A stretch of 64,000 nt of DNA from Acidilobaceae archaeon (GTDB lineage: Archaea > Thermoproteota > Thermoprotei_A > Sulfolobales > Acidilobaceae). Below, one piece after another: positions 1-64,000 of this stretch (within the stretch, counting starts at the first letter, position 1; each line of letters starts with the position of its first letter). Both the position numbers and the translations under genes were made by a program. The notes beneath the pieces were generated by a model. The model made no database searches and was not told the DNA's origin. It saw only the letters and a program-made list of their open reading frames with translations. The stretch spans positions 1 to 64,000 of the forward strand of contig JALUAM010000007.1 in NCBI GenBank assembly GCA_027051095.1, written 5' to 3'.

Positions 1-1023
1 GGGGGAGGCCCCTGGAGTAACAGCTACGACTGGCTGGAGTCTAGGAGGCTCAGGGTGGACGAGGCTGCGGTGAGAGCCGACATCGACCTCTCGGCGAGGT
101 TGGCTGCCCTGACGTTCGCGAGGGCACTCCTAGAGGGGGTGACGCTCATAGCTGTTACTGGGAGGCTCGAGGCCAACGTTAAGGGCTGGCTCAGCGTGGG
201 AGGGGCTCCCAGAGCAGTCTTCCTCCCCACGGTAATGGATAAGAAGGGCTGGCCCAGCGTAGAGGAGGTAGCTAGGGCCGCCGAGAGGCTCAGGGGGATG
301 CTAGCCGACGGCCTGGCAAGGATAGGAGTGTTTGTGCACAGTCTGGGCACTGCTAGGCCTGAGACTGTGAGGGCTGCACTCGCCTTCGCAGCGTCTAAGA
401 GGACTGTGCTCGGCATGCACCTCAGCGAGGGCCTACCCGAGGCTGAGAGGCTCAGGGAGGTCCTAGGCCCCGGCCCATACCCGACCAGGATAGTAGCGGT
501 CCACTGCACAGAACCCGAGGACCTCCCGAGGAGCGTGTACTGCGTCTCGTGCCCGGCCAGCAACATGATACTTTACGGTAGGACAAGGCCGACGCTCGAC
601 GGAGTATACGGGTTCGGCAGCGACTGGCCCCTGCTCCTGGGTACCGCCGCGCGCCACGTGAGACTCGCCCTCTCGATATCTCCAAGGAGCGTGTCTATGA
701 CGCTCTACAGGGCGACTACTGGCGGCTACATAGTCTACGAGATGCCCTTCCAGGGGGACTTCGCGGCGTATGATGACAGTCTAGAGAGGGTCCTCGAGGG
801 GAGAGCGAAGCCCGTATACGTCTCCGTGGCTGAGAGGCCCATAGTGGCCGAGGGGAGGCTGCAGCCATGGGGCTACACGCTGGGAGAGGTGGAATCGCTT
901 ATAAGGGACGCCGTGAGAGAGGCATTCGAGAAGCACGGGCTCGGCGATGTAGACCCTAGTGCTGCGGCCGAGGAGGCCCTCAGCGTTGGGAAACGGGTTC
1001 TACTAGAAGCCCCCGCTCTCTAG
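1..1023 (+). CDS. amidohydrolase / chlorohydrolase-like protein (5' truncated by window edge)
   Basis: Open frame continues upstream of listed start 55 to base 1 (GPWSNSYDWLESRRLRVD); HVH..., MHLSEGLPEAERL, VHCTEPEDL, CPASNMILYGRTRPTLDGVYGFGSDWPLL resemble the amidohydrolase core. Confidence 0.75.
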   Translation, partial: GGGPWSNSYDWLESRRLRVDEAAVRADIDLSARLAALTFARALLEGVTLIAVTGRLEANVKGWLSVGGAPRAVFLPTVMDKKGWPSVEEVARAAERLRGMLADGLARIGVFVHSLGTARPETVRAALAFAASKRTVLGMHLSEGLPEAERLREVLGPGPYPTRIVAVHCTEPEDLPRSVYCVSCPASNMILYGRTRPTLDGVYGFGSDWPLLLGTAARHVRLALSISPRSVSMTLYRATTGGYIVYEMPFQGDFAAYDDSLERVLEGRAKPVYVSVAERPIVAEGRLQPWGYTLGEVESLIRDAVREAFEKHGLGDVDPSAAAEEALSVGKRVLLEAPAL

Positions 1024-1327
1024 CTATTTCGGCCACAGCCCTCGACGCCACGGCTAGGTCCGGGGGGCTCCTAGCGGTTATCCTGACCATGAGGCTGCTA
1101 GGCTGTACTAGCGGCAGAGGCTCCCTAACCTCGCTCACATGTATCACTATGAGGGCCCTCTCGCAGGCTACGAGCCCCCAGCTGGGCTGCTCCAGGCTGG
1201 AGCAGGCCCCGAGCCTCTCGGCGGCTAGCCTCTCCCTCAGGGCACCCGGAAGCTCGGCAACAACCCTAGGCAGGTCGCTAAGGTCGGCTACCCTCACTCT
1301 CAGCAGGAGCGTGAGCCACTCACACAT
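980..1327 (-). CDS. hypothetical protein, 115 aa (Pcc1-like small fold possible)
   Basis: ORF overlapping convergently with the amidohydrolase end; compact alpha/beta composition; no firm family. Confidence 0.5.
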   Translation of the reverse strand: MCEWLTLLLRVRVADLSDLPRVVAELPGALRERLAAERLGACSSLEQPSWGLVACERALIVIHVSEVREPLPLVQPSSLMVRITARSPPDLAVASRAVAEIARERGLLVEPVSQR

Positions 1328-1562
1328 CGTCCCACCACTCCAATAGCATCTTGGAGACCCTCTCCCAGGTGGGGTCTTTCAGAAGCCTCCAGGCCCTGTC
1401 AGCCGAGAGCCTTAATCCCATTCTGGCTGCTCTCCTAGCCGCGGAGGCGACTAGCCTCCTACCATCGCTGTTCAAAACTCCTCTCCTATCGAAGTAGCGC
1501 TCCCTCTCATCCAGGACCCTCTTCAGGGCCTCGGCCACGGGGTCCCCTCGCGGGTCAGCCAA
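1320..1562 (-). CDS. hypothetical protein, 80 aa
   Basis: ORF overlapping the start of 980-1327 (minus-strand operon); charged helical sequence. Confidence 0.5.
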   Translation of the reverse strand: MADPRGDPVAEALKRVLDERERYFDRRGVLNSDGRRLVASAARRAARMGLRLSADRAWRLLKDPTWERVSKMLLEWWDDV

Positions 1563-1574
1563 GGCGGCTCCCCC

Positions 1575-2420
1575 TTATATGGCCTTGCCGGCTATGAGTG
1601 CGGCCGCTATCACAGAGTAGATCCCCGCCGTGACGGGGTCAGTGTTTATATTAATAACGTGAAGCTTTAACCCTCTAACCCTGGCGGACAATAACACGTC
1701 CCTGTAGCTCGGCTCCTCGACGCTAGCCATGAAGGCCACGCCCGGCGAGCCGATCTTCGGCGCCTCCTCTAGGGGGGCGGTACGCGTGCCCAGTGCGAGA
1801 GAGAGGTACCTGGCCCCGGCGTAGCCTGTCGGCGTATAGTAGGCGGCTAGCCCGCCTCCCCCCGAGACGGCCTCCCTAGCCTCTTCCAGCTCCCTGCCAT
1901 AGTTCTCCTCCACCCACTCGGCCGCGTCGTCGAGTGACTCAACCTCGGCCCTGAACCTCTCTCTCCTGAACCCCTGCATGTCGGGGACCCAGTGGAGCGC
2001 GGCCAGGGTCATGGCGAGCAGCGGGCTCCTGCTCTCAATCCTGACGTAGCCGGAGCCGAGCTCTCTCAGTCTCTCCTCGTAGGCCGGGTGCAGCCTCGGG
2101 GCCACCACGTAGGCGCTAACCCCCAGGTTGACCGCGGCCTCGACAGCGTGTAGCGCCCTCGTGTCCTTGGGGTCGAGCGTGAACACCACTAACGTGGCGT
2201 CGAAGTCCCTGTATGGCATGAAGTGGAGCGCGGCCTCCGAGGGCCTAGTGTAGACGCTCCTCGAGCCCGAGTGGAGCACGCCCAGGTAGAGCACCCTCGC
2301 GGGGGGCTCTGCGCCCGGCGACGCGGCTACTATCACCTCGCCGGAAAGGCGGGGCCTCTCCGAGGACCTAGCCTCCCTGAGAGCCTCCCTGAACGCCTCC
2401 TTCACGCTAGACGACTGCAT
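1575..2420 (-). CDS. hypothetical protein, SIS/sugar-isomerase-like
   Basis: Long ORF in the minus operon; alternating beta/alpha pattern. Confidence 0.55.
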
Positions 2421-3255
2421 GCTCGAGCGCCCTGCAGCAGCTGCACATGCCCGGGTCGGGGTCGCCCTTGAGCTGCGGTATCACCCTGTAGAGTATCTCC
2501 CTGGCTCTCTCAACGTTCTGCTTCATGACCTTCTCGACCTCGGCGGCCGTCACAGGCCTCTCAGCCCACACGTCGTAGTCGGTTACCATGGCCAGGGTGG
2601 CGTAGCACATCTGGGCCTCGCACGCCAGGTTAACCTCGGGCACAAGGGTCATACCTATTATATCGGCCTTGAACACCTCCCTCCACACCCTGCTCTCAGC
2701 TCTAGTGCTAAACCTGGGCCCCTCAATGCAGATGTAGGTGCCCGAGGAGTGGACCGTGTAGCCGAGGCCTCTAGCAGCCTCTATTAGCCTCCTCCTGAGG
2801 TCCTCGCAGAACGGGTCAGCCATGCTTACATGGACCGTGATGGGACCGTCGAAGAACGTGTAGGAGCCCCTGTTCTTGGTCATGTCTATGAACTGGTCGG
2901 GCACTACGAAGTCCCCAGGCCTATAGTCCTCCCTAAGGCTCCCAACAGCGGACACGCTTATAACCCACTTAACCCCCAGAGCCTTCAAAGCCCAGATGTT
3001 AGCCCTATAGTTGATCGCGTGGGGCGGATACCTATGCCCTCTCCCATGCCTGGGAAGAAAGGCCACGCTAACATCGCCAACCCTACCCACTATAATAAAA
3101 TCGCTTGGGTTGCCATAGGGAGTGCTAACCCTTACCTCAACAGGCTCCTCCACAATACCGGGGTCATAGAGCCCCGAGCCGCCAATAATGCCCACGTGAG
3201 CCCTAACACCTTCAGGCCTAACAATACCCCCAAACAACAACCCCAGCCACCACAC
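2407..3255 (-). CDS. mtnP: S-methyl-5'-thioadenosine phosphorylase
   Basis: [32 protein letters not shown]..., [59 protein letters not shown] are MTAP signatures. True start is probably internal. Confidence 0.93.
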
Positions 3256-3609
3256 CCACTAGCTCCCCCGAGGGCCTAAATCACCTACCTCATCAAAACC
3301 CCTAAGCCTAGAGCCAGCCCGCAAACCAGCCACGCAGCGAAGTCTAGGGTAGGACCTAGCCCCGCCTAGAGACCCCCTCCATCGACTCCCAGGGCCTCCT
3401 ATCCTAGCCGTTCCCGAGACCATAAACTGGGGGGTCAACAATGGGAGGCTAGGGGTAAGACCTGGCGAGCAGCTCTCCACCTACCCTACCTGCAGGGGCC
3501 TAGCTCGCGTGAAAACGCAATCGATCAAAGCGGCTTAGCTTATTTACATTTACATTGAGAGAGTCAACGCTAAACATCGTTTAAATTAGAGGTCAAATTT
3601 GGGGATTGA

Positions 3610-4133
3610 GTAGTGAGTCCTATGCTAGGCTTTATTTTATCCGGTTCTATTACCTCCTTTACCAACCTCTCTACCCTATTTAGGGACTTATCGACGTCCT
3701 TGCTGTCGCACCATCACTTCATAGAAGCATATATGCATGCCGCTAGCTGGCATCCAGGAATCGTGGACCAATCGTGGACCCACTCGCCCAGCTCGCTTTC
3801 AAGCCTTCTCTTCCACTCCAACACCTCCAAGGCTTACTAGGCGCCGCCCCTCCTTCCAGGCGGCATAAGCCTTAACAGCTAGCGCGGCGGCTCCCCAGAC
3901 ATTCTCGGCGGCCTGTCTAATGTTACCCTTAGCAAGCTCCTCCCGGGCCCGCCCAATGAGCACCTGGGCTCCTCTATGTAGGTCTCTGCCCCCTGATCCG
4001 GGTCTACGTGCTGTAGCACTAGGTCTAGAAGTCACTCTTCAACGTTCAGCCCGGCACCTTTAGCTTCTCTCTCGACTCTCTCTGCGACTCTGCGTGGAAG
4101 CCTCAGAGTAAGCACGATTACCTCGGATTACAT
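3610..4133 (-). pseudogene. decayed PaREP1-family (HEPN-like) gene
   Basis: Minus-strand conceptual pieces in family order: M*SEVIVLTLRLPRRVAERVEREAKGAGLNVEE* / LLDLVLQHVDPDQGAETYIE / GAQVLIGRAREELAKGNIRQAAENVWGAAALAVKAYAAWKEGRRL / EVLEWKRRLESELGEWVHDW / WCDSKDVDKSLNRVERLVKEVIEP. Interrupted by in-frame stops and frameshifts. Confidence 0.8.
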
Positions 4134-4556
4134 ATGATTCAAACCCTCGCCTAACTCTAGCATACAGACTCCAGTACGACGTAGTAGCAAGGGCAGTTAA
4201 TCAAACCCCTGGCCCCCTAGACCCTAGATAAAGCTCAGCAGCCATCGGCAACACCTCAACGACCTTTAAAGCGGCGCTTACACAAATCCTCGTCTCCAAC
4301 TTTCTTTCTTAAATATCTACAATAGCCTGCGAGACCGGCCTTATCTAGGTAGCTCTCCAGCATGCCCCAACTCTCGGATATTCCCCATAGCTCAGAGAGC
4401 TAGGTCCTCCAAAGTTAGAGGCGTCTGAGCTGCCTTCACTGCGAAACGTTAATAGGCTAGAGCCAACGCTATACTTCAAGCTCTTAGCCGTGCTACGATG
4501 TGAATGACGCGTGGCGCCAAAGACAGGATATGTGACAGGAGCGGGGGGCCCGGCTG

Positions 4557-4633
<77 letters not shown>

Positions 4634-4698
4634 CCGGCGAGTCTTAGATGCTACCCGGGGCTAAAACCTTGCTCGGCCCCCGGCCTGCTTAGGGCGCC

Positions 4699-4729
4699 GG
4701 CGGCTTCTTCATCAGGGTTCAAAGCCGCC
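4699..4729 (+). promoter_or_regulatory. 8-bp hairpin upstream of rpl13e
   Basis: GGCGGCTT-N15-AAGCCGCC perfect inverted repeat, ~35 nt before the likely ATG (4765). Confidence 0.45.
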
Positions 4730-4764
4730 TAGCGTTGACTCCTATGGGGGCTGGGGGCTGGGGT

Positions 4765-5043
4765 ATGGGTAAGAGGAAGAGGATCCAGTTGCCTGAAGGG
4801 ATTGAGCCTCCCGTGGCTATAGTTAAGAAGCCTAGGCTGAGGAAGCTGGGGCCCATAGACCCTGGTACTAGGCCGGGCAGGGGGTTCAGCCTGGGCGAGC
4901 TAGAGGCTGTGGGGCTAGACCCTAAGAAGGCTATGAAGCTGGGCCTCTACGTAGACAAGAGGAGGAGGAGCGTGCACGAGTGGAACATCCAGGCCCTGAG
5001 GGAGTTCCTGGAGAAGCTAAGGAAGGCTGGGGTCAAGGTGTAG
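4765..5043 (+). CDS. rpl13e: 50S ribosomal protein L13e
   Basis: MGKRKRIQLPEGIEPPVAIVKKPRLRKLGPIDPGTRPGRGFSLGELEAVGLDPKKAMKLGLYVDKRRRSVHEWNIQALREFL. Confidence 0.88.
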   Translation: MGKRKRIQLPEGIEPPVAIVKKPRLRKLGPIDPGTRPGRGFSLGELEAVGLDPKKAMKLGLYVDKRRRSVHEWNIQALREFLEKLRKAGVKV

Positions 5044-5047
5044 GCTC

Positions 5048-6241
5048 TCAGCCAAGGGGCACGCTGCCCGAGAGGGACTCGTAGTCGACTCTGACGACCC
5101 CGACCTCTATTAGCCTAGGCTTCTCCCCTATCCTGGACGCAACAGTTATCCTCCTAGCCTTGTAGTCCACTGAGAGCAGCACGGCGACCTCTACGGAGCC
5201 CCTGGAGTGGGCGGCTGCGAGAAGCCCCCTTTCCCAGCCAGCTCTCACTAGCCTCACGCCGGGCCTCCTCTGGCCCTGGCCCCTCGCAACGATTGCCAGC
5301 CCTATCCCCTCCTGGAGCTCCGCGTAGACTGCGCCCGGCTCCACCTTCCTGGCCTCGTCTAAGGGCACCTCTTCGCCGTGGAACACGGGGGCGCCCCTGA
5401 CCTCAACCTCGTTCAGGCTAAGCCTCCACTCCCTAGCGCCTACGAGCCTCCTAGCCAGGAGCCTGTCCCTATGCGTGCTCCTCTCCTCCCTGCTCTTGCC
5501 CCCGCCGCCCGCGAGCCTCGGCAGGCAGAGGACCTCGACCCCGCTCAGGTCCTCCAGGGCCCTGCAGGACCTACCGCTCATGCCGAGAGCCACCACCAGC
5601 CTAGCCCCCACGGCAAGGGTGAGGGCGGCCTTGGAGTAGAGGCCGCCCCAAGCCTGGACCCAGCCGTCTGTGTCTACCACCAGCCTGTCACCGGCCTCGC
5701 GGGCAAGCCTCGCAGCGCAGGCCAGATACTTCGACTCGGCGGAGCTGGGGGTGAAGGAGCCCACAAAGCAGGGCTTCACAGAGGAGAAGCTCTCGACGAA
5801 CCCAGGCACGACGACGCCACCTGAGGGCTCCGCCAGGGCCTCGAAGCCGGGAGCGAATATCTCGTTCTGCCCTATATCGGCCTCGAGGACCCTACCGCCG
5901 CCCCACTTGTTGAGGATCCAGGCTGCAAGCGTGCTCTTACCCGAGTCTGTCGGGCCCACGACAACGACCCTACCCCTCCCAGAGGCCTCCCTCGCAGCAC
6001 TCTCGTAGGACTCGTAGATCCCGCCTTCCACGGGCTCCAGGCTGCACCCAGACACCTCCGCCCTGGCGCCGCTAGCCCTCAGAAGCGCCGCCCTGCCAGC
6101 AGGTACTATGACGAAGCCCCCCTCGCCGAGGGCGCCGCCTAGGACCTCTAAATCCCCCTCCAAGAGCCTGACGCTACAGGGCCCTCTAGCGAGGAAGAAC
6201 CCCTCCAGCCCGCCCGACACCTTTATACCCCCCACACCCAT
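5048..6241 (-). CDS. Clp1/Grc3-type polynucleotide 5'-kinase
   Basis: Walker A VVVGPTDSGKSTLAAWILNKW; EADIGQNEIFAPG; Clp1_P-like core. Confidence 0.88.
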   Translation of the reverse strand: MGVGGIKVSGGLEGFFLARGPCSVRLLEGDLEVLGGALGEGGFVIVPAGRAALLRASGARAEVSGCSLEPVEGGIYESYESAAREASGRGRVVVVGPTDSGKSTLAAWILNKWGGGRVLEADIGQNEIFAPGFEALAEPSGGVVVPGFVESFSSVKPCFVGSFTPSSAESKYLACAARLAREAGDRLVVDTDGWVQAWGGLYSKAALTLAVGARLVVALGMSGRSCRALEDLSGVEVLCLPRLAGGGGKSREERSTHRDRLLARRLVGAREWRLSLNEVEVRGAPVFHGEEVPLDEARKVEPGAVYAELQEGIGLAIVARGQGQRRPGVRLVRAGWERGLLAAAHSRGSVEVAVLLSVDYKARRITVASRIGEKPRLIEVGVVRVDYESLSGSVPLG

Positions 6242-6258
6242 ATCAGAGGCCTACGGGC

Positions 6259-6335
6259 GCCGCGGTAGTATAGCCTGGCTAGTATGCGGGCCTGTCAAGC
6301 CCGTGACCCGGGTTCAAATCCCGGCCGCGGCGCCA
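6259..6335 (+). tRNA. tRNA-Asp (GUC), encoded CCA
   Basis: GCCGCGGTAGTATAGCCTGGCTAGTATGCGGGCCTGTCAAGCCCGTGACCCGGGTTCAAATCCCGGCCGCGGCGCCA. Confidence 0.97.
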
Positions 6336-6437
6336 TAAACCCTCACCTCCTCCCACCAACATAACCCGCCCATAAACACAGTCTCGGGGGCTTTAAGAAG
6401 AGGAGATAGAGGAAAGCCGAGGTTAAAGAGCCTACAC

Positions 6438-6980
6438 TTACAGGAGGAGACTTCTGTCCGAGTCGATCTTGATGAGGCGTAAGTCCACGTAAGCTATCTT
6501 CTTGGGCCAGAAGTCCAGAATCCTCCTGGTAGCCCCGCATTCGACAACGCTTGCCAGCTTCAGCCCACATATGAGCATGCTACTGGAAGACAGGTACCCG
6601 CCGCTAGAGAGCGTGTACAAGCCGCTGTCAGGCGAAGAAGCCAGGAATATGAGCCCGCTCTTCAGCTCGTCGGCTACAAGGACCGAGCTGAAATCATAGC
6701 TCTTATTGTCGAGTATCAGCTTAAGGCCGACCTGGGCAGCATCAAAGATCCCGTTGGCAGCGATCCTCTCAAGCCTTTCATCAGACACCTTATCGCCTAT
6801 TACGCCGAGAGCAAGGTAGCTAATAAGCTCCTTTATCGAGGAGCCGTTCTCAGCAACATCGCTGCTATTAGGCGGTGAGAGGAGATCATGATCAGGATTA
6901 AGCCTATCTCTATGAGAGCTGTCGCCGCTCTCGAACCCGCTAGCACCCTGTTTATCCGGTCTAAGGCGCATGGCTTTCAA
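6438..6980 (-). CDS. hypothetical protein
   Basis: 180-aa ORF, divergent to the next gene; no recognised family. Confidence 0.5.
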   Translation of the reverse strand: MKAMRLRPDKQGASGFESGDSSHRDRLNPDHDLLSPPNSSDVAENGSSIKELISYLALGVIGDKVSDERLERIAANGIFDAAQVGLKLILDNKSYDFSSVLVADELKSGLIFLASSPDSGLYTLSSGGYLSSSSMLICGLKLASVVECGATRRILDFWPKKIAYVDLRLIKIDSDRSLLL

Positions 6981-7321
6981 ACCCGCTCATACAGGCCCAG
7001 AACCCGCTTGTATAACCCTCGGAAAACCGCCTTTTAACCTTTGTTAACGCTGTGTGAGTTAATCTTATTTAGGGGACAATCTTATAGCATGGCATACCTA
7101 TTAATAATTATATGTATATTTTGATTTATGGGTTTACATGGGGTAGCAAGTGATATAAAATAAAACAATTCTTTTTTTTTTTTTTACAGCAGAGCACCTA
7201 TTTATTATGTATTATACGCGTAGTATTCGTGTTTAATAGAATACTCGATGGTTTTGAATCACAGCTAATATTTATACTCCGAGTCCTTTCAAATCGATAT
7301 AATGGACGGGTAGACAGGGCT

Positions 7322-8146
7322 ATGGGCGCGCGGGGCCAGCTACCACCAGCAAACTTCAACAAGTTTGTAGCCAGCGAGAGCCATTACGTTGACTCGAAGA
7401 GCGAGGCTCTAAGATTAATCGAATCTTTTATTAATAAATTAATCGAGAGTTACCTGCCGGAAAATCTTCTACTCGTGTCTGTATACCTCTACGACGTGGA
7501 GAATAGGTTCAGGGAGGTTAGGGTTTGGCTAGCAGCTGACTCGGCATATATGGTGGTTGCGGGCCAGTGCGGGCTTCTCGATAAGATAGTTATGGAGGCG
7601 TTCACTGTGTCGAAGGAATTCGTGTTCTACGACATACAGGCGCTGTCCAGCCAGGGCTTTAAGGTGGCTAAGCTAGGCCCTGATGAGGTTAGGAGCGCCC
7701 TGGAAGCAGCGCTGAGCCCCTGCAGGGAACCGTCGTGGGAGGGCTCCGCCGCAGGTGCCAGTCCTGAGCCCTCTGCGGCTATCGCAGCCGCAGAGCCGGA
7801 AGAAGCGTTGAAGACAGCGGGCATGTCAGGCATAGAGCACTGCATCAAATCCATGACTATCCTCTACGCTAAGATGGCTAGGGGCGATGTCAGCGTGGAG
7901 GCCAAGGACCCGGTTAACCTGCTTGACTCTACAGGCGTGGTGGTTCTCGGCAGAAGCGGGAGTGACGCTGGGTCTGACTACCTCTGCATAGTGAGTGCTG
8001 GCGAGGAGAATTGCAAGTATAGAATCGTCTGGGTTCTTGGGGGCGAGGAGAGGACGTTCTGTGTCGGGACGAGGGACGACGTGGAGAAAATCATAGGCGA
8101 GGCGGTTAGCAGGGGCTTCCAACTACGCCTCCTGCTGGACTCCTAG
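7322..8146 (+). CDS. hypothetical protein (~274 aa)
   Basis: ATG at 7322 (internal to listed ORF) follows TATA-like aatatttata near 7268. Confidence 0.6.
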   Translation: MGARGQLPPANFNKFVASESHYVDSKSEALRLIESFINKLIESYLPENLLLVSVYLYDVENRFREVRVWLAADSAYMVVAGQCGLLDKIVMEAFTVSKEFVFYDIQALSSQGFKVAKLGPDEVRSALEAALSPCREPSWEGSAAGASPEPSAAIAAAEPEEALKTAGMSGIEHCIKSMTILYAKMARGDVSVEAKDPVNLLDSTGVVVLGRSGSDAGSDYLCIVSAGEENCKYRIVWVLGGEERTFCVGTRDDVEKIIGEAVSRGFQLRLLLDS

Positions 8147-8985
8147 CCCCTGCCCCCTCCGCTCCTCCCGCCTAGCCTGAAGGCTATGTACGAGCCTGCG
8201 AGTAGCCCCAAGACGGCGGCTACTAGGCTCAGCGGGGGTGACTGGGTCAGCAGGAAGGTTAGGCCGCCGGCTATAGCTCCGCCTATCAGGCCCTCGACTG
8301 CTATGAAGCCTGCGGGCGAGGCGGGAGCCGCGGCTTCGGCTTGCTCTTCGCTCTCAGCTCTTACGGGGGCCTGGGATGCCGCGGGAGCCGCAACCTCTAC
8401 GGGCCTGGCGAGCTTAGCCTCAGCAGGCTTCTCGCCGGTGCTGGTCACGTCTACGCCGCAGTTCGGGCAGCTCTTGACTGAGACGTCGTAGCCGCAGACA
8501 GGGCATCTCGGCTCTGTGAAGAGTATTGTGTTCCCGCAGTTCGGGCAGGTGTAGGGCTCCAGCGTGAGGTCGAAGCCGCAGTTGTAGCAGTGATGCCTCT
8601 TCCCCTCAACGTACTCGGCTGCCGTCTTAACGATCCTCTCTATTACGGCTTTATCGCCGTAGGCTAGGAAGAGGAGGCTCCTAGCTCTCGAGACCCCAAC
8701 AGCGGCGCCCTTCTTGGTAACTGCTATTATCCGCTCCCACTCCTCGCCGGTCAAGTCCTTAAGGTATATGTCGCCGGCGAACTCTAGGTCGACCGCGGCA
8801 GCGGCGGCGCTCTCAGCCCTCTCCCTAGGAATATCGCCCTTATAGTCGAGGGGGAACCCCTCGTTCACGACCACTATGTAAGAAACGCCGTGGAGTCTGG
8901 AAAGCTTGCTTGTGAGCCTAGATGCAAGGACCACTATGTCCTCCTGCTGCTCGACACCCCTGCTCTCCCTAGGAGGTTCTGCCAC
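8143..8985 (-). CDS. membrane-anchored multi-zinc-ribbon protein
   Basis: CYNCGFDL...CPNCGN...CPVCGYD...CPNCGVD plus C-terminal hydrophobic hairpin. Confidence 0.72.
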   Translation of the reverse strand: MAEPPRESRGVEQQEDIVVLASRLTSKLSRLHGVSYIVVVNEGFPLDYKGDIPRERAESAAAAAVDLEFAGDIYLKDLTGEEWERIIAVTKKGAAVGVSRARSLLFLAYGDKAVIERIVKTAAEYVEGKRHHCYNCGFDLTLEPYTCPNCGNTILFTEPRCPVCGYDVSVKSCPNCGVDVTSTGEKPAEAKLARPVEVAAPAASQAPVRAESEEQAEAAAPASPAGFIAVEGLIGGAIAGGLTFLLTQSPPLSLVAAVLGLLAGSYIAFRLGGRSGGGRG

Positions 8986-8996
8986 TTCGGCGCCCC

Positions 8997-9527
8997 CTAC
9001 CTGACGATGACTTCTATCACTAAAGGCTCGTCCGGGCTCTTCTGTGGGTTAACCTTAACCCTCACCTGGGCGTCGGGCCTAACCTTCCTTATAGCCTTCC
9101 TAACTATGGCAGCTACTATGAACGACTCAGGGCTTAGCGTGAACGTTATGCCCTTCTTGGCTAGCATAAGGGCTACCGGCTTGAAGATGCTGTCATAGAT
9201 TTTTATTACGTACTTGTCGCCCGTCTTCTCACCGTCAGTGGGGACCTCGACCTCAACCTTCTCGCTTATACCGAGCATCTTAAGGCTCTTAGGTATATCC
9301 TCCTTTAGGTCCTTAATCTCGTGTACTTCGAAGCCTACCTCCTCCAGCAGCTCCTCTAGGAAGTCGCCTATCTCCTTTATCAACAGCTGCGTCATCGCAG
9401 CGGCTCCAGCCCCCAGGGTCTTGTTAAGGGCTATTTGGTACCCGGCTATGATTGCGTTTAAGAGGCCGCTTGGGACCTCAATCTTCTCCTTCAAAGTGAA
9501 CTCTCCTCCACGGAACCCCTCAGACAT
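8997..9527 (-). CDS. hypothetical alpha/beta protein
   Basis: Codirectional with flanking genes; coding-like composition. Confidence 0.6.
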   Translation of the reverse strand: MSEGFRGGEFTLKEKIEVPSGLLNAIIAGYQIALNKTLGAGAAAMTQLLIKEIGDFLEELLEEVGFEVHEIKDLKEDIPKSLKMLGISEKVEVEVPTDGEKTGDKYVIKIYDSIFKPVALMLAKKGITFTLSPESFIVAAIVRKAIRKVRPDAQVRVKVNPQKSPDEPLVIEVIVR

Positions 9528-9547
9528 AGCCCCTCACCCTGGAGGGG

Positions 9548-9913
9548 CTAGAGCATGCCAGCTATCCTTGGGCCCTGCTTCTTGATCTCGTATCTCACCC
9601 TGCCGAGCATCGCCTGGTTCCTGTCAGCCATGACGGCTAGCAGGTGCTCTCCGCCTATGTCCTGTATCAGGAAGTAGTGGCCGGGGAACTCTAGTGTGAG
9701 TATCTCCGGCTTGCCCATCTCCAGCTCGCTACCCAGCTGGTTGACGGAGCCGTAGACCGCGGTGACCATGGCGGCCACGGCGTCGTCCTCTATGTTCATC
9801 GTGCCCGAGGTAACCTTCTCTACCACGAATCCCTCTTTGCTTATCACGAATACAGCGGTTATGCCGGGGGTCCTTATCATCTCGCTAAGGACCCTCTGAA
9901 CCGGGGTAGCCAT
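9548..9913 (-). CDS. Roadblock/LC7-domain protein
   Basis: MATPVQRVLSEMIRTPGITAVFVISKEGFVVEK...DDAVAAMVTAVYGSVNQLGSELEMGKPEILTLEFPGHYFLIQDIGGEHLLAVMAD. Confidence 0.78.
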   Translation of the reverse strand: MATPVQRVLSEMIRTPGITAVFVISKEGFVVEKVTSGTMNIEDDAVAAMVTAVYGSVNQLGSELEMGKPEILTLEFPGHYFLIQDIGGEHLLAVMADRNQAMLGRVRYEIKKQGPRIAGML

Positions 9914-10017
9914 TCCCAACCCCTCCAGGGTTATCCGGGTATAGTAAAACTGGTTCCACCCTATTAAATCATTATGAAGTGCCTGGGGGCTCAGGTTAAA
10001 CATTATGGTTGCAAACG

Positions 10018-11013
10018 CTAGCTCCTTGGGAGGGATGCCACCCTGAGCGTATATATGGGCTTGGATATGCCCGCTTCCTCGAGTATCTCGCATAGCTTGC
10101 AGAGCCTTCTCCCGGGCGTGGTGGGCTCGCCGCAGCGCTCACACCTACCCAGCGCCTCGAGGTCCCCCCGGGCGGCTAGCGGTGCCAGAGCCTCGTCGAG
10201 GGATTCCATGAGCTTCATAAGGGTGCCGGGCCTCTCCCACTCAACCCTGTAGAGGGCCTCCCTGACACGCGCCCTGAGCGTGGGCTGCAGATTTATGAAC
10301 ATGCACTCCGTCTCCTGCATCGGATACCCCTTGAGGTGGGCCAGGGCGGCGGTCTCCCACTCGTAGACCTTCCTCAAGGGCTTCACGCGTGGGAGCACGT
10401 CGCTCGTGCGGGGCCTATGGAGAGGGTGCATCTTCACCAGGCCTGCTACGTCGCCCCTCAGAAAGTTTATGACTGCTGTCTGGGCCTCATCGTCAAGGTT
10501 GTGGGCTGTGGCAACCTTAGTCGCCCCGTAGGTCCTAGCCACGGCGTTAATGATCCTCCTCCTAGATATGCCGCAGTACGTGCAGGGCGAGTACCTCAGC
10601 CCCCTTCTACGCGCCCTCACGATGATCTCGTAGAGGCTATGGCCAACGTACTCCCTTATACTGGTTACTACGACGTCGATCCCCCGCTCCCTGGCTACGG
10701 CCTTCAGCCTCCTCACATCATCCTCTCTATTATACCCCGGTATGCCCTCGACCACGGAGACCCCAAGCACTCTCGAAGGCTTAGCAATCTCCCCTATCAC
10801 GTCAAGCAGCACATAGCTATCCTTACCCCCGCTCAGGGCAAGCATTAACACGTCGCCCGGCTCGAACATACGCCACTTCTCAGCCTCCCTCCTAGCCCTA
10901 GCGACTATATCCTCCCTGAAACACTCCAAGCAGAGAGCTCTGCCAGTATGCCTCTGAAAGACGACTGCCCGCCTAGCGCCGCACACATCGCACGGCTTCA
11001 AAGCACAACCCAC
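10018..11013 (-). CDS. TtcA/Ctu1(NcsA)-family tRNA thiolation enzyme
   Basis: CDVCG...LCLEC zinc motif; PP-loop LALSGGKDSYVLL; CTYCGISRRRIIN; GATKVATAHNLDDEAQT; C-terminal CERCGEPTTPGRRLCKLC. Confidence 0.93.
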   Translation of the reverse strand: MGCALKPCDVCGARRAVVFQRHTGRALCLECFREDIVARARREAEKWRMFEPGDVLMLALSGGKDSYVLLDVIGEIAKPSRVLGVSVVEGIPGYNREDDVRRLKAVARERGIDVVVTSIREYVGHSLYEIIVRARRRGLRYSPCTYCGISRRRIINAVARTYGATKVATAHNLDDEAQTAVINFLRGDVAGLVKMHPLHRPRTSDVLPRVKPLRKVYEWETAALAHLKGYPMQETECMFINLQPTLRARVREALYRVEWERPGTLMKLMESLDEALAPLAARGDLEALGRCERCGEPTTPGRRLCKLCEILEEAGISKPIYTLRVASLPRS

Positions 11014-11099
11014 ATTTTAAAAATTTTATGGCTACAGTACGCATAAAAATAAATTTTATATTAATATTAAATGGGAGGTTAATTCTCTGGAGGTGAAAC

Positions 11100-11315
11100 T
11101 TGACCGAAGAACGTGTTGTTAAAATCAAAAATATCAAATCTGACATACTAATGGCGATTCTTGACTTAATTGTTGAATGTACCGGAGTGAACGTTGAAAT
11201 TTACAAGCCTAGGTTATCATTTACGTATCATGTAAGATTTAAGGGTGAGAACATTAATAGGGCTATCAATATGCTTGCAAGGTTTTGTGCTAAAAGTGGG
11301 TGCAAAATTTCCTGA
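11100..11315 (+). CDS. small hypothetical protein, 71 aa, AT-rich
   Basis: TTG start preceded by ggaggtga SD; lies in an AT-rich island. Confidence 0.5.
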   Translation: MTEERVVKIKNIKSDILMAILDLIVECTGVNVEIYKPRLSFTYHVRFKGENINRAINMLARFCAKSGCKIS

Positions 11316-11396
11316 AACATTCTGAAACACACTGCAAAATAATTATATCTGTTTAAAATGTTTGATATATTTACAAATTGTAGAATTGTTATATTG

Positions 11397-11484
11397 TGGT
11401 GCGGGGGGTGGGATTTGAACCCACGCAGGCCTACGCCATCGGGTCCTGAGCCCGACCCCTTTGGCCAGGCTCGGGCACCCCCGC
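11397..11484 (-). tRNA. tRNA-Leu (CAG), encoded CCA
   Basis: Minus: GCGGGGGTGCCCGAGCCTGGCCAAAGGGGTCGGGCTCAGGACCCGATGGCGTAGGCCTGCGTGGGTTCAAATCCCACCCCCCGCACCA. Class II variable arm. Confidence 0.97.
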
Positions 11485-11557
11485 GCCATTATAACCGATT
11501 TTCTCGGTGGCGGGGTTTTTAGCGTTTAAGGGGTTCAGGGACACTCTTGTTCTTCGC

Positions 11558-11624
11558 GGGGCGGCTGTGAAGTAGCTCTGCAACTCTGAGTGGGTGATGA
11601 ATAACGGGTCTGCTGAGCCGCTCC
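11558..11624 (+). ncRNA. box C/D guide sRNA (candidate E)
   Basis: Stem GGGGCGGC / GCCGCTCC; C GTGAAGT; 12-nt guide AGCTCTGCAACT; D' CTGA; spacer GTGG; C' GTGATGA; 12-nt guide ATAACGGGTCTG; D CTGA. TATA-like GTTTAAGG ~30 nt upstream. Confidence 0.9.
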
Positions 11625-11640
11625 TGGGGGGCGTTGTATT

Positions 11641-12372
11641 GTGTTCGGAGTGATCGGCGACGGCTTCGAGGCGGCTGTGGCGGGGTTTAAGGTTAGGGTT
11701 GAGGGGGTCGGCGAGTTCAGGGTTTACGTAAGGGAGGCGGACGGTGATGTGAAGTCTAGGGTCATGGTAGCTAGGGCTTTAAGGCTCATGCTGGTGCCGT
11801 ACCCTCCCTTCCTGCTCCCCCTGCAGGACCTGGTTAGCTGCCTCTACCTCAGGCTTGAGAGCCCCGTAGTAGTGCCGGCGGGCTCTTCCGTCTCCTTCAC
11901 CGTGCCGATACCATACGACTACGCCGTGGTTGCTTCCGGCGGCGGTGGCCACACCCTAGTAGACATATTCCCCTCGGAGGCGGGGCCCCCTAAGATGGCC
12001 GTCTACGGGGACCTCATGGAGGGCCTTCTATGCAGGTATTACAGGGCCGAGGTTAACCCCGAGGAGCCCCCCAGAGGGTCGGCTGCGTCGAGGGTAGAGG
12101 TTGTCAACGAGTCCGGCGAGCAGGTGAGCCTCTCTAGGATAGTAGCGCCTAGGCGGGGCCTCGAGATGATATACAACCCGTCGACAGGCGATGTGGTCGC
12201 CAGCGGCGTCAGGGTTAGGGTGAGGGGCTTCAACGAGGCGGAGGTGACGTATACGCCGCCCCCCGAGCTTGAGGGCTACGTAGCCGTGCCGACGGTCGAG
12301 AGGGAGAAGAGGCTGCTAGAGGTTCTAAGCGGTAGGTTGCACAACAGGATAGTGATGACGTGGGGGCTGTAG
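11641..12372 (+). CDS. DUF432-family protein
   Basis: Sequence style and adjacency to an MscS-family gene match DUF432. Confidence 0.65.
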   Translation: MFGVIGDGFEAAVAGFKVRVEGVGEFRVYVREADGDVKSRVMVARALRLMLVPYPPFLLPLQDLVSCLYLRLESPVVVPAGSSVSFTVPIPYDYAVVASGGGGHTLVDIFPSEAGPPKMAVYGDLMEGLLCRYYRAEVNPEEPPRGSAASRVEVVNESGEQVSLSRIVAPRRGLEMIYNPSTGDVVASGVRVRVRGFNEAEVTYTPPPELEGYVAVPTVEREKRLLEVLSGRLHNRIVMTWGL

Positions 12373-12385
12373 GGGTGTTACTGCG

Positions 12386-13261
12386 GTGCCCCTAGGGATT
12401 GAGGGCCTAGTGCCGGAGGGGCTGGAGGCCGGCATAGCCAGCGCCGCCAGAGCGCTGGTCATACTACTCGCGACGCTGGTCCTCGCCATAGTGCTGAGGA
12501 GGAGGGTCTACGAGCTTGCATCACGCAGGCTGTCACGCGACCTGGCCTCGATAGCCTCCAAGGCCATAGCCTACACGGTGGCAGCCCTCGGCGTCGTCGG
12601 AGCCCTAGCCCAGCTGGGCGTAGATATAAGCGTGTTCCTGCTGGCGGGCGGCATAGCGGGCATAATTATAGGCATAGCGAGCCAGACAGTGGCTTCTAAC
12701 TTCCTATCCGGCCTCTTCCTCTACCTCGAGAGGCCTTTCAAGGAGGGAGACCCTGTCTCAATAGACGGCGTCGGCGGCGTCATATACGACGTGTCGATAA
12801 TGAGTTCCAAGGTCAGGAGGTGGGACGGCGTGGTCGTCAGGATACCAAACGACGCGGTGTTCAGGAGCAGGATAGAGGTGTACAATAGGAGCCTGGCTAG
12901 GAGAGTCGAGTACAGGGTCCCCGTAGCCTACTGGAGCGACGTCGACCGCGCTATGAAAGCTATACTGGAATCCCTCGAGAGGGAAGAGCTAGTCCTAGCC
13001 GAGCCTCCCCCCGAAGTGTTCATAGACTCCCTGGGCGACCGTGGCCCCGAGCTGCTAGTCAGGTTCTGGGCGCCCAGCCAGTACTGGTTCCAGGCTAAGA
13101 TGAGGGCTCTGAAACTGATAAAAGAAGCCCTCGAGTCCGAGGGCATAGAGATACCGGTACCCCCCCGGAAGCTCTTCATCGAGGCGGGCGGGGGCGAAGC
13201 CAAAATAGCCAGCGGGGCGGGTAGCATTACTAGGGAGCGGACCGGGCCCGAGCCTCGCTAG
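12386..13261 (+). CDS. MscS-family mechanosensitive channel
   Basis: TM segments then AGGIAGIIIGIASQTVASNFLSGLFLYLERPFKEGDPVSIDGVGGVI...VRIPNDAVF. Confidence 0.9.
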   Translation: MPLGIEGLVPEGLEAGIASAARALVILLATLVLAIVLRRRVYELASRRLSRDLASIASKAIAYTVAALGVVGALAQLGVDISVFLLAGGIAGIIIGIASQTVASNFLSGLFLYLERPFKEGDPVSIDGVGGVIYDVSIMSSKVRRWDGVVVRIPNDAVFRSRIEVYNRSLARRVEYRVPVAYWSDVDRAMKAILESLEREELVLAEPPPEVFIDSLGDRGPELLVRFWAPSQYWFQAKMRALKLIKEALESEGIEIPVPPRKLFIEAGGGEAKIASGAGSITRERTGPEPR

Positions 13262-13362
13262 GAGGCTATGGGGAGCCCGACCACCGTATGAGCCCTCGGG
13301 GCGATGACGCGGCGCCGCGCTCACGCTGAAACTAGATAAATATTCTAATCAACACTCTACTG

Positions 13363-14100
13363 TTGGGGTGGGGCTTCGTGCCCACCCTGAGGACGGGCCT
13401 GGTGATAGCCGCTGCATACGCCGACAAGGTCAGGAGGGTGCTTTTCGCGCAGCTAAGGGATAAGATAAAGCAGGGAGAGCTCACAAACACGGATGTCGCG
13501 GCGGCAGCGGGCAGGTTCAACAGGTTCTTATTCGAGGTTTTGGTCAACAAGCTCAAAGTCGATAAGCTAGATGTTGTGAGGATACAGGTTGACTACGAGG
13601 TTGTAGACGGCAATATAGACTTCAAGCTTGATACCCTCAGGATAGAGGTCTGGAGGAGGGTGGCCCCCGAGGAGATAGAGCCTATAGTTAAGGAGTCCGC
13701 TGGAAAGTATGACGAAATTGTGGGAGGCGCCATACAATTCGAGGTCGAGAAAGTCGGCTCCACCGCCACGGGTGACATAGTCTACAAGCTGGTGTTCCAG
13801 GGGAGGGACGTAGGCGCCCTCGTCGTTACCCCCCTCGACGGCGAGGCCCTAGTAAGGGGCGCAGTGGTGGAGCCCACCCCGCTCAAGCTCTCGAGGACCA
13901 AGATATCCTTTGAGGGGGACCTAGACGAGTTTATAAAGCAGAGGGTATCGGAGATCATGGAGAATGCTTCTAACGTCGAGAGGAGGGAGGCCGATAAGGT
14001 TGTCAGGGAGATACTGGCAATGGTTGAGATAGCAGAGAGGGCTGAGCAGGAGGCGGCTGAAGAGGCGGCTAAGTACGAGGACCTGGGCGAGTCCTACTAG
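13363..14100 (+). CDS. DUF2258-like crenarchaeal protein
   Basis: ORF with N-terminal RTGLVIAAAYADKVRRVLFAQL; family from memory. Confidence 0.6.
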   Translation: MGWGFVPTLRTGLVIAAAYADKVRRVLFAQLRDKIKQGELTNTDVAAAAGRFNRFLFEVLVNKLKVDKLDVVRIQVDYEVVDGNIDFKLDTLRIEVWRRVAPEEIEPIVKESAGKYDEIVGGAIQFEVEKVGSTATGDIVYKLVFQGRDVGALVVTPLDGEALVRGAVVEPTPLKLSRTKISFEGDLDEFIKQRVSEIMENASNVERREADKVVREILAMVEIAERAEQEAAEEAAKYEDLGESY

Positions 14101-14112
14101 AGAGAAGGGTTA

Positions 14113-15225
14113 TCAGAATACGGGCACTGGCAGGTGGAAGCTCCTAGGCTTATACCTCCCCTTTATGTTTAGCTTGTAGCCACACTTCGGGCATCTGTTA
14201 TCGCTCGTTAGCCTCCAATCAACTATGGCGAAGCCCTCGCGGTCTACGACCTTGTAGCCGCACCTGGGGCAGTAGGTATCCTCTAGGGGGTGGCCCCAGA
14301 CATTGCCTATGTAGACGTGCTTGAGGCCCTCCTCCATAGCTATCTTGGCCAGGTTTTCCAAGGTCTTGACTGGGGTGTGGGGCAGATGCCTTAGCTTGTA
14401 GTCGGGGTGGAACCTGAGCAAGTGGAAGGGCGTCTCGGGGCCTAGGTTCTCCACGACCCATCTGGCTAGCTTCCTCACGTACTCGGGTTTGTCGCCTATC
14501 TGTGGTACAACCAGGTTGGTCACCTCTATCCACCATCCCTTCTCCTTCATGGCAAGCATGCTCTCAAATATGGGCTCCGGGTCGGGCACGAACATTATCT
14601 TCCTATAGAACTCGGGGTCACCGCCCCCCTTGAAGTCGACTGTAGCCGCGTCCATGAGGCCTTCGAGCTCGTCCACAGCCTCTGGCGTTATGTAGCCGTT
14701 TGTGACCATGGTGTTGAAGAGGCCATACTTCTTCGCTATCCTAGCCGTGTCCTGTAGCAGCTCGAAGAATATTGTGGGCTCGTTGTAGGTGTAGGTCATG
14801 CCGTCCGCTCCGTGTTTGAGGGCGGTAAGCACTATATCCTCGGGCTCCCTGAAGAAACCGTAAAGTCCCTTCTCGAGCCTCGACTGGCTTATCTCGAAGT
14901 TCTGGCAGAACTGGCAGTAGAAGTTGCAGCCCGCGGTGCTGATGCTCAGGACGACGCTGCCCGGGTTGAAGTGAAGCAGAGGCTTCTTCTCTATGGGGTC
15001 TAGGTTCATGGCCGTTAATAAGCCGTAAACTAGCGTGTACAGCCTCCCGCCTATATTCTTCCTGACGCCACACGCCCCATACTTGCCGGGAGCTATATAA
15101 CACCTACGATGGCACAGGTCACACTTGACCCATCCCTCGCCTCTCTCAGGCGCCTCTCTCCAGATCCTGGCAGGCTTCACGTGGGGCTTCTTGAGGAGCG
15201 AATCGTCCATTCTAAGGCCGCTCAT
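14113..15225 (-). CDS. amrS: AmmeMemoRadiSam-system radical SAM enzyme
   Basis: CDLCHRRCYIAPGKYGACGVR; STAGCNFYCQFCQNFEISQ; TYTYNEPTIFFE. Confidence 0.93.
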   Translation of the reverse strand: MSGLRMDDSLLKKPHVKPARIWREAPERGEGWVKCDLCHRRCYIAPGKYGACGVRKNIGGRLYTLVYGLLTAMNLDPIEKKPLLHFNPGSVVLSISTAGCNFYCQFCQNFEISQSRLEKGLYGFFREPEDIVLTALKHGADGMTYTYNEPTIFFELLQDTARIAKKYGLFNTMVTNGYITPEAVDELEGLMDAATVDFKGGGDPEFYRKIMFVPDPEPIFESMLAMKEKGWWIEVTNLVVPQIGDKPEYVRKLARWVVENLGPETPFHLLRFHPDYKLRHLPHTPVKTLENLAKIAMEEGLKHVYIGNVWGHPLEDTYCPRCGYKVVDREGFAIVDWRLTSDNRCPKCGYKLNIKGRYKPRSFHLPVPVF

Positions 15226-15381
15226 AGTCTAAACCACCCCCCGTAGATATATAAGTCGTTTTTCGATTTAAATCGGCCTACCTAATCGAAGGATTAGAAC
15301 AAAGCTTTAAGCTAGCCCACCGCGATAACGCGGGTGGCCCCTTAAGGCTTAGAGGGCTCTGCACGTCGGGTGCGTTACGAA

Positions 15382-15669
15382 ATGGATAGAGACTCGGAGC
15401 GTTGCTCCTTGTGCAGGAACTGGCGCCCCCATATATTCTACCCTGTGCTGGGCTACTGCACAGTCAAGGGTAGGCTCACATTTGACGATGACTGGTGCGA
15501 AAGCTTCATGAGGATAAGCTACGACGAGGAGAGATTTTACTGGTGCCTGACTTGCAGGATGAGGCTTACCTCTCAAGAGGCGAGGGAGCACGCCTCTAAG
15601 GGGCATAAGGTTTACTTATCAGGCTATATTGACCCTGACGTGAGGGAGGAAATATACGACGCTTTTTGA
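15382..15669 (+). CDS. small Cys-rich (zinc-binding) hypothetical protein
   Basis: CSLCRNW...YC...WC...WCLTCRMRL pattern. Confidence 0.6.
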   Translation: MDRDSERCSLCRNWRPHIFYPVLGYCTVKGRLTFDDDWCESFMRISYDEERFYWCLTCRMRLTSQEAREHASKGHKVYLSGYIDPDVREEIYDAF

Positions 15670-15706
15670 CTCTCTAATGCTAGCAGTTATCCATCGGGGA
15701 AGCCTT

Positions 15707-17629
15707 ATGGTTGACATTAGCATCATTATTGGAGGGCCTCAGGGTGGCGGCATAGAGTCTGCCGGCCAGATCGCAGTTAAAACCTTCGTGCTGAAAGGCT
15801 ACGACGTTCTAGGCAGCAGGGAGTACCATAGCAACATTATGGGCGCGCACAGCTACTACCACCTCAGGGTTAAGGAGAGAAAGCCTGGCTCGCTTACCTT
15901 GCCGGTCGACGCTCTCCTGGCCTTAGACGCTGAGAGCATATTAACGCACTACAGGGACGTGAGGCCGGGGGGCGTTGTTATATATGACCCGGCCGTGAAA
16001 GCCACAAGGGTCGACAGCATACAGCCTATGGCTCCACCCCTCAAGGAGAGAGTGAAGCAGGACTTAGAGTCCCGCGGCTTGCCGGCAACGGCTGAAGGCG
16101 CCTTAAAGGCTATGGAGTCTGAGGGCGTCAAGCTCGTCGGGCTGCCGCTTAAGGCCATGCTTAGGAAAGTTTCTGAGGAGGTCAAGGCCCCTGTGACCAG
16201 CGTGTCGAAGACTGTAAACACTATGGGCCTCGCCGCCGCGCTCTATCTTCTAGGCGTGGAGTCCAAGTACATCGAGAAGGCTATATCACTGCAGTTCGCG
16301 GCGAAGGAGAAAGTTGTTAAGATGAATGTGGCGGCTGCTAGGATCGCAATAGACTACGTCAAGGAGGTTTACGGGGAGCATGAAACGTTGCCCGACGGGC
16401 CCCATAAGGGCAAGCTGAGGATGATCGCTTCTGGCAACGACGTGGTAGCTATGGGTAAGGTCGTGGCTGGCGTAGGATTCCTATCCTACTACCCGATAAC
16501 TCCTAGCAGCGACGAGGCGCTATACCTGGAGAAGCATAAGTATCTCAAGCTGAGCGAGGATGTGGCGGAGAAGCTCGGCTATGATAGGCTATCTGTGGTG
16601 GCCCTTCAAATGGAGGACGAGCTAGCTTCGATAAACGCTGCTATAGGCGCTGCTCTGGCAGGTGCGAGAGCTTCGACCACCACGAGTGGCCCAGGCTATA
16701 GCCTGATGAACGAGGGAATCAGCATGGCAGTGGAGGCAGAGGTCCCGGTAGTGATAACCTTGTGGATGAGGGCGGGCCCCAGCACAGGCATGCCCACTAG
16801 GACTGGGCAGCAGGACCTGCTGCACAGCATCTTCTCGGGCCACGGGGACGCGCCTAAGATAGTTGTCGCCTCGGGGGACCACGTGGAGGCGTTCTACGAC
16901 GCGATAAAGGCGTTCAACTGGGCCGAGATCTTCCAGGTCCCAGTTATACACTTGCTAGACAAGTACCTCGCATCGGCTATGACTAGCTTGGACAGGGAGG
17001 AGCTAGACGTGTCCCAGGTGGTGCTTGACAGAGGTAAGCTCGTCGAGAACCCGGGCCCCGACTACCTGAGATACAAGATCACGGAGGATGGGATAAGCCC
17101 GAGGGCTAGAATAGGAGACGCCGTTATGAACGTTACCGGCCTAGAGCATACGGAGGACGGTAAGGGCACAGAAGATCCCGTCGCGCGCGAGCAGATGATG
17201 CTCAAGCGTGAGAGGAAGATGAAGCTTGTCCTCGAGAAGTTGCCCGACGAGGATAAGGCGGTGTTCCACGGCGACCCAGATTCGGAGGTAGTTATAGTGT
17301 CCTTCGGCTCCACGAAGGGAGTGATCCTGGACGCTATGGAGATGCTCAAGTCTAAGGGTGTAAACGTCGGGTTCCTGCAGATAAGACTTCTAAGCCCGTT
17401 CCCCGAGGACCTAGTCGCAGACTATTTGTCGAAGGCTAAGAAGGTGATCAGCGTTGAGCTAAACCTTATGGGTCAGCTAGCCTTCCTGGTTAGGGCTCAT
17501 ACCGGGATTAAAGTGGATTCGCTCATAACGAAGATCAACGGGAGGCCCCTATACGACTATGAAGTCGTGGAGGGGGTCCTCAAGGCTTTAGAGGGTGCTC
17601 GGAGGGTGGTGATGAGCGGTGGCGCGTAG
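15707..17629 (+). CDS. 2-oxoacid:ferredoxin oxidoreductase, alpha (gamma-alpha fusion) subunit
   Basis: IIIGGPQGGGIESAGQI gamma domain; YYPITPSSDEALYLE (YPITP); GARASTTTSGPGYSLMNEGISMA. Confidence 0.95.
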   Translation: MVDISIIIGGPQGGGIESAGQIAVKTFVLKGYDVLGSREYHSNIMGAHSYYHLRVKERKPGSLTLPVDALLALDAESILTHYRDVRPGGVVIYDPAVKATRVDSIQPMAPPLKERVKQDLESRGLPATAEGALKAMESEGVKLVGLPLKAMLRKVSEEVKAPVTSVSKTVNTMGLAAALYLLGVESKYIEKAISLQFAAKEKVVKMNVAAARIAIDYVKEVYGEHETLPDGPHKGKLRMIASGNDVVAMGKVVAGVGFLSYYPITPSSDEALYLEKHKYLKLSEDVAEKLGYDRLSVVALQMEDELASINAAIGAALAGARASTTTSGPGYSLMNEGISMAVEAEVPVVITLWMRAGPSTGMPTRTGQQDLLHSIFSGHGDAPKIVVASGDHVEAFYDAIKAFNWAEIFQVPVIHLLDKYLASAMTSLDREELDVSQVVLDRGKLVENPGPDYLRYKITEDGISPRARIGDAVMNVTGLEHTEDGKGTEDPVAREQMMLKRERKMKLVLEKLPDEDKAVFHGDPDSEVVIVSFGSTKGVILDAMEMLKSKGVNVGFLQIRLLSPFPEDLVADYLSKAKKVISVELNLMGQLAFLVRAHTGIKVDSLITKINGRPLYDYEVVEGVLKALEGARRVVMSGGA

Positions 17630-18545
17630 CTGGCTTGAGTATAAGGCCCCGGCGTGGGTCCAGTGGTGTCCCGGCTGCGGGGACTTCGGGATACTGAACG
17701 CTATCTATAGGGCAGTCGCAGAGCTGGATATACCCCCTGAGAGGCTAGTGGTGGTCGGCGGCATTGGGTGCAGCGGCAGGACTACATTCTACGTTAAGGG
17801 AAGCAACGCCCATGCGCTTCACGGTCGAGCAATACCCCTGGCTACGGGGATAAAGCTGGCTAGGCCCGAGCTAACGGTAATTGTAGCTGGAGGCGACGGC
17901 GACCTCCTGGGCATAGGAGGGGGGCACTTCGTCGCTCTAGGAAGGAGAAACGTTGATATAACCGTGATATTGTTTAACAACGCTGTTTACGGGCTGACTA
18001 AAGGCCAGGCCGCGCCCACGCTGCCAGCATGGGTGCAGACTAAGGCGCTCACGTCGCCGAATATTCATGACAACGTGAACCCGGTACTCTTGGCCTTCGC
18101 CTCAGGCTACACATTCATAGCAAGGGGCTATGCATACCACACTAATCAGCTTAAGGAACTCATAAAAGCTGGTATCAGGCATAAGGGGGCGGCTCTTATA
18201 GACGTGTTGCAGCCGTGCCCCACGTATAATAACGTGATGACGAACAAATGGTACGAGGAAAGAATCTACTATGTCGACGAGGAGGGCTACGACCCGGTTA
18301 TTAGAAGCGCCGACGATATGAGGAATAAGCTGCCGAGGATTATGGAGAAGCTCATGGAGTTTGGCAATAGGATACCCCTCGGCATCTTATATTGGAACCA
18401 GACCCGGGACAGCTTTGAGGAGAGGCTAGAGAAGCTGATGCCGGGCTACCTGCAAGCGCCGCCGGGGACAAGAAGAATAGATATTGAGGGCAGGCCCGTG
18501 ATAGACCCCTTCGAAGTGTTTAAGGATAGGGTTATACAGACGTAG
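17619..18545 (+). CDS. 2-oxoacid:ferredoxin oxidoreductase, beta subunit
   Basis: WCPGCGDFGILNAIYRAV; GIGCSGRTTFYVKGSNAHALHGRAIPLATGIKL; GGDGDLLGIGGGHF; NNAVYGLTKGQAAPT. Confidence 0.96.
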   Translation: MARSWLEYKAPAWVQWCPGCGDFGILNAIYRAVAELDIPPERLVVVGGIGCSGRTTFYVKGSNAHALHGRAIPLATGIKLARPELTVIVAGGDGDLLGIGGGHFVALGRRNVDITVILFNNAVYGLTKGQAAPTLPAWVQTKALTSPNIHDNVNPVLLAFASGYTFIARGYAYHTNQLKELIKAGIRHKGAALIDVLQPCPTYNNVMTNKWYEERIYYVDEEGYDPVIRSADDMRNKLPRIMEKLMEFGNRIPLGILYWNQTRDSFEERLEKLMPGYLQAPPGTRRIDIEGRPVIDPFEVFKDRVIQT

Positions 18546-18562
18546 CCCGCTCTCCCGCGCCG

Positions 18563-18907
18563 CTATACCACCGACTCTTCCAGTCCCGAACTCTCTATAC
18601 AATACTCCGTGGTTAGGTCTAGGCTCCCGTGCCTACCTGAGAGTTTCACGCATACCATGGGCGACCTGGTAACCCTCTTAATCTCTACTGCGAGCATATA
18701 GGATAGCTCTTCCTGCGTTATCTCTCTAGTTCTGAACGATGAGAGCCACTCAGAGAATGAGACGGCCTCTATGCATATACCTTCGCTGACATATTCTACG
18801 TAGACGTCGTAGAAGTCGGGTGCCTTGGTGAAGGGGCACTTAGACTCTAAGAAACCTTCTAGGGTTACTTTGAGGCCCCGGGGGCACTGGAAAGTCTTGA
18901 AGGCCAC
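18563..18907 (-). CDS. QueF-like (QueF-L) protein, archaeosine biosynthesis
   Basis: ESKCPFTKAPDFYDVYVEYVSEGICIEAVSFSEWLSSFR resembles the QueF core; stops 1 nt from queC. Confidence 0.82.
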   Translation of the reverse strand: MAFKTFQCPRGLKVTLEGFLESKCPFTKAPDFYDVYVEYVSEGICIEAVSFSEWLSSFRTREITQEELSYMLAVEIKRVTRSPMVCVKLSGRHGSLDLTTEYCIESSGLEESVV

Positions 18908-18908
18908 T

Positions 18909-19742
18909 CTAACCCTTCACCTCCACGCAGCTCTTATGGACGTAGTAATCGTCAACTTTAACGAAGTCGTTGGGGTCTCCCGGCGGCGCCTCATATTTAG
19001 TGCAGTCGGGTATACCAGCTGCAAGGAAGCCCTTGTGACGGTTGACGCAGCTCTCGCATCTCCCGCAGTGGTACTTCCCGTTGAGATAGCAGCTCCACGT
19101 CTCGTATATCATATCGCCTATGAGTTTGTAGGTTCTGCGCAGGCCCTCTGACTTGCCGTACCCCTCCCTGGAGGGGCTCCATATCTCTATGGTTCTAGCC
19201 CTCCTCTCATGGCATAGGCGGAAAGCTGTCTGGAGGGCTTCTATGCACTCAGGCGAGCAGTCGGGGTACAGGGGTTCGCCGGTGTCGGGCCTAGGCTTTA
19301 TGTCGTCTCCGTGGGCCCCATACACCACGTATACCTTCTCGCCGGTCTGCGAGTGTAATGTGAACGCGTAGGCGGCTGCTATGCTGAGCATTACCACGTT
19401 TCTTATGGGTACGACGACGCTAGGCGCGTAATCCCTTTCCACCTCTACGCTCTCATCGGTTAGTTGCGTTCCCCGCCACAGCTCCTTCATGAAACTAATA
19501 TCTATAACCCTGTGCTCGATAACTCTGCCCCAGCCCCTAGCAGCCGCGACCTTGTCAACCTTTGAAACCAGCTTCTTGGCAATCTCCACCTCCTTATCAG
19601 CTTTCTGCCCGTAAACCACGCTTATCACATGGGCGTTACACCCCCTCGAAAGCCAGAGGGTCATGTAGCCCAGGCTGTCGGGGCCGCCGCTGACTATTGC
19701 TACGACCCTGCAAGGCTTAACGACTACGGGTTCCGGCAACAC
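18909..19742 (-). CDS. queC: 7-cyano-7-deazaguanine synthase
   Basis: [64 protein letters not shown]. Confidence 0.92.
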
Positions 19743-19809
19743 GCGGCACCTAAGCCTTAGCTCTCCCCGGAGATTAATTTGCTTAGGTTAAAGCTCGAAG
19801 GACTACAGC

Positions 19810-19867
19810 GGGCCTCGGAGCTTGAGACCCTCATCACTGGTCAGCAGGAGAGCTCGTCACAGGCCCC
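19810..19867 (-). ncRNA. box C/D guide sRNA (candidate D)
   Basis: Minus: GGGGCC-TGTGACGA-GCTCTCCTG-CTGA-CCA-GTGATGA-GGGTCTCAAGCT-CCGA-GGCCC. TATA-like CTTAAACC ~23 nt upstream on the minus strand. Confidence 0.88.
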
Positions 19868-19898
19868 TAGACTGCTTCGCCCTCCAGGGTTTAAGGTC

Positions 19899-20753
19899 CT
19901 AGCCTTTAACGGTTAAAGCAGCGCCCGCGGCCGCTAGAGCCGCCGCTACCAGGTGTCTCGGCTTTATCCTCTCCTCCGTCCAGGGCGCTATTGACGCTGC
20001 TATGACGGTGTTTACAGGGAAGAGACTTATAAGCGCTGCGGCGTCGGCAACAGGCACCATAGACAACGCTAGGTATCTCGAAGCCTGTGCGAGCGCGACT
20101 GCAACTCCTCCCGCGGCAGCTAAAACTATGTATCCTGAAGCTGGCGTGGAGACTCTGTGTGTCAAAGCCGCTATGCTAAGAGCTGCTATGTAAGATGCCG
20201 TGGCGCCGGTCAGCGGCGCACCGTATTCCAGGTTGGCCCACCTGACGGCTACAGTGGTTGAAGCGAAGATCAGAGTGCTAGCTGCCCCTGCAGCCAAGCC
20301 TAGGAGCTTAGAGCCTCCTCCAAGCGGCTTACCTGTGGGGTTAACTGCTGCAAGGTAAACGCCCAGGGTGACCATGCTGAGGCCCGCCAGCTTCGCAGGC
20401 GTGAGGGGCTCCCCCAGGGCTAGAGCAGCGATCATGCTAGCAAGGAGAGGAGCAGGTGAGACTATTATGGCTGCGCTGGCCGAGCCCAAGCTAGCCACAG
20501 CTGTATAGAACATAAGCCTACCCGCATAGAAGTGCACCGCACCTATTACAGAGTATACTAGCAAGCCGTCGAACCCTAGCGTGGGCTCGCCGGAGGCAGC
20601 CGAAGCCGCCGCTAGTATTGGCACGCCGAAAATTAAACTTAGTACAAGGTTGTCGCGGGGAGTAAGCCCCCTGCTAGCTCCACGTATCAGGACGTCTGAG
20701 ACCGCGAAAAGCCAGCCAGCCGCGAACGCGAAGAAGTAGCCCAACAGCAGCAT
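19899..20753 (-). CDS. EamA/DMT-family transporter
   Basis: About 10 hydrophobic segments with EamA spacing; ALALGEPLTPAKLAGLSMVTLGVYLA. Confidence 0.85.
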   Translation of the reverse strand: MLLLGYFFAFAAGWLFAVSDVLIRGASRGLTPRDNLVLSLIFGVPILAAASAASGEPTLGFDGLLVYSVIGAVHFYAGRLMFYTAVASLGSASAAIIVSPAPLLASMIAALALGEPLTPAKLAGLSMVTLGVYLAAVNPTGKPLGGGSKLLGLAAGAASTLIFASTTVAVRWANLEYGAPLTGATASYIAALSIAALTHRVSTPASGYIVLAAAGGVAVALAQASRYLALSMVPVADAAALISLFPVNTVIAASIAPWTEERIKPRHLVAAALAAAGAALTVKG

Positions 20754-20853
20754 GTCTCACCCGGCAGAACGTGAAATGGCAGAGCAGTTCAGAATAGGCA
20801 TTAAAGCGGTAGCGGGGCTAGAAGCCCTATAGCCTTAAAAACTCTGCCGCATC

Positions 20854-21021
20854 TTAAAACTCTTCTTCCTCTTCCTCCTCCCCCCACTCTTCCTCTTCCT
20901 CCTCTAAAAACTCCTCTAACTCCTCTTCTTCCTCTTCATCCCAGAACTCTTCCTCCTCCTCGTCCCAGAACTCTTCCTCTTCCTCCTCCTCACGTTGCAA
21001 TAAGGTCAATTCGCTGATCAT
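20854..21021 (-). CDS. hyperacidic 55-aa protein
   Basis: Minus translation MISELTLLQREEEEEEEFWDEEEEEFWDEEEEEELEEFLEEEEEEWGEEEEEEEF*. ATG preceded by SD-like caggaggctg; mixed GAG/GAA codons. Below the ORF-track length cutoff. Confidence 0.7.
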   Translation of the reverse strand: MISELTLLQREEEEEEEFWDEEEEEFWDEEEEEELEEFLEEEEEEWGEEEEEEEF

Positions 21022-21167
21022 AGCATATTCAGCCTCCTGTTCACCACGAATTCTACTCTTAACGCGCTTTAATAAACATTTAGAGGTGCTGTGTGTCCTC
21101 GCCTAAAGTTGAAGTCTGTAAAGCCGTTAACCCGACCGGCCGCATCAAATATTAGCAGGGTGTAGAC

Positions 21168-22037
21168 GTGGAGTTCTACGAGTTCAAGCCAAGGAGCTTC
21201 ATAGCTCTGCAATGGTGGGAGGTTGAAGAGGTTAGGAGATCGTGTGGGCTAGGCAACGTCAACATAGCCTGGTTCAAGTTCGACGTTGAATGTAGGGATA
21301 GCGGCGCGCTAATCAGAGCACGCCTACCCCAGGGACTGCGTCTTGAGGCGAAGGTTGAGTTCAGTGTCGTAGAAGAGTCGAGGAGCCTCTACGTATTCGG
21401 TCTCGAGGGGTTCGCGGGTAAAGCTGAATTCTACAGCGGGGCCTACTATAAACTAGCCTCCGTGTCGGAGGGTATGCCGCCCACGCTTGAGATCAACGGT
21501 ATACATATGCACCGCGTCGTGAATGGGGGCCCCATGGTAGACGCTGCCAAGAAGGCTGCAGCCGTCGTAAAGAGGGGGTATAGGGTTCTAGACGTTGGGA
21601 CGGGGCTCGGGTATACCGCAGAGGCTAGCCTAGCCCGGGGTGCGAGCTTAATATACACTGTGGAGGTAGACGAGAACGTACTATTGCTAGCGTCTATGAA
21701 CCCTTGGAGCTGGAGACTCTATTCTCCTAAAGTGAGGGTGTTGAAGGGGGATGCCTTCGAGGTGATAGACGACCTTGAGGAGTCATCGTTTGACGCGGTA
21801 ATCCACGATCCCCCTAGGTTCATGGATAGTACAAGCCACCTCTACAGCCTCGAGTTCTACCTTAAGCTGAGGAAGGTTCTCAGGAGAGGCGGCAAATTGT
21901 ATCACTACACTGGCGAGCCGGGCAGAAATAGGAGGATTAACCTACCCGGCAGGGTCTCCCGCCTATTAAGGGAGGCGGGATTCCAGGTTGTAGGGTACCG
22001 TGAGGACCTGCTGGGCATAGTCGCGAGGAGGCTGTAA
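21168..22037 (+). CDS. SAM-dependent methyltransferase (spermidine-synthase-like fold)
   Basis: GYRVLDVGTGLGYTAEASLARGASLIYTVEVDENVLLLASMNPWS; VIHDPPRF. GTG start. Confidence 0.85.
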   Translation: MEFYEFKPRSFIALQWWEVEEVRRSCGLGNVNIAWFKFDVECRDSGALIRARLPQGLRLEAKVEFSVVEESRSLYVFGLEGFAGKAEFYSGAYYKLASVSEGMPPTLEINGIHMHRVVNGGPMVDAAKKAAAVVKRGYRVLDVGTGLGYTAEASLARGASLIYTVEVDENVLLLASMNPWSWRLYSPKVRVLKGDAFEVIDDLEESSFDAVIHDPPRFMDSTSHLYSLEFYLKLRKVLRRGGKLYHYTGEPGRNRRINLPGRVSRLLREAGFQVVGYREDLLGIVARRL

Positions 22038-22173
22038 AGAATCGTGTCTAAGCAATAGACCCGGTAATACACTCGTTGATAACTGTTTCCTACCGTGGTC
22101 TCACAGCCTCTAATCCCTCAGAGGCTAGGGGAACTCTAATTCTAGCCCACGGAGGGAAGGGGGTGGCCTAGAG

Positions 22174-23043
22174 ATGGCCATAACTGAGATATTCAGGAGG
22201 TTTTTAGGGCCTGCCAGGATCGATGCTAGCGATGTTGGAGTTGACGTTCAGGTCGGATTCGACTTCGACGACCTAATAGCTAAGCTTCATCTGGCGAAGA
22301 TGGAGGTTGACAGGGTGAGGCATCAGGTCCTAGAGGAGGCTAGGCTTCACGCGTCCAGGCTAGTGGAGGCTGTTAAGAGGAGGGATAAGGATGCGGCTCA
22401 GATACACGCCGCCGAGCTAGTGTTGAAGAAGAAACTCTACAAGGCGTTGACGACCTACAGCAGGCTGCTAGAGCTGACCATAGTGAGAGTGCAGGATGCT
22501 AGGAGCATCGAGTCCCTGGCTAAGGCGTTGACGCCCCTGGAGTTCGCCATGAGGGCTATGGACGACTACCTAGCTGCAACCAGCCCTGAGGTAGCTGCTA
22601 GGCTGTCGGCCATAGTGGAGACCGCTGAGAGGGTTGTTAGGAGCACCGGGTTCATGGCAAGCAACCTGCCCAGGGCTCGGAGCCCCGCTGAGATGGACCC
22701 TGAGCTGCAGAGGGAGATAGCCAGGGTCATAGCTGAGGTGTCCAGAGAGGTCAACGAGGTCATGCCTGACTTCGACGTGGAGCCCGAGGTCGCCCAGAGG
22801 CCTACCAAGAGAAAGGAGAACTCTGGGAGCGCCGGTAAGGCCGCTAAGAAGGCTACGAGGCCGAGCGAAGATGAAATCGACAAGATGGTGCTCGACTACA
22901 TCAAGTCGAGAAGAGGCGTGATAAAGCTAAGCGAGGCTTCAAAGGAGCTGGGGATCGACAAGGATGAGATAATCAGAGCGATAAGGAGGCTCCACGAGAA
23001 GGGGCTGATAAGGGTGGCAGGCGCTCAGGCCTCTACCTCCTAA
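22174..23043 (+). CDS. cdvB: CdvB, ESCRT-III-like cell division protein
   Basis: Snf7-like helical core plus C-terminal winged helix (IDKMVLDYIKSRRGVIKLSEASKELGIDKDEIIRAIRRLHEKGLI); followed by cdvC. Confidence 0.92.
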   Translation: MAITEIFRRFLGPARIDASDVGVDVQVGFDFDDLIAKLHLAKMEVDRVRHQVLEEARLHASRLVEAVKRRDKDAAQIHAAELVLKKKLYKALTTYSRLLELTIVRVQDARSIESLAKALTPLEFAMRAMDDYLAATSPEVAARLSAIVETAERVVRSTGFMASNLPRARSPAEMDPELQREIARVIAEVSREVNEVMPDFDVEPEVAQRPTKRKENSGSAGKAAKKATRPSEDEIDKMVLDYIKSRRGVIKLSEASKELGIDKDEIIRAIRRLHEKGLIRVAGAQASTS

Positions 23044-23077
23044 AACCCCCTGCCCCCAGAGTCTTGGGGGTGGTACG

Positions 23078-24232
23078 TTGAACGCGGTGGCATTACTAGA
23101 GGGGAAAGCCAAGAGGCACGCGTTCGCGGCCCTCGAGGCCGAGAAGAGGGGTGACTACGAGGCTGCAATCTACAATCTCCAGAAGGCCGTGGAGAGCCTC
23201 ATGGATATAGTGAGGAACTACCCCGACCACCCCCTCAACCACATTTATAGGAGACTCATAGCGCAATACACTAGGAAGATAGAGAGCCTTAAGAGGAAGG
23301 CTGGCACTATACCCTTAGGCTCCTCGGATACCGTCACCGTGACCGTTAACTCTGAGGCAGATAAGGCGGACGACGTGCCTGAGTTCGTGATGAGGGAGAA
23401 GCCTAAGGTTACGTTCAACGATATAGCAGGCCTGGAACAGGTTAAGAGGGCTTTAAGGGAGGCTATAGTCTACCCTGTGAAGCGTGAGGACCTCTTTCCT
23501 CTCGGCTGGCCCAGAGGTATACTATTGTACGGCCCGCCTGGCACGGGCAAGACGATGCTAGCGGCTGCTGTCGCCAACGAGGTGGACGGCGAGTTCCTAT
23601 ACGTGGACGCTGCCAGCATAATGAGCAAGTGGCTTGGCGAGGGCGAGAAGAACGTGAAGAGGCTCTTCTCCTACGCTAGGAAGAGAGCCAAGGAGGGAAC
23701 GCCGGTCATAATATTCATAGACGAGGTGGACGCCCTGCTAGGTGTCCATAGTACAGAGGTTGGAGGCGAGGTGAGGGTTAGAAACCAGTTTCTCAAGGAG
23801 ATGGACGGGATCCAGGACAAGGGCAGCAGGCTCCACGTATATGTGATAGCTGCTACCAATAAGCCCTGGAAGCTGGACGAGCCCTTCATAAGAAGATTCC
23901 AAAAGAGGATCTATGTGCCGCTTCCAGACAAGGCTACTAGGAAGAAAATACTTGAGCTATACACGTCGAAGATAAGGCTGGCGCCAGACGTGGACCTGGA
24001 CAGGCTTGCAGACATGCTAGAAGGATACACGGGTAGCGACATAACCGACATAGTAAGGGAAGCTTACATGAAGACGGTTAGGGAGCTGTTCCAGAGCGGA
24101 GATCCAAGAGGCGACCCAAGACCGGTGACCATGAGCGACTTCATAGAGGTTCTAAGGAACAGGAGGCCTAGTGTCGACCCCGACATGATACGAGCCTACG
24201 AAGAGTGGACGAGGAGGTTCGGCGCCCTATAG
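23078..24232 (+). CDS. cdvC: CdvC, Vps4-like AAA ATPase
   Basis: N-terminal MIT-like helices; LLYGPPGTGKTMLAAAVANE; IIFIDEVDALLG; AATNKPWKLDEPFIRRF. Confidence 0.96.
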   Translation: MNAVALLEGKAKRHAFAALEAEKRGDYEAAIYNLQKAVESLMDIVRNYPDHPLNHIYRRLIAQYTRKIESLKRKAGTIPLGSSDTVTVTVNSEADKADDVPEFVMREKPKVTFNDIAGLEQVKRALREAIVYPVKREDLFPLGWPRGILLYGPPGTGKTMLAAAVANEVDGEFLYVDAASIMSKWLGEGEKNVKRLFSYARKRAKEGTPVIIFIDEVDALLGVHSTEVGGEVRVRNQFLKEMDGIQDKGSRLHVYVIAATNKPWKLDEPFIRRFQKRIYVPLPDKATRKKILELYTSKIRLAPDVDLDRLADMLEGYTGSDITDIVREAYMKTVRELFQSGDPRGDPRPVTMSDFIEVLRNRRPSVDPDMIRAYEEWTRRFGAL

Positions 24233-24282
24233 CCATTCAGGGGCGGAAACGTTTTAAGCCGCCTGAATTCAATATCTCCCAG

Positions 24283-24411
24283 TGGCCCGGCCCGGCCATA
24301 GCGGCCGGGAAACACCCGGACCCATATCGAACCCGGAAGTTAAGCCGGCCGCGTTGGGGGCTCCGTGGGGTCCGAGAGGCCCTGCAGGGCCTCCAAGCCG
24401 GGGCCGGGCCA
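24283..24411 (+). rRNA. rrf: 5S rRNA
   Basis: TGGCCCGGCCCGGCC...CACCCGGACCCATATCGAACCCGGAAGTTAAGCCGGCC... with matching termini GGCCCGGCCC / GGGCCGGGCC. Confidence 0.95.
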
Positions 24412-24475
24412 CATTTCCTCGCTCTCATTAATATTTCTCTTCCTTCCCCGCTTCCACGCAGATCGTGGTGGCACT

Positions 24476-24832
24476 ATGCAAGCCGGCGGATTCTTACCTC
24501 TAGGAAGGCTTCCAAGGAGTGTCGCGCAGGAGGCGGTGTACGCTCTTGTATCGCTAGTCCCTCCAGGCAAGGTCACAACTTACTCGGATATAGCCGAGCT
24601 TCTCGGCTTAAACCCTCGCATTGTGGCTTCTATACTCGCCTCGAATGAGCGGCTCATAGTGGTGCCGTGCCATAGAGTCGTAGGCAAGGACGGCAAGCTT
24701 AAGGGGTACGCTCTGGGGGGCCCTCGATTCAAAAGGAGGTTACTTGAGATTGAGGGGGTTAAATTCGACGGCGACAGGGTTTCAAAGGAGTGCATGATAG
24801 ACTTAAGGGTTTTACTTGGGCTTGTAAAATAG
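24476..24832 (+). CDS. ogt: methylated-DNA--protein-cysteine methyltransferase
   Basis: VPPGKVTTYSDIAELLGLNPRIVASILASNERLIVVPCHRVVGKDGKLKGYALG; PCHRV active site. Listed start 24365 lies inside the 5S gene. Confidence 0.92.
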   Translation: MQAGGFLPLGRLPRSVAQEAVYALVSLVPPGKVTTYSDIAELLGLNPRIVASILASNERLIVVPCHRVVGKDGKLKGYALGGPRFKRRLLEIEGVKFDGDRVSKECMIDLRVLLGLVK

Positions 24833-24903
24833 TGTTTAATCTAATAGCTGCGGCGTAAGCTATTTTAGATGTAGGATACTAATCATCTCGGGGAGGAGGG
24901 GGC

Positions 24904-25173
24904 ATGACTAAGCAGCTTGTCAACCCTCTAAAGTACTTGAAGGACGCCGTGAAAACTAAAATATATGTTAAGCTGAAGGACGGGAGCGAATATGTCGGCA
25001 CGCTGGTTGCCACGGATAACACGATGAATCTAATCTTAGAGGATGCTATAGAGGTTGCGGACAACGGGAAAAGGGTCGTAGCTAGGGTAGGCAAGGTATT
25101 AATTAAGGGTAGCATGGTGGAATTCATTAGCTTTAACCCTGAGCTGGCCGCTGAAAGGGCCCTAGTAGGCTAG
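24904..25173 (+). CDS. Sm-like archaeal protein (SmAP/Lsm)
   Basis: NPLKYLKDAVKTKIYVKLKDGSEYVGTLVATDNTMNLILEDAIEV...KVLIKGSMVEFI. Confidence 0.95.
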   Translation: MTKQLVNPLKYLKDAVKTKIYVKLKDGSEYVGTLVATDNTMNLILEDAIEVADNGKRVVARVGKVLIKGSMVEFISFNPELAAERALVG

Positions 25174-25266
25174 CAGGATAGTTTAAGAGAGGGCTAATAC
25201 AGTAAGTGTGGTAAGCTGCCCTGCACGGTTTCCATTACATATTGGCGCCTGTGAGGAGTGTTTGGC

Positions 25267-26106
25267 TTAGCGGCTGTTAGTCCCTATGAAGTCTTCTAAC
25301 GTTCTCCTCCTGGAGGCCTTGAAAGCCGAATAAAGCTTCTTTAGGTCTATTCTCTTGAACTCAAGCCCGCTCCTCTCTAGCAAGGCGCGGGCTGCCTCGG
25401 TTATATCAGGAGCCACTAGAATGCCCCTAACGTTAGCTTTCCCCATGGACCTGGCCTTCTCAACGTACTTTATCAGTTGCTTGACCGCATCTTCGCCGGC
25501 CTTCACGCGCTTGACTTCTATTATGACGGGTCTGCCCGAGGAATCGTAGCCGTAGAGGTCTGCGTAACCCGCCTCCCCTAGCCTCCTCTCCTTTTCGGGA
25601 AATACTATGGACTCACCTATAGTACCCTCGGGATCAGCTGCTATAGCATCTCTAATCTCGTCTTCAGTCATAAACATCCAATAGCCGCCCTCAACAGGCG
25701 ACTCGACCACAGCTATGAAACCGACCTCGCCGCACTTTACGACTAGCAGCTCCCGCGGCTTACGCCTCAGAAACGAGAGCTTGATATAGCCCCCTTCGAC
25801 CTCGACTCCTATATAACTAGTGTCGGGCTGCCAGTTCAGAGGCTTGAAGCCCTTAAGCCCGTGGACTATGACGCTGCCGTCCGATTTGACTATGACAATC
25901 TTATCGCCCGCCTCAGCCTCGCTAGCACCTCTCCCCTCGTACTTGGCCTCGCAAAGCCCGCCCATAACAACTAATTTCTTGGACGATATGGCTTCTCTGA
26001 GTATGACAGCGGCCTCTTCGACTCCCGGGGACCCCGAGACTAGGTATCTACTCGTCAAAGGAGGCCGGCCCCCCTTCCCCGGCTTATGGTTTACTTCGAG
26101 AGGCAT
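25267..26106 (-). CDS. nucS: endonuclease NucS
   Basis: EDEIRDAIAADPEGTIGESIVFPEKERRLGEAGYADLYGYDSSGRPVIIEVKRVKAGEDAVKQL. Confidence 0.92.
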   Translation of the reverse strand: MPLEVNHKPGKGGRPPLTSRYLVSGSPGVEEAAVILREAISSKKLVVMGGLCEAKYEGRGASEAEAGDKIVIVKSDGSVIVHGLKGFKPLNWQPDTSYIGVEVEGGYIKLSFLRRKPRELLVVKCGEVGFIAVVESPVEGGYWMFMTEDEIRDAIAADPEGTIGESIVFPEKERRLGEAGYADLYGYDSSGRPVIIEVKRVKAGEDAVKQLIKYVEKARSMGKANVRGILVAPDITEAARALLERSGLEFKRIDLKKLYSAFKASRRRTLEDFIGTNSR

Positions 26107-26169
26107 TAGGGGTGGGGGTGCGGGCTCGTGGCCCAGCGGCTTGTGCAGCGTATAGCTAATGGGGAGATA

Positions 26170-26979
26170 ATGGAGCATCCTCTCGTGGAGGTCATAGTCA
26201 CCTATGCCTCGCTTCTCTCAGTAGTAATAGCTGTAGTCGATATAACTTATCCTCTCCCCGAGGATGCTAGGCTGAGACTGTATCTCGTCGATTTAGTAAT
26301 AGTGTCCATATTAATAATTGATTATGTGTATAGGGCTAGGAAGAGCGGCGACTGGAGAGGCTATATCAGGAGAACGTTCTACGAGCTACCAGCGCTCATA
26401 CCTGTAGGCCTGTTAGCCCTATTAGAGTCGTTCCTGGCAGGCCTCGGAGTCCTAAGGCTACTCAGATTAGTGAGAGTCCTAAGACTAATATTAATAGTAT
26501 CGCGCGGTAGCCGGTTCCTCTCGATAGCGGAGAGCACGGCTGGAAGGCTTAAGTTCATGTACGTCGTAGGCTTCGCTGCCATAACTCTCGTATTCGGGGC
26601 CCTAGCAATATACTTCGTTGAAAGCCCCGTGCCCGAAAGCCAGATAAAGGATCTATCGACGGCGCTCTGGTGGGCCATAGTCACAGCGACTACTGTGGGC
26701 TACGGGGATGTAGTCCCCGTAACACCTTTAGGCAGGGCTATAGGCGTGCTATTGATGATAGTCGGCATAGCGTCCCTGTCAATGATGGTCGGCATAGTTG
26801 CTACCTCGCTCGCTAAAGCTCTGGAGGCCGCAGGCGCCGAGGACGAGAGGATAGAGGAGATATGCTCGATGGTTAGGAGGCTGGGCGAGCTTGATAGGAG
26901 CGAGCTGGAGTATCTCAAGGGCGTTATAGAGGCTGCTTGGAGGGCGGAGCAGGCTAAGAAAGGCTCCTCAGGCTCTTAA
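26170..26979 (+). CDS. KvAP-type voltage-gated potassium channel
   Basis: MEHPLVEVIVTYASLLSV; S4 LGVLRLLRLVRVLRLILIVSRGSRFL; filter WWAIVTATTVGYGDVVPVTPLGR. Confidence 0.95.
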   Translation: MEHPLVEVIVTYASLLSVVIAVVDITYPLPEDARLRLYLVDLVIVSILIIDYVYRARKSGDWRGYIRRTFYELPALIPVGLLALLESFLAGLGVLRLLRLVRVLRLILIVSRGSRFLSIAESTAGRLKFMYVVGFAAITLVFGALAIYFVESPVPESQIKDLSTALWWAIVTATTVGYGDVVPVTPLGRAIGVLLMIVGIASLSMMVGIVATSLAKALEAAGAEDERIEEICSMVRRLGELDRSELEYLKGVIEAAWRAEQAKKGSSGS

Positions 26980-27017
26980 ACGGCTCGTAAATGCTGCGAC
27001 GCCCGTCAGCACGCCGT

Positions 27018-27725
27018 TTACCTGCATTTAGCCCCTGCCCTCTCGAGGCCCTCGAGAGCCTTAAGCGCGGCCTCCCTGGGATTAGACGCCTTAGTTATAC
27101 CGCCGCCTATCACAACTATGGAGGCCCCCTTAGAGACTAGGCTTTCCACCTCTCTAGGCTTTATCCCGCCGGCCACGGCTACTATAACCCCAGCATCGCT
27201 AGCCCTCTTGACCATGTCGGCTAGGTCCTTGCCCGTGAGGCCCAGAGCCCTCTGAACGTCTATCCCTACATGGAATAGGACTACGTCGACGCCGAGCCTC
27301 TTAGCTCTCTCCACGTCGTCCAGCGGCTTGCTAGACGTGATTAGATCCATGTAAACGCTCATACCTCTGGACGCTTCCACAGCTTCTTTGAACGTGCTGT
27401 CGTGGGCTGCGGATAACACTGAGATGGCATCGGCTCCCGCCTCGGCTGCTAGCGTAGCCTCAACGCTCCCCGCATCAACCGTCTTTGTATCTGCTACTAG
27501 AGGGCGCCCTCCAGCAGCGCCCTTGAGCGCAGGTATAGCATCTCTGACCCCCACGGATTTAATCAGGGGCGTGCCAGCCTCAATTATCACTCTCGGGTCG
27601 CTTGGCATTAGGGATGCGAGCCTGAGAGCCTCCCATAGCTCCGTGAAGTCTAGTGCGACCTGAATGGCTCCCCCGCACTCCTCGATAAGCGTTTTAATCC
27701 TGCTCTCGCGGCTAGCCCCTTCCAA
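27018..27725 (-). CDS. OMPDC-superfamily protein, 3-hexulose-6-phosphate synthase-like
   Basis: IQVALDFTELWEALRLA, IEAGTPLIKSVG, LVADTKTVDAG, GADAISVLSAAHD, VAGGIKPREVE. Confidence 0.88.
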   Translation of the reverse strand: MEGASRESRIKTLIEECGGAIQVALDFTELWEALRLASLMPSDPRVIIEAGTPLIKSVGVRDAIPALKGAAGGRPLVADTKTVDAGSVEATLAAEAGADAISVLSAAHDSTFKEAVEASRGMSVYMDLITSSKPLDDVERAKRLGVDVVLFHVGIDVQRALGLTGKDLADMVKRASDAGVIVAVAGGIKPREVESLVSKGASIVVIGGGITKASNPREAALKALEGLERAGAKCR

Positions 27726-27861
27726 GGCTTAGCCCCTAGCGCGGGTGTTCAAAAGCGGATCTCTTATCGTGTAATCCCGCAGCCGCGTGTAGCAGTCTAA
27801 TAGGGACTACAGGGTTTACGTTAGAGTGTAGCGCTTAGGTCCTCGGCTGAGGTGGAGGCTC

Positions 27862-28293
27862 ATGGGCATCGTGGAGGTCGAAGTTAAGGGGCTCAAGTTC
27901 AAGGTGGATGATTCTCTTAGGTACACCGAGACCGACGAGTGGGTTAGGATCGAGGGTGATGTAGCCCGGGTTGGCGTGACGGACTACGCCCAGAAGGAGC
28001 TTAAAGATGTTATAGGCGTTGAGCTCCCCGAGGTGGGCTCGAAGGTTAAGAGGGGCGAGAGAGCGGCTACAATAGAGTCTATCAAGGCGACGGCTGACGT
28101 TTACTCGCCCGTTACGGGCGAGATAGTAGAGGTCAATGAGAAGCTCCTCGAGCAGCCGGAACTCATAAATAAAGACCCTTACGGTGAGGGGTGGATATTC
28201 GCTATAAAAATCGAGGATAGGAATGAGCTTGAGAAGTTGCTCGACTATAAGTCCTATGTTGAAAGTGTGAGAAGGAGGAAGGAGAAGGGCTGA
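27862..28293 (+). CDS. gcvH: glycine cleavage system H protein
   Basis: YTETDEWVRIEGDVARVGVTDYAQKELKDVIGVELPEVGSKVKRGERAATIESIKATADVYSPVTGEIVEVNE. Confidence 0.96.
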   Translation: MGIVEVEVKGLKFKVDDSLRYTETDEWVRIEGDVARVGVTDYAQKELKDVIGVELPEVGSKVKRGERAATIESIKATADVYSPVTGEIVEVNEKLLEQPELINKDPYGEGWIFAIKIEDRNELEKLLDYKSYVESVRRRKEKG

Positions 28294-28336
28294 ACGCCGG
28301 GAGAGCCTTTAAACCAGAGAATCGCTATCATAGGAT

Positions 28337-30109
28337 TTGAGGGGGCTTAAAGGGTTGGCGGGTATAGATGTAATTGAGCATGACATCGTAATCGTGGGTA
28401 GTGGCATAGCGGGGCTTAGAGCAGCGGTCGAGATTAAGAGGAGGTATGGGGATAAGCTTGACGTGGGGATTATAAGCAAGATACAGCTTATGAGAAGCCA
28501 TAGCGTGAGCGCTGAGGGCGGCACGGCTGCAGTCATATACCGCGAGGAGGGGGACAGCTTCGCACTCCATGCATGGGACACTATTAAGGGCAGCGACTTC
28601 CTCGCGGACCAGGACGCTGTGTGGATCTTCGTTAAGTTGATGCCTGAGGAGGTTAGGCTGCTAGAGCACTGGGGCATGCCGTGGAGCAGGAGGCCCGACG
28701 GGAGGCTAGCCACTAGGGCCTTCGGCGGCCACAGCTTCAAGAGGACTCTCTTCGCCGGGGATAAGACGGGCTACTATGAAATGCACACCTTGTACAACAA
28801 GCTGCTAGAGTATGACGGCTGGGAGAGGTATGACGAGTGGTACGTGACCAACATAGTAGTCGAGGACGGCGAGTTCAGAGGGCTCTACGCTCTCAGCCCG
28901 AGGGACGGCAACATATACCTCTTTAAGGCAAAGGCCGCCATTATAGCCACCGGGGGCGCCGGCAGGCTCTACAACTTCGCCACTTATGCACACACGGTGA
29001 CAGGAGACGGTTGGGGCATGGCGTGGAGGGCCGGCATACCTCTGAAAGACCCAGAGTTCTTCCAGTTCCACCCGACGGGCCTAGTACCAAGCGGCATATT
29101 GATAACAGAGGGCGCGAGGGGCGAGGGAGGGTACCTGATAAACAATAAGGGAGAGAGATTCATGCTGAGAAAGGACTGCGCCCCCAAGATGGCCGAGATA
29201 GCACCGAGGGATATAGTGTCGAGGTGCATGATGAGGGAGATAATGGAGGGCAGGGGGTTCAAGGACGAGGTCTCCGGGCTGGAGTATGTTCTACTTGACC
29301 TGAGGCACCTGGGAGAGGAGAAGATAAACGAGAAGCTGCCGACCGTGAGGGAGATCGCTATAAAGTATGCCGGGATAGACCCCGTGGAGGAGCCACTGCC
29401 CGTCAGACCCGTAGCCCACTACACGATGGGCGGCATAAGGACCGATAGTTATTATAGGGTTCTAGACATGGACGGCCGCTGGATCCGCGGCCTCTTCGCA
29501 GCGGGCGAGGTTGCAGCCGCGAGCATACACGGGGCCAACAGGCTGGGTAGCAACAGCACTGCCGAGTGCCTCACGTCGGGCAGGATAACGGGTATGCTGG
29601 CGGCCGAGTACGCCCTCAAGGTGAAGGAGGCTAGGTCGCCGCCGCGGGAGAGGAGCCTAAAGGAGGAGGAGTGGGTCTACAGCCTCGTGAAGAGGGAGAG
29701 CGGCATACCCTCCTACGAGGTTAGGAGAGAGTTAAGGAACACTATGGGGCGCTACTTCTACGTGATAAGGGACGGGGAAGGCATGAGGAACGGGCTTGTG
29801 ACAATAATCAAGCTCAGGAAGCTGTTCAGAGAGAGGGTCTACGTGGAGGACAAGAGCAGGGTGTACAATACTGACCTGATAGCCGCCCTCGAGACCGCTA
29901 ATATGCTGGACGCGGCGCTGGCCGTGGCGCAGGCCGCGTTGAACAGAACCGAGAGCAGAGGAGCCCACTACAGGATCGATTACCCCAAGAGGGACGACGA
30001 GAACTGGCTGAAGCATACGCTGGTGACGAGGTATGGCGAGGACGACGTGAGGATAAGCTACGAGCCCGTGAGGATAACTACCTGGAAGCCCGTAGAGAGG
30101 AAGTACTAG
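28337..30109 (+). CDS. sdhA: succinate dehydrogenase flavoprotein subunit
   Basis: VIVGSGIAGLRAAVEIKRRY; RSHSVSAEGGTAAV; VRPVAHYTMGGIRTD; GANRLGSNSTAECLTSGRI. Confidence 0.95.
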   Translation: MRGLKGLAGIDVIEHDIVIVGSGIAGLRAAVEIKRRYGDKLDVGIISKIQLMRSHSVSAEGGTAAVIYREEGDSFALHAWDTIKGSDFLADQDAVWIFVKLMPEEVRLLEHWGMPWSRRPDGRLATRAFGGHSFKRTLFAGDKTGYYEMHTLYNKLLEYDGWERYDEWYVTNIVVEDGEFRGLYALSPRDGNIYLFKAKAAIIATGGAGRLYNFATYAHTVTGDGWGMAWRAGIPLKDPEFFQFHPTGLVPSGILITEGARGEGGYLINNKGERFMLRKDCAPKMAEIAPRDIVSRCMMREIMEGRGFKDEVSGLEYVLLDLRHLGEEKINEKLPTVREIAIKYAGIDPVEEPLPVRPVAHYTMGGIRTDSYYRVLDMDGRWIRGLFAAGEVAAASIHGANRLGSNSTAECLTSGRITGMLAAEYALKVKEARSPPRERSLKEEEWVYSLVKRESGIPSYEVRRELRNTMGRYFYVIRDGEGMRNGLVTIIKLRKLFRERVYVEDKSRVYNTDLIAALETANMLDAALAVAQAALNRTESRGAHYRIDYPKRDDENWLKHTLVTRYGEDDVRISYEPVRITTWKPVERKY

Positions 30110-30166
30110 CACCCTGGCCACACCCCTCATTTTCAACTATTATAAAGCCTAAGCGCGACCACTCCT

Positions 30167-30664
30167 TTGCCGGGAGGTGCGCGTCTAGTGGCCGGAAGGC
30201 AGGGCCGGTCTGCTAGGCTACTGGACCTGAGGCCGGGGTGGAAGGCGTTTGTCAACCCCTGGCTCCTAAGGATAGCCAATAACCCCGAGAGGCTAGCATT
30301 CATTATGCACAGGGTTACAGGGGTTATAGCGAGCCTCTTCCTCTTCCTTCACATCATCTCTACAAACGTCCCCGCTAGGGAGGGCTGGGAGGCGTGGAGG
30401 GAGGAGGTTATGAACCTGCAGGGCCTAACCCTAACCTCAATTCTCTTCTACATAGCTATGGGCGCGATATTGTTTCATGGGCTTAACGGGACCAGGCTGA
30501 TCCTCGCTGAGGCCTTAGCCCTGGGCATAGGGAGGCCTGAGAAGCCGAAGCCCCCATACATAGCTCCCCTACTGAGGGGCTTCCAGAGGACCCTCCTCTA
30601 CGCTACTTTCGTCCTGTGGATAATCCTCTGGGCTCTGCTAGGCTACGTGATGTTCTTCACGTGA
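30167..30664 (+). CDS. sdhC: succinate dehydrogenase membrane subunit C
   Basis: MHRVTGVIASLFLFLHIIS; HGLNGTRLIL; position between sdhA and sdhB. Confidence 0.88.
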   Translation: MPGGARLVAGRQGRSARLLDLRPGWKAFVNPWLLRIANNPERLAFIMHRVTGVIASLFLFLHIISTNVPAREGWEAWREEVMNLQGLTLTSILFYIAMGAILFHGLNGTRLILAEALALGIGRPEKPKPPYIAPLLRGFQRTLLYATFVLWIILWALLGYVMFFT

Positions 30665-30668
30665 GGGG

Positions 30669-31031
30669 GTGGTTGAAGTGGCCAGGGCTAGCCTGCTGTA
30701 CCTCCTACAATACGTGACTGGAGCCCTAATGATTGTGCTCGTCTCATGGCACCTGGCGATGAGGATACCGTGGCTGCGGGGAGTGGAGAGCTTCATAGAG
30801 ACCCTTGACAGCACGGTCGTGTACAACGAGATAACAGGGTTCAGCGTGCTGCTCCTTCTGCTAGCCTACTCGACCCTATTCCACGGCATAAACGGGCTGA
30901 GGATGATACTGTTGGAGCTAAGGCACGGGCGCTACTGGGATAGGGCTGTCAATATAGCCGCTCTGATAACATTCATAGTGTTCGCCGCGATAGCTACGCA
31001 CAGCGTTGTGGGGGTAGAGCCGCCGAGCTAG
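30669..31031 (+). CDS. sdhD: succinate dehydrogenase membrane subunit D
   Basis: YVTGALMIVLVSWHLAMR; LFHGINGLRMILLE. Confidence 0.85.
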   Translation: MVEVARASLLYLLQYVTGALMIVLVSWHLAMRIPWLRGVESFIETLDSTVVYNEITGFSVLLLLLAYSTLFHGINGLRMILLELRHGRYWDRAVNIAALITFIVFAAIATHSVVGVEPPS

Positions 31032-31055
31032 GACCTGCGGCAGGGGTGAGGCGGG

Positions 31056-31976
31056 TTGGCGATATTCGACGCTAGAGCGGCGGTCATGATCCCGCCTAGG
31101 AAGGTGAAGTTCTTAATTAGAAGGTATAACCCGGAGGAGGGTAGAAGCTGGTGGCAGGAGTATGAGGTCGAGACCTATAGGGGCATGACTGTGCTAGACG
31201 CCTTGTTGAAGATTAAGGAGGAGATCGACCACACGCTCGTACTTAGGTATAGCTGTAGGATGGCTGTCTGCGGCAGTTGTGGCATGATAATCAATGGGAC
31301 TCCCAGGCTGGCATGTCAAACCCAGGTGGCAGAGGTTGCCAGCGAGGCGCGGCCCGTGGTTAAAGTGGAGCCCATGTACAACTTCAAGGTTATAAGGGAT
31401 CTTGTAGTCGACTTCACAGAGTTCTTCGAGAAGCATAGGAGGGTGAAGCCCTACCTTATAAGGAGGGATGTCGAGGAGAGGGAGAACCCGAAGTACGAGT
31501 ATAGGCTACTCCCGGAGGAGTACGAGTCGTTCTATCAATACAGTCTCTGCATAGCGTGTGGCCTCTGCGTTTCGGCCTGCCCCGTGTTCGCCAGCGATAG
31601 GAGGTTCCTGGGCCCGCAGGCGCTAGCACAGGCATACAGGTTTATAATAGATCCGAGGGATGAAGGGTGGGCTGAGAGGCTCGAGATAGTCGACTCCGAG
31701 GACGGCGTGTTCGGCTGCCACCTGGCAGCAAGCTGTAGCGCGGTATGCCCTAAGGAGGTGGATCCCGGCGCCGCCATCCAGAGGCTCAGGAGCCTGCTCC
31801 TACGCTACAGGCTGGGCTTGTGGAAGAAGAAGATTAGCGGTCCTGTAGGCCCCCTGGAGAAGAAGGCTGAGAGGAAGCCATTGCCGCCCGAGGCAGAAAC
31901 GCTGCCAGGGGTGTCATTGGAGGAGCTGGAAGAGTCTGAAGTCGAGATCCCTGTGGACGAGCTGATAGCGGGCTAA
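31056..31976 (+). CDS. sdhB: succinate dehydrogenase iron-sulfur subunit
   Basis: LRYSCRMAVCGSCGMIINGTPRLACQT; CIACGLCVSACPVFA; AASCSAVCPKEVDPGAAI. Confidence 0.96.
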   Translation: MAIFDARAAVMIPPRKVKFLIRRYNPEEGRSWWQEYEVETYRGMTVLDALLKIKEEIDHTLVLRYSCRMAVCGSCGMIINGTPRLACQTQVAEVASEARPVVKVEPMYNFKVIRDLVVDFTEFFEKHRRVKPYLIRRDVEERENPKYEYRLLPEEYESFYQYSLCIACGLCVSACPVFASDRRFLGPQALAQAYRFIIDPRDEGWAERLEIVDSEDGVFGCHLAASCSAVCPKEVDPGAAIQRLRSLLLRYRLGLWKKKISGPVGPLEKKAERKPLPPEAETLPGVSLEELEESEVEIPVDELIAG

Positions 31977-31996
31977 CGACCAAGGGCTGCGCGCTA

Positions 31997-32118
31997 GGCC
32001 CGCGGAGGCGGGGCCTGGAGAGGTATGCCCCGTAACCCCGCCACCATCATCCGCCGCGGCAGCTGTCAGAGAGGACAGCGGCTCTTCATCCCTCTCCGCG
32101 GCCCCAGCCCCGCGGGCC
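31997..32118. other. large imperfect inverted repeat / structured RNA candidate
   Basis: Arms GGCCCGCGGAGGCGGGGCCTGGAGAGG (31997-32023) and CCTCTCCGCGGCCCCAGCCCCGCGGGCC (32091-32118) pair over ~25 bp; internal hairpin GCTGTC-agagag-GACAGC. Confidence 0.7.
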
Positions 32119-32240
32119 CCTCTAGTAGCTGTTACGCTCCACGCTCTTAACAGGTAGCGCTAAGGAGTTTGGAACGTCGGATTCGTCGCGCGGCGCAGGT
32201 TAGCTTATAAACCCCTGGCCCCCGTCTACCCCCGGGGTCT

Positions 32241-33449
32241 ATGTTGATCGCCCGCGCTAGAGGCCTCGCGGGCCTGGCGCTTCTTGTAGTAATAGCTGCC
32301 AGCCTTGCGTCCATAGCGTCCGGGGCTTCTAGCGATAAGCCCGTTCTCAGAGTCCTTAACTATAGCGAATACATAGATTACTCTGTGATAGATGAATTCG
32401 AGAGGCTTTACAACGTGGAGGTTGTATACGACGAGTTTGAAGCCGCTGAGGAGGCCTGGGCTAAGCTCAAGGCGGGGGGAGCCGGGTACGACCTCATAAT
32501 AATAGCTCACACTCATGTGAGGCTCGCTATAGAGCAGGGCCTCGTAAGACCCTTGGACAAGAGTCTCATACCAAACCTTGAGCTGCTAGACCCCAGGATA
32601 GCTTCACATCCCGCGGACCCGAGTCAAGAATACGCAGTACCATACATGTGGGGTACCACGGGGATAGCCTATGTCGAGGGCTGTGTCGACGAGCCCCCGA
32701 GGACTTGGAGGGAGTTCTTCGACCCCGAGTACCTGGAAAGGTACAGTGGCAAGGTTAGCTTGCTGCCAGAGTTTACCGAGGTCGTAGAGGCCGCTATGAT
32801 CGCAATGGGCATAGACCCTGCTGTGCGGGACAACTGGAACGAGGAGACTATGGACAAGGTTGTCGACTTAGTCCTTAGGGTTAAGCCCTACCTAGCCGGC
32901 TTCTACGGCGCTAGCCAGTACATCCCCGCTCTGGCCTCTGGCGAGCTCTGCCTTGCCCAGGCCTGGAACGGCGACGCGCTGATAGCAAAGGAGGAGAACG
33001 AGAACGTTAACTTCGTAGCCCCCCGCGACGGGACAATCTTCTGGGTTGACTTCATGGTGATACCCAGGGACGCTGAGAACGTCGAGCTAGCACACAAGTT
33101 TATAAACTTCCTCCTCGAGCCCAGGATAGCCGCCGCAAACGTTAAGGCTGTGTGGTACGCATCCAGCATAAAGAAAGAGGTGCTCGTTGATTACGCAGAG
33201 GAGACTGGCGACTCCGAGCTGCTAGAGGTGTTAAACAACCCCATAGTATATCCGCCCGAGGACTCAAAGCTGGTCCCAAGCCCCGTCCTCGACAGGGAGA
33301 TGCAGAGGCTGGTGGAAGACGTTAGAATCAGAATCCTAGCTGGCGAAGCAGGCGGCGACGCTCTGCCGGCTGACGCGGTTCTCGCTGTTCTAGTTATTGC
33401 CCTGCTCGTAGTAGCCGCGGCCTTAATATATAGGAGGTTGAGGGGGTAG
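32241..33449 (+). CDS. ABC transporter substrate-binding protein (spermidine/putrescine PotD-like), C-terminally TM-anchored
   Basis: Signal-like N-terminus; VLRVLNYSEYIDYSVIDEFE; C-terminal TM. TATA ttataaa near 32204. Confidence 0.9.
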   Translation: MLIARARGLAGLALLVVIAASLASIASGASSDKPVLRVLNYSEYIDYSVIDEFERLYNVEVVYDEFEAAEEAWAKLKAGGAGYDLIIIAHTHVRLAIEQGLVRPLDKSLIPNLELLDPRIASHPADPSQEYAVPYMWGTTGIAYVEGCVDEPPRTWREFFDPEYLERYSGKVSLLPEFTEVVEAAMIAMGIDPAVRDNWNEETMDKVVDLVLRVKPYLAGFYGASQYIPALASGELCLAQAWNGDALIAKEENENVNFVAPRDGTIFWVDFMVIPRDAENVELAHKFINFLLEPRIAAANVKAVWYASSIKKEVLVDYAEETGDSELLEVLNNPIVYPPEDSKLVPSPVLDREMQRLVEDVRIRILAGEAGGDALPADAVLAVLVIALLVVAAALIYRRLRG

Positions 33450-33456
33450 GCAGGGA

Positions 33457-34482
33457 TTGCCCCGCCCGCCTGTCAGGCTTGAGGGTGTATGGGCGGGATA
33501 TGAGGGTAGGGTAGTGCTGAGGGGGGTTGATATAGAGTTCCCCGGGGGAGGCATAACTGCTGTCTTGGGCCCGAGCGGCTGCGGCAAGACGACGCTCCTC
33601 AAGGTGATAGCCGGGCTGGTCGAGGTTCTCAGGGGTAGGGTCTTCTTCGGAGACGTGGAAGTAACGAGGCTTCCCCCGGAGAGAAGGAACGTGGGCATGG
33701 TATTCCAGGACCTAGCCTTGTTCCCCCACATGACCGTCTTTGAGAACGTGGCATTCGGCCTTAGGGTTAGAGGGGTGGGGGGCAGTGAGCTTAAAAGGAG
33801 GGTTATGGAGGCGCTTGAGCTGGTAGGATTGGATCCCGTGGAGTTTGCGAGTAGGAGGGTGACGGAGCTTAGCGGTGGCCAGCAGCAGAGAGTTGCGCTG
33901 GCCAGAGCCCTAGTTATAGAGCCAGAGGTGCTCCTGCTGGACGAGCCGCTAGCCCACCTGGACTACAAGATAAGGCAGAGGCTGGTGTGGGAGCTTAGGA
34001 GGCTCCAGAGGAGGCTGGGAGTGACGACGATATACGTTACCCACGACCAGTGGGAGGCCATGGAGCTTGCTGACATGCTGGCAGTTATGAGGGATGGGGG
34101 CGTAGTTCAGTTTGGCAGGCCGGAGGAGGTGTACGAAAACCCTGCGGACGAGTTCGTAGCAACGTTCTTTGGCGACGCTAATATAATGCCGGCTAGGCTC
34201 CTCGGCGAGGGCGAGGGGCTGGTAGCGGTTAGGCCGGAGGATGTGATGCCCCTTCCTCCCGGCAGGGAGGCCGGCCCCGGCTTCTACGTTATTGAGGGCT
34301 ACGTGGAGGATAGGGTCTTTCAGGGCCCCCTCGTGCGTTTCGAGGTCAGAGTAGATGGCGTCGTGGTGAGGAGCCTGGTGCCGCGCAGGATTGCGAGGGG
34401 CATGCCCGATAGGGGCCCGGTGCGCCTGGTCATACCTAAGGGCTCGGTTAAGAGGCTTGGCGGGCGGGGTGCCCGGGGGTAG
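33457..34482 (+). CDS. ABC transporter ATP-binding protein (PotA-like)
   Basis: GPSGCGKTTLLKVIAGL; LSGGQQQRVALARAL; LLLDEPLAHLD; TOBE-like C-terminus. Confidence 0.95.
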   Translation: MPRPPVRLEGVWAGYEGRVVLRGVDIEFPGGGITAVLGPSGCGKTTLLKVIAGLVEVLRGRVFFGDVEVTRLPPERRNVGMVFQDLALFPHMTVFENVAFGLRVRGVGGSELKRRVMEALELVGLDPVEFASRRVTELSGGQQQRVALARALVIEPEVLLLDEPLAHLDYKIRQRLVWELRRLQRRLGVTTIYVTHDQWEAMELADMLAVMRDGGVVQFGRPEEVYENPADEFVATFFGDANIMPARLLGEGEGLVAVRPEDVMPLPPGREAGPGFYVIEGYVEDRVFQGPLVRFEVRVDGVVVRSLVPRRIARGMPDRGPVRLVIPKGSVKRLGGRGARG

Positions 34483-35246
34483 TGAACCCTTCGAGGCTTT
34501 TAGCGGCACCCCTAATCCTCTACCTGATAGTATTCTTTTACGCGCCTCTCCTCTACATAGCGCTTGTAGGCGCCTCAATCGAGGGTTTCCCTAGGTCCTA
34601 TATAGAGGCGGTCTCTAGGCCGGAGTTCCATGTGTTCTACATTAAGGGGGCCGCAGCTGCAACTATTGCAACGTTAATGGCTATCATTCTCAGCGTGCCT
34701 GTAGCCTTCTACGCTGCATACTATGCGCGCCGGATTGAGAGGGCCCTCATAGTAGTGGCAATGGTGTCTACGTTCTGGGTCGACGTGCTTCTCAGGGCTC
34801 TCTCGCTCAAGCTGCTATTCCAGGCTATAGGCGTGAGTCCTGGCTTCTGGCCCATGGTTGTGGGCCTGGCCTACGAGGTCCTACCCATAGTATTCATAGC
34901 GTCGTACCTGGGAGCGTCACAGGCGCCCAGGGAGCTGATCGACGCTGCGCGGACGCTCGGAGCAGGCCCCCTCCAGGCCTTCGCGAGAGTCGCGCTACCT
35001 ATATCGGCTCCGTGGATAGCGGCGGGAGCGGCCGCGTCATTCGTATACTCTTTCGCTGACTACGCTGTGCCCAGCCTCCTGGGCGGGACTACCGGCTTCA
35101 CGGTAGGCAACCTGATCTACACGTTGATATTGGAGGGCGACAGGTGGGGTGTTGGGAGTGCTGTGGCGGTGATGCTGACATTGGTATCCGCAGCCGGCGC
35201 TGCCCTGCTCTTCGGGAGGTTATATCGCATTGAGGTTGGACGCTAA
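34482..35246 (+). CDS. ABC transporter permease (PotB-like)
   Basis: EAA loop ELIDAARTLGAGPLQAFARVALPISAP. Confidence 0.92.
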   Translation: MNPSRLLAAPLILYLIVFFYAPLLYIALVGASIEGFPRSYIEAVSRPEFHVFYIKGAAAATIATLMAIILSVPVAFYAAYYARRIERALIVVAMVSTFWVDVLLRALSLKLLFQAIGVSPGFWPMVVGLAYEVLPIVFIASYLGASQAPRELIDAARTLGAGPLQAFARVALPISAPWIAAGAAASFVYSFADYAVPSLLGGTTGFTVGNLIYTLILEGDRWGVGSAVAVMLTLVSAAGAALLFGRLYRIEVGR

Positions 35247-36024
35247 GACCCTTCTAAGAGTTTACACGTTCACGGTCTTGGCTTTAGTCTACGCTCCGAT
35301 AGCGGCACTAGCGGTCCAGAGCTTCAGCGAGTCGCCCCTGATAGGAGTATGGGAAGGCTTTACGCTCAAGTGGTACTCTATGATACCAGGCGATGAGAGG
35401 GCTCTGAGGGCTCTCTACAATAGTCTGAGCGTTGCGGCTCTCAGCGCCCTCTCTAGCATTGTTATAGCGTTGCTGGCCTTAGCCGGGTATAGGAGGGTTA
35501 GGAGGGTCACCCTAGTCGACCTAGCGGTTTACCCTCCCCTCATACTTCCAGACATAGTTGAGGCAGTCGCCCTCCTCATGTTCTTGGTATACTTGGGGTT
35601 CCCTCTCGGCTTCTACAGCGTCTTAGTAGGGCATACAGCGTTCAACGTTGCATACGCCTACATAATCCTAGCCCCGGCGCTGAGAGGGGGCACTAAGCTA
35701 GAGGAGGCAGCTAGGACCTTAGGTGCTAGCCCCCTTCAAGTGTTCATCAGGGTTACGCTGCCCTTAGCGGCTCCAGGCTTAATTTCAGCATTCACCTTAA
35801 CCTTCCTGCTGAGCTTCACCGACTTCATTAAGACGCTGTTCACGACGGGGCCGGGCTTCGAGACGCTACCACTAATGATCTGGAATAGGGCTCGAAGGCC
35901 CGGACTAGGAGAGTACTCGAGTTATAGCTACCTGGCGGCGCTCTCAACGCTGTTAGTAGCCTCCTCCATATCTATAGCCGCCGTCTACACGCTGTACGCT
36001 CTTAGGAGGGGAGCCCGGAGCTAG
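35230..36024 (+). CDS. ABC transporter permease (PotC-like)
   Basis: EAA loop KLEEAARTLGASPLQVFIRVTLPLAAPGLISAF. Confidence 0.92.
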   Translation: MRLDAKTLLRVYTFTVLALVYAPIAALAVQSFSESPLIGVWEGFTLKWYSMIPGDERALRALYNSLSVAALSALSSIVIALLALAGYRRVRRVTLVDLAVYPPLILPDIVEAVALLMFLVYLGFPLGFYSVLVGHTAFNVAYAYIILAPALRGGTKLEEAARTLGASPLQVFIRVTLPLAAPGLISAFTLTFLLSFTDFIKTLFTTGPGFETLPLMIWNRARRPGLGEYSSYSYLAALSTLLVASSISIAAVYTLYALRRGARS

Positions 36025-36052
36025 CGCTCAAGCGTTGCAGGGGATGAAGAGT

Positions 36053-36131
36053 ACTCCCATGACCAGAGCCCTCCCCCCATGAGGGTGATGATGAATCCGG
36101 CAGGATCTGACCCTGCATTGAAGGCTCTGGC
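36053..36131. other. intergenic inverted repeat / three-way-junction RNA candidate
   Basis: CCAGAGCC ... GGCTCTGG perfect 8-bp ends enclosing CCCTC-N7-GAGGG and GCAGG-N7-CCTGC hairpins. Confidence 0.4.
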
Positions 36132-36158
36132 GGCGGATCGACATTTAGATGCGGCCGG

Positions 36159-37130
36159 GTGATGCATGGCTTGGCGGCGGATCTTGAGGGTATGAGAGGC
36201 TCCCAGGTAGAGATAATTTACCCTGCGACGGTCGACGGTATGATAGCTGCATTCATGGCTGCCCGGGTGGTGGGCGAGCCCGAAGACATAGTCATGGAGC
36301 CATATACGCCCGGTTCCAGGCCTAAGGTACAGGCGTCCAGGAGCGTCATAATAGCGGTGGGCGCTGAGGCGGCCCGGGAGGCCGAGAGGAGGCTTAGAGG
36401 CTCTGCTAAGCTACTGGTTGTCTCGAAGAGGGGTGAGGACATCAAGGGCCATGCAGGCGGGGGGCTCACCTACTCCTCATCACTGTCAGCGTGGCTGAAA
36501 GCTAGAGGCCACCCTGTGATGGCGGCTGCTAGCATAGTATCAGTGGCATGGTCTCTCTCTAGGAGTCTAGAAGAATATAGAAGGCTTATGGCGGAGGCGG
36601 GCATGGACCCTCTAGAGGACTACTGGATAGCAGAGACTGTAGCCCTCAATCTCCTATCCGTAGTCGAGTCCTGCAGGCAGGAGGGGCTAAAATGGTATCC
36701 GAGGCTCATGGCTATGGATACTGTAGAGCCTGTTAAGGCTGTATTCGAGGACGCGCTCCTAGCTAGCCTGAGGGCTCAGGCCGACTACGAGGCTCGTCGC
36801 CTAGCAGAGGAGGCAGATCGGAGGGCTTCAACCCTGTGCGGCTCTCTGAGAGCGGTTAGGCTAGAGGCGGACTGGGACCTCGGGGTCAGTATAGCCAAGA
36901 TCATGCGCGAGTCCATGGGGCGTGATGTGGTTGTAGCATTTAGGGCGCGGTGCAGTGGCTCCAGCTACGTGGTTCTCGCGACCTCTAGGAGCCTGGGAGG
37001 ATTATCCGTGGGCAGTGGCTACGTTGTCGAGTCTTTTGAGGGCTCGTGGGTGATAGCTTACTCCGGCGGGGAGGGCCTCGAGAGGATTTACAGGTCGCTG
37101 GTTAGCGCTGCGTGTAGTGGGAGGGGTTAG
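36159..37130 (+). CDS. hypothetical protein, possible divergent DHH-type fold
   Basis: IIYPATVDGMIAAFMAARVVGEP... resembles DHH proteins lacking the DHH motif. Confidence 0.5.
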   Translation: MMHGLAADLEGMRGSQVEIIYPATVDGMIAAFMAARVVGEPEDIVMEPYTPGSRPKVQASRSVIIAVGAEAAREAERRLRGSAKLLVVSKRGEDIKGHAGGGLTYSSSLSAWLKARGHPVMAAASIVSVAWSLSRSLEEYRRLMAEAGMDPLEDYWIAETVALNLLSVVESCRQEGLKWYPRLMAMDTVEPVKAVFEDALLASLRAQADYEARRLAEEADRRASTLCGSLRAVRLEADWDLGVSIAKIMRESMGRDVVVAFRARCSGSSYVVLATSRSLGGLSVGSGYVVESFEGSWVIAYSGGEGLERIYRSLVSAACSGRG

Positions 37131-37132
37131 TT

Positions 37133-37408
37133 CTGGCTCGAAGGAGGAGCGAGATTAGGGAGGCGATAAATAAGGCGATCTACACGGGGAGGGCGCGCGA
37201 GCTGGTATTCGTGTACAGGCACAGGGTCGAAGGCCTCGGGGAGAGGCTCGTTGAAGCGCCGCTCGCAGAGGTAGTCAGAGTGGACTCGTGGGCCGTGTAC
37301 CTATCCAGCGGCGACGTGATACCACTTCACAGGATAGTAGAGCTTAGGACGCTGGATGGAAGGGTTGTGTGGCGCAGGGGAGTGGGCTGGCTTGAAGAGA
37401 GGGGCTAA
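37133..37408 (+). CDS. DUF504-family protein, apparent CTG start
   Basis: RSEIREAINKAIYTGRARELVFVYRHR...SSGDVIPLHRIVELRTLDGRVVWRRG. Conserved N-terminus lies upstream of listed GTG 37211; the only start-like codon after stop 37115 is CTG 37133, behind GGGAGGGG. Confidence 0.72.
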   Translation: MARRRSEIREAINKAIYTGRARELVFVYRHRVEGLGERLVEAPLAEVVRVDSWAVYLSSGDVIPLHRIVELRTLDGRVVWRRGVGWLEERG

Positions 37409-38711
37409 GCTCTTCTCAGCGGTATTCCCCGGCGGCGCATGCCTAGAGGTCTACGCCAGCGGCGGTGTCGACGTGGGAGACGGGTGCATAAGGGTGAGCT
37501 GGGACGTGGCTCTCAGGGACGCAGAACACGCCTACTTGGCGGAGAGAGTTGCAGCCCTCTTCCTAGTCAACCCTTATAGGTTGGAGGGCGACAAGCCCGC
37601 GTATACTAAGCTAGTAGATGCATACAGGTCTAGGGTGGCCTCTGAGGAGGCCGTAGGCTTGAGGTCGTTGCTGGGCCCAGCCTACAGCGAGGTGGGCATC
37701 GATCCGCTGCTGCTGCCTGTGCTAAGGATGGCCGAGCTTGGGATATATTCCTGCGTGTTTAGGGAGGCCTTAGAGGCTCAGGCGGAGGACCTGAGAAGGG
37801 ACTGGTCCAGGTTCCTGGGCGATGCTCCCCTCAAGCGCCCCAGAGGGTACACGGTTAGGCCTGCTAGACTCCCCCGCGAGGTGGAGGAGTACATCGCTGG
37901 GCTGAGCTCGTGTGAGAGCCACGAGCTGACACGGGATACGTGGAGCCTCGTCTCGGCGCCAGAAGGCAGGGTATCATTAATGGCCTGCGGCGGCCTAGAG
38001 TCGGAGGCGAGGATGTATGACTGTAAGAGGCCTAACCCTATAGCATCCACGCTCGTATGCAGGAGCCCTTCCGGCGAGCAGGTGGCAGTCAAGAACTACC
38101 GCTCGGCCTTCTACAAGTGGCTGCTAGCGGCGCCGCTAGCCCTGAGGTATGGATTCAGGGTCTCGCCGACTCACAGGGCGGTTGCCGAGTACATCTGGTT
38201 CCGGAGGCTTAGGGGCCACGTGGAGACGCCAAGGGTGCTACGCCTGTGCCTCCAGCCCCGGAGGGCAGTCATGGTCAGGACCTACCTGGAGGGGAGGCCT
38301 CTTAGCGCGTCCGACTCCGAGGAGGACTGGGATGCGGGGGGTAGGGTCCTAGCGGTTATACACCACTCTGCGGGGGCTTCCCTGGGGGACTCGAACCCGG
38401 GTAACATACTAGTGGGGGCTGGCCGCGGGGCGGTTGTAGACGCCGAGCAGGCCAGAGAATACAATGATTGGAGGGGCGCCTGGGACTTAGCTGTGGCAGC
38501 CTCCTACTCCATGGTGCTCCTCCTCAAGAAGCCTAGACTCATAGAAGCGTTTGTATACGGATACGCAGACGAGGCGGGTCAAGCCTCTGTAAGGGTCCTG
38601 GAACTTGCATCTAACCCTAAGTTTCTACTATCGACCCCCACACCGCCCCACGTAGCCCTAGTGTTGAGGAGGGCTGCTAGGAGGGCTTTAGAGGCTAAAA
38701 ACCAGATTTAA
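37356..38711 (+). CDS. divergent protein-kinase-like fold protein with unknown N-terminal domain
   Basis: EQVAVKNYRSAFYKW (VAVK), VMVRTYLEGRPL, GASLGDSNPGNILVGAGRGAVVDAEQAR (catalytic-loop/DFG-like). Confidence 0.65.
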   Translation: MEGLCGAGEWAGLKRGAKLFSAVFPGGACLEVYASGGVDVGDGCIRVSWDVALRDAEHAYLAERVAALFLVNPYRLEGDKPAYTKLVDAYRSRVASEEAVGLRSLLGPAYSEVGIDPLLLPVLRMAELGIYSCVFREALEAQAEDLRRDWSRFLGDAPLKRPRGYTVRPARLPREVEEYIAGLSSCESHELTRDTWSLVSAPEGRVSLMACGGLESEARMYDCKRPNPIASTLVCRSPSGEQVAVKNYRSAFYKWLLAAPLALRYGFRVSPTHRAVAEYIWFRRLRGHVETPRVLRLCLQPRRAVMVRTYLEGRPLSASDSEEDWDAGGRVLAVIHHSAGASLGDSNPGNILVGAGRGAVVDAEQAREYNDWRGAWDLAVAASYSMVLLLKKPRLIEAFVYGYADEAGQASVRVLELASNPKFLLSTPTPPHVALVLRRAARRALEAKNQI

Positions 38712-38809
38712 GTATTTAAAAGTTGGTACATGTATTAGCTGGTAAACCCTATAGTCCGGCTACATCTAGGCTTCAGCGTCGGCGAGTCTAAACGTGGGGG
38801 CGAAGGGTC

Positions 38810-39823
38810 TTGAAGTTCCTCAGGTGCAAGTCCATACCGCCACCTACGGGGAAGCTGGTAAGCATCATAGGAGCGGGCCCTGCGGGGCTGGGCGCGGCAG
38901 GGTACCTCAGGTGTAGGGGCCACGACGTGGTAGTGTACGATATGCTCCCTGAAGCGGGCGGCATGATGATGTTTGGGATACCAGATGACAGGATCCCGAA
39001 AGACAATATAAGGAAGTCCGTCAGGGAGCTGATGGAGGGGGGCGTAAGGTTCATATTCAACGTTAAGGTCGGCAGAGATATAGACTTGGAGGACATAATC
39101 AGGTCGAGCGACGCGGTGCTCATAGCTACAGGCACCTGGAAGCCCAGGAAGCTTAACGCTCCGGGCGAGGACCTACCCTGGGTGATACCAGCCGCCGACT
39201 GGCTAGTAGAGGTGCACCTAGCCAGGTACGGCTACATACCGTGGAGCAAGGTGCCTAAGGTGGGGGGCAGGATACTCGTAGTCGGCGGCGGCTTGACGGC
39301 GGCAGACGCTGTACAGGTGCCCCTCACGTATCCCGAGTTTAAGGACGGTGTGGAGAAAGTAGTACTTAGCTACAGGAGGACCAGGGACTACGCTCCCATG
39401 AGGAAGCAGGAGTTCGAGAGGCTCATAAAGCTGGGAGCTGAGCCTTGGGAGCTCACCCAGCCGGTCATGTTCTACGAGGAAGGCGGGCGCAGGTTTGTAA
39501 GGCTGGTTCGGATGAAGCTGGTTGACGACGGCAAGGGTAGGCCGAAGCCCGTCCCTGTGGAGGGGAGCGAGTTTGACGCAGAGTTCGATTGGGTGCTTCT
39601 GGCTATAGGTGAGATACCGACACCTCCCTTCGAGAACGGCAAGTATGGTATAGAGCTGAACCCTGACGGGACTATTAAGACGGATGAAAACTTTATGACG
39701 ACTAGGAGGGGAGTCTTTGCCGCCGGCGACGTGAGGCATGGTCCAAGCCTTATAGGCAAGGCGTTGAAGTCGGGCCTAGACGCTGCCGCCAAGGTGCACC
39801 TATACCTCGAGGGCAAGCTTTGA
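38810..39823 (+). CDS. GltD-like FAD/NAD(P) oxidoreductase
   Basis: VSIIGAGPAGLGAAGYLRCRGHDVVVYDMLPEAGGMMMFGIPDDRIPK; ILVVGGGLTAADAV; GVFAAGDVRHGPSLIGKALKSG. Confidence 0.9.
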   Translation: MKFLRCKSIPPPTGKLVSIIGAGPAGLGAAGYLRCRGHDVVVYDMLPEAGGMMMFGIPDDRIPKDNIRKSVRELMEGGVRFIFNVKVGRDIDLEDIIRSSDAVLIATGTWKPRKLNAPGEDLPWVIPAADWLVEVHLARYGYIPWSKVPKVGGRILVVGGGLTAADAVQVPLTYPEFKDGVEKVVLSYRRTRDYAPMRKQEFERLIKLGAEPWELTQPVMFYEEGGRRFVRLVRMKLVDDGKGRPKPVPVEGSEFDAEFDWVLLAIGEIPTPPFENGKYGIELNPDGTIKTDENFMTTRRGVFAAGDVRHGPSLIGKALKSGLDAAAKVHLYLEGKL

Positions 39824-39888
39824 GGCCTCACCCTCAGGTCCTACCGGGACGGTTATTTTTAGCGCTGAACCCCCAGCTTAGTTAATAA

Positions 39889-39980
39889 TGAGCCCCCAGG
39901 GGATGCGCGACGGGCTATACGCCGAGCGCGGGATGAGGAAGTGTCGCGGCAGCTCACCCCCAGGGAGCCCTGGGGGCTCA
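39889..39980. other. 13-bp perfect inverted repeat with competing internal hairpin
   Basis: TGAGCCCCCAGGG (39889-39901) pairs with CCCTGGGGGCTCA (39968-39980); CCCCCAGG (39957-39964) competes for the same right arm with loop GAGC. Confidence 0.65.
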
Positions 39981-40817
39981 AACCGCGGGCTTATCAGCCT
40001 CGGACTCCAGCCTCACCTGCTCTTTAACCCTCCTCTTCACGTCGTCCGGCTCGAAGGGCATAGCAGCTACTAGGCTGTCAGGCGCTACTATGTAACCCTC
40101 CTTTATCAGTTTAAGCAGGGCTTTGTAGGCTGAGTACGCTGCGAGGTCCTCAGACTGCCCGATAGCCATGGCTATGCCCTTGGCTATATCATAGGCCGAG
40201 CGTAGGATTTCCTCGTCCCCGGCTTCAAGCCTATCGCCTTCCCTGAGGGCGTCCACTAGAGCAGCCGCCACGTCTATCCTCAGGTAGACTATGACCCAGT
40301 CGTCAGCGACGCTAACGCTCACCTCGTAGTCATAGTCACCGTCGTAGTCGTCGATTATTATTGGCGCATAGTCCGGGTAGGCGGCTTCGGGCAGACCTTC
40401 CTCGGATACAACGACCACAGCCGTGTTAAGCCTCCTGTTGCTCAGCTTGGACGCGATGCCCTCCACAAGGCCCCACAACTTAACCATGTCCTCGGAGTCT
40501 ATGTCCAGCCAGCGCTCTTCCATGCTGGGGGCTTCGTAGGGCTCTACAGCCTCTAAGGCATTGTACGGCCATCCCTGCCTTGAAGCCGTCTCTAAGGCTA
40601 TCTCCTCCACGTAGCGCGCGATGAGGCTGTCGAGCGCTCTAGCGGCGACAGCGCCGGCTATAACGCCCAGTGCGGCACCCGCTAGCATAGACTCCACTAG
40701 CAGTCCCCTGTCCCAGCCAGCTAGCATCCAAGCCATGAGCCCCGTGAGGGACCCCCACCAAGCCCCTAAGGCGGCGCCTGCGGCCAGCCTCTTAACCCTG
40801 TATCTCGGCGCTATCAC
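39978..40817 (-). CDS. hypothetical membrane-associated protein
   Basis: Two N-terminal hydrophobic segments then acidic soluble domain; no recognised family. Confidence 0.6.
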   Translation of the reverse strand: MIAPRYRVKRLAAGAALGAWWGSLTGLMAWMLAGWDRGLLVESMLAGAALGVIAGAVAARALDSLIARYVEEIALETASRQGWPYNALEAVEPYEAPSMEERWLDIDSEDMVKLWGLVEGIASKLSNRRLNTAVVVVSEEGLPEAAYPDYAPIIIDDYDGDYDYEVSVSVADDWVIVYLRIDVAAALVDALREGDRLEAGDEEILRSAYDIAKGIAMAIGQSEDLAAYSAYKALLKLIKEGYIVAPDSLVAAMPFEPDDVKRRVKEQVRLESEADKPAV

Positions 40818-40899
40818 TTATACACCTCCAGCTGCTCGGCACCAGCATCAAGTCTCGGGGCCACCGCCTATTATATTATAAAGCCTGCAGGGTGCGTGG

Positions 40900-40963
40900 G
40901 GGCCTCGGGGCTACAATGGTTCCCCACGTGCCCGTCGGCCTGCCCATCGTTCCTCACAGGCCC
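40900..40963 (-). ncRNA. box C/D guide sRNA (candidate A), predicted 16S rRNA target
   Basis: Minus: GGGCC-TGTGAGGA-ACGATGGGCAGG-CCGA-CGGGCAC-GTGGGGA-ACCATTGTAGCC-CCGA-GGCCC; both guides 12 nt. TATA-like CTTTAAAACC ~27 nt upstream. Confidence 0.9.
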
Positions 40964-41012
40964 ATAAGCTCTAGGAGTAGTACAGGGGTTTTAAAGAGGG
41001 GAGGCAGGAGCC

Positions 41013-41966
41013 GTGAGGAAGGGCGGGCTACGGCTCAACATATTATCAGTCTTTGACCCCTGGGACAGCCCTCTATGCTACTGCCCGTTCAAGTTCAGCC
41101 TGAACCCTTACACGGGCTGCAGTATAGGATGCCACTACTGCTACGCCACCGCCTATATAGGGTTGAAGCCGAGCCAGGCGAAGAAGAACGCTCTTAACAG
41201 GCTGCTCCGCGACCTCGCGAAAATCCCTCCAGGGGCTATCATAAACGTGGGAACTAGCAGCGACCCATATCCCCCCGAGGAGCGGGAGGTTGGCCTTACC
41301 CGCGCACTTCTTGAAGCCCTTGTGCCCGCGGGCTTTAAGATACTTATAACCACTAAGGGGGTGCTCTACGCTACACGCGATATAGATTTAATATCTAAGG
41401 GTAACGTGGCGGTGACCCCGACTATCACGATGCTCGACGAGGCTAAGGCCAGAGTAGTAGAACCCCTAGCCCCGTCCCCTCTAGAGCGCATCAAGGCAGT
41501 AGAACTAGCTTCGAGGGCCGGGGTACCTGTAGGCGTCAGAGTAGACCCCATAATACCGTATGTAAACGACGACCGCTATGAGATAGAAGAGCTTCTTGGG
41601 AGGCTCGCCGATGCGGGGGCGAGGTTCATAGTGACGAGTACCTATAAGGCGAGGCCGGACAACCTGGCGCGCATGAGGGAGGCTCTGGGCGAGATAGGCG
41701 AGATGGTCTACAGGCTTTACAGGGAAAAGGGTGTAAAGATGCACGGCTACATATACCTGCCCCGCGACATGAGGGAGAGACTCCTAAGGCCGGTCGTAAG
41801 GGAGGCGGCGAGGCTAGGCTTAGAGTACGCCACCTGCAGGGAGGGCTTCAGGGGGAGGGAGTGGTTCAACGCTGGTAGCTGCGATGGAAGCCACTTAATC
41901 CCCCTCAGGATAAAGCCCCGCAGGCTAGCCGAGAGACTGGATAAGTGGCTGGGGGCCTCGGGCTGA
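41013..41966 (+). CDS. radical SAM protein (SPL-like family)
   Basis: SLNPYTGCSIGCHYCYATAYIG; GTSSDPYPPEEREVGLTRALLE; ITTKG. Confidence 0.88.
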   Translation: MRKGGLRLNILSVFDPWDSPLCYCPFKFSLNPYTGCSIGCHYCYATAYIGLKPSQAKKNALNRLLRDLAKIPPGAIINVGTSSDPYPPEEREVGLTRALLEALVPAGFKILITTKGVLYATRDIDLISKGNVAVTPTITMLDEAKARVVEPLAPSPLERIKAVELASRAGVPVGVRVDPIIPYVNDDRYEIEELLGRLADAGARFIVTSTYKARPDNLARMREALGEIGEMVYRLYREKGVKMHGYIYLPRDMRERLLRPVVREAARLGLEYATCREGFRGREWFNAGSCDGSHLIPLRIKPRRLAERLDKWLGASG

Positions 41967-42015
41967 GACCGAGCTCGTCACGAGTCGGGACTGTCAGGCT
42001 CTCCTCACAGGCCCC
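41952..42015 (-). ncRNA. box C/D guide sRNA (candidate C), antisense-overlapping the 3' end of 41013-41966
   Basis: Minus: GGGGCC-TGTGAGGA-GAGCCTGACAGTC-CCGA-CTC-GTGACGA-GCTCGGTCTCAGC-CCGA-GGCCCC; 13-nt guides. Confidence 0.85.
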
Positions 42016-42139
42016 TCCACAGCGCAGGGATCTGCCGTCAAGCCCCTTCTAGGATAGGTCCTTTAGGATCTCATTGAGAAGGGCGTTCACCATGTCAGCT
42101 TATTTATTTAGAAGACGTATTTATCTATAACGTGATAGC

Positions 42140-42484
42140 ATGGGTGACGCGTCGGCGGAGAGAAGGCTCTTCGAGGCTGTGGAGAGGCTGTTCAGGGGGG
42201 AAGCATCCATAGCTGAGGTCGAGAAGGCGGCCATCATGCTCTGTGAGGGAGACCAGGGCTGCATATCATCGATTATAGCGCTTGTCGAGGCCTACGTGCT
42301 AAGGCATTCAAGGCTCTCAAGGCTCGACGGATCAAGCAACCTCGAGTTTAGGCTTGCATCGGAGGTCCTAACTTGCGCTCTAAGAATCGCGGGGGAATTC
42401 TCGGAGAGAAGGGAGAGACTCAGGCGTAGGAGAGGCGGCAGGGGCTGGAGGATACTCATGTCCGCCCGCGCCGGGAGTCGATAG
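42140..42484 (+). CDS. hypothetical protein, 114 aa
   Basis: ATG start with TATA-like element upstream; helical. Confidence 0.55.
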   Translation: MGDASAERRLFEAVERLFRGEASIAEVEKAAIMLCEGDQGCISSIIALVEAYVLRHSRLSRLDGSSNLEFRLASEVLTCALRIAGEFSERRERLRRRRGGRGWRILMSARAGSR

Positions 42485-42504
42485 GAGGCCCTCCTTAACC
42501 CCCG

Positions 42505-43884
42505 GTGCGGGCATCACTGTGTAGGGCGGGGGCGCCTGTGAAGCTGGGCGTCGTAGTAAGGGTAGCTTATGGGGCTCGGAACGCGGCTGCCCCCATAGCC
42601 TCGGCGATTCTAAAGGAGCTGGGGAACGCCAGGGTCTTCGTTGTAGAGGAGGATCCGGTTCCCGTGGCGGCCAGGCTGGAGGAGAGGGGCTTCAAGGCCG
42701 TGATATTATACAGCCTTTCAACCCCTCTGTTCCTGGAGATCGCAGAGGAGGTCGCCGCTGCTGCAAGGAGGTTCCCCGTAGCCGCGGGGGGACCTCACGC
42801 GTCAGGCGCTTACTGGCAGGTGTTGAGGCTCGGCGTGCGCGCGGCTGTTGTTGGAGATGGCGAGCCTGCAGCCCCTCTGCTCGTGGAGGCGCTAGCGGGG
42901 GAGAGAAGCCTGAGCGAGGTCCCTAACATAGCGTACTCGGAGGGCGGGAGCTTCAAAGTGACGAGGAGGGTCTACGCCGACCTAGACGAGTATGAGCCGC
43001 ACAGCGTCGAGCTAGGATTGTACCCGCCCATAGAAATAATGAGGGGCTGCACTCACAGGTGCACCTTCTGCGAGATACCATACCAGGCGGGGCCCCGTGT
43101 TAGGTTTAGGAGCGTGGAGAGCGTCGCCAGGGCTGTTAGAGATTACGTTAGAGCCGGAAGGCTAGACATTAGGTTCGTCGCGCCGGTGGGCTTCGCCTAC
43201 ATGAGCAGGAACTTGAGGGAGCCTAACGTGGAGGCTATTGAGAGCCTGCTTCTAGCTGTTAGGAGGGAGGGGGGTAGGCCCTACCTGGGCACGTTCCCCA
43301 GCGAGACCCGGCCCGAGTTCGTAACAGACGAGGTCCTACGGGTGGTTGCGAGGCTCGCGTACAACAGGAAGATAGCTATGGGCCTTCAGACCGGCAGCGA
43401 GGACCTGCTAGCAGCGATCAGGAGGGGGCATGGAGTCGAGGAGGTTATAGAGGCCTCCAGGAGGGCTTTAAGACACGGCTTCAGGCCAATAGTCGATATA
43501 ATATTTGGGCTGCCCGGCGAAACAGAGAGGGACGTCGAGGAGAACATCAGGGTTATGGAGAGGCTCGCATCGATGGGCGCCAAGCTGAGGCTCCACACTT
43601 TCATGCCGCTGCCCGGCACACCCCTAGCCAGGAGCCCCCCGGGCAGGATACATCCGCTCTACAGGAAGGTAATACCCAGGCTGAAGGCCAGGTACGCAGT
43701 GGAGGGCTACTGGGAGGAGCAAGAGGAGCTAGCTAGGAAGATACACTGCCTCATGGCTTTAGATCCTCTTCCCACCAGAAGCCCCCGGCCTGCGAAGCCA
43801 AGGGCCAGCTGCGGCGATATATGGGCAAGGTTCCGCAGGCTGCTGGGGGTCGAAGAGGAAGCCGCCGCGGCGAGCAAGGGTTAA
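42505..43884 (+). CDS. B12-binding-domain/radical SAM protein (TIGR04013/MJ1487-like)
   Basis: AAGGPHASGAYWQVL B12-binding-like domain; EIMRGCTHRCTFCEIPYQAG; GLPGETERDVEENI. Confidence 0.88.
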   Translation: MRASLCRAGAPVKLGVVVRVAYGARNAAAPIASAILKELGNARVFVVEEDPVPVAARLEERGFKAVILYSLSTPLFLEIAEEVAAAARRFPVAAGGPHASGAYWQVLRLGVRAAVVGDGEPAAPLLVEALAGERSLSEVPNIAYSEGGSFKVTRRVYADLDEYEPHSVELGLYPPIEIMRGCTHRCTFCEIPYQAGPRVRFRSVESVARAVRDYVRAGRLDIRFVAPVGFAYMSRNLREPNVEAIESLLLAVRREGGRPYLGTFPSETRPEFVTDEVLRVVARLAYNRKIAMGLQTGSEDLLAAIRRGHGVEEVIEASRRALRHGFRPIVDIIFGLPGETERDVEENIRVMERLASMGAKLRLHTFMPLPGTPLARSPPGRIHPLYRKVIPRLKARYAVEGYWEEQEELARKIHCLMALDPLPTRSPRPAKPRASCGDIWARFRRLLGVEEEAAAASKG

Positions 43885-43909
43885 AGGCAGAGCGTTATTA
43901 TATAATTTA

Positions 43910-45169
43910 ATGTTCTCCTTTCGTCTATTGACTCTAAGGGGCCAGGCTTTGGCTAGGGCTAGGGGGGCCGTCTACAGGAAGCCCATTTATATCGTTGACG
44001 GGGCGAGGACCCCAATAGGCAAGTTCGGCAGGAGTCTTAGAGAGGTTTCAGCTGTGGACCTAGCGGCTGTAACCATAAGAGCGGCTCTCGAGAAAGCGGG
44101 TATAGAAGGCGGCGACGTGGATCTTGTCATAATGGGCCATGTAATAAGGGCTGGCACGGGGATGAACACTGCAAAGCACGCGGCCCTCAAGGCCGGGCTG
44201 CCCGAAGACGTTGAAGGTTACAATGTCAACATGGTGTGCGCCAGCGGCATGGCAGCGATCATAGAAGCGGGCATGATCATAGAGTCGGGAGCCGCCGATA
44301 TAGTGATAGCCGGCGGCATGGAGAGCATGAGCACAGCCCCCTTCCTAGTACCCCCCTCGATAAGGTGGGGTGTAAGGCTGATCTACAGCGGCTCCCTGGA
44401 GGTAAAAGACTCCATGGTCCACGACGGGCTGTACGACCCGATCAATATGAAAGTTATGGGCGAGGAGGCGGACGAGACTGCGTGGGAATACGAGGCACCA
44501 AGGGAAGAACTGGACATGATAGCGTATGAGAGCCACGCCAGGTCTGCTAAAGCGTGGGATACAGGATTCATGCAGAAGCTCGTGGTGCCCGTCGTCGATA
44601 GGGGAAGGGTTCTGCTAGACTTCGACGAGGGGATCAGGAGGGACACTAGCATAGACGCACTCTCAAGGCTCCCCCCAGTATTTACGCCGAAGGGCCCCCA
44701 CACAGCCGGTAACAGTAGCCAGCTCAGCGATGGAGCCGTGAGCCTAATCGTAGCAAGCGAGGAGGCTGTGAAGAGGCTCGGGTTGAAGCCTAAGGCGAGG
44801 CTGCTAGCCTGGTCTGTGTCCGGTGTTAACCCGAGGAGGTTCCCCGTGGCGCCTATACCAGCGGTCAGGAAGCTCCTGGACATCCTCGGCTGGAGCGTCA
44901 GCGACGTGGACTACTGGGAGAATAACGAGGCTTTCGCGGTAAACAGTTACATATTCAACAGGGAGCTGGGAGTGCCGTATGACAGGCTCAACGTGATGGG
45001 AGGGTCTATAGGAGTGGGCCACCCTCTAGGCTCCACAGGGGCCAGGCTGGTGCTGCACCTAGCTTACATACTAGACGAGTTCCAGGCTAAAAGAGGGGTC
45101 GCCTCCATCTGCCACGGGCTTGGAGGGGCTGCTGCCGTGGCGATCGAGAGGGTTGAGACAGCTCCCTAG
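43910..45169 (+). CDS. acetyl-CoA C-acetyltransferase / thiolase
   Basis: VDGARTPIGKFGRSL; NMVCASGMAAIIEA; AGGMESMS; NEAFAVN; GGSIGVGHPLGSTGARL. Confidence 0.95.
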   Translation: MFSFRLLTLRGQALARARGAVYRKPIYIVDGARTPIGKFGRSLREVSAVDLAAVTIRAALEKAGIEGGDVDLVIMGHVIRAGTGMNTAKHAALKAGLPEDVEGYNVNMVCASGMAAIIEAGMIIESGAADIVIAGGMESMSTAPFLVPPSIRWGVRLIYSGSLEVKDSMVHDGLYDPINMKVMGEEADETAWEYEAPREELDMIAYESHARSAKAWDTGFMQKLVVPVVDRGRVLLDFDEGIRRDTSIDALSRLPPVFTPKGPHTAGNSSQLSDGAVSLIVASEEAVKRLGLKPKARLLAWSVSGVNPRRFPVAPIPAVRKLLDILGWSVSDVDYWENNEAFAVNSYIFNRELGVPYDRLNVMGGSIGVGHPLGSTGARLVLHLAYILDEFQAKRGVASICHGLGGAAAVAIERVETAP

Positions 45170-46095
45170 CACTTCTCGGCTTCGCCCACCTCCTCGGCCA
45201 GCATCACCACCTCCTCTAGTGTGGGCATCGAGCTGCTCCCCCTTTTAGACACTTTGGCGGAGCCTGCGGCTAGAGCGTAGACTAGAGCCTCCTCCAGGCC
45301 GGCGCCTGCTAGCAGCCAGACGTTGAAGGCTGCGTCGAATGCATCGCCGGCCCCAGTCACGTCTACAACCTTAACCCTTGGCAGTCTAGTTGCCCTGAGG
45401 CAAGCGTCAGGGGTTAGAAGGGTGGCTCCTCCCCTGCCGTGTTTGACTACCACCCTGCTGGCACCCTTCTTTAGGAACGCCGAGGCGGTCATGGGGTCCT
45501 GTGAGCCTGTGACCGAGCGTAGCTCTACAGTGTTGATAAATATCGTGTCCGCATGCCTCGAGGCCTCTAGGACCTCGCCGGGCCTTCTGACTGCCTCGCC
45601 CCCTGGATCGTAGCTGATCGTGCAATGGGGGCATAGCTCTCTAGCCTTAGTCACTAGGCTAGGCTTTACGCTTGCTAGGTGTATGTGACCTCTGAAGCCG
45701 CGCAGGTGCTCCTCCTCCAGGGTGAGGTCCTCGTTTGCGCCCCTAATAGTTATCATGGACCTCAGCGACCTAGCGGCGTCCACGAGCACGACAACCATGC
45801 CGGCGGGTTTATCGGAGATCGTGACGAGCGACACATCGACGCCGGCGGACTTAACAGCTTCTAGAAGGCCTAGGACCACGGCTTGCCTACCCGCCACAGC
45901 CCTAAGGTATGACTTTTGGCCTAGCCTGGCAACTGCTATGGCGTAGTTAGTGGCAGCGCCGCCAGGCCCCACCCACGCGTCGCTGGCGAACACTATCTCG
46001 TCGCCGCCGGGTATACGGGGCACGTAGAGGCTCACATCTATGTTGATGTTGCCGATGGCTAGGTGCGCCTGGCTAAGAGGCCTGGGTAGAACCAT
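45166..46095 (-). CDS. PfkB-family carbohydrate kinase
   Basis: GNINIDVSLYVPRIPGGDE; GPGGAATNYAIAVARLG; VDVTGAGDAFDAAF. Confidence 0.92.
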   Translation of the reverse strand: MVLPRPLSQAHLAIGNINIDVSLYVPRIPGGDEIVFASDAWVGPGGAATNYAIAVARLGQKSYLRAVAGRQAVVLGLLEAVKSAGVDVSLVTISDKPAGMVVVLVDAARSLRSMITIRGANEDLTLEEEHLRGFRGHIHLASVKPSLVTKARELCPHCTISYDPGGEAVRRPGEVLEASRHADTIFINTVELRSVTGSQDPMTASAFLKKGASRVVVKHGRGGATLLTPDACLRATRLPRVKVVDVTGAGDAFDAAFNVWLLAGAGLEEALVYALAAGSAKVSKRGSSSMPTLEEVVMLAEEVGEAEKC

Positions 46096-46901
46096 TTCTT
46101 ACCACGCCCCCTCTTAATAGAGTCCCACTCCGATAGAATCTTCACAGCCTCCGAGGCTACTCGGGCGGCCTCCTTGACGCCGGCGTCGACCACAAATTCA
46201 TCTGTATCCCTGTTTGCGACAACGCTGCACACGCACCCAGCCCTGGCACCATATAGCTGGGAGAGCGTGAAGATAGTGGCAGCCTCCATCTCGAAGCCAA
46301 GGACGCCTGCGGCCTGTAGCTCGGGTATTATGGATGCGGCCCTTGGAGTCATGTAGCCCTTGAAGCCGGGGCGCCCCTGGCCCAGGTAGAAGCTGTCTGT
46401 GCTTGCAACGACGCCCACCTCGTACCTCAAGCCTGCAGACTCGGCAGCCTCTATGAGGGCCAGCACGACCTCAAAGGACGCGGCAGCGGGGTACTCCGCG
46501 ATCACGTACTGCTTGCTGGTCCCTTCCAGCCTTACGGCTCCCGAGGCTATGACTAGGGTGCCGGGCTCTAGATCCCTTTTAAGGCCGCCCATAGTCCCCA
46601 CTCTTATAAACGTGTTTGCTCCGACCCTGAGCAGCTCCTCCAGGGCTATAGCCGTGCTCGGACCCCCTATGCCAGTGCTCGTCACACTTATCCTGACACC
46701 CTTGTAGACGCCGGTCCAGGTCCTGAACTCTCTGTGATGAGCTATCAGACTCGCCTCATCCCAGAGGGAAGCGATCAGGTCTGTTCTCTCCGGGTCTCCA
46801 GGCAGGAGTACATATTCGGCCACGTCGCCCCTCTTAATCCTGAGATGGTACTGGAGCCCCTGCTCGCCTTCAGGCCTCGCAGCACTCCTAAGCCCTTCCA
46901 C
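46059..46901 (-). CDS. uridine/purine nucleoside phosphorylase family
   Basis: YVLLPGDPERTDLIASLWDEASLIAHHREFRTWTGVYKGVRISVTSTGIGGPSTAIALEEL; FEMEAATIFTLSQL. Listed ORF is over-extended; GTG 46901 proposed. Confidence 0.9.
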   Translation of the reverse strand: MEGLRSAARPEGEQGLQYHLRIKRGDVAEYVLLPGDPERTDLIASLWDEASLIAHHREFRTWTGVYKGVRISVTSTGIGGPSTAIALEELLRVGANTFIRVGTMGGLKRDLEPGTLVIASGAVRLEGTSKQYVIAEYPAAASFEVVLALIEAAESAGLRYEVGVVASTDSFYLGQGRPGFKGYMTPRAASIIPELQAAGVLGFEMEAATIFTLSQLYGARAGCVCSVVANRDTDEFVVDAGVKEAARVASEAVKILSEWDSIKRGRGKKWFYPGLLARRT

Positions 46902-47004
46902 GGGACCCCTCAGGAACGCGTGAAGCCTGGGAAGGTTAAGGCTGGAGCCTCTGTGGCCCTCCTTAAGGCCTAGCGGCGGGCTAAGGAATCGCGGGAGGGG
47001 CGTT

Positions 47005-47841
47005 ATGGGTCGTATCAGGTACGGGCCCGCGGGCAAGCCCGTAGACTTTAAAGGCCCCATGGAGAGGGTTCCCGAGTTCCTGAGAAGCATAGGCCTCAGC
47101 GCGCTGGAGTACGAGGCTGTGAGAGGCGTGAGGATCTCGGAGTCTAAGGCACGGCTACTAGGCGAGGAGGCGAGAAAACATGATATAGTCCTGAGCATGC
47201 ACGCACCCTACTACGTGAACCTTGCAAGCCCTGACGACGACACAGTCAAGAGGAGCCTGAAGAGGCTCTACGACTCGATGGTGGCGGCCGAGTGGATGGG
47301 TGCTTACGCCGTAGTCATCCACCCAGGCTACTATAAGGGTAATAGCAGCCAGCGCGAGGCCCTGGAGAGGGTCATAAAGGCCTTCAACAGCCTGATAGAG
47401 TCCCTCCCCTCCTGGATTAAGACGCCTGAAGTAGCCCCGGAGACCATGGGGAAGACAAGCCAAGTGGGGAGCCTGGAGGAGGTCATAGAGATATGTGAGA
47501 ACGTGCCCAGATGTAGGCCATGCATAGACTGGGCACACCTCTACGCTAGAAGCGAGGGTTCATTCGTTGTAAGCGTCGACCAGGTGATTAAGGCGATAGA
47601 GGAGGTCGAGAAGAGACTGGGCTCCAGGGCTGTGAGACCCCTTCACACGCACTTCTCAAAGATAGAGTATGGGCGAGGCGGCGAGAGGGAGCATCACACC
47701 CTCAGGGAGGAGGGCTACGGCCCAAGCTGGGAAATAGTGTGCAGGGCCTACAGGGAGACGGGTATAGACGCCGTGGTTATAAGTGAAAGCCCGATCCTCG
47801 AGAAGGACGCCCTCCTCATGAAGGAGATATGCGGTGAGTAA
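47005..47841 (+). CDS. nfo: endonuclease IV (AP endonuclease family 2)
   Basis: LSMHAPYYVNLAS; VIHPGYYKG; CIDWAHLYARSEG; HTHFSKIEYG; ISESP. Confidence 0.9.
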   Translation: MGRIRYGPAGKPVDFKGPMERVPEFLRSIGLSALEYEAVRGVRISESKARLLGEEARKHDIVLSMHAPYYVNLASPDDDTVKRSLKRLYDSMVAAEWMGAYAVVIHPGYYKGNSSQREALERVIKAFNSLIESLPSWIKTPEVAPETMGKTSQVGSLEEVIEICENVPRCRPCIDWAHLYARSEGSFVVSVDQVIKAIEEVEKRLGSRAVRPLHTHFSKIEYGRGGEREHHTLREEGYGPSWEIVCRAYRETGIDAVVISESPILEKDALLMKEICGE

Positions 47842-47911
47842 GCCCGGGAGCCGGCCCGCCCCATTGACGTATATAAACCCGCCGCGCCCCCCGCCTTTAA
47901 AGGTGCCCGGC

Positions 47912-48241
47912 TTGGCAAAGATAGCTAAAATAATACTAGTGGATCTGCCCCATCACCCCTACAGTAAGCATTGGCGAAAGCTTGCAGAGAAGATAGCGAA
48001 GGAGCTAGGAGTCCCGCTTGAGGTGAAGAACGAGGACTACGTGTTCGCTATAGAGCATGGTGAGACCGACGATCTAGGCATGGCGTCGCTGCCACAGCTC
48101 TTCGCTCAGACCGAAGACGGCGAAATTAAGTTACTACTCAGCAGATTCCCCTTCAACCCCGCGACTCTACAGGCGGACCCAGAGGAGGCGCTCAAGGCCG
48201 TAAAGGAAAGGATAAAAGAGATTCAAGAGGGAAACGGCTAA
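47912..48241 (+). CDS. hypothetical protein (thioredoxin-fold-like?)
   Basis: TTG 47912 start proposed (LAKIAKIILVDLPHHPYSKHWRKLAEKIAKELGVPLEV). Confidence 0.55.
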   Translation: MAKIAKIILVDLPHHPYSKHWRKLAEKIAKELGVPLEVKNEDYVFAIEHGETDDLGMASLPQLFAQTEDGEIKLLLSRFPFNPATLQADPEEALKAVKERIKEIQEGNG

Positions 48242-48292
48242 ACCGTTTTCACCCACTAGACGCCACATTATAAACCTTGGGGTCTATCAGCT

Positions 48293-50713
48293 GTGGTTGA
48301 CAAAGTCACTTTTCAAATCCTGGATGTTAGCTACGAGGTGCGGGGGGGCAAGCCGCGGATAATTCTCTGGGCTAGGACAGAGGATGATAAGCGCGCCGTG
48401 CTTTTCTACGACGACTTTAGACCGTACTTCTATATCTTACCCGAGAGCGAAGAGAACCTAGAAGACCTTATACCCATGGTGAAGAGGCTTTCATCGCCTA
48501 AGAGCCCTATTTTGAGAGTTGAAGTTGTCGACAGAAAGTTTATAGGCAGGCCTGTCAAGGCGCTGAAAGTTACAACCCTTGTGCCAGCCCACGTGAGGGA
48601 GTATAGGGAGGAAGCGTCTAGACTGCATGGAGTTAAGGACGTGCTTGAAGCAGATATACCATTTGCCCTCAGGTTCATGTTAGACTTCAACCTTTACCCT
48701 CTAAGATGGTATACGGCTAGAGTGGAAGAGGAGAGGGTGCCTCAGGGGTATCAAGTTGATAGCGCTTATAAGCTGTTGGAGAGGCCTGAGGAGGAGCCTT
48801 CATACGTGAACGTTGACCCCTTAAAAGGCTTGAGAGTTATGGCTTTCGACATAGAGGTGTACAATACACTTAGAAGCCCGGACCCTAGAAGAGACCCTAT
48901 AATAATGATCGGGCTCTGGAGCTATCCCGACGAGGAGGAACCGCTCATAATGGAGGCAGAGGGCAAGAACGATAGAAAGCTTATCCAGAGGTTCGTGGAG
49001 GAGGTTAGGAGGCGAGACCCCGATATAATAGTGGGCTACAACCAGAATAGGTTCGACTGGCCTTACCTCATGTCGCGTGCCAGGCTACACGGTATCAAAC
49101 TGTCGGTTGCAAGAAGGCCCGGGGTGGAGCCTAGCCAGGGCCTATACGGTCATGTAAGCGTCTCTGGCAGGCTCAATGTGGACCTCTTCGACTTCGCTGA
49201 GGAGATTAGGGAGGTCAAGGTTAAGAGTCTAGAGGAGATCGCTGATTATCTAGGCGTCATGCCCAAGGAGAAGAGGGTTATATTGGAGTGGTGGCAGATA
49301 GGAGAGTACTGGGACGATCCCGAGAAGAGGGAGGTCCTCAGGCGCTACCTTAGGGACGACATAGTATCTACCATGGGGCTGGCATGGAAGTTCCTGCCCT
49401 TCGGAGCACAGCTGAGCCAGGTTTCAGGGCTCCCTCTCGACCAGGTGATGGCGGCCAGCGTGGGCTTTAGGCTCGAGTGGAGGCTTATGAGGGAGGCTGT
49501 TAAGCTGGGTGAGCTTGTGCCTAACAGGGAGGAGAGGGGAGAGGAGAGCTACACGGGCGCCATAGTGCTGAAGCCTAAGCCGGGCCTCCACGAGAACGTA
49601 GCCGTGCTTGACTTCGCAAGTATGTACCCCAGCATAATGGTCAAGTACAATGTGGGCCCTGACACGCTGGTTAGGCCCGGAGAGCCATATAGCCCTGACG
49701 AAGTCTACGAGGCGCCGGAGGTCGGCCACAAGTTTAGAAAGAATCCGCCAGGCTTCTTCAAGAAGATCCTTGAGAGGTTCCTGTCCTGGAGGAGAGAGAT
49801 AAGGAAGAAGATGAAGGAGGTAGACCCGGAAAGCCCCGAGTATAGGCTTCTCGACGAGAGGCAGAAGGCTATCAAGCTCCTGGCAAACGCGAGCTACGGG
49901 TACATGGGGTGGCCCACCGCGAGATGGTATTGTAGGGAGTGCGCCGAGGCTGTTACAGCGTGGGGCAGGTCTATCATAAGGAAGGCTATAGAGACCGCTA
50001 GGAGGCTAGGCCTAGAGGTCTACTACGGCGACACTGATAGCTTGTTTGTTGAGTACGAGCCTTCGAAAGTGGAAGAGCTAATCAGGACTATTGAGGAGGA
50101 GCTGGGGTTTGAAATTAAGCTTGAAAAAGTGTATAAGAGAGTGTTCTTCACCGAGGCTAAGAAGAGGTACGCTGGACTCACCCAAGACGGCAAGATAGAC
50201 CTGGTTGGGTTTGAGGCAGTTAGGGGTGATTGGAGCGAGCTAGCTAAGGAAACCCAGGCTAGAGTCGCCGAGATAGTGTTGAAGACGGGCAGCGTCGAAG
50301 AAGCAGTGAAGCACGTGAGAAGCGTGATATCAAGGCTCAGGAGGGGGGACTTCGACGTTAAAGAGCTAACGATTTGGAAAACGCTGACAAGGCCTCCCAG
50401 CAGGTATGAGGCAAGGCAGCCTCACGTGACTGCAGCACTCATAATGATGAGGCAGGGGATAAGGGTTGAGCCTGGCATGAAGATAGGATACGTGATCGTG
50501 AGAGGTTCGGGCCCATTGCATGCCAGGGCTAAGCCATACTTCCTTGCGAGGAAGAGCGAGGTGGACGTTGAATATTATATAGATAAGCAGGTGGTGCCTG
50601 CGGCCTTGAGGATACTAGGCTACTTCGGGGTCACGGAGAAAAAGCTCAAAGGAGGAGGCCAGTCTAGCCTGCTCGACTTCCTCGGCGGGTCGAAGCCTAG
50701 AGGAGGTCGTTGA
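48293..50713 (+). CDS. polB: family B DNA polymerase
   Basis: MAFDIEVYN exonuclease motif; DFASMYPSIMVKYN; KLLANASYGYMGW; VYYGDTDSLFVEY. Confidence 0.97.
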   Translation: MVDKVTFQILDVSYEVRGGKPRIILWARTEDDKRAVLFYDDFRPYFYILPESEENLEDLIPMVKRLSSPKSPILRVEVVDRKFIGRPVKALKVTTLVPAHVREYREEASRLHGVKDVLEADIPFALRFMLDFNLYPLRWYTARVEEERVPQGYQVDSAYKLLERPEEEPSYVNVDPLKGLRVMAFDIEVYNTLRSPDPRRDPIIMIGLWSYPDEEEPLIMEAEGKNDRKLIQRFVEEVRRRDPDIIVGYNQNRFDWPYLMSRARLHGIKLSVARRPGVEPSQGLYGHVSVSGRLNVDLFDFAEEIREVKVKSLEEIADYLGVMPKEKRVILEWWQIGEYWDDPEKREVLRRYLRDDIVSTMGLAWKFLPFGAQLSQVSGLPLDQVMAASVGFRLEWRLMREAVKLGELVPNREERGEESYTGAIVLKPKPGLHENVAVLDFASMYPSIMVKYNVGPDTLVRPGEPYSPDEVYEAPEVGHKFRKNPPGFFKKILERFLSWRREIRKKMKEVDPESPEYRLLDERQKAIKLLANASYGYMGWPTARWYCRECAEAVTAWGRSIIRKAIETARRLGLEVYYGDTDSLFVEYEPSKVEELIRTIEEELGFEIKLEKVYKRVFFTEAKKRYAGLTQDGKIDLVGFEAVRGDWSELAKETQARVAEIVLKTGSVEEAVKHVRSVISRLRRGDFDVKELTIWKTLTRPPSRYEARQPHVTAALIMMRQGIRVEPGMKIGYVIVRGSGPLHARAKPYFLARKSEVDVEYYIDKQVVPAALRILGYFGVTEKKLKGGGQSSLLDFLGGSKPRGGR

Positions 50714-51965
50714 AAGTCAGGAACTTGACGCTACCCGGCTTATAGGTTATCTTGCTGCCCATCCTAGACCCTACTAGCAGCGCTACACCCTTGTCCTCGG
50801 CTAGGTTGAGTAGCCTCTGAGTTATGATGCCGTCGAATACTACAGCGTGGATGGTGCCTTTCTCAGCCTGCTGAAGCCTCTCGAAGAGCTCCCTCACCTT
50901 GACCCTATCGACCTCTTTCCACTCCTTGTCGTACAGGACGGCTTCTAGAGTGCCTGGTAGCTTCCTTATATTCTCCAAGACTTCCTTGGGGATAGCCATA
51001 GCGACGGTCTCGGTCTTCTCCTCTTTCTTAGCCTCCTCCGCAGTCTTCTCTTCCTTAGCCTCTACCGGCTGAGGGGCCGGGGCTTGAGCGGTCTTCTCCT
51101 TTTCTTCCACGGCTTCCTGGGTAGTCTTCTCCTCCTTCTCCTCCACGAGGCCTAGCTCCTTTGCGACGGTGGATGCCGGCACCATCTGGTTGAGAGCCCT
51201 TGCTATCTCCTTACCCGTGAGCTCCTCTACTTCCTTGCCCTCGGGCGCCCTCGCCACGTAATCTACCTTCATCTGGGGGAGCACGTTCTTTAGTATAAGC
51301 TCGCCGCCTCTATCGCCGTCGACGAAGAGGACTATCTTCTTCCTCTCCGCGAGCTTTTTAATAGTCTCGGGGACCTTACCCCTAGCGCCTTCCAGGGCTA
51401 TAACGTTGGTGTAACCGTACCTGAGCAGGTTCTGAACGTCGCCTCTGCCCTCAACTACTATCACAGTGTCGGCCTGGTCCACTCCAGGCCCTGCAGGCAG
51501 CTTCTCTGGGCCGTACTCGATTATCTTAGCCTGCTTAGCCTGCTCCTGCTGGATGACCTCCCTCACGATCTCCTTTATGTCGGGCTCCCTCTCGCGCATG
51601 TGCTCTAGAAGCTCTCTAGCTCTGGCTATTATCCTCTTTATCTTGTCGGCCCTAAGATCTTTGATCTCCTCGACTACTATTCTGGCCTGGTAGGGCCCTA
51701 TCTTGTCTACGGTCTCGAGCATAGCTGCTATTATGCTGGTGTGCACCCTGTCGAGGTTGCTAGGGACAAGTATCTGGCCTACAGTCTTCGTCCCCTGGTA
51801 CTTGATTTCAACGTGTATCCTGCCTATCTTGTCTTTCTCCTGAAGCTCCTCCAGCGAGAAGCCCGTGCCTAGAAGCCCCTCAGTCTGGCCGAAGATCGCG
51901 CCTATCACGTCGTGTCTATCTACCCTGCCGTCAACCTCTAGCTTAGCCTTGATGAGGTACTTCAC
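50697..51965 (-). CDS. dnaG: DnaG-type primase (TOPRIM)
   Basis: YLIKAKLEVDGRVDRHDVIGAIFGQTEGLLG; VIVVEGRGDVQNLLRYGYTNVIALEGARG; VLFVDGDRGGELI; EK-rich linker. Confidence 0.96.
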   Translation of the reverse strand: MKYLIKAKLEVDGRVDRHDVIGAIFGQTEGLLGTGFSLEELQEKDKIGRIHVEIKYQGTKTVGQILVPSNLDRVHTSIIAAMLETVDKIGPYQARIVVEEIKDLRADKIKRIIARARELLEHMREREPDIKEIVREVIQQEQAKQAKIIEYGPEKLPAGPGVDQADTVIVVEGRGDVQNLLRYGYTNVIALEGARGKVPETIKKLAERKKIVLFVDGDRGGELILKNVLPQMKVDYVARAPEGKEVEELTGKEIARALNQMVPASTVAKELGLVEEKEEKTTQEAVEEKEKTAQAPAPQPVEAKEEKTAEEAKKEEKTETVAMAIPKEVLENIRKLPGTLEAVLYDKEWKEVDRVKVRELFERLQQAEKGTIHAVVFDGIITQRLLNLAEDKGVALLVGSRMGSKITYKPGSVKFLTFNDLL

Positions 51966-52079
51966 CCTCTAACACCTCTGCTTAGCTCCTTCTCCGGAAG
52001 CCCCTGCGACTAGATACTCCCGACTTTAATGTGAGGGAAGAGGGAGAGGTTAAAACGATCTGGTGTGCAGCCTGGGACC

Positions 52080-53159
52080 CTACCTGGTAACGCGGGACTC
52101 GATCTCCCTCACCAGGGAGGCTAGCTCCTTGTCGCCTAGCAGTGCATCCCTGACAGGCCTAACTAGCTCTATCAACGCGTCGGCCACGGCATTCTTAAGG
52201 TCTAGGGGGTGGAGTCTGCCTTCAAGGTAGTCCTTCTCAAGCTCGCTATAGCTCTCATAGGTCACGGGTCCCCCGTACTTCTGCGGCCTATCAACGTGTA
52301 GCTTGAATCCGGGCCTAGCGAAGAGAATGTACCTGGCTATCTCGATCACTGGATTCCCCTCGGTCTGCCTGGGCGGGCAGTAGGCCTTCCTGATTTTCTC
52401 TCTTATCTCGTCGTCCGAGTCTGTGACGAATATCGCGGACTCGGGCTTAGACTTGCTCATCTTAGCCTCCATAGCGGCTTCATCGGCCTCCACGCCCTCC
52501 ATCCTGGAGTGGCCTCTAAGCCCTGTCACTATCGGCGTGTGAACAGCTATGGGCTTCTTTACCCCCAGCTTCTCTGCTATGTCCCTTGCAAGCATGTGAG
52601 CTTTACGCTGGTCAAGGCCTCCCAGAGCTATATCCAGGTCCATGTAGAAGATATCTGTCACCTGCATGAGCGGATAGATCAGCTTGGAGAAGTCGGTTTC
52701 CGCCTCCTCCGCTCTCCTCCCCATTATGGTCAGGGCCCTCTTCACCCTAGCCAGCGTAGCCATCTTAGAGGCCCTTATGAGAAGAGACCAATAATCCACG
52801 TCGCTGACAAGGTCCTCGGCGTAGACGTACTTCACGCTTCCAGGGGGCACTCCTAGAGCTTCGAGGACCCTCTCTACAACCCTAGCGGCGCCCCTAATGA
52901 GGTTAAGGTCTCCCCCTAGCTTGTCGTTGATGTATGCGTGCCATGTTGCCGCTAGAACTTTAAAGTCGATCCCTGCTTCAACCATGTCCTTAACCTTGAA
53001 CATCCACACGAACCAGCCCACGTGGACGATACCGCTCGGCTCATAGCCTATGTAGCCTTTAAGCTTCTCGCCGGTCTCTAGCTTGGACTTCAGCTCGTCT
53101 AAGGTGACAACCTCCACGGTATTCCTCGTTATAAGCTCGAGCCTGCCCTCTAAATCCAA
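52080..53159 (-). CDS. tyrS: tyrosyl-tRNA synthetase
   Basis: GYIGYEPSGIVHVGWFVW; GGLDQRKAHMLARD; KMSKSKPESAIF. Confidence 0.95.
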   Translation of the reverse strand: MDLEGRLELITRNTVEVVTLDELKSKLETGEKLKGYIGYEPSGIVHVGWFVWMFKVKDMVEAGIDFKVLAATWHAYINDKLGGDLNLIRGAARVVERVLEALGVPPGSVKYVYAEDLVSDVDYWSLLIRASKMATLARVKRALTIMGRRAEEAETDFSKLIYPLMQVTDIFYMDLDIALGGLDQRKAHMLARDIAEKLGVKKPIAVHTPIVTGLRGHSRMEGVEADEAAMEAKMSKSKPESAIFVTDSDDEIREKIRKAYCPPRQTEGNPVIEIARYILFARPGFKLHVDRPQKYGGPVTYESYSELEKDYLEGRLHPLDLKNAVADALIELVRPVRDALLGDKELASLVREIESRVTR

Positions 53160-53213
53160 TACAACCCCCCGCGGATATAGGGCGAGGGGGTCGGGAGTAT
53201 ATAAGGGGCGGGG

Positions 53214-54605
53214 TTATACCCCGCAGATGCAGGCCCCAAACTCGCCCCCGTGACCCTTCTTCTTTAACTCCAGGAACCTGTCTATGAGAACCTTATGCTC
53301 CGGCCTCTCCCTCAAAATCCTCTTGAAGACGCCGGCCATCTTCATCACGTTTATCTCCCAACTCCTCAATGCAAAGCATACGTAGCAGCCTATCCTGTAG
53401 AAGCCAGCCTCGTAGAGGGGGTTCAGCGGCAGCCCGTTCCAGAGTATATAGGTCTGAACGTGGCTGCCGCTCCACAGCTTTATAGGGGAGACCACAGGAT
53501 AGCCTAGCTTCTCGTCGTACCTCAGGACAGGCCTCTTCCCCCTCTTCTCTGACTCCCCGTCCCTATCGCCTGTGACAACTATGGTCTTGCCCTTAGCCGC
53601 CTCCCTAAAGCCCTCCCTCAGGGCATCCAGCTTCCTCCCAGTACACCACCTATATTCCGGGTCGGGCATAGGCATCCCCTCGAGTAGGAGCCCCTCGTCG
53701 ACGTTAGCCCTCTTATAGATGAGGTCGACTCCAAGCTTGGAGGCAACCTTCTCCACGTACTCGGCGTTCTCGAGGAAGTCTATCCCCGTGTCGACATAGA
53801 CAGCCTTAACCCTGTCTCTACCGTAGGCCTTTAGCGCTATTATCAGCGCTGCGGTCGAGTCTTTGCCGCCGCTCCACGGTACTATCACTGTGTCGGGGTC
53901 TGGGGCCAGCCTTCTCAAGATCTCTATAGACTTGGACTCCAGCGCTTCCATCACAGGCGTGTTTTTCTCGACGAGCCGTTCCAGGCTCACCCGCTTAGCC
54001 TGAGCCCCCCTCCGCGGGACGGCCTTAGGCACCTCGCCCTTATCCTCAGCGTAGAACTCTCCCACGACGGAGTCGCCACTAAAGACTATGTGTTTGCCCT
54101 TCTCGGCTTTGAATAGAAGGGGCACGCTGCCGACACTTCTCATCATGAACAGGCTAAGGGTTCTAGCGCCCCTGCCGTAAAGGAAGAAGCTGTCACCCTG
54201 CGGCGTATAGGGTATACCCTCAAGCTCGGAGCCCCCAAGCCCCCCAGAGAATATGTATGCCTCTCCGTCCCAGAACGTCGCCAGCCTTATCCTAGCCCTA
54301 GCTTTATTAATATAAGAATAAATCATTTCAATAGTGTTATTCCTCACCTTGGAGGCCCTTGTTACTATGACCGCGCTGAGAGGGGGGGCCAGTGCCTGCA
54401 AGTCGGAGGCTATGCCTTCATCCTCCCTGCCCAGCAGGACGACGCTGAACGGCTCCATGGCGCCTGCTAGCTCCTCTAAGAGCGCGTCACCCCTGCTGCC
54501 ACCGCCTGCTGCTGCTACCTCTATTCCCCAGCCAGGCATGAATCTTTCCAGCGCCGCCTTAACAGCCTTAGCGTCTTTCCTACCCCTAACTATTATCTTA
54601 AGCAT
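53214..54605 (-). CDS. PAPS-reductase-family (PP-loop) protein with N-terminal extension
   Basis: VIVPWSGGKDSTAALIIALKAYG; DTGIDFLENAEYVEKVA; RWCTGRKLDALREGF; C-terminal CYVC. Confidence 0.88.
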   Translation of the reverse strand: MLKIIVRGRKDAKAVKAALERFMPGWGIEVAAAGGGSRGDALLEELAGAMEPFSVVLLGREDEGIASDLQALAPPLSAVIVTRASKVRNNTIEMIYSYINKARARIRLATFWDGEAYIFSGGLGGSELEGIPYTPQGDSFFLYGRGARTLSLFMMRSVGSVPLLFKAEKGKHIVFSGDSVVGEFYAEDKGEVPKAVPRRGAQAKRVSLERLVEKNTPVMEALESKSIEILRRLAPDPDTVIVPWSGGKDSTAALIIALKAYGRDRVKAVYVDTGIDFLENAEYVEKVASKLGVDLIYKRANVDEGLLLEGMPMPDPEYRWCTGRKLDALREGFREAAKGKTIVVTGDRDGESEKRGKRPVLRYDEKLGYPVVSPIKLWSGSHVQTYILWNGLPLNPLYEAGFYRIGCYVCFALRSWEINVMKMAGVFKRILRERPEHKVLIDRFLELKKKGHGGEFGACICGV

Positions 54606-54684
54606 GACTTAACGGCACCTACTCCCGGCCCCCACGCATTAATAAGATGTAGCAGCTTGAGCCTTAAAGAAAAGCACTAGGCCC

Positions 54685-54873
54685 TCACTTAAGGCTCTTT
54701 AAGACTCTGTCAACCCTAATCTTCTCAAGTATGTCCTTAGCCTTTTGGAGGGCCTCCTCGCGTGACTGGGCAGACACGTTGACGTAGAAGTTTGTGCCCT
54801 TAACCCTAACCCTATACCTCTTCTCGCCGAGGAGCACGTATTCCTCTACTATCTCAAGCTCCAAGCTGGACAC
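54685..54873 (-). CDS. small hypothetical protein, 62 aa
   Basis: MSSLELEIVEEYVLLGEKRYRVRVKGTNFYVNVSAQSREEALQKAKDILEKIRV. Confidence 0.6.
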   Translation of the reverse strand: MSSLELEIVEEYVLLGEKRYRVRVKGTNFYVNVSAQSREEALQKAKDILEKIRVDRVLKSLK

Positions 54874-55045
54874 CTATAACTTTGATAGCCGGCCGAGGCT
54901 ATATTGGGGTGAGGGGTGAGGGTTAGCCTTAGCCGGGGCCCTAGGCGCCCGCAAGGTAGTAATATGGCTTGACGGGAGGCCTGCCGCCCTGAGGCTGCTC
55001 AGGGAAGCACGGGATATACTGGGTCTTCAGGGCGTAAAGATCATA

Positions 55046-55588
55046 GTGCCCGCTCGCCTCGATGACCTAGACGGGGTTAAGGGCGACGTGGTAGTAGCGC
55101 CTCCCAGAGGCCCCGAGAGGGCCGCTGCCATAAGGCTCGCCTCGATGACCTCGGCGGGGCTAGTTAGCGACGAGAGGCCTAGAAGGGCGCTCTTCAAGTC
55201 ACTAGCTTATCCTCAAGACAGCTTCTCAAATGTCGCGATAGGAATCGACCCTGGCAGGTCCTGTGCAGCTGCCGCGGTGGCAGACGGCCTGTTCATATGG
55301 TATTGGAGCGGCGAGTGCGTCGATCTGCCTGTAACCGTGGAATCGCTGATAGAGGACCTAGCGCCCTCCAACGTGAAGATATACGTGGGGCTCGGCCCGG
55401 GGGGCCTCGAGGTAATAGAGATGCTCGGCTTAGACAGGATTTCAGTGTACGGTGTGCCGGAGGAGGGTTCGACCTCGTCGCCCTTCCACCCCCCTCTAGG
55501 CCTTGTGGAGGCGATAAACGACGAACACGTTTTAGCGGCCCTCACAATAGCCTATAAGGGGCTGTCGTCTTGGCCTCGGCGAGCCTAG
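55046..55588 (+). CDS. hypothetical protein with RNase-H-like motif; coding frame probably begins upstream
   Basis: NVAIGIDPGRSCAAAAVADG; upstream frame from 54920 also looks coding (ALAGALGARKVVIWLDGRPAALRLLREARDILGLQGVKII). Confidence 0.6.
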   Translation: MPARLDDLDGVKGDVVVAPPRGPERAAAIRLASMTSAGLVSDERPRRALFKSLAYPQDSFSNVAIGIDPGRSCAAAAVADGLFIWYWSGECVDLPVTVESLIEDLAPSNVKIYVGLGPGGLEVIEMLGLDRISVYGVPEEGSTSSPFHPPLGLVEAINDEHVLAALTIAYKGLSSWPRRA

Positions 55589-56880
55589 CAGACTACCTAG
55601 AGCGCGCTGGCTACGAGAGGGTGGAAGGCGTCCTCTCGCGCGAATACGAGGTCTCAAGGCTCCTCGCTGAAAGGCAGGGTTGCGGGCCGGCTCTAGTGTT
55701 CAGCGTCGAGGGCTCCGATCTTGAATCCGCGGGCAACGTGGTAGACACCAGGGAGAAGCTGTATAGGGCCCTCAGTGTGGAGGGCGACGAAGACGCTTAT
55801 AAGAGGCTGCTGGAGGCCATGTCCTCGCCCCGCCGGTTGAGCATCGTTGGCGCTCCTAAGCTCAGAGAGGCTCGGAGGGGTCTGCTGAGCCTGCCAGCGG
55901 TCAAGTTCTACGAGGGCGAGGCGGGCCTGTACCTCTCCGCGTCGATCTACATAGCGTGCTACGGGGGTATATGCAATGCTAGCATACATAGGACGCTAGT
56001 CCTGGGTGAGAAGGAGGCCACCGCCAGGATAGTCCCAAGGCACCTATGGGCTCTCTACACTGAAGCTAGGCGGAGGGGCGAGGACTTACCCGTAACCATA
56101 GTTCTAGGAGTCCATCCAGCCGTCCTGCTGGCTGCAGCCTCCAGCCCCAGGCTGGGGGTCTTTGAGCTTGAGGTCGCGTCGAGGCTCCTCGGGGGCCTAG
56201 AGGCGTATGAAAGCCCGGTTCACGGCAACCCCGTGCCACTCGGCGCAGGAGCTGTCATAGAAGCGTGGATCACGGGCTCGACTGTGGACGAGGGCCCCTA
56301 CGTCGACGCTTTGCTGACCTACGACAGGGTCAGGAAGCAGCCTCTCATAAGAGTCGAAGGCGTTTACATAGACCCCGACGGCATCGGCCACGTAATTCTG
56401 GGGGGTGGGCTGGAACACGCCATCCTAATGGGGTTTCCGAGGGAGGCCGCTATATGGGAGGCGGTCTCCAGAGCAGTTCCGAAGGTGAGGAAGGTCAGGT
56501 TGACTCCAGCCAGCGGTGGCTGGCTACACGCGGTAATATCTATAGAGAAGCAGCATGAGGGTGACGGTAAGACCGCTATAATGGCGGCCTTCGCAGCCCA
56601 CCCAAGCCTGAAGCACGTGATAGTTGTCGACTCTGACGTAGACCCCGACAACCCGTGGGAGGTGGAGTGGGCCATAGCCACACGCTTCCAAGCTGACAAG
56701 GACTTAGTCATAGTTAGGAACGCTAGGGGGTCGACACTAGACCCTAGCTCCGAGGATGGGCTCACAGCTAAGATGGGGCTCGACGCGACTAAGCCGCTGA
56801 ACGCGGGGCCCGGCTTCAAGAAGGGCGTCATACCTGGCCTCAAATCGTGGGGCTGCAGGGTGCGGGAGGGCCATGGCTAG
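55570..56880 (+). CDS. UbiD-family decarboxylase
   Basis: [86 protein letters not shown]. Confidence 0.9.
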
Positions 56881-57343
56881 GACCTACCCTAAAGCGCCCG
56901 TTGTGGGCGTGGGCGCCCTGGTCCTTGACTCGGGGCGGATACTGCTTGTCAGAAGAGCGTATCCTCCGGGGAAGGGGCTCTGGAGCGTGCCCGGCGGCCA
57001 CGTAGAGCTGGGAGAGGGCTTGTTGGAGGCGGCCGAGAGGGAGCTGCTCGAGGAGACGGGCCTCGAGGGTGAAGCCCTTGGGGTGGTTAACGTTGACGAC
57101 GCGATAACCATTGACGGGAGGGGGGTTAGGTATCACTTTGTGCTCATAACGGTGCTGGTAAGGGTCAAAGGCGGGATTCTAAGGCCCGGCGGCGACGCCC
57201 TCGAGGCCCGGTTTTTCACCCTAGAGGAGGCTAAGAGGCTGGAGCTAACCCCCTCGACTAGGGGGCTTATAGAGAAGATCGAGAAGGGGCTTATATGCAT
57301 TGATAGGCCCATACCCGTGAGGAGATACTCACCGAGGGACTGA
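56873..57343 (+). CDS. NUDIX hydrolase
   Basis: [27 protein letters not shown] Nudix box. Confidence 0.95.
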
Positions 57344-57346
57344 GCG

Positions 57347-58483
57347 TTGTCACCCGGGGGCTGGTTCACCGGGTTCCAGGCCTATATGCCGAAGATGGCC
57401 AGGCTCATAGTCGACTATTGCCTAGAGCTGAAGCCCAGGGAGGAAGTAGTAATCCAGGCTACGGTAGAGTCTCTCGACTTGGCAAAGGCCATAGCGGTGG
57501 AGTCCGTGCTGAGAGGCGCCTACCCCTACGTGAGGGTTGGCTTCGAGGAGGTTGATGAGGCCCTCTACAAGGCGGCGCCCCGCGAGCTACTAGAGTACCT
57601 TCCCCGGATAGAGCTGTTCGTGAGGGAGAACGTAGACGCCCTGGTCAGCATAATAGCTCCGAGGCACCCCAAGCACCTCGCAGGAGTTGACCCAGAGAGG
57701 GTAGCAGCTAGGGCGGCCGCTACTAGGAAGCTAACAGAGGTCTTTATGAGGAGGGATGCAGAGGGCAGCCTCAAGTGGGTGGTCACGGCGTATCCAACCC
57801 CCGCTATGGCCCTTGAAGCCGGCATGAGCCCGGTGGAGATGGAGAGATTCGTATTCAAGGCCCTAAAGCTGTACGAGGACGATCCCGTAGAGGCTTGGAG
57901 AAGGCAGGCAGAGGGCCAAGAAAGGGTGAAGAGACTGCTCTCCAAGGCCTCGGAGCTTAGAGTCGTGGGCAGGGAAACAGACATAACTTTCAGGGTTGAC
58001 GGAAGAACGTGGATCAACGACGACGGCAAGCGTAACATGCCCGGGGGCGAGGTGTTCACGGCGCCGCACGAGGACGGCGTAGAAGGGGTCATCTACTACG
58101 AGTTCCCCCTGACGTGGAGGGGTGTCGAGCTGAGGGGCGTTAAGCTGACGTTCAGGCGTGGAGAGGTAGTCCAGGCGTTAGCCGAGGTGGGAGGGGAGTT
58201 CCTGGAGAAGCTGATCAAGGTGGATGAAGGCGCTAGGAGGCTCGGGGAGCTCGCCTTCGGCCTGAACTACGATATACAGAGGCACACGAAGATAGTCCTA
58301 TTCGACGAGAAGATAGGCGGCACTATGCATACTGCCCTAGGCGCAGCGTACCCAGCCACGGGGGGCAGGAACCAGTCATCGATCCACGTGGATATAGTGA
58401 AGGACCTCCGGCGCGGGTCCAGGGTGTACGCTGACGGGGACCTGATCTTCGAGAATGGGAGGTTCCTAGTAGAGCTGGCGTGA
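57347..58483 (+). CDS. M29-family aminopeptidase
   Basis: GKRNMPGGEVFTAPHEDGVEGVIYYEFPLTWRGVEL; LAFGLNYDIQRHTKIVLFDEKIGGTMHTALGAAYPATGGRNQSSIHVDIVKD. Confidence 0.93.
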   Translation: MSPGGWFTGFQAYMPKMARLIVDYCLELKPREEVVIQATVESLDLAKAIAVESVLRGAYPYVRVGFEEVDEALYKAAPRELLEYLPRIELFVRENVDALVSIIAPRHPKHLAGVDPERVAARAAATRKLTEVFMRRDAEGSLKWVVTAYPTPAMALEAGMSPVEMERFVFKALKLYEDDPVEAWRRQAEGQERVKRLLSKASELRVVGRETDITFRVDGRTWINDDGKRNMPGGEVFTAPHEDGVEGVIYYEFPLTWRGVELRGVKLTFRRGEVVQALAEVGGEFLEKLIKVDEGARRLGELAFGLNYDIQRHTKIVLFDEKIGGTMHTALGAAYPATGGRNQSSIHVDIVKDLRRGSRVYADGDLIFENGRFLVELA

Positions 58484-58488
58484 GGGGA

Positions 58489-58552
58489 GGGTCGGCACCA
58501 GAAACCGTCTTCACCCCCAGTCGGGTCAGCTAATCGAGCCCTCCACATCCCC
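58489..58552 (-). ncRNA. box C/D guide sRNA (candidate F)
   Basis: Minus: GGG-GATGTGGA-GGGCTCGATTAG-CTGA-N11-GTGAAGA-CGGTTTCTGGTG-CCGA-CCC; both guides 12 nt; TATA-like TTTTAAA ~25-30 nt upstream. C box degenerate, terminal stem short. Confidence 0.72.
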
Positions 58553-58597
58553 ATGGTCGGAGAAGGGAAGCTCGGGTTTAAAACGTAGTTAGAAGAA

Positions 58598-59290
58598 TTA
58601 TATGGGCCATCTCTCCATCCTATAGGCCATCTCCCAGAACATGTACTCGTAGCGTGTGGCTGTCTTAAATATATACGAGAGCGTTTTATAGTCTCCCCCG
58701 TAGGCCTCGTAGAGCCTGTCTATGAGCGCTCTATATTCGTCTACAGCCTTGCCATAATCGTCGCTTAGGTAGACTGAGGCCCACCGCCTGTAAAGATCTA
58801 CAGTGTTAGACTCTAGCCTGCCCCTGTTATGGAGTGCTATGTCCCTGTAGCTCCAGTAGCAGGGCAGCAGGGCTACCAGGCACTCAACTATGGTGCCTGT
58901 AGAGCACGTAGCTAGCATGAAGTCAACGTAGGCCCTGTTGGTGGGCGCGGGCTCTGCCTTTAGCACGTCGTCCATGCTGAGACCCAGCTCCTTTAGGAGG
59001 GACTCGTAGTTCCTCATCTCGGTGGTAGCCAGGAAGTGGGCGTGCTCCAGCGCCAGCCTTGACGCCTCGAAGGGGGCTAGCTTTGAGGCAGCTATGCTGA
59101 GGCTCCTGACAAGCCCCACAAGGTAGTTGTAGTCCTGGACAGCGTAGAACCTAAACTTCTCCAGGGGCAGCCTACCCTCGTATAGTTCAACTACGAAGGG
59201 GTGCTCGAGAAGCCTCTTCCAGAGCCCCCAGTGCTCCTCCCTAAGTTTCTCGCTTAGCCTCAAAGCCGCCACCAGCGAGGCTAATACCAC
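58598..59290 (-). CDS. TenA-family protein
   Basis: HPFVVELYEGRLPLEKFRFYAVQDYNYLVGLVRSLSIAASKL; LLPCYWSYRDIAL. Confidence 0.9.
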   Translation of the reverse strand: MVLASLVAALRLSEKLREEHWGLWKRLLEHPFVVELYEGRLPLEKFRFYAVQDYNYLVGLVRSLSIAASKLAPFEASRLALEHAHFLATTEMRNYESLLKELGLSMDDVLKAEPAPTNRAYVDFMLATCSTGTIVECLVALLPCYWSYRDIALHNRGRLESNTVDLYRRWASVYLSDDYGKAVDEYRALIDRLYEAYGGDYKTLSYIFKTATRYEYMFWEMAYRMERWPI

Positions 59291-59327
59291 CGGGGATAGT
59301 TAAAAACAGGCATAGACGGGTTGCAGA

Positions 59328-59534
59328 TTATAGTTCCGCGTCGACTACGACTTTTTCTTCGGCCCTGAACCCTATGCGGGCGTGCGTGCCGTCGCAATAG
59401 GGCTTGTTAGACGAGCCCCCGCATCGGCACAGGGCAGCCACTGTTTTCCCACCGATTTCAACTAGTATGGGGCCGTTCCTCAGGGCTACTATCCTCAGCC
59501 GCTTCTTACCCTCACCAGCCACCTTGCTCACCAT
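59328..59534 (-). CDS. CDGSH iron-sulfur protein
   Basis: ALCRCGGSSNKPYCDGTH. Confidence 0.94.
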   Translation of the reverse strand: MVSKVAGEGKKRLRIVALRNGPILVEIGGKTVAALCRCGGSSNKPYCDGTHARIGFRAEEKVVVDAEL

Positions 59535-59628
59535 TTGAAAGCTACTTTACATTGTAAACCAATATTATCCCTGTGATGCGAGACGGTACTGTCACGACTT
59601 ACGGGGCCTGTTAAAAACGTTACGAGAT

Positions 59629-59695
59629 GGGGGCCTCGGAGGCCTACTCTAGCTCATCCCCCCATCGCCAGTCAACGCCCTCCTCATAGGCCCCC
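59629..59695 (-). ncRNA. box C/D guide sRNA (candidate B)
   Basis: Minus: GGGGGCC-TATGAGGA-GGGCGTTGACTG-GCGA-...-ATGAGCT-AGAGTAGGCCT-CCGA-GGCCCCC (7-bp stem); TATA-like CTTTATC ~25 nt upstream; internal D'/C' degenerate. Confidence 0.8.
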
Positions 59696-59767
59696 GCTAA
59701 CTGTAGTGTACTCTACGGGATAAAGTTGGCAGGGAGGGCCCCCGCCGCTATAGCAGAGTCTAACGCG

Positions 59768-59819
59768 CCTTCAACGAATAGCCAACGAATAGCTTGTATT
59801 ACATAGACAATGTTGAAGG
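59768..59819. promoter_or_regulatory. inverted repeat plus 11-bp tandem repeat upstream of ABC importer operon
   Basis: CCTTCAAC (59768-59775) / GTTGAAGG (59812-59819); CAACGAATAGC x2 (59772-59782, 59783-59793); TATA-like ctttttaaaac near 59872. Confidence 0.55.
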
Positions 59820-59930
59820 GTTAAGAAGATTTGTATAGTGGGCCGCGTTATATCGTAGAACATTCCAGCATCTTTTTAAAACCCCTGGTGTATGCATTAT
59901 TGTATTCGAGCGTTCAGGGGGTGTCCCTGA

Positions 59931-61673
59931 ATGGCTCAGAATAGACAGCTGCTCCTAATCGCTGTCGGCATCGTTGCAATAATCATAGTTATAGGTGCTA
60001 TAATATTAGCTACTAGGGGCGGCGAGCAGCCCGCCCCCGAGGAGGCTCCTGAGACGCCGCCGGCAGAGACGCCTAGGGAGGAGGCTACACCCACGCCTAG
60101 GGAGGAAGCGCCTGCTAAGCCGGAGCTGAAGCCTCTGACCGGTAATGTCGAAGAGGATATAGTAAACATTGCTAAATATCTGGAAGCCTTTGGCGTGAAG
60201 GAGGTCACGTATAAGGTCCACGGCGCTGGTGACCCGAACAGTATAATGAGGGTTTACGGCGTCGTAGAGGCGGCTGCAAGGCTCAACAAGATACTAGAGG
60301 AGAACGGGATGGACCTGAGAATCAACGTTGAGATAGTAGACTTCTCTGCGAGGGCTGACGAGCCCGCTGAGAGGTTCCAGCAGAGCTTCCCGCTGAGGCA
60401 GGAAGCCGACATAATCGCTGTCAGCTTCAGGTGGATCGCGACCTTCGCTGAGGAGGGCTACCTGCTCGACATAACAGAGTATGTGAACGCTTATAAGAAC
60501 ACCGAGCTAGCAGACTACTTCGAGAGCCTGTGGGCCAGCGTGACCTACAAGGGCAGGATCTACGCTCTGCCGCAGGACACCGAGGCGAGGCCCCTGTACA
60601 TAATAAGGGCTGTGCTGGAGTGCGCCGGCTACGACCCGGACGACGTGGCTAGGAGGATCGACGCCGGCGAGATAACGTGGCGTGAGATCTTCCAGATCGC
60701 TGAGGACGTGAAGGAGAAGGGCTGCGCTGAGTGGGGCGTCCTACACAGGAAGGGCACCGCCCATCCAGACCTGGTCCAGTTCTACTACGCCTTCGGCGGC
60801 AGCTTCACGGGCCCCGACCCCGAGAAGCTCTACCTAGACGTAGACGCCCTCTACAAGTGGCTGGCGGTCGAGTACGCCCTGGCTAGGGCCGGCCTGACCC
60901 CCGAGAACATGATGGAGTGGGACTGGGGCAAGCAGATACACCCCACAGTTGTGAACGGCAATACCGCCTTCTGGATCGGCGGCGTGTGGCACTGGACCGA
61001 GTGGCAGACTAAGAAGTACTTCACGGACCCGCAGACGGGCGAGCTTAGAAGCCTGACTCCTGAGGAGGTGAAGGAGAAGTTCGCCTACAGCCTGTTCCCG
61101 GCTGGCGAGCCCGGCCTGAAGCCCGTGACCCTCAGCCAGCCCTTCGTCTGGATGATAAGCGCTAACGCGGGCAAGTTCAACCCGAACTACGAGGAGCTGA
61201 AGGAGGCCTACCACAGGATAGCGTTCCTGCTTATAGTGAAGGCCAACGACCCCGACCTGGTAGCGATCCACAGCATAGTCAGCGCCCACATACCGATTAG
61301 GCAGAAGGCAGCCGAGCTGATGGAGGACCCAGAGTTCCTGAACAAGCTGGCGACCGGCAACCTGGACATGTTCGTGTCTAAGGAGGTTGCAAACGCCTTC
61401 GTGGAGATAGCCAAGAAGACTGCGCACCCGATCAACATAGAGTTCCTGAAGAACACAGCCTACATGCTAGAGTACACTAATATAACGCCTCTGCACCCGG
61501 CCTACCAGCCGCTAGCAGATATATTCAAGGAGGCTGTGGACTTCGTGCTGAAGGGCCAGATGACGCCGGAGGAGGCCACAGAGTACGTGCTCCAGAAGAT
61601 AAGGGCCGACCCGGAGCTGGCAGCCATGATTGAGGTGAGAGGCGAGATACCTCAGGGATGGAGCTTCCCGTGA
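59931..61673 (+). CDS. ABC transporter extracellular substrate-binding protein (sugar type), N-terminal TM and PT/E linker
   Basis: N-terminal hydrophobic anchor, linker GGEQPAPEEAPETPPAETPREEATPTPREEAPAKPE, then family-1-like binding domain; followed by two permeases. Confidence 0.92.
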   Translation: MAQNRQLLLIAVGIVAIIIVIGAIILATRGGEQPAPEEAPETPPAETPREEATPTPREEAPAKPELKPLTGNVEEDIVNIAKYLEAFGVKEVTYKVHGAGDPNSIMRVYGVVEAAARLNKILEENGMDLRINVEIVDFSARADEPAERFQQSFPLRQEADIIAVSFRWIATFAEEGYLLDITEYVNAYKNTELADYFESLWASVTYKGRIYALPQDTEARPLYIIRAVLECAGYDPDDVARRIDAGEITWREIFQIAEDVKEKGCAEWGVLHRKGTAHPDLVQFYYAFGGSFTGPDPEKLYLDVDALYKWLAVEYALARAGLTPENMMEWDWGKQIHPTVVNGNTAFWIGGVWHWTEWQTKKYFTDPQTGELRSLTPEEVKEKFAYSLFPAGEPGLKPVTLSQPFVWMISANAGKFNPNYEELKEAYHRIAFLLIVKANDPDLVAIHSIVSAHIPIRQKAAELMEDPEFLNKLATGNLDMFVSKEVANAFVEIAKKTAHPINIEFLKNTAYMLEYTNITPLHPAYQPLADIFKEAVDFVLKGQMTPEEATEYVLQKIRADPELAAMIEVRGEIPQGWSFP

Positions 61674-61684
61674 GGGGGTGAATC

Positions 61685-62623
61685 TTGAGTAAAACCCGTA
61701 TTTTAACCCTCGCGTTTTTCCTGGGCCCCGCTACAGCCCTCGTTGTCTTCTTCTTCGTCTTCCCCCTTATACTTACGATTTACATAAGCTTCACCGACAT
61801 GAGGAACTGGAACGTCGAGAGGTATGCGAACGACATAGTGGGCCTTAAGAACTACGAGGCCCTCGTCCATCTCTCCAGGTATGACCCAAAGTTTGAGAGC
61901 GCGGTTATAACGACAATAGTGTTCGTTACGGTAACACTGTTCATAAACGTGGTCGGGGGCCTCACGCTAGCCATATTAACCTACTTCCTCGAGGAGAGGG
62001 TCTCCCTCTCCTTCAGGCTGCTATGGCTGCTGCCTAGGATGACGCCTGTAGCCGTATACAGCCTGCTATGGTACTACTTTTTCCACAGTAGTAATATAGG
62101 GACGCTTAACAGGATTTTTATGTCCCTGGGCATAATAGAGGAGCCGATTGCATGGGGCTCCTATAACTTGCCCCTCGGGACCTGGGCCATACTCATATTT
62201 GTCAACGGCCTCGTCGGGGTTAGCTTTGGCATGATTATCTTCTACAGCGCGATAAGGAGCATACCATGGGAGTATATAGCCGCTGCTCGGGTCGACGGGG
62301 CGGGCAACCTGACCCTGATAAGGAGCATAATACTCCCCCAGCTCAGATGGCACATAATGTTCGTCACGGTCTGGCAGATGCTAAGCCTGCTGACAACATA
62401 CGCCCACATATTCCTACTCTACGAGTGGGGCACGATTGACAGGATATGGGGTCAGACGTGGAGCCTGCTAGTCTTCACTACGGCGTTCGGCGACATCAAG
62501 AGGCAGGGGCTAGCGGCGGCTGCAGCTACAGTGCTGGTGGTGATAGGTATAGTGCTGGGTCTCATAGCCTTGAGGCTGCTAGGCTTCCAGAGGATGATGA
62601 CTATCCCGAGGGGTGAGATCTAA
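61685..62623 (+). CDS. ABC sugar transporter permease (MalF/UgpA-like)
   Basis: EAA loop YIAAARVDGAGNLTLIRSIILPQLRWHI; TM segments. Confidence 0.92.
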   Translation: MSKTRILTLAFFLGPATALVVFFFVFPLILTIYISFTDMRNWNVERYANDIVGLKNYEALVHLSRYDPKFESAVITTIVFVTVTLFINVVGGLTLAILTYFLEERVSLSFRLLWLLPRMTPVAVYSLLWYYFFHSSNIGTLNRIFMSLGIIEEPIAWGSYNLPLGTWAILIFVNGLVGVSFGMIIFYSAIRSIPWEYIAAARVDGAGNLTLIRSIILPQLRWHIMFVTVWQMLSLLTTYAHIFLLYEWGTIDRIWGQTWSLLVFTTAFGDIKRQGLAAAAATVLVVIGIVLGLIALRLLGFQRMMTIPRGEI

Positions 62624-63528
62624 TGGCGGGTCCCGCGGGTGAGGTCCTAGCCGCCACGGTGTCTAGGAGGCTGAAGATAGTTATAGCCCTGGCCCTTCTG
62701 ACAGCGAGTACGCCCATACTGCTAACCTATGGCCTCCTCATAATCAGTAGCTTCAGCGAGAACATGGTCACAGACCCTCTGCTGAGGGATCTCAGCCCCA
62801 CCCTCTCAAACTGGATCACGTTCCTCCAGGGCAGGCTGACCTACGCGCCTGAGGGGCTGGAGAGGAACGTGGTAGAGATGGTAGTGGTTACGCTTGTGGT
62901 CGCCCTCGGCGTAGCATTCACCGCGACCCTGGTCAGCCTCCTGGCGGCCTACAGTATTTCTAGGATGAACTTCAGGGGGAGGAGGGTCTTCACGGCGAGC
63001 CTCATACTGTTGCATGCGTTCCCGGGGGTAGCTCTGATCATAGGCGTCTACATGGTGTTCCTCAGCGTAGGCAAAGCCTTGGGCCTCCTGGGCAACGAGT
63101 TCTACGCACTCACATACGTGATACTTGCGAGAGCCGCGCTGGAGGTGCCAATGGCAACGTGGCTCTTCAAGGGCTTCTTCGACAAGATACCCTGGGAGAT
63201 CGAGTGGAGCGCTCTGGTCGACGGCGCCTCGAGGGTCACTGTGTGGAGGAAGATACTGGTGCCGATGGTAAAGCCCGGGATAGCGGCTGTCCTAATATTC
63301 ACGTTCCTGGCGGGCTGGGAGGAGTTCATATACTTCTACGTGTTCCTGGCCCCCCTGGGCATAGACAGCCTGCCCACGTTCATAGAGGAGATTGTGGGCG
63401 CGGCGGAGTACTACCAGCTGACAATAGTGGCGGCGGCCGGCACGTTCTACCTGCTTCCCACGATCATCTTCTTCGTGTTCACCCAGAAGCTGCTGCTGGA
63501 GGCCTATAGCGGGGGCCTCAAGGGGTAA
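62623..63528 (+). CDS. ABC sugar transporter permease (MalG/UgpE-like)
   Basis: EAA loop EIEWSALVDGASRVTVWRKILVPMVKPGIAAVLIFTFLAGWEEFIY. Confidence 0.92.
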   Translation: MAGPAGEVLAATVSRRLKIVIALALLTASTPILLTYGLLIISSFSENMVTDPLLRDLSPTLSNWITFLQGRLTYAPEGLERNVVEMVVVTLVVALGVAFTATLVSLLAAYSISRMNFRGRRVFTASLILLHAFPGVALIIGVYMVFLSVGKALGLLGNEFYALTYVILARAALEVPMATWLFKGFFDKIPWEIEWSALVDGASRVTVWRKILVPMVKPGIAAVLIFTFLAGWEEFIYFYVFLAPLGIDSLPTFIEEIVGAAEYYQLTIVAAAGTFYLLPTIIFFVFTQKLLLEAYSGGLKG

Positions 63529-63583
63529 AGCCCTTCCCCTAGCCTGCGGCTTTTTATAATTATACGGGGGTTGAGGGTTGGTT

Positions 63584-64000
63584 GTGTGGTCCGCGGTAGA
63601 GTGGTACATTGTGAGGCCTGACGCCATAACAGTGTGGAGGGAGTACCCCGAGGTAGAGGAGAGGCTCTCCTGGTACGTGAGGGTTATGAGGGGTGAGGCG
63701 CCGCCGAAGTACAAGATAGTGCGGTCCATGGAGGCCCCGTTCTCCAGTGTGACCGAGATAGGGGAGGCTTCTACAGAGGACCTCTGGAGGGTCCATGAGA
63801 GGCTCGCGGGCGAGTTTAGGAGGCTCTGGAGGGAGCTGAGGGAGGGCGGCGGCGAGGACCTTAGAGTATCGGATGTGGAGCCAAGCTTCCTGGACGTGAA
63901 GATCGAGATAATGAATAGGATGGCAAGTCCCTGCTACCTATGCGAGAGGAGGTGCGGCGTCGAGAGGGCTAAGGGCAAGAGGGGCGCCTGCAGGCTCGCA
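63584..64000 (+). CDS. radical SAM / PflX-like Fe-S protein N-terminus (3' truncated by window)
   Basis: GTG start; MWSAVEWYIVRPDAITVWREYPEVEERL...SPCYLCERRCGVERAKGKRGACRLA, matching the CxLCxRxCxxxRxxGxxGxC preamble of this family. Confidence 0.75.
   Translation, partial: MWSAVEWYIVRPDAITVWREYPEVEERLSWYVRVMRGEAPPKYKIVRSMEAPFSSVTEIGEASTEDLWRVHERLAGEFRRLWRELREGGGEDLRVSDVEPSFLDVKIEIMNRMASPCYLCERRCGVERAKGKRGACRLA

Follow-up and report, generated by a model that had tools for sequence, protein, structure and literature searches.

The question raised by the 64,000-nucleotide stretch of Acidilobaceae DNA analyzed here (the window) is whether the minus strand of positions 40900-40963 encodes a box C/D guide sRNA and which rRNA nucleotides such an RNA would address. 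The source genome is a draft of 1.43 Mb (83% complete). The locus very probably encodes an archaeal box C/D sRNA of about 60 nt with two guides, predicted to direct 2′-O-methylation of C1402 by the D′ guide and of A1236 by the D guide. The analysis shows how the RNA is built, how its guides pair and in which registers, that it is conserved with compensatory changes, and that the genome has the three protein genes; transcription, RNP assembly and methylation are deduced.

The initial annotation had described a complete box C/D architecture including the length of each element, and all elements are present in the exact sequence and conserved across many genomes (Table 1). Read directly from 40963 to 40900, their order is GGGCC-U-GUGAGGA-ACGAUGGGCAGG-CCGA-CGGGCAC-GUGGGGA-ACCAUUGUAGCC-CCGA-GGCCC. 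A fold test of the RNA (z -2.56) supports the terminal stem. The C and D boxes together with the 5-bp stem are capable of forming a kink-turn (k-turn), as the sheared G.A/A.G positions are intact and the pairs 3b.3n and 4b.4n are both G-C. The internal D′ and C′ boxes are also in position. However, the C′ box GUGGGGA deviates from the consensus by a G at one A of the sheared pairs, and it varies among the orthologs as well. This missing A is the main weakness of the proposed function.

The pattern TGAGGA-N9-14-CCGA-N20-45-CCGA occurs twice in the window, with 0.07 matches expected, and none of 100 shuffles reached two. When the bare TGAGGA/CCGA pattern was searched in 31 genomes of relatives, the reversed control gave more matches than the pattern itself. 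Bare box words are therefore uninformative on a genome-wide scale, and the guides are needed as evidence.

Table 1. Elements of the putative sRNA and adjacent features in the window.
Feature	Position	Strand	Sequence and remarks
Terminal stem, 5′ strand	40959..40963	-	GGGCC; direct reading, fold, pairing kept in orthologs
C box	40951..40957	-	GUGAGGA where the consensus is RUGAUGA; G replaces U at k-turn position 3b
D′ guide	40939..40950	-	ACGAUGGGCAGG; 16S partner ACUGCCCGUCGC; D′+5 = C1402 (E. coli numbering)
D′ box	40935..40938	-	CCGA; direct reading, comparison of orthologs
D′-C′ spacer	40928..40934	-	CGGGCAC, 7 nt; direct reading
C′ box	40921..40927	-	GUGGGGA, degenerate; GUGAGGA in Thermodiscus orthologs
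D guide	40909..40920	-	ACCAUUGUAGCC; 16S partner GGCUACAAUGGC, 11/12 pairs; D+5 = A1236 (E. coli numbering)
D box	40905..40908	-	CCGA; C replaces the U of the consensus CUGA at k-turn position 3n and pairs with the C-box G
Terminal stem, 3′ strand	40900..40904	-	GGCCC; direct reading, fold, pairing kept in orthologs
TATA-like element	40989..40995	-	TTTAAAA; its centre lies 29 nt upstream of where the stem starts
Second TATA-like run	about 40869-40882		TTTATAATATAATA; between sRNA and 279-aa ORF
279-aa ORF	39978-40817	-	Family without assignment
Radical SAM gene	41013-41966	+	Radical_SAM domain
Second C/D sRNA candidate	41952-42015	-	Stem GGGGCC/GGCCCC, C box UGAGGA, D box CCGA

Guide targets in the 16S rRNA and their conservation

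The 16S rRNA of the source species itself was not found in the assembly, and the targets were therefore taken from the 16S rRNA of two congeners. Since the same search also missed the 16S rRNA in several near-complete genomes, its absence from the assembly is not established. The alignment of guide and 16S rRNA suggested by the initial annotation yields a match with the rRNA of both congeners. The D guide forms 11 contiguous pairs of 12, with its 5′-terminal A opposite a C, so that the claimed 16S target is real but the complementarity is not perfect. None of 40 shuffled D guides matched the 16S rRNA equally well. By comparison with E. coli rrsB, the target is located around 1232-1243 and the D+5 nucleotide is the equivalent of A1236, i.e., an A, as had been expected from the D+5 rule.

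The D′ guide forms nine Watson-Crick pairs and one G.U pair, all contiguous, with the 16S rRNA of the congeners, and the same comparison with rrsB places its D′+5 nucleotide at C1402. This match alone is within the range of shuffled guides (6 of 40 were equal) and draws its weight from conservation. C1402 is a P-site cytidine which is 2′-O-methylated by RsmI in E. coli, with equivalents in yeast (Cm1639), human (Cm1703), Arabidopsis (Cm1645), and Pyrococcus abyssi (Cm1369; PMC11542601). The D′ guide base opposite G1405 (window position 40946) is a U in 36 of 37 distinct orthologs, forming a G.U wobble where a C would pair perfectly; perhaps this aids product release. The lengths of the 16S genes in both complete congeners (2202 bases in L009, 1650 in L010) point to introns.

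Orthologs were searched with a query consisting of the C box, the D′ guide and the D′ box, with one mismatch permitted and the D guide left out. This gave 74 matches in 72 of the 229 genomes of the class, versus six for the reversed control; after inspection of the 74 loci, five were excluded as unrelated or doubtful. The D guide, which was not part of the query, pairs in D+5 register with the 1236 site over at least nine contiguous pairs in 38 of 66 orthologs, whereas shuffled D guides reached eight pairs at this site in 4 of 19,800 trials. In the remaining orthologs (about 40%), which include both complete Aeropyrum genomes, the C1402 guide is kept and the D guide is different or weaker. Am1236 is consequently predicted only for species with the CAUUGUAG guide, which excludes the two complete Aeropyrum genomes, as their D guide differs. 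With the D boxes positioned via the guide and not via the stem, 78% of the cells of the terminal stem are paired across the orthologs, compared to 53% after shuffling (maximum 63%), bearing in mind that the shuffle tests account only partly for the kinship among the genomes. The D′-C′ spacer forms a long self-complementary hairpin in several GC-rich orthologs (L063, L064, L067, L074, L103, and L112), which would convert the usual k-loop to a stemmed k-turn.

Guide and target also vary together. In the Aeropyrum family, 16S U1400 (ACUGCCCG) occurs with an A in the guide (GGGCAG; seven genomes with both known), and in the other families C1400 (ACCGCCCG) occurs with a G (GGGCGG; eight genomes with both known). 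The single exception stems from a low-scoring SSU fragment. Although this probably represents one evolutionary change and is counted as one event, it is the change that would be expected of a working guide.

These data bear on two other readings. The more serious one is a real C/D sRNA with a single productive half, in which either the degenerate C′ box inactivates the D′ half or the D guide is dispensable. The G at a sheared-pair A of C′ fits the former and the variation of D guides among genera, with the D′ guide to C1402 retained, fits the latter, but the 38 orthologs keep both guides with exact D/D′ spacing and the D′ guide follows 16S base 1400, so that this reading appears rather unlikely. 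An rRNA folding chaperone for which methylation is secondary, and which joins two 16S segments separated by about 166 nt, is a still weaker candidate. One RNA whose two guides address separate segments of the 16S 3′ domain would suit such a role, which has been proposed for other archaeal C/D sRNAs (PMC4644070). Chaperoning, however, needs no register that puts D′+5 exactly on C1402, a nucleotide methylated in all three domains, and many orthologs no longer have the D target.

Covariation within the kink-turn boxes

The pair 3b.3n is formed by U5 of the C box and U2 of the D box and is usually U.U in archaeal C/D RNAs (PMC5689011). The window RNA has G-C instead. Among 37 distinct orthologs, with the D box located by the guide alone, 3b.3n is G-C in 11, U.U in 11, G-U in six, A-U and A-G in four each and A-C in one, and no U-C was found in any of the 37. 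Shuffling gave P values for this coupling of 0.0002 (G-C) and 0.0004 (U.U); when each genus contributed a single entry per type, the P value for G-C was 0.005. An exception outside the ortholog family, candidate C6:2524 of the same genome, combines UGAUGA with CCGA, so the rule is not absolute.

A k-turn with G-C at 3b.3n was reported to be unfolded with metal ions and folded with L7Ae (PMC4382518). Based on the coupling and this published L7Ae-dependent folding, the pair GUGAGGA and CCGA reads as a compensated k-turn variant and not as decay, and by the published biophysics a GAGGA/CCGA k-turn should fold only with L7Ae bound. The k-turn of U4 snRNA, whose 3b.3n is mostly G-C or G-U, offers a parallel with the same G-C pair, folding with L7Ae or 15.5k but not in Mg2+ (PMC4382518), although U4 is spliceosomal and lacks the guide function proposed for the window RNA. 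This compensated pair, the D′ target C1402 and the class-wide conservation of both guides go beyond the initial annotation.

Partner genes, promoter and genomic neighborhood

The genes for fibrillarin and Nop5 are adjacent in the source genome (C21:24615-26120), which also has two genes of the L7Ae family. In this genome, other C/D sRNA candidates likewise carry box variants of this kind, along with strong guides to rRNA, so that the window RNA appears as one of a normal set. The candidate C50:29093 has a guide with 12/12 pairs to 23S rRNA. A further one (G000:C69:13238-13285) has a guide with 12/12 pairs to 16S rRNA around the equivalent of E. coli 1408; guide predictions for this site exist from S. 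acidocaldarius and N. equitans (PMC4644070). The target of this candidate shares bases with the target of the C1402 guide, so that simultaneous binding of both RNPs would be precluded.

The TATA-like element proposed upstream on the same strand was recovered as TTTAAAA. Its spacing is the distance expected of an archaeal promoter, and it is probably the sRNA's own. A scan for sigma-70 promoters and terminators, which is ill-suited to archaea, found nothing. From this promoter the sRNA would be transcribed, and the GGGCC/GGCCC stem with the C and D boxes would form a kink-turn bound by L7Ae, while C′ and D′ would form a second, looser motif. Nop5 and fibrillarin would join the RNP after L7Ae. 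The D′ guide is then predicted to pair around the beginning of 16S rRNA helix 44, leading to 2′-O-methylation of C1402 in the P site of the decoding center, and the D guide to pair around its own target, leading to 2′-O-methylation of A1236.

The sRNA lies near the radical SAM gene in all six genomes of the genus. About 1 kb away, the second C/D sRNA candidate of the window overlaps the 3′ end of this gene in antisense; its D′ guide forms 10 Watson-Crick pairs and one G.U pair with the 16S rRNA, which none of 40 shuffles equaled. On the other side, the 279-aa ORF begins 83 nt downstream of the sRNA on the same strand. A k-turn mRNA leader of this ORF with autoregulation of the L7Ae type would suit this arrangement, and L7Ae-binding leaders are described in archaea (PMC6298567). 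Nevertheless, such a leader is very improbable, because a TATA-like run is located between RNA and ORF, both guides are conserved with their rRNA complementarity, and the Sulfolobales orthologs directly follow a tRNA gene instead. Finally, four-base D boxes are common and the reversed control outnumbered the bare pattern in relatives, but chance occurrence of box-like words in GC-rich DNA is refuted by the conservation in 72 genomes, together with the guide-target covariation and the coupling of the boxes.

Comparison with known guide RNAs

Judged by these features, the double-guide sRNA of this Aeropyrum species is taken to be genuine and, apart from its unusual boxes, a box C/D guide sRNA of the ordinary kind. 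It shares its size, stem and the order C-guide-D′-spacer-C′-guide-D with the archaeal box C/D sRNAs of Sulfolobus acidocaldarius, Ignicoccus, and Pyrobaculum, as well as the 12-nt guides, the D+5 rule, rRNA targets and the partner-protein genes, but has GUGAGGA/CCGA where those have RUGAUGA/CUGA (PMC4644070, PMC7994747). The Sulfolobales orthologs L120 and L125 (UGAUGA-CCGAUGGGCGGC-UUGA...UGAUGA-UCCAUUGUAGCA-CUGA) have both guides and both 16S sites in the same order. Unlike the window RNA, they show consensus C, C′, and D boxes with U.U at 3b.3n, nearly no terminal stem and a tRNA gene directly before. In these (L120:73-202, L125:66-195) the sRNA match begins 1-2 nt after the tRNA gene, and in genome G126 (L096:131-295) the match lies shortly behind a same-strand tRNA gene; in both cases tRNA and sRNA are probably co-transcribed.

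In the Rfam search no C/D sRNA was detected in the window at the gathering score. RF01133 (sR3, a Pyrococcus C/D sRNA) has the C/D layout in common with the window RNA, yet a search with this family gave no match for the window copy. Two Sulfolobales orthologs and G126 matched it below threshold (25.9-28.9 bits, gathering score 41 bits). As the guides differ (sR3 is without a C1402 guide), sR3 was rejected as an ortholog. Literature searches with the guide sequences returned only unrelated papers on microRNA and myeloma. The main text of PMC4644070 yielded no guide for C1402 or A1236, and that of PMC7994747 none for C1402. Nor did the main texts searched yield a record of the exact window RNA. 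It is possible that a Sulfolobales ortholog was listed earlier in the supplementary lists of these two papers.

The same cytidine is served by eukaryotic U43/SNORD43-type snoRNAs and bacterial RsmI (Cm1703 in human, Cm1639 in yeast, Cm1402 in E. coli; PMC11542601). RsmI is a stand-alone protein, unlike a guide RNA, and the SNORD43 type is likened to the window RNA by target site alone. The C1402 guide is old and widely retained in the class, and it is a likely guide for Cm1402 in crenarchaea; this P-site methylation is the work of a stand-alone enzyme in bacteria, whereas eukaryotes use snoRNPs. There is a slight preference for the wider view that in the Acidilobaceae and several neighboring families the U.U at 3b.3n was repeatedly replaced by Watson-Crick or wobble pairs (GAGGA with CCGA or CUGA), that the guide RNAs concerned are missed by consensus searches, that RNP assembly is strictly L7Ae-dependent and that the C1402 guide is one case of a genome-wide set. 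As the standard C/D consensus proves too narrow here, the guide RNAs of this lineage are probably under-annotated.
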